Below the pieces are notes generated by a model. The model was not told the origin of the DNA and ran no database searches. It saw only the letters and a program-made list of their open reading frames with translations. The position numbers and the translations under genes were made by a program. Source: Deltaproteobacteria bacterium (lineage in GTDB: Bacteria; Desulfobacterota; DSM-4660; Desulfatiglandales; Desulfatiglandaceae). From it: a DNA stretch of 5,446 bases. Shown here in pieces: positions 1 to 5,446 of the stretch. The DNA lies in contig QMLZ01000214.1 in the NCBI GenBank assembly GCA_003646995.1, forward strand, positions 1-5,446, in the 5' to 3' direction. Position 1 is the first letter of the stretch; the number at the start of each line of letters is the position of its first letter.

Positions 1-513
1 ACAAAGAAGTATCCTGGTAAGGTATTTGTACGTAGTAAAAAGCGTGTGGGCGAAGAATTTCAACTTATCGTATGCCTGAAGCAGGAGATCCCTTTTTCGG
101 TATTTATCAGTCTTGCCCTGGACTCGCTCAATAAGTTCCTGCACAGCGTCGGCCATCTGCCTGGTGGCCTCCATCAGACTTGCCCCAATCCGGCCTTCCT
201 TGATCTTTTCCTTTGTTTCCTCATCAGGCCGCCTCAGGGCCTTTGCCAGGCCTTCAATCCCATCAAATGGCCCACTTATGTCCACCTCGTGCAGTGGCTT
301 CCCCACAAATCGCCGTCTCACACGAAACACATAGTCCCTTAGGGACTCCAGGCATTGGTCAATCCCATCGGCCAATTTGCCTAAGATAGATTCTTCGCAC
401 AGATATTCCCCGCCCAACTCGATCAACACTGCGTAATCCTTGATCTGGCGTAGCTCTGGCGGTCTTAATTCCAGTACCGTATCTTCGTGGTAATCTTTGT
501 TTTCTCCATCCAT
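1..513 (-). CDS. Hypothetical protein, helix-rich and charged (partial, C-terminus beyond window)
   Basis: The frame is open from the ATG at 513-511 to the left edge, 171 codons with no stop. It begins MDGENKDYHEDTVLELRPPE. I recognise no family. The middle (about residues 85-135) is rich in charged residues and likely helical or coiled-coil, including ALRRPDEETKEKIKEGRIG and RQMADAVQELIERV. The last visible part is more basic and aromatic (KLKFFAHTLFTTYKYL). I see no signal peptide, metal-binding motif or nucleotide-binding motif. The gene starts 33 bases after the peptidase stop in the same direction, with no strong terminator between, so the two are probably cotranscribed. An AAGGA (536-532) lies 18 bases before the ATG, which is too far; an in-frame TTG at 519-517 would sit 12 bases away and add two residues, so the exact start is uncertain. 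Sense-strand coding is supported by the long stop-free frame and its continuity with the neighbouring gene order, not by homology. Confidence 0.7.
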   Translation of the reverse strand, partial: MDGENKDYHEDTVLELRPPELRQIKDYAVLIELGGEYLCEESILGKLADGIDQCLESLRDYVFRVRRRFVGKPLHEVDISGPFDGIEGLAKALRRPDEETKEKIKEGRIGASLMEATRQMADAVQELIERVQGKTDKYRKRDLLLQAYDKLKFFAHTLFTTYKYLTRILLC

Positions 514-546
514 TTGCAATTACTCAAAAAATCCTTCTTGGATAAT

Positions 547-2031
547 TCAAGACCAAATTATACTTCCCCACCTATCCAATAAACACTCAGCTGAGAGCTC
601 CCCTAATGACTTCCGTCTCAGAAAGCCATCCAATTCGTCTCGGCAGCCCTCTGACCACCAGTCCCTTATAAGGTCTGCCGCTTTTGGTTCGAACATCCAC
701 CTCTCCCCGAACTTCTCTCTTAAACTTTTCTCCATCATGGCCTCGCCCATCCATGCCATGACGTATTCAAGGCTATAGAACTCTGGTACCAGGTCGAAGA
801 GGCAGGCCTCGGGCTGATAAAAAAAACCTGTGTAGCGCCTCATAAATTCCGAATACACCTTGCCGGTGCCAAAGTCCCCGGACCGAAACATTTCCACTTC
901 AGAGAGAAATCTTGCACCGTACCTTCTAAACACTGATAGGTCCCGCAAGGCCTTGTACCTGTAAAGCATGTCTGCTATTTGTTCATCGACACCAAGCTGC
1001 TCAACCATAAATGGTACGCTCATGGTCATATTCTGTATTAAGAATGCAAATGCCTCGCTGAGGGCTCCCCCCATGCATATTTCCCGGTGCACAAAAGGCA
1101 AGCGGGGAGAGGTATTTGCTGCAAACAGGGCATGCCCCAATTCGTGTCCTAAGCCTTCCACGTCAATCCACCCGCCCTGAGGCTTCACAAGAACATACAC
1201 CTCATCGGGAACCTCTAGCACAAAGCAGATAGCTTGAGGGCTTTTCTCGGGAGCCTTATCCATCTCAATGGTAATAGAGCGGTTTTCATCCAGGTCTAGA
1301 TCCCAATTGGTAAAGAACCTCCTCAAGCTTTCCAATGCCCCGGGGGGGAATAGGTGATCAAACTCGCTTAGACTGAGCAAGTTGATGGCATCAAAACGAG
1401 TTAGTTCCTTGAGTCCAACACCAAAGCGACTGGAGGCCCAATGTTCCATTGCCTCAAAATACGGTTTGTCTGTCTTGACAAGTATATCCTTAACCTCGCC
1501 ATAATATTTCGTATAGTCGATGCCTTTTTTCGCCTTGCAATAACCGAGATAGTCGGCGAATCCCAAGGAATCTCTCAAGGTCTCCAGCAATATCTCCCAA
1601 AATGTGACTGCAAAAGGTTTCAGGAGTCTACAGAGCGCTCTGGTTTCCCTTTGCAGGATGAGGCGGTCTTCTCTGGTACTGTTTTTCTGGCAGTAGGGTA
1701 TGATCTCTCTGAAGTATATCTTTTGTCCCCTGACGTAGGCTGCAGCCCCCTTCATCCAAGTACGGAGTTCTGCCTCGTAGGGCATTAATTCCATTTGCAA
1801 GAAATGCTCAATAAAATTGAACCGCAGTTTTTTCCCTTCCAAATCTGTACCCAGGATGCCATCCAGGCAACGGTATGTATTCGGGCTCAAAAAGTCTTCG
1901 AAACCTTGGTAGAGAGCTTCAGGGGAAAAGGGGCTTGGAATGCCCTTCCAAAAGCAAAAGGAATGGAGCTTCCATCGATAATTCAGATGGAAAAGAATAT
2001 TCTTGACAGCTTCAAGGGAATAATTTTTCAT
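547..2031 (-). CDS. M3-like zinc metallopeptidase (gluzincin, HExxH), 494 aa
   Basis: A likely cytoplasmic peptidase related to family M3 (oligoendopeptidase F, thimet oligopeptidase). Numbered from the ATG at 2031-2029, the zinc site is HELGH at residues 296-300 (bases 1146-1132) in the context GLGHELGHALF, and the third ligand is probably E326 in ALSEAF, 26 residues after the second histidine, close to M3 spacing. A tyrosine-containing helix (YSLEYVMAWM, near 419-428) sits where M3 enzymes carry substrate-binding tyrosines. The rest is mostly helical, with no signal peptide. At 494 residues it is shorter than typical PepF (about 600) or thimet-type enzymes (about 680). The frame stays open upstream to a TTG at 2157, but that 42-codon extension runs through the terminator hairpin and T-run and looks noncoding, so I start at the ATG after it. 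No good Shine-Dalgarno precedes this ATG. The peptide substrate is unknown, and nothing links it functionally to the redox genes. M32 or another gluzincin family is a less likely alternative. Confidence 0.85.
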   Translation of the reverse strand: MKNYSLEAVKNILFHLNYRWKLHSFCFWKGIPSPFSPEALYQGFEDFLSPNTYRCLDGILGTDLEGKKLRFNFIEHFLQMELMPYEAELRTWMKGAAAYVRGQKIYFREIIPYCQKNSTREDRLILQRETRALCRLLKPFAVTFWEILLETLRDSLGFADYLGYCKAKKGIDYTKYYGEVKDILVKTDKPYFEAMEHWASSRFGVGLKELTRFDAINLLSLSEFDHLFPPGALESLRRFFTNWDLDLDENRSITIEMDKAPEKSPQAICFVLEVPDEVYVLVKPQGGWIDVEGLGHELGHALFAANTSPRLPFVHREICMGGALSEAFAFLIQNMTMSVPFMVEQLGVDEQIADMLYRYKALRDLSVFRRYGARFLSEVEMFRSGDFGTGKVYSEFMRRYTGFFYQPEACLFDLVPEFYSLEYVMAWMGEAMMEKSLREKFGERWMFEPKAADLIRDWWSEGCRDELDGFLRRKSLGELSAECLLDRWGSIIWS

Positions 2032-2080
2032 GGCTGAGTAAACGCCCGCTGAAGAACTCCGGAAACAGGCAGTGCCGTCG

Positions 2081-2122
2081 AAAAAAAATGCCTCTTCGAC
2101 AAGGTATAATATCGAAGAGGCA
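2081..2122 (-). terminator. Rho-independent terminator after the NuoF-GltD fusion gene
   Basis: On the minus strand an 11-bp perfect stem (TGCCTCTTCGA with TCGAAGAGGCA; arms 2122-2112 and 2099-2089) closes a 12-base loop and is followed at once by eight T residues (2088-2081). It begins 38 bases after the TAA of the fusion gene. The plus strand has no T-run after the hairpin, so it should act only on leftward transcription. It separates the redox genes from the peptidase gene. Confidence 0.93.
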
Positions 2123-2160
2123 CGAATAACTCCACACATAAATGCCAGGGTGGCCAAGAA

Positions 2161-5100
2161 TTAAAGCTTCACATCACACCTCAGACATCTACTGCACTCC
2201 CTCATCGCCGTATCCTCATCATAACCGAGCTCTACCTCTACAAAGCTTTTTATCCTTTCCTTGGGGTCCACGGTAGGCATTTTCGCCCTTGGCTGCTTTA
2301 TGATCTCTTCAGGTAGGGCTTGTGTTACCTTGACCTCCGGGAACACCAATTCCGTTGGCTCTTCTCCCCTGAGCTGGGAAAGATACCGGTCAATCTCACG
2401 CGAGGCACGCTTTGCCGCAGCCATGGCGTCCACAATCCTCGCCGGACCGGTTACAGCATCTCCACCGGCGAACACGCCTGGCAGATTGGTGGCAAAAGTC
2501 CGCCTTTCCACGATGATAGTATCTCTACTCGTTCTCAGGCCCCCGCCAAAGCTCAAATCAGGAGCCTGGCCAATAGCTGAAAATATAGTATCATAAGATT
2601 CCTTGATCAAACTTTCCTCTTTAGGTATGGGCCTACGTCTGCCGCTTTCATCGAATTCGCCAAGCTCGCATTCCGCCATCTCCAGCACAAGGCGCCCGTT
2701 GTCCTGTCGAATTGCTTTTGGAGCCACTAGGACCCTCAGTTCGATCCCTTCCTCAATGGCCTCTTCTATCTCCTCCTCGTATGCTGGCATATCCTTTCTT
2801 TCTCTTCTGTAAAGGATCGTGACTTCCTCCGCTCCCAGTCGTTTTGCAGTACGGGCCACGTCAATGGCCACATTGCCTCCACCTATCACCGCCACCTTTT
2901 TACCCACTTTGGGGGCCGTGCCCAGCTCCACCTGGCGTAGGAACTCCGCCCCCTTCAGCACCCCTGGAAGCTCCTCTCCCTCTATCCTGAGGGACAGGCT
3001 GCGGTGTGCACCCACTGCCACAAACACGGCATCATAGTCCTCTTGCAGCTCTTCAAAGCTCACGTCCCTGCCCACTCTAACTCCGGTCTTGGCTTCAACT
3101 CCCAGTCGAAGGATAAAATCGATCTCCTCATCGATTACGTCCCTGGGGAGCCTGAAGGCAGGGATACCATAGCGGAGCATTCCACCTAGTTTAGGGAGTT
3201 CCTCAAAGATGGTGCATTTATACCCCATGAGTGCAAGGTAAAAGGCCGCAGTGAGCCCCCCCGGACCCCCTCCTACTATGGCAACCCGTTGGTCTTTGGG
3301 TTCAGCTTTGGGCAGCCTGGGCGCAAGCCCCAACTTTTTGGCCATGTCGGATGCAAATCTTTTAATCTTTGGAATGGCCAGCGCTTCATCGGTCTGTCCC
3401 CTCAGGCAAAAGGTCATACACGGATGTGCGCAGGCCCTGCCACAAATGGCGGGTAAGGGGTTATCCTTGTAAATCAGAGTTATGGCATCCTCGTAACGAC
3501 CTTCGGCTACAAGTGAAAGGTAGCCGGGAACCTCCTGATCAATGGGACAGGTATTGATACATTTAGCCTTTACTAAATCCGCACAAACTCCTGCCTCGCA
3601 ACGCTTTTCTAAAATATGGTCTTCGTATTCATGGCGAAAATATCGAAGTGTAGAAAGCACCGGATTCGGTGCTGTCTGGCCCAAGCCGCAAAGGGCGGAA
3701 TCCTTGACAAAGGCCGCCAGTGTCTCTAGTTCGGTGAGGTCTTTCATCTCACCCTTTCCCTGGGTAATCCTGTCTAGGATTTCAAGCATTCTCCTGGTTC
3801 CCTCACGGCAGGGTGTACATTTCCCGCATGATTCATCCTGGCAAAAGTCAAGGAAAAATCGCGCCATATCCACCATGCAGGTGGTCTCATCCATTACTAT
3901 CATGCCACCTGAGCCCATGATGGCTCCCACCTTTGCAATTGCCTCGTAATCAGTCGGCGTGTTGAGATACTTGGCGGGCACGCAGCCCCCAGAGGGACCG
4001 CCAAGCTGCACGGCCTTGAATTTTCGGTTGTTAGGTATTCCTCCACCTATTTCATAAATGATTTCTTTCAGAGTCGTACCCATGGGCACTTCCACGAGCC
4101 CTATATTGGCTACCCTGCCACTGAGGGCGAAAACCTTTGTACCTTTACTCCCCTCCGTACCTATGGAAGCGTACCAGTCACCGCCCTTAAGAATTATCTG
4201 GGCTACATTGGCCAAGGTCTCCACGTTGTTGAGTACACTTGGCTTCTTCCACAATCCCTGCTGAGCCGGAAACGGGGGCCTGGGCCTAGGCATCCCCCGT
4301 TTACCCTCGATAGAATGCATGAGGGCTGTCTCTTCACCGCACACAAAGGCTCCTGCTCCTTGATATACCTCCAGGTCAAAATCAAAGCCGCTTCCCAGTA
4401 TGTCTTTGCCGAGCAGTCCATATTCCCTCGCCTGTGCTATGGCAATATCGAGCCTCCTGAGCGCCAGAGGGTACTCCGCCCGGCAATATATGTAGCCCTG
4501 GTGTGCCCCGATGGCCTTGGCTGCTATTATCATCCCCTCCAATACTGCATGGGGGTCGGCCTCCAAAACACTTCTATCCATGAAGGCCCCTGGGTCTCCT
4601 TCGTCGGCATTACAGAGGACATATTTTATCTCTCCCGGCGACTTGCGGGCGAATTCCCACTTGAGCCCTGTTGGAAAACCTGCTCCTCCCCTGCCACGCA
4701 GCCCAGATTTCTTCACTTCCTCTATAATCTGCTCGGGGGTCATCTCCAAGAGCGCCTTGGCAGCACCCATGTAACCGTCTCTGGCAATGTACTCGTCGAT
4801 TACTTCAGGATCTAAGACTCCCCTGTTCTTCAGCACTATCAGCATCTGCCTGGAAAAGAAGGGGATCTCGTCGAGCCTTGGAATGGTTTCGGCTGACGCG
4901 GGTTCCACGTAAAACAACCTTTTTACGGGCCTGCCCTTCAGGAAGTGCTCCTCCACTAGTTCGGGAATATCTTCGGGTGTCAGTTTTTGATAGAAGACAC
5001 CGTCGGGCTGAACCACCATGACAGGACCCTGGGCACAAAACCCGTTGCAACCCGTCTCTATGACCTTGATCTCCTTGCTCAACCCCTTGTTTTCCAATTC

Positions 5101-5190
5101 CCTCAGCAGGACCTCCCTCACCTTATCGCTGCCGGAAGCCTGACAAGCAGTTCCGCTGCATATCAGTAGGTGAGTTCTATATGTGTTCAT
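2161..5190 (-). CDS. nuoF: Fusion flavoprotein: TRX-like [2Fe-2S] + NuoF/HndC (FMN, NADH) + GltD/NfnB-like (FAD, NAD(P)H) oxidoreductase, 1009 aa
   Basis: This is a soluble multi-cofactor pyridine nucleotide oxidoreductase; I see no signal peptide or membrane segment. Domains in order: (a) residues 5-90, thioredoxin-like [2Fe-2S] with C11, C16, C48 and C52; (b) residues 110-525, NuoF core with GRGGAGFPTGLKW (167-179), NADEGDPGAF (194-203), the GAGAFVCGEETAL region (278-290), an SLBB-like stretch (about 352-405), and a [4Fe-4S] site at C455, C458, C461 and C501; (c) a CEAGVC motif (531-536) leading into a GltD-type double [4Fe-4S] region with C544, C548, C583, C587, C591 and C595; (d) residues 635-940, FAD site GGGPGG (640-645), nucleotide site GGGNVA (770-775) followed by YRRERKDMPA (794-803), and FAD-tail motif FAGGDA (907-912); (e) a terminal C-x2-C-x2-C (999, 1002, 1005). 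NuoF or HndC alone is about 420-600 residues and GltD about 450-480, so the length equals both together. The frame is unbroken across the junction. Domain families are certain; the reaction is inferred to be electron transfer among NADH, NADPH and an Fe-S partner, possibly bifurcating. The partner enzyme is not in the window. Confidence 0.95.
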   Translation of the reverse strand: MNTYRTHLLICSGTACQASGSDKVREVLLRELENKGLSKEIKVIETGCNGFCAQGPVMVVQPDGVFYQKLTPEDIPELVEEHFLKGRPVKRLFYVEPASAETIPRLDEIPFFSRQMLIVLKNRGVLDPEVIDEYIARDGYMGAAKALLEMTPEQIIEEVKKSGLRGRGGAGFPTGLKWEFARKSPGEIKYVLCNADEGDPGAFMDRSVLEADPHAVLEGMIIAAKAIGAHQGYIYCRAEYPLALRRLDIAIAQAREYGLLGKDILGSGFDFDLEVYQGAGAFVCGEETALMHSIEGKRGMPRPRPPFPAQQGLWKKPSVLNNVETLANVAQIILKGGDWYASIGTEGSKGTKVFALSGRVANIGLVEVPMGTTLKEIIYEIGGGIPNNRKFKAVQLGGPSGGCVPAKYLNTPTDYEAIAKVGAIMGSGGMIVMDETTCMVDMARFFLDFCQDESCGKCTPCREGTRRMLEILDRITQGKGEMKDLTELETLAAFVKDSALCGLGQTAPNPVLSTLRYFRHEYEDHILEKRCEAGVCADLVKAKCINTCPIDQEVPGYLSLVAEGRYEDAITLIYKDNPLPAICGRACAHPCMTFCLRGQTDEALAIPKIKRFASDMAKKLGLAPRLPKAEPKDQRVAIVGGGPGGLTAAFYLALMGYKCTIFEELPKLGGMLRYGIPAFRLPRDVIDEEIDFILRLGVEAKTGVRVGRDVSFEELQEDYDAVFVAVGAHRSLSLRIEGEELPGVLKGAEFLRQVELGTAPKVGKKVAVIGGGNVAIDVARTAKRLGAEEVTILYRRERKDMPAYEEEIEEAIEEGIELRVLVAPKAIRQDNGRLVLEMAECELGEFDESGRRRPIPKEESLIKESYDTIFSAIGQAPDLSFGGGLRTSRDTIIVERRTFATNLPGVFAGGDAVTGPARIVDAMAAAKRASREIDRYLSQLRGEEPTELVFPEVKVTQALPEEIIKQPRAKMPTVDPKERIKSFVEVELGYDEDTAMRECSRCLRCDVKL

Positions 5191-5197
5191 TTGTCAG

Positions 5198-5205
5198 CCT
5201 CCTTA
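5198..5205 (-). promoter_or_regulatory. Strong ribosome binding site of the NuoF-GltD fusion gene
   Basis: On the minus strand TAAGGAGG lies 7 bases before the ATG at 5190-5188, a near-perfect Shine-Dalgarno match at good spacing. It fixes the start of the 1009-residue protein, whose first conserved cysteines follow at residues 11 and 16. Confidence 0.9.
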
Positions 5206-5266
5206 CGACACATAGCAAAGATGAAAAATCTAAAGTCAATGCCATTCTCGGGCACGTGAAAAAGAA

Positions 5267-5446
5267 TCAATCCATGCGGGCCAGGGCAAAGTCCGTCTGC
5301 ACTTCCCCCTTCAGAACATGCCTCCTAAAAACCTGCCGCATTTTCTTCGCATCCATGTGCTGATATACAACCGGCTTCTGACCTTGTATCTCTACAGTAA
5401 CATTGGGTTCACTGCTACACATCCCCATGCACCCCGAGGTAATCAC
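5267..5446 (-). CDS. Thioredoxin-like [2Fe-2S] ferredoxin, HndB-like (partial, C-terminal end)
   Basis: The frame is open from the right edge of the window to a TGA at 5269-5267, giving the last 59 residues; the start lies outside. The fragment begins VITSGCMGMC, then SSEPNVTVEIQGQKPVVYQH, and ends in an RRHVLKGEV segment. The C-x3-C pair (fragment residues 6 and 10) matches the second half of the four-cysteine [2Fe-2S] site of thioredoxin-fold ferredoxins; the first pair would lie beyond the edge. Proteins of this type, about 120 residues long, include HndB of the NADP-reducing hydrogenase and are usually encoded just before a NuoF/HndC-like subunit, as here. The inferred role is a cytoplasmic one-electron carrier or electron-transfer subunit of the complex that includes the next gene, 76 bases downstream. 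It is too small for a full NuoE and lacks the NuoE helical N-terminus in what is visible, but the missing half prevents a firm choice. Confidence 0.85.
   Translation of the reverse strand: MITSGCMGMCSSEPNVTVEIQGQKPVVYQHMDAKKMRQVFRRHVLKGEVQTDFALARMD

What the first reader, a model, noticed from the sequence alone, without database searches (positions are those of the whole stretch)
2161..5190. One polypeptide joins two complete flavin/NAD(P) modules (NuoF type and GltD/NfnB type)
Seen: intact NuoF motifs (FMN/NADH loops and the N3-like [4Fe-4S] site) and intact GltD/NfnB motifs (double [4Fe-4S] domain, FAD and NAD(P)H Rossmann sites) in one unbroken 1009-codon frame. Known: NuoF-like HydB/HndC is the NAD(P)-binding flavin subunit of bifurcating hydrogenases, and NfnB, a GltD relative, carries the bifurcating FAD of the NADH-dependent ferredoxin:NADP oxidoreductase. 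Inference: a covalent pair could exchange electrons between NADH, NADPH and a low-potential Fe-S carrier, acting as a soluble transhydrogenase or a bifurcating hub with two nucleotide pools. Homologous fusions may already be present in databases with only domain-level annotation.
Basis: partly seen in the sequence, partly recalled or inferred. Interest (0 to 1): 0.75.

Follow-up and report, generated by a model that had tools for sequence, protein, structure and literature searches.

The report
Bifurcating-enzyme subunit wired to NADP
This gene makes one long protein in which the part of an energy-splitting bacterial enzyme that normally plugs into the small electron carrier ferredoxin appears to have been swapped for a part that plugs into NADP(H), suggesting an overlooked way for anaerobes to couple formate or hydrogen to both NAD and NADP.

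Summary
In detail: window 2161-5190 (-) encodes one unbroken 1009-residue protein joining a NuoF/HydB-type FMN module to a GltD-type FAD/NADP(H) module, behind a thioredoxin-like [2Fe-2S] domain. It is no assembly accident: all 120 listed homologues carry both halves. The sharper finding is where the join lies. The first half is the BfuB (HydB) subunit of bifurcating enzymes and ends just after the ligands of the bifurcation-specific B2 cluster; the ferredoxin-docking 2[4Fe-4S] domain that normally follows is absent and GltD stands in its place. B2 ligands C438, H525, C531 and C536 are in 175 of 175 fusions, a CxxCxxCxxxC motif in 0; the gap from B2 to GltD is 8 residues in 174 of 175. The GltD half has the lysine of the non-bifurcating StnC flavin, not NfnB's glutamate. 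In 41 loci with wide context NuoE is near in 41, formate dehydrogenase in 18, [FeFe] hydrogenase in 14; the closest syntenic relative has a predicted selenocysteine formate dehydrogenase. Best reading: NAD/NADP subunit of a Bfu-like formate dehydrogenase, NADP(H) occupying the ferredoxin port. Catalysis is untested.

The parts
2161..5190 (-). BfuB(HydB/NuoF)::GltD fusion protein, 1009 aa
   Evidence: ORF
4948..5178 (-). aa 5-81, thioredoxin-like [2Fe-2S] domain (BfuB cluster B5; C11, C16, C48, C52)
   Evidence: Pfam PF01257; cysteines
4201..4716 (-). aa 159-330, FMN/NADH-binding domain (Complex1_51K)
   Evidence: bifurcating-type residues A202, M204
3985..4134 (-). aa 353-402, SLBB domain with GGPSG (397-401)
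3616..3870 (-). aa 441-525, N3-like [4Fe-4S] domain (cluster B1: C455, C458, C461, C501)
3583..3618 (-). aa 525-536, B2 [2Fe-2S] ligands H525, C531, C536 (C438 at 3877-3879)
   Evidence: same residue numbers as in 7t2r_B (ligand list from PMC9304861); 175 of 175 fusions
3562..3582 (-). aa 537-543, junction; the place where HydB proteins carry the 2[4Fe-4S] ferredoxin domain
3358..3561 (-). aa 544-611, GltD double-cluster domain: C544, C548 (distal), C587, C591, C595 and K610 (proximal)
   Evidence: the split into distal and proximal is by analogy with StnC and NfnB
2413..3288 (-). aa 635-926, FAD and NADP(H) Rossmann domains (R680; Y794-R795-R796)
2164..2265 (-). aa 976-1009, C-terminal tail with C1002 and C1005, equivalent to the N-terminal ERCLQC tail of NfnB (circularly permuted)
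   Evidence: 5jca_L residues 8-48 match the C-terminal tail, 19.4 bits; weak alone; Fer4_20 profile starts at 18 here but at 1 in a free NfnB-like protein (protein 10)
5267..5446 (-). C-terminal piece of the preceding gene, an HndB-like thioredoxin-fold ferredoxin
   Evidence: 40% identity over 58 residues to the L183 gene; the name HndB is recalled
547..2157 (-). downstream peptidase-like gene (HELGH motif), conserved in the same place in L183; likely start near 2031

Best explanation
The protein is the nucleotide-binding subunit of a soluble, HydABC-like (Bfu-like) complex, most likely a formate dehydrogenase in this organism. FMN in the first half exchanges a hydride with NAD(H). The bifurcation machinery of BfuB is kept (B1, and B2 with its histidine; the NuoE partner is encoded nearby in relatives), but the domain that hands low-potential electrons to ferredoxin is replaced by a StnC-like GltD module, so that the same outlet leads through two [4Fe-4S] clusters to FAD and NADP(H). 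Formate (or H2 in relatives) enters through the BfuA subunit. Proposed net reaction, reversible: 2 formate + NAD+ + NADP+ = 2 CO2 + NADH + NADPH, with no need for ferredoxin. Shown: architecture, ligand conservation, gene context in relatives, repeated exchange of the C-terminal module on the tree. Inferred: electron path, partner formate dehydrogenase in the window's own genome, coupling.
For: Colinear with BfuB to residue 542, then GltD. B2 ligands 175 of 175, CxxCxxCxxxC motif 0 of 175, K610 in 174 of 175 (K610 = StnC K170, NfnL E126). B2-to-GltD gap of 8 residues in 174 of 175, against 12-13 to the next cysteine in 50 of 53 unfused proteins. Structural alignment of the model to StnB chains 9bp5_B and 8oh5_B runs to model residue 607 and StnB residue 581/580, into the ferredoxin domain. 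Of 41 loci: NuoE 41; formate dehydrogenase 18, [FeFe] hydrogenase 14, HdrA-like 1, none 8. Closest relative with wide context, L183: FdhA with in-frame TGA and SECIS_3 match (below Rfam's gathering score), NuoE, HndB, fusion, then the same two downstream genes as the window. Tree: at least 5 switches between GltD and ferredoxin C-termini, 0 of 200 bootstrap trees with one. Three of four residue markers of Losey et al. (A202, M204, GGPSG) are met.
Against: No activity, complex or distance has been measured. Eight of 41 loci have no adjacent BfuA, among them L001 of the window's clade. The window's own upstream genes are cut off. NADPH (about -370 mV, recalled) is less reducing than ferredoxin, so strict bifurcation is not thermodynamically required. 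Losey's fourth marker (Phe at T. maritima 367) could not be placed; the nearby residue 340 is Tyr, as in StnB. One B1 cysteine (C461) is Gly in 9 of 175 fusions, and B5 cysteines C48 and C52 are kept in only 131 each.
Confidence: 0.6

Rival explanations
1. Uncoupled dual-pool diaphorase: formate or H2 electrons flow downhill to either NAD+ or NADP+, without bifurcation.
For: NADP+ and NAD+ are both accessible to formate or H2 without ferredoxin; with NADH -280 and NADPH -370 mV the mean is -325 mV, the potential of H2 at 1e-3 atm.
Against: The bifurcation-type B2 site, including the histidine reported absent from non-bifurcating homologues (PMC9304861), is invariant in 175 of 175.
Confidence: 0.25
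2. Ferredoxin is still a substrate: NADP(H) acts as in Stn, and ferredoxin docks elsewhere, for example at the GltD distal cluster as in NfnAB or at the BfuA side.
For: GltD half closest to the GltD part of Stn-type enzymes; NfnA- and NfnB-like genes follow the fusion in L127, so ferredoxin/NADP chemistry is nearby.
Against: The known ferredoxin-docking domain of BfuB is missing in 175 of 175 and the GltD cluster domain is tethered 8 residues from B2.
Confidence: 0.2
3. Stand-alone NADH/NADPH transhydrogenase or hub without a third enzyme.
For: 8 of 41 loci with wide context have no adjacent BfuA by my cut, among them L001 of the window's clade.
Against: 33 of 41 have one; the closest relative with wide context has one. 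A BfuA-type motif (PF10588) is found in 9 of 9 fusion genomes searched: in G005 beside NiFe-hydrogenase genes on a 15-kb contig without BfuB, in G002 and G003 in formate dehydrogenase genes on contigs of only 4.5 and 3.9 kb, in G001 beside its second fusion.
Confidence: 0.1
4. The GltD flavin is a second, NfnB-type bifurcating flavin, giving a double bifurcator.
For: Same fold; the arginine equivalent to StnC R239 (NfnB R201 in PMC10482914) is kept (R680, 174 of 175).
Against: Proximal-cluster ligand is Lys as in StnC, whose FAD was judged non-bifurcating (PMC10482914), not Glu as in NfnL; no NfnA partner is fused.
Confidence: 0.07

Closest known systems
Bfu family / HydABC, BfuB subunit (Schut et al. 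2022, PMC9304861)
   Same: Same BfuB fold, FMN domain, B1, B2 with His, thioredoxin-like B5 domain; NuoE (BfuC) and BfuA-type FDH or HydA genes in relatives.
   Different: Lacks the C-terminal 2[4Fe-4S] ferredoxin domain (B3/B4) that is part of their BfuB definition; GltD stands there instead.
Stn / Nfn-Bfu transhydrogenase (StnABC, PMC10482914, PMC7483475)
   Same: Contains a HydB-like FMN module and a StnC-like GltD module with Lys ligand; links NAD and NADP.
   Different: In Stn the GltD module is in the BfuA (NuoG-like) subunit and feeds B1, and StnB keeps its ferredoxin domain; here GltD is fused to BfuB itself.
NfnAB
   Same: NfnB-type double-cluster, FAD and NADP(H) fold.
   Different: Lys instead of Glu ligand, circularly permuted tail, no NfnA fused.
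HdrA-NfnB insertions of ANME-1 archaea (PMC9012536, passages)
   Same: An NfnB-like module inserted into the ferredoxin domain of another bifurcating subunit.
   Different: Host protein is HdrA, not BfuB; archaeal.
HydDB [FeFe] group A2 'glutamate synthase-linked' (PMC5037454, passages)
   Same: Hydrogenase with a GltD-like neighbour.
   Different: HydDB's rule gives A2 only if GltD is found without NuoF downstream; a fusion neighbour would, I infer, be read as A3 (NAD/ferredoxin).
NCBIfam NF009410 (PRK12771, NAD(P)-binding protein) and NF010120 (NuoF)
   Same: NF009410 positions 5-511 of 566 align to fusion residues 496-1005, across the junction (506.9 bits, cut-off 516); NF010120 NuoF is passed (406.7 bits, cut-off 389).
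   Different: Each covers only about half of the protein; neither names the fusion.

Membership tests
Bfu family (BfuB as defined in PMC9304861) | Complex1_51K, SLBB and NADH_4Fe-4S domains | tested here: met
   (Pfam equivalents; InterPro itself not run)
Bfu family (BfuB as defined in PMC9304861) | C-terminal 4Fe-4S ferredoxin-type domain (IPR017896; clusters B3, B4) | tested here: not met
   no ferredoxin-type Fer4 domain among the 14 Pfam families (only Fer4_20, the GltD/DPD domain); CxxCxxCxxxC in 0 of 175 fusions
Bfu family (BfuB as defined in PMC9304861) | B2 cluster ligands including His525 | tested here: met
   C438, H525, C531, C536 in 175 of 175; position 476 T 116, C 34, S 18, other 7
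Bfu family (BfuB as defined in PMC9304861) | BfuC (NuoE) encoded with it | tested here: met
   within 4.5 kb in 41 of 41 loci with at least 3 kb on both sides; in the window itself not seen (cut off)
Bfu family (BfuB as defined in PMC9304861) | Electron bifurcation to NAD+ and ferredoxin | not testable with these tools
   needs purified enzyme
Bifurcating versus non-bifurcating beta subunits (Losey et al. 2020, PMC7311640) | Ala/Glu at 232, Met at 234, GGPSG at 427-431 (T. maritima numbering) | tested here: met
   A202 175 of 175, M204 174 of 175, G397-G398-P399-G401 175 of 175 and S400 174 of 175
Bifurcating versus non-bifurcating beta subunits (Losey et al. 2020, PMC7311640) | Phe at 367 | tested here: inconclusive
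   position could not be placed; nearby residue 340 is Tyr in the window, in 51 of 66 fusions and 33 of 66 unfused, and Tyr in StnB but Phe in the four other chains shown
Stn / Nfn-Bfu | Lys ligand of proximal GltD cluster (StnC K170) | tested here: met
   K610 in 174 of 175
Stn / Nfn-Bfu | GltD inside a NuoG-like BfuA subunit | tested here: not met
   GltD is in the BfuB chain
NfnAB | Glu ligand of proximal cluster in NfnB | tested here: not met
   Lys at 610; NfnL has E126
NfnAB | NfnA subunit | tested here: inconclusive
   NfnA-like gene near the fusion in L127 and L129; not systematically searched

The most novel reading that the evidence does not exclude
A widespread class of electron-bifurcating formate dehydrogenases and hydrogenases that does not use ferredoxin: the conserved HydBC bifurcation core has its low-potential outlet hard-wired, by domain replacement, to an NADP(H) module. 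This would break the rule that the BfuBC core always couples NAD(H) to ferredoxin, and show that the outlet is an exchangeable socket swapped several times in evolution.
Probability: 0.33. Interest if true: 0.8.

Novelty: new variant of a known kind. Interest (0 to 1): 0.6.

Why it matters
The published survey of the Bfu family defines BfuB by a ferredoxin-type domain, so these fusions should fall outside it, and HydDB's rule would, I infer, label their hydrogenase partners as ferredoxin/NAD bifurcating. Yet 93 of 395 sampled genomes of one phylum (that of L001, titled Deltaproteobacteria) have a junction match in an open frame of 950 or more residues (counted; frame length is a proxy). If NADP(H) really replaces ferredoxin, energy budgets of anaerobes that rest on 'bifurcating' annotation need revising (break-even moves from about -390 to about -325 mV), and a natural set of swapped proteins would let one test how the FMN/B2 bifurcation site depends on its outlet.

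Tried and rejected
Search of the window's own genome: none is held. A single origin of the fusion: not supported by the trees; one search warns of long branches that meet, and the 41 rows (of 133) were picked by hand to hold the closest unfused rows. Stand-alone transhydrogenase: not favoured, see rivals. Losey's fourth residue: left inconclusive. The VIA list is filled by the NuoF half; the GltD half was judged from row 7 and rows 13, 18, 19, 25. Literature: 10 searches and parts of 9 papers; nothing that I read describes a NuoF-GltD fusion; the library lacks most subscription journals, so prior description cannot be excluded.

Rows dropped or limited: one search counts 120 listed proteins plus 55 locus ORFs, with possible overlap between the sets and some truncated at contig ends. 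The loci are best hits of searches, not a random sample, and several come from one genome (for example L001 and L165). One search counts 41 of 68 fusions (27 had under 3 kb on a side); its 'none' includes L153, whose neighbour matches the FDH reference at 54 bits, under my cut of 60; in L048 the nearest hydrogenase follows a second, unfused BfuB and may belong to that. One search kept 66 of 68 fusions. L190 (masked N stretch) was left out. The 395-genome count uses only listed rows with E up to 5e-38 (123 rows, 101 genomes), from a list that was itself cut off. Contig ends limit the 'orphan' BfuA genes of G002 and G003, and L002 has only 110 bases before its fusion.
Full report
WHAT IS THERE. 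The minus-strand frame 2161-5190 is a single 1009-residue ORF. Pfam gives, in order, a thioredoxin-like [2Fe-2S] domain, the Nuo51 FMN domain, SLBB, the N3-type [4Fe-4S] domain, the GltD double-cluster domain and a pyridine-nucleotide/FAD oxidoreductase. In NCBIfam it passes one NuoF model (NF010120, 406.7 against 389) and falls short of another (TIGR01959, 517.7 against 558.65) and of PRK12771 (506.9 against 516). The AlphaFold2 model, from a 52-row alignment, has mean pLDDT 89.5 and pTM 0.85.

THE JOIN. By sequence, residues 2-542 match BfuB of the NiFe-Bfu hydrogenase 7t2r_B with identical numbering at both ends and no gap shown, and residues 542-1006 match the GltD part of Stn-type subunits (9bov_A, 8oh5_C; 9n5u_A in two pieces). 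Schut et al. (PMC9304861; abstract, section 4 part 1, section 5 parts 1-2, section 6 part 1 read; [quoted passage not shown] the window has C438, T476, H525, C531, C536. The next stretch in ordinary BfuB is a 2[4Fe-4S] ferredoxin domain, clusters B3 and B4, proposed to hand electrons to ferredoxin. In the fusion it is missing and the GltD cluster domain begins instead.

CONSERVATION. Among 175 fusion proteins (the 120 listed homologues and 55 ORFs from loci), C438, H525, C531 and C536 are present in 175, a CxxCxxCxxxC motif in 0, C544, C548, C587, C591 and C595 in 175, C1002 and C1005 in 171, K610 in 174 and R680 in 174; C455, C458 and C501 in 175 and C461 in 166. B5 is less strict: C11 165, C16 161, C48 and C52 131 each. 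The spacing C536 to C544 is 8 in 174 of 175 (one not measured); in 53 unfused proteins the distance from the last B2 cysteine to the next cysteine is 13 in 41, 12 in 9, 40 in 1 and not measured in 2.

THE GltD HALF. K610 aligns with StnC K170 and with NfnL E126; R680 with StnC R239. Kumar et al. (PMC10482914; abstract, results parts 1-2 of 3 and discussion read) report that the StnC flavin is non-bifurcating and that K170 ligates the proximal cluster in one state. The ERCLQC tail that starts NfnB matches the C-terminal tail of the fusion (19.4 bits), so the distal cluster is probably made of C544, C548, C1002 and C1005 (inference). Tyr-Arg-Arg at 794-796 is kept in 170-171 of 175; that it selects NADP(H) is recalled, not tested.

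NEIGHBOURS. Of the 80 best relatives fetched from genome contigs, 16 are fusions, in records titled Deltaproteobacteria, Syntrophobacterales, Syntrophaceae, Desulfobacterales, Candidatus Kuenenia, Dehalococcoidales, Gemmatimonadales, Gemmatimonadetes, Planctomycetaceae and Candidatus Atribacteria. Of 68 fusions with context, 41 have at least 3 kb on both sides; NuoE lies within 4.5 kb in 41 of 41, an HndB-like ferredoxin in 34, and the nearest catalytic partner is formate dehydrogenase in 18, [FeFe] hydrogenase in 14, HdrA-like in 1, none in 8. Types rest on similarity to reference ORFs whose Pfam domains were checked (L018, L004, L012, with L009 and L183 as further examples). A BfuA-type motif occurs somewhere in 9 of 9 fusion genomes searched, adjacent ones counted: for instance a formate dehydrogenase beside a formate/nitrite transporter in G002, two formate dehydrogenase stretches on a 3.9-kb contig in G003, and BfuA next to NiFe-hydrogenase genes in G005; the G002 and G003 contigs are too short to exclude a BfuB next door. 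The [FeFe] catalytic domain was not found in 6 of 9 genomes (completeness unknown); G001 has two weak matches in 440-443 aa frames.

THE WINDOW'S CLOSEST KIN. G424 is 95% and G423 89% identical across the junction; the G424 contig is too short for context. G423 (locus L183) keeps the window's downstream genes (peptidase-like 58%, next protein 57%, fusion 86% over 907 residues) and upstream has FdhA interrupted by an in-frame TGA at CARL-U-HS, with a SECIS_3 match (E 3.5e-9, 47.7 bits, below Rfam's gathering score of 63), then NuoE and an HndB-like gene 40% identical to the window's upstream piece. Its fusion lacks the N-terminal thioredoxin-like domain. Other kin (L001, L186, L189) have regulatory-type genes (my labels DRTGG, PHP, HATPase; PHP and HATPase confirmed by Pfam on representatives, DRTGG recalled) and no formate dehydrogenase in view. 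The window ends inside the HndB-like gene, so its own partner is not seen.

EVOLUTION. In a tree of the BfuB part, fusion and unfused rows need 14 changes of state, at least 8 forced by starred branches (quick method, 133 rows, with long-branch warnings). A careful tree of 41 hand-picked rows needs 7, at least 5 forced, and 0 of 200 bootstrap trees have one. For example L019 and L020 (ferredoxin tail, beside FDH) fall in one starred group (100/95) with L018 (GltD tail, beside FDH) and L129. Partner enzymes change as well (L141 none and L147 hydrogenase are sisters, 96/92). This fits a socket that accepts either a ferredoxin-docking or an NADP(H) module.

HOW IT PROBABLY WORKS. Formate or H2 reduces BfuA; electrons reach FMN through B1; one branch makes NADH at FMN; the other passes by way of NuoE's cluster and B2 to the GltD clusters, FAD and NADP+. 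The first steps follow published Bfu/Stn proposals; the last step is inference from the anatomy. With NADH -280 and ferredoxin -500 mV (PMC9304861 abstract) and NADPH -370 mV (recalled), break-even for the pair is about -325 mV, H2 near 1e-3 atm, instead of -390 mV. Whether coupling is strict cannot be told from sequence.

WHAT IS KNOWN. Nearest: Stn, where GltD is in the BfuA subunit; ANME-1 HdrA with an NfnB-like insertion in its ferredoxin domain (PMC9012536, passages); HydDB group A2 (PMC5037454, passages). PMC7311640 (abstract, passages, section 17) separates bifurcating from non-bifurcating beta subunits; three of its four residue markers are met, one is open. Passages of PMC7483475, PMC8097209, PMC6349859 and PMC5736913 (abstract of PMC7483475) do not describe this fusion. 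By the published definition the protein is not a BfuB, because the ferredoxin domain is missing; it works, I think, like one.

VERDICT. A real, common, apparently undescribed variant of the Bfu flavin subunit; interest 0.6.

Noticed in passing
L130, L132, L133, L137, L138, L139, L143: Tandem units NuoE - short BfuB (526-527 aa, ends before the B2 cysteines, no cysteines seen at the thioredoxin-like site) - HydA, then NuoE - fusion - HydA: a degenerate and a GltD-bearing Bfu unit side by side (Pfam of the L130 one).
   Followed up: partly
L013 6125-7761; ends of L015 and L016: Close unfused BfuB proteins (with ferredoxin domain) are followed by a polyferredoxin (RnfB-like start by eye) that in L013 and L016 runs into a GltD module, as if the same link were made through a separate protein.
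   Followed up: partly
L127 313-2630: NfnA- and NfnB-like genes start about 20 bases downstream of the fusion on the same strand.
   Followed up: partly
L012 7296-10655: A BfuA-like Fer2_4 domain joined to an HdrA-like flavoprotein (my label) beside the fusion in a Gemmatimonadales MAG.
   Followed up: no
L183 8529-11264; P0002, P0020: A 911-aa form of the fusion; in L183, a close relative of the window, it lacks the N-terminal thioredoxin-like domain.
   Followed up: no
window 1-519 (-) and 547-2157 (-): Two downstream genes without Pfam match (a peptidase-like protein with HELGH and an unnamed protein) are conserved behind the fusion in L183.
   Followed up: partly
L157 1-3431 (-): A 1143-aa frame with matches to the BfuA N-terminus, GltD and the [FeFe] hydrogenase domain.
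   Followed up: no
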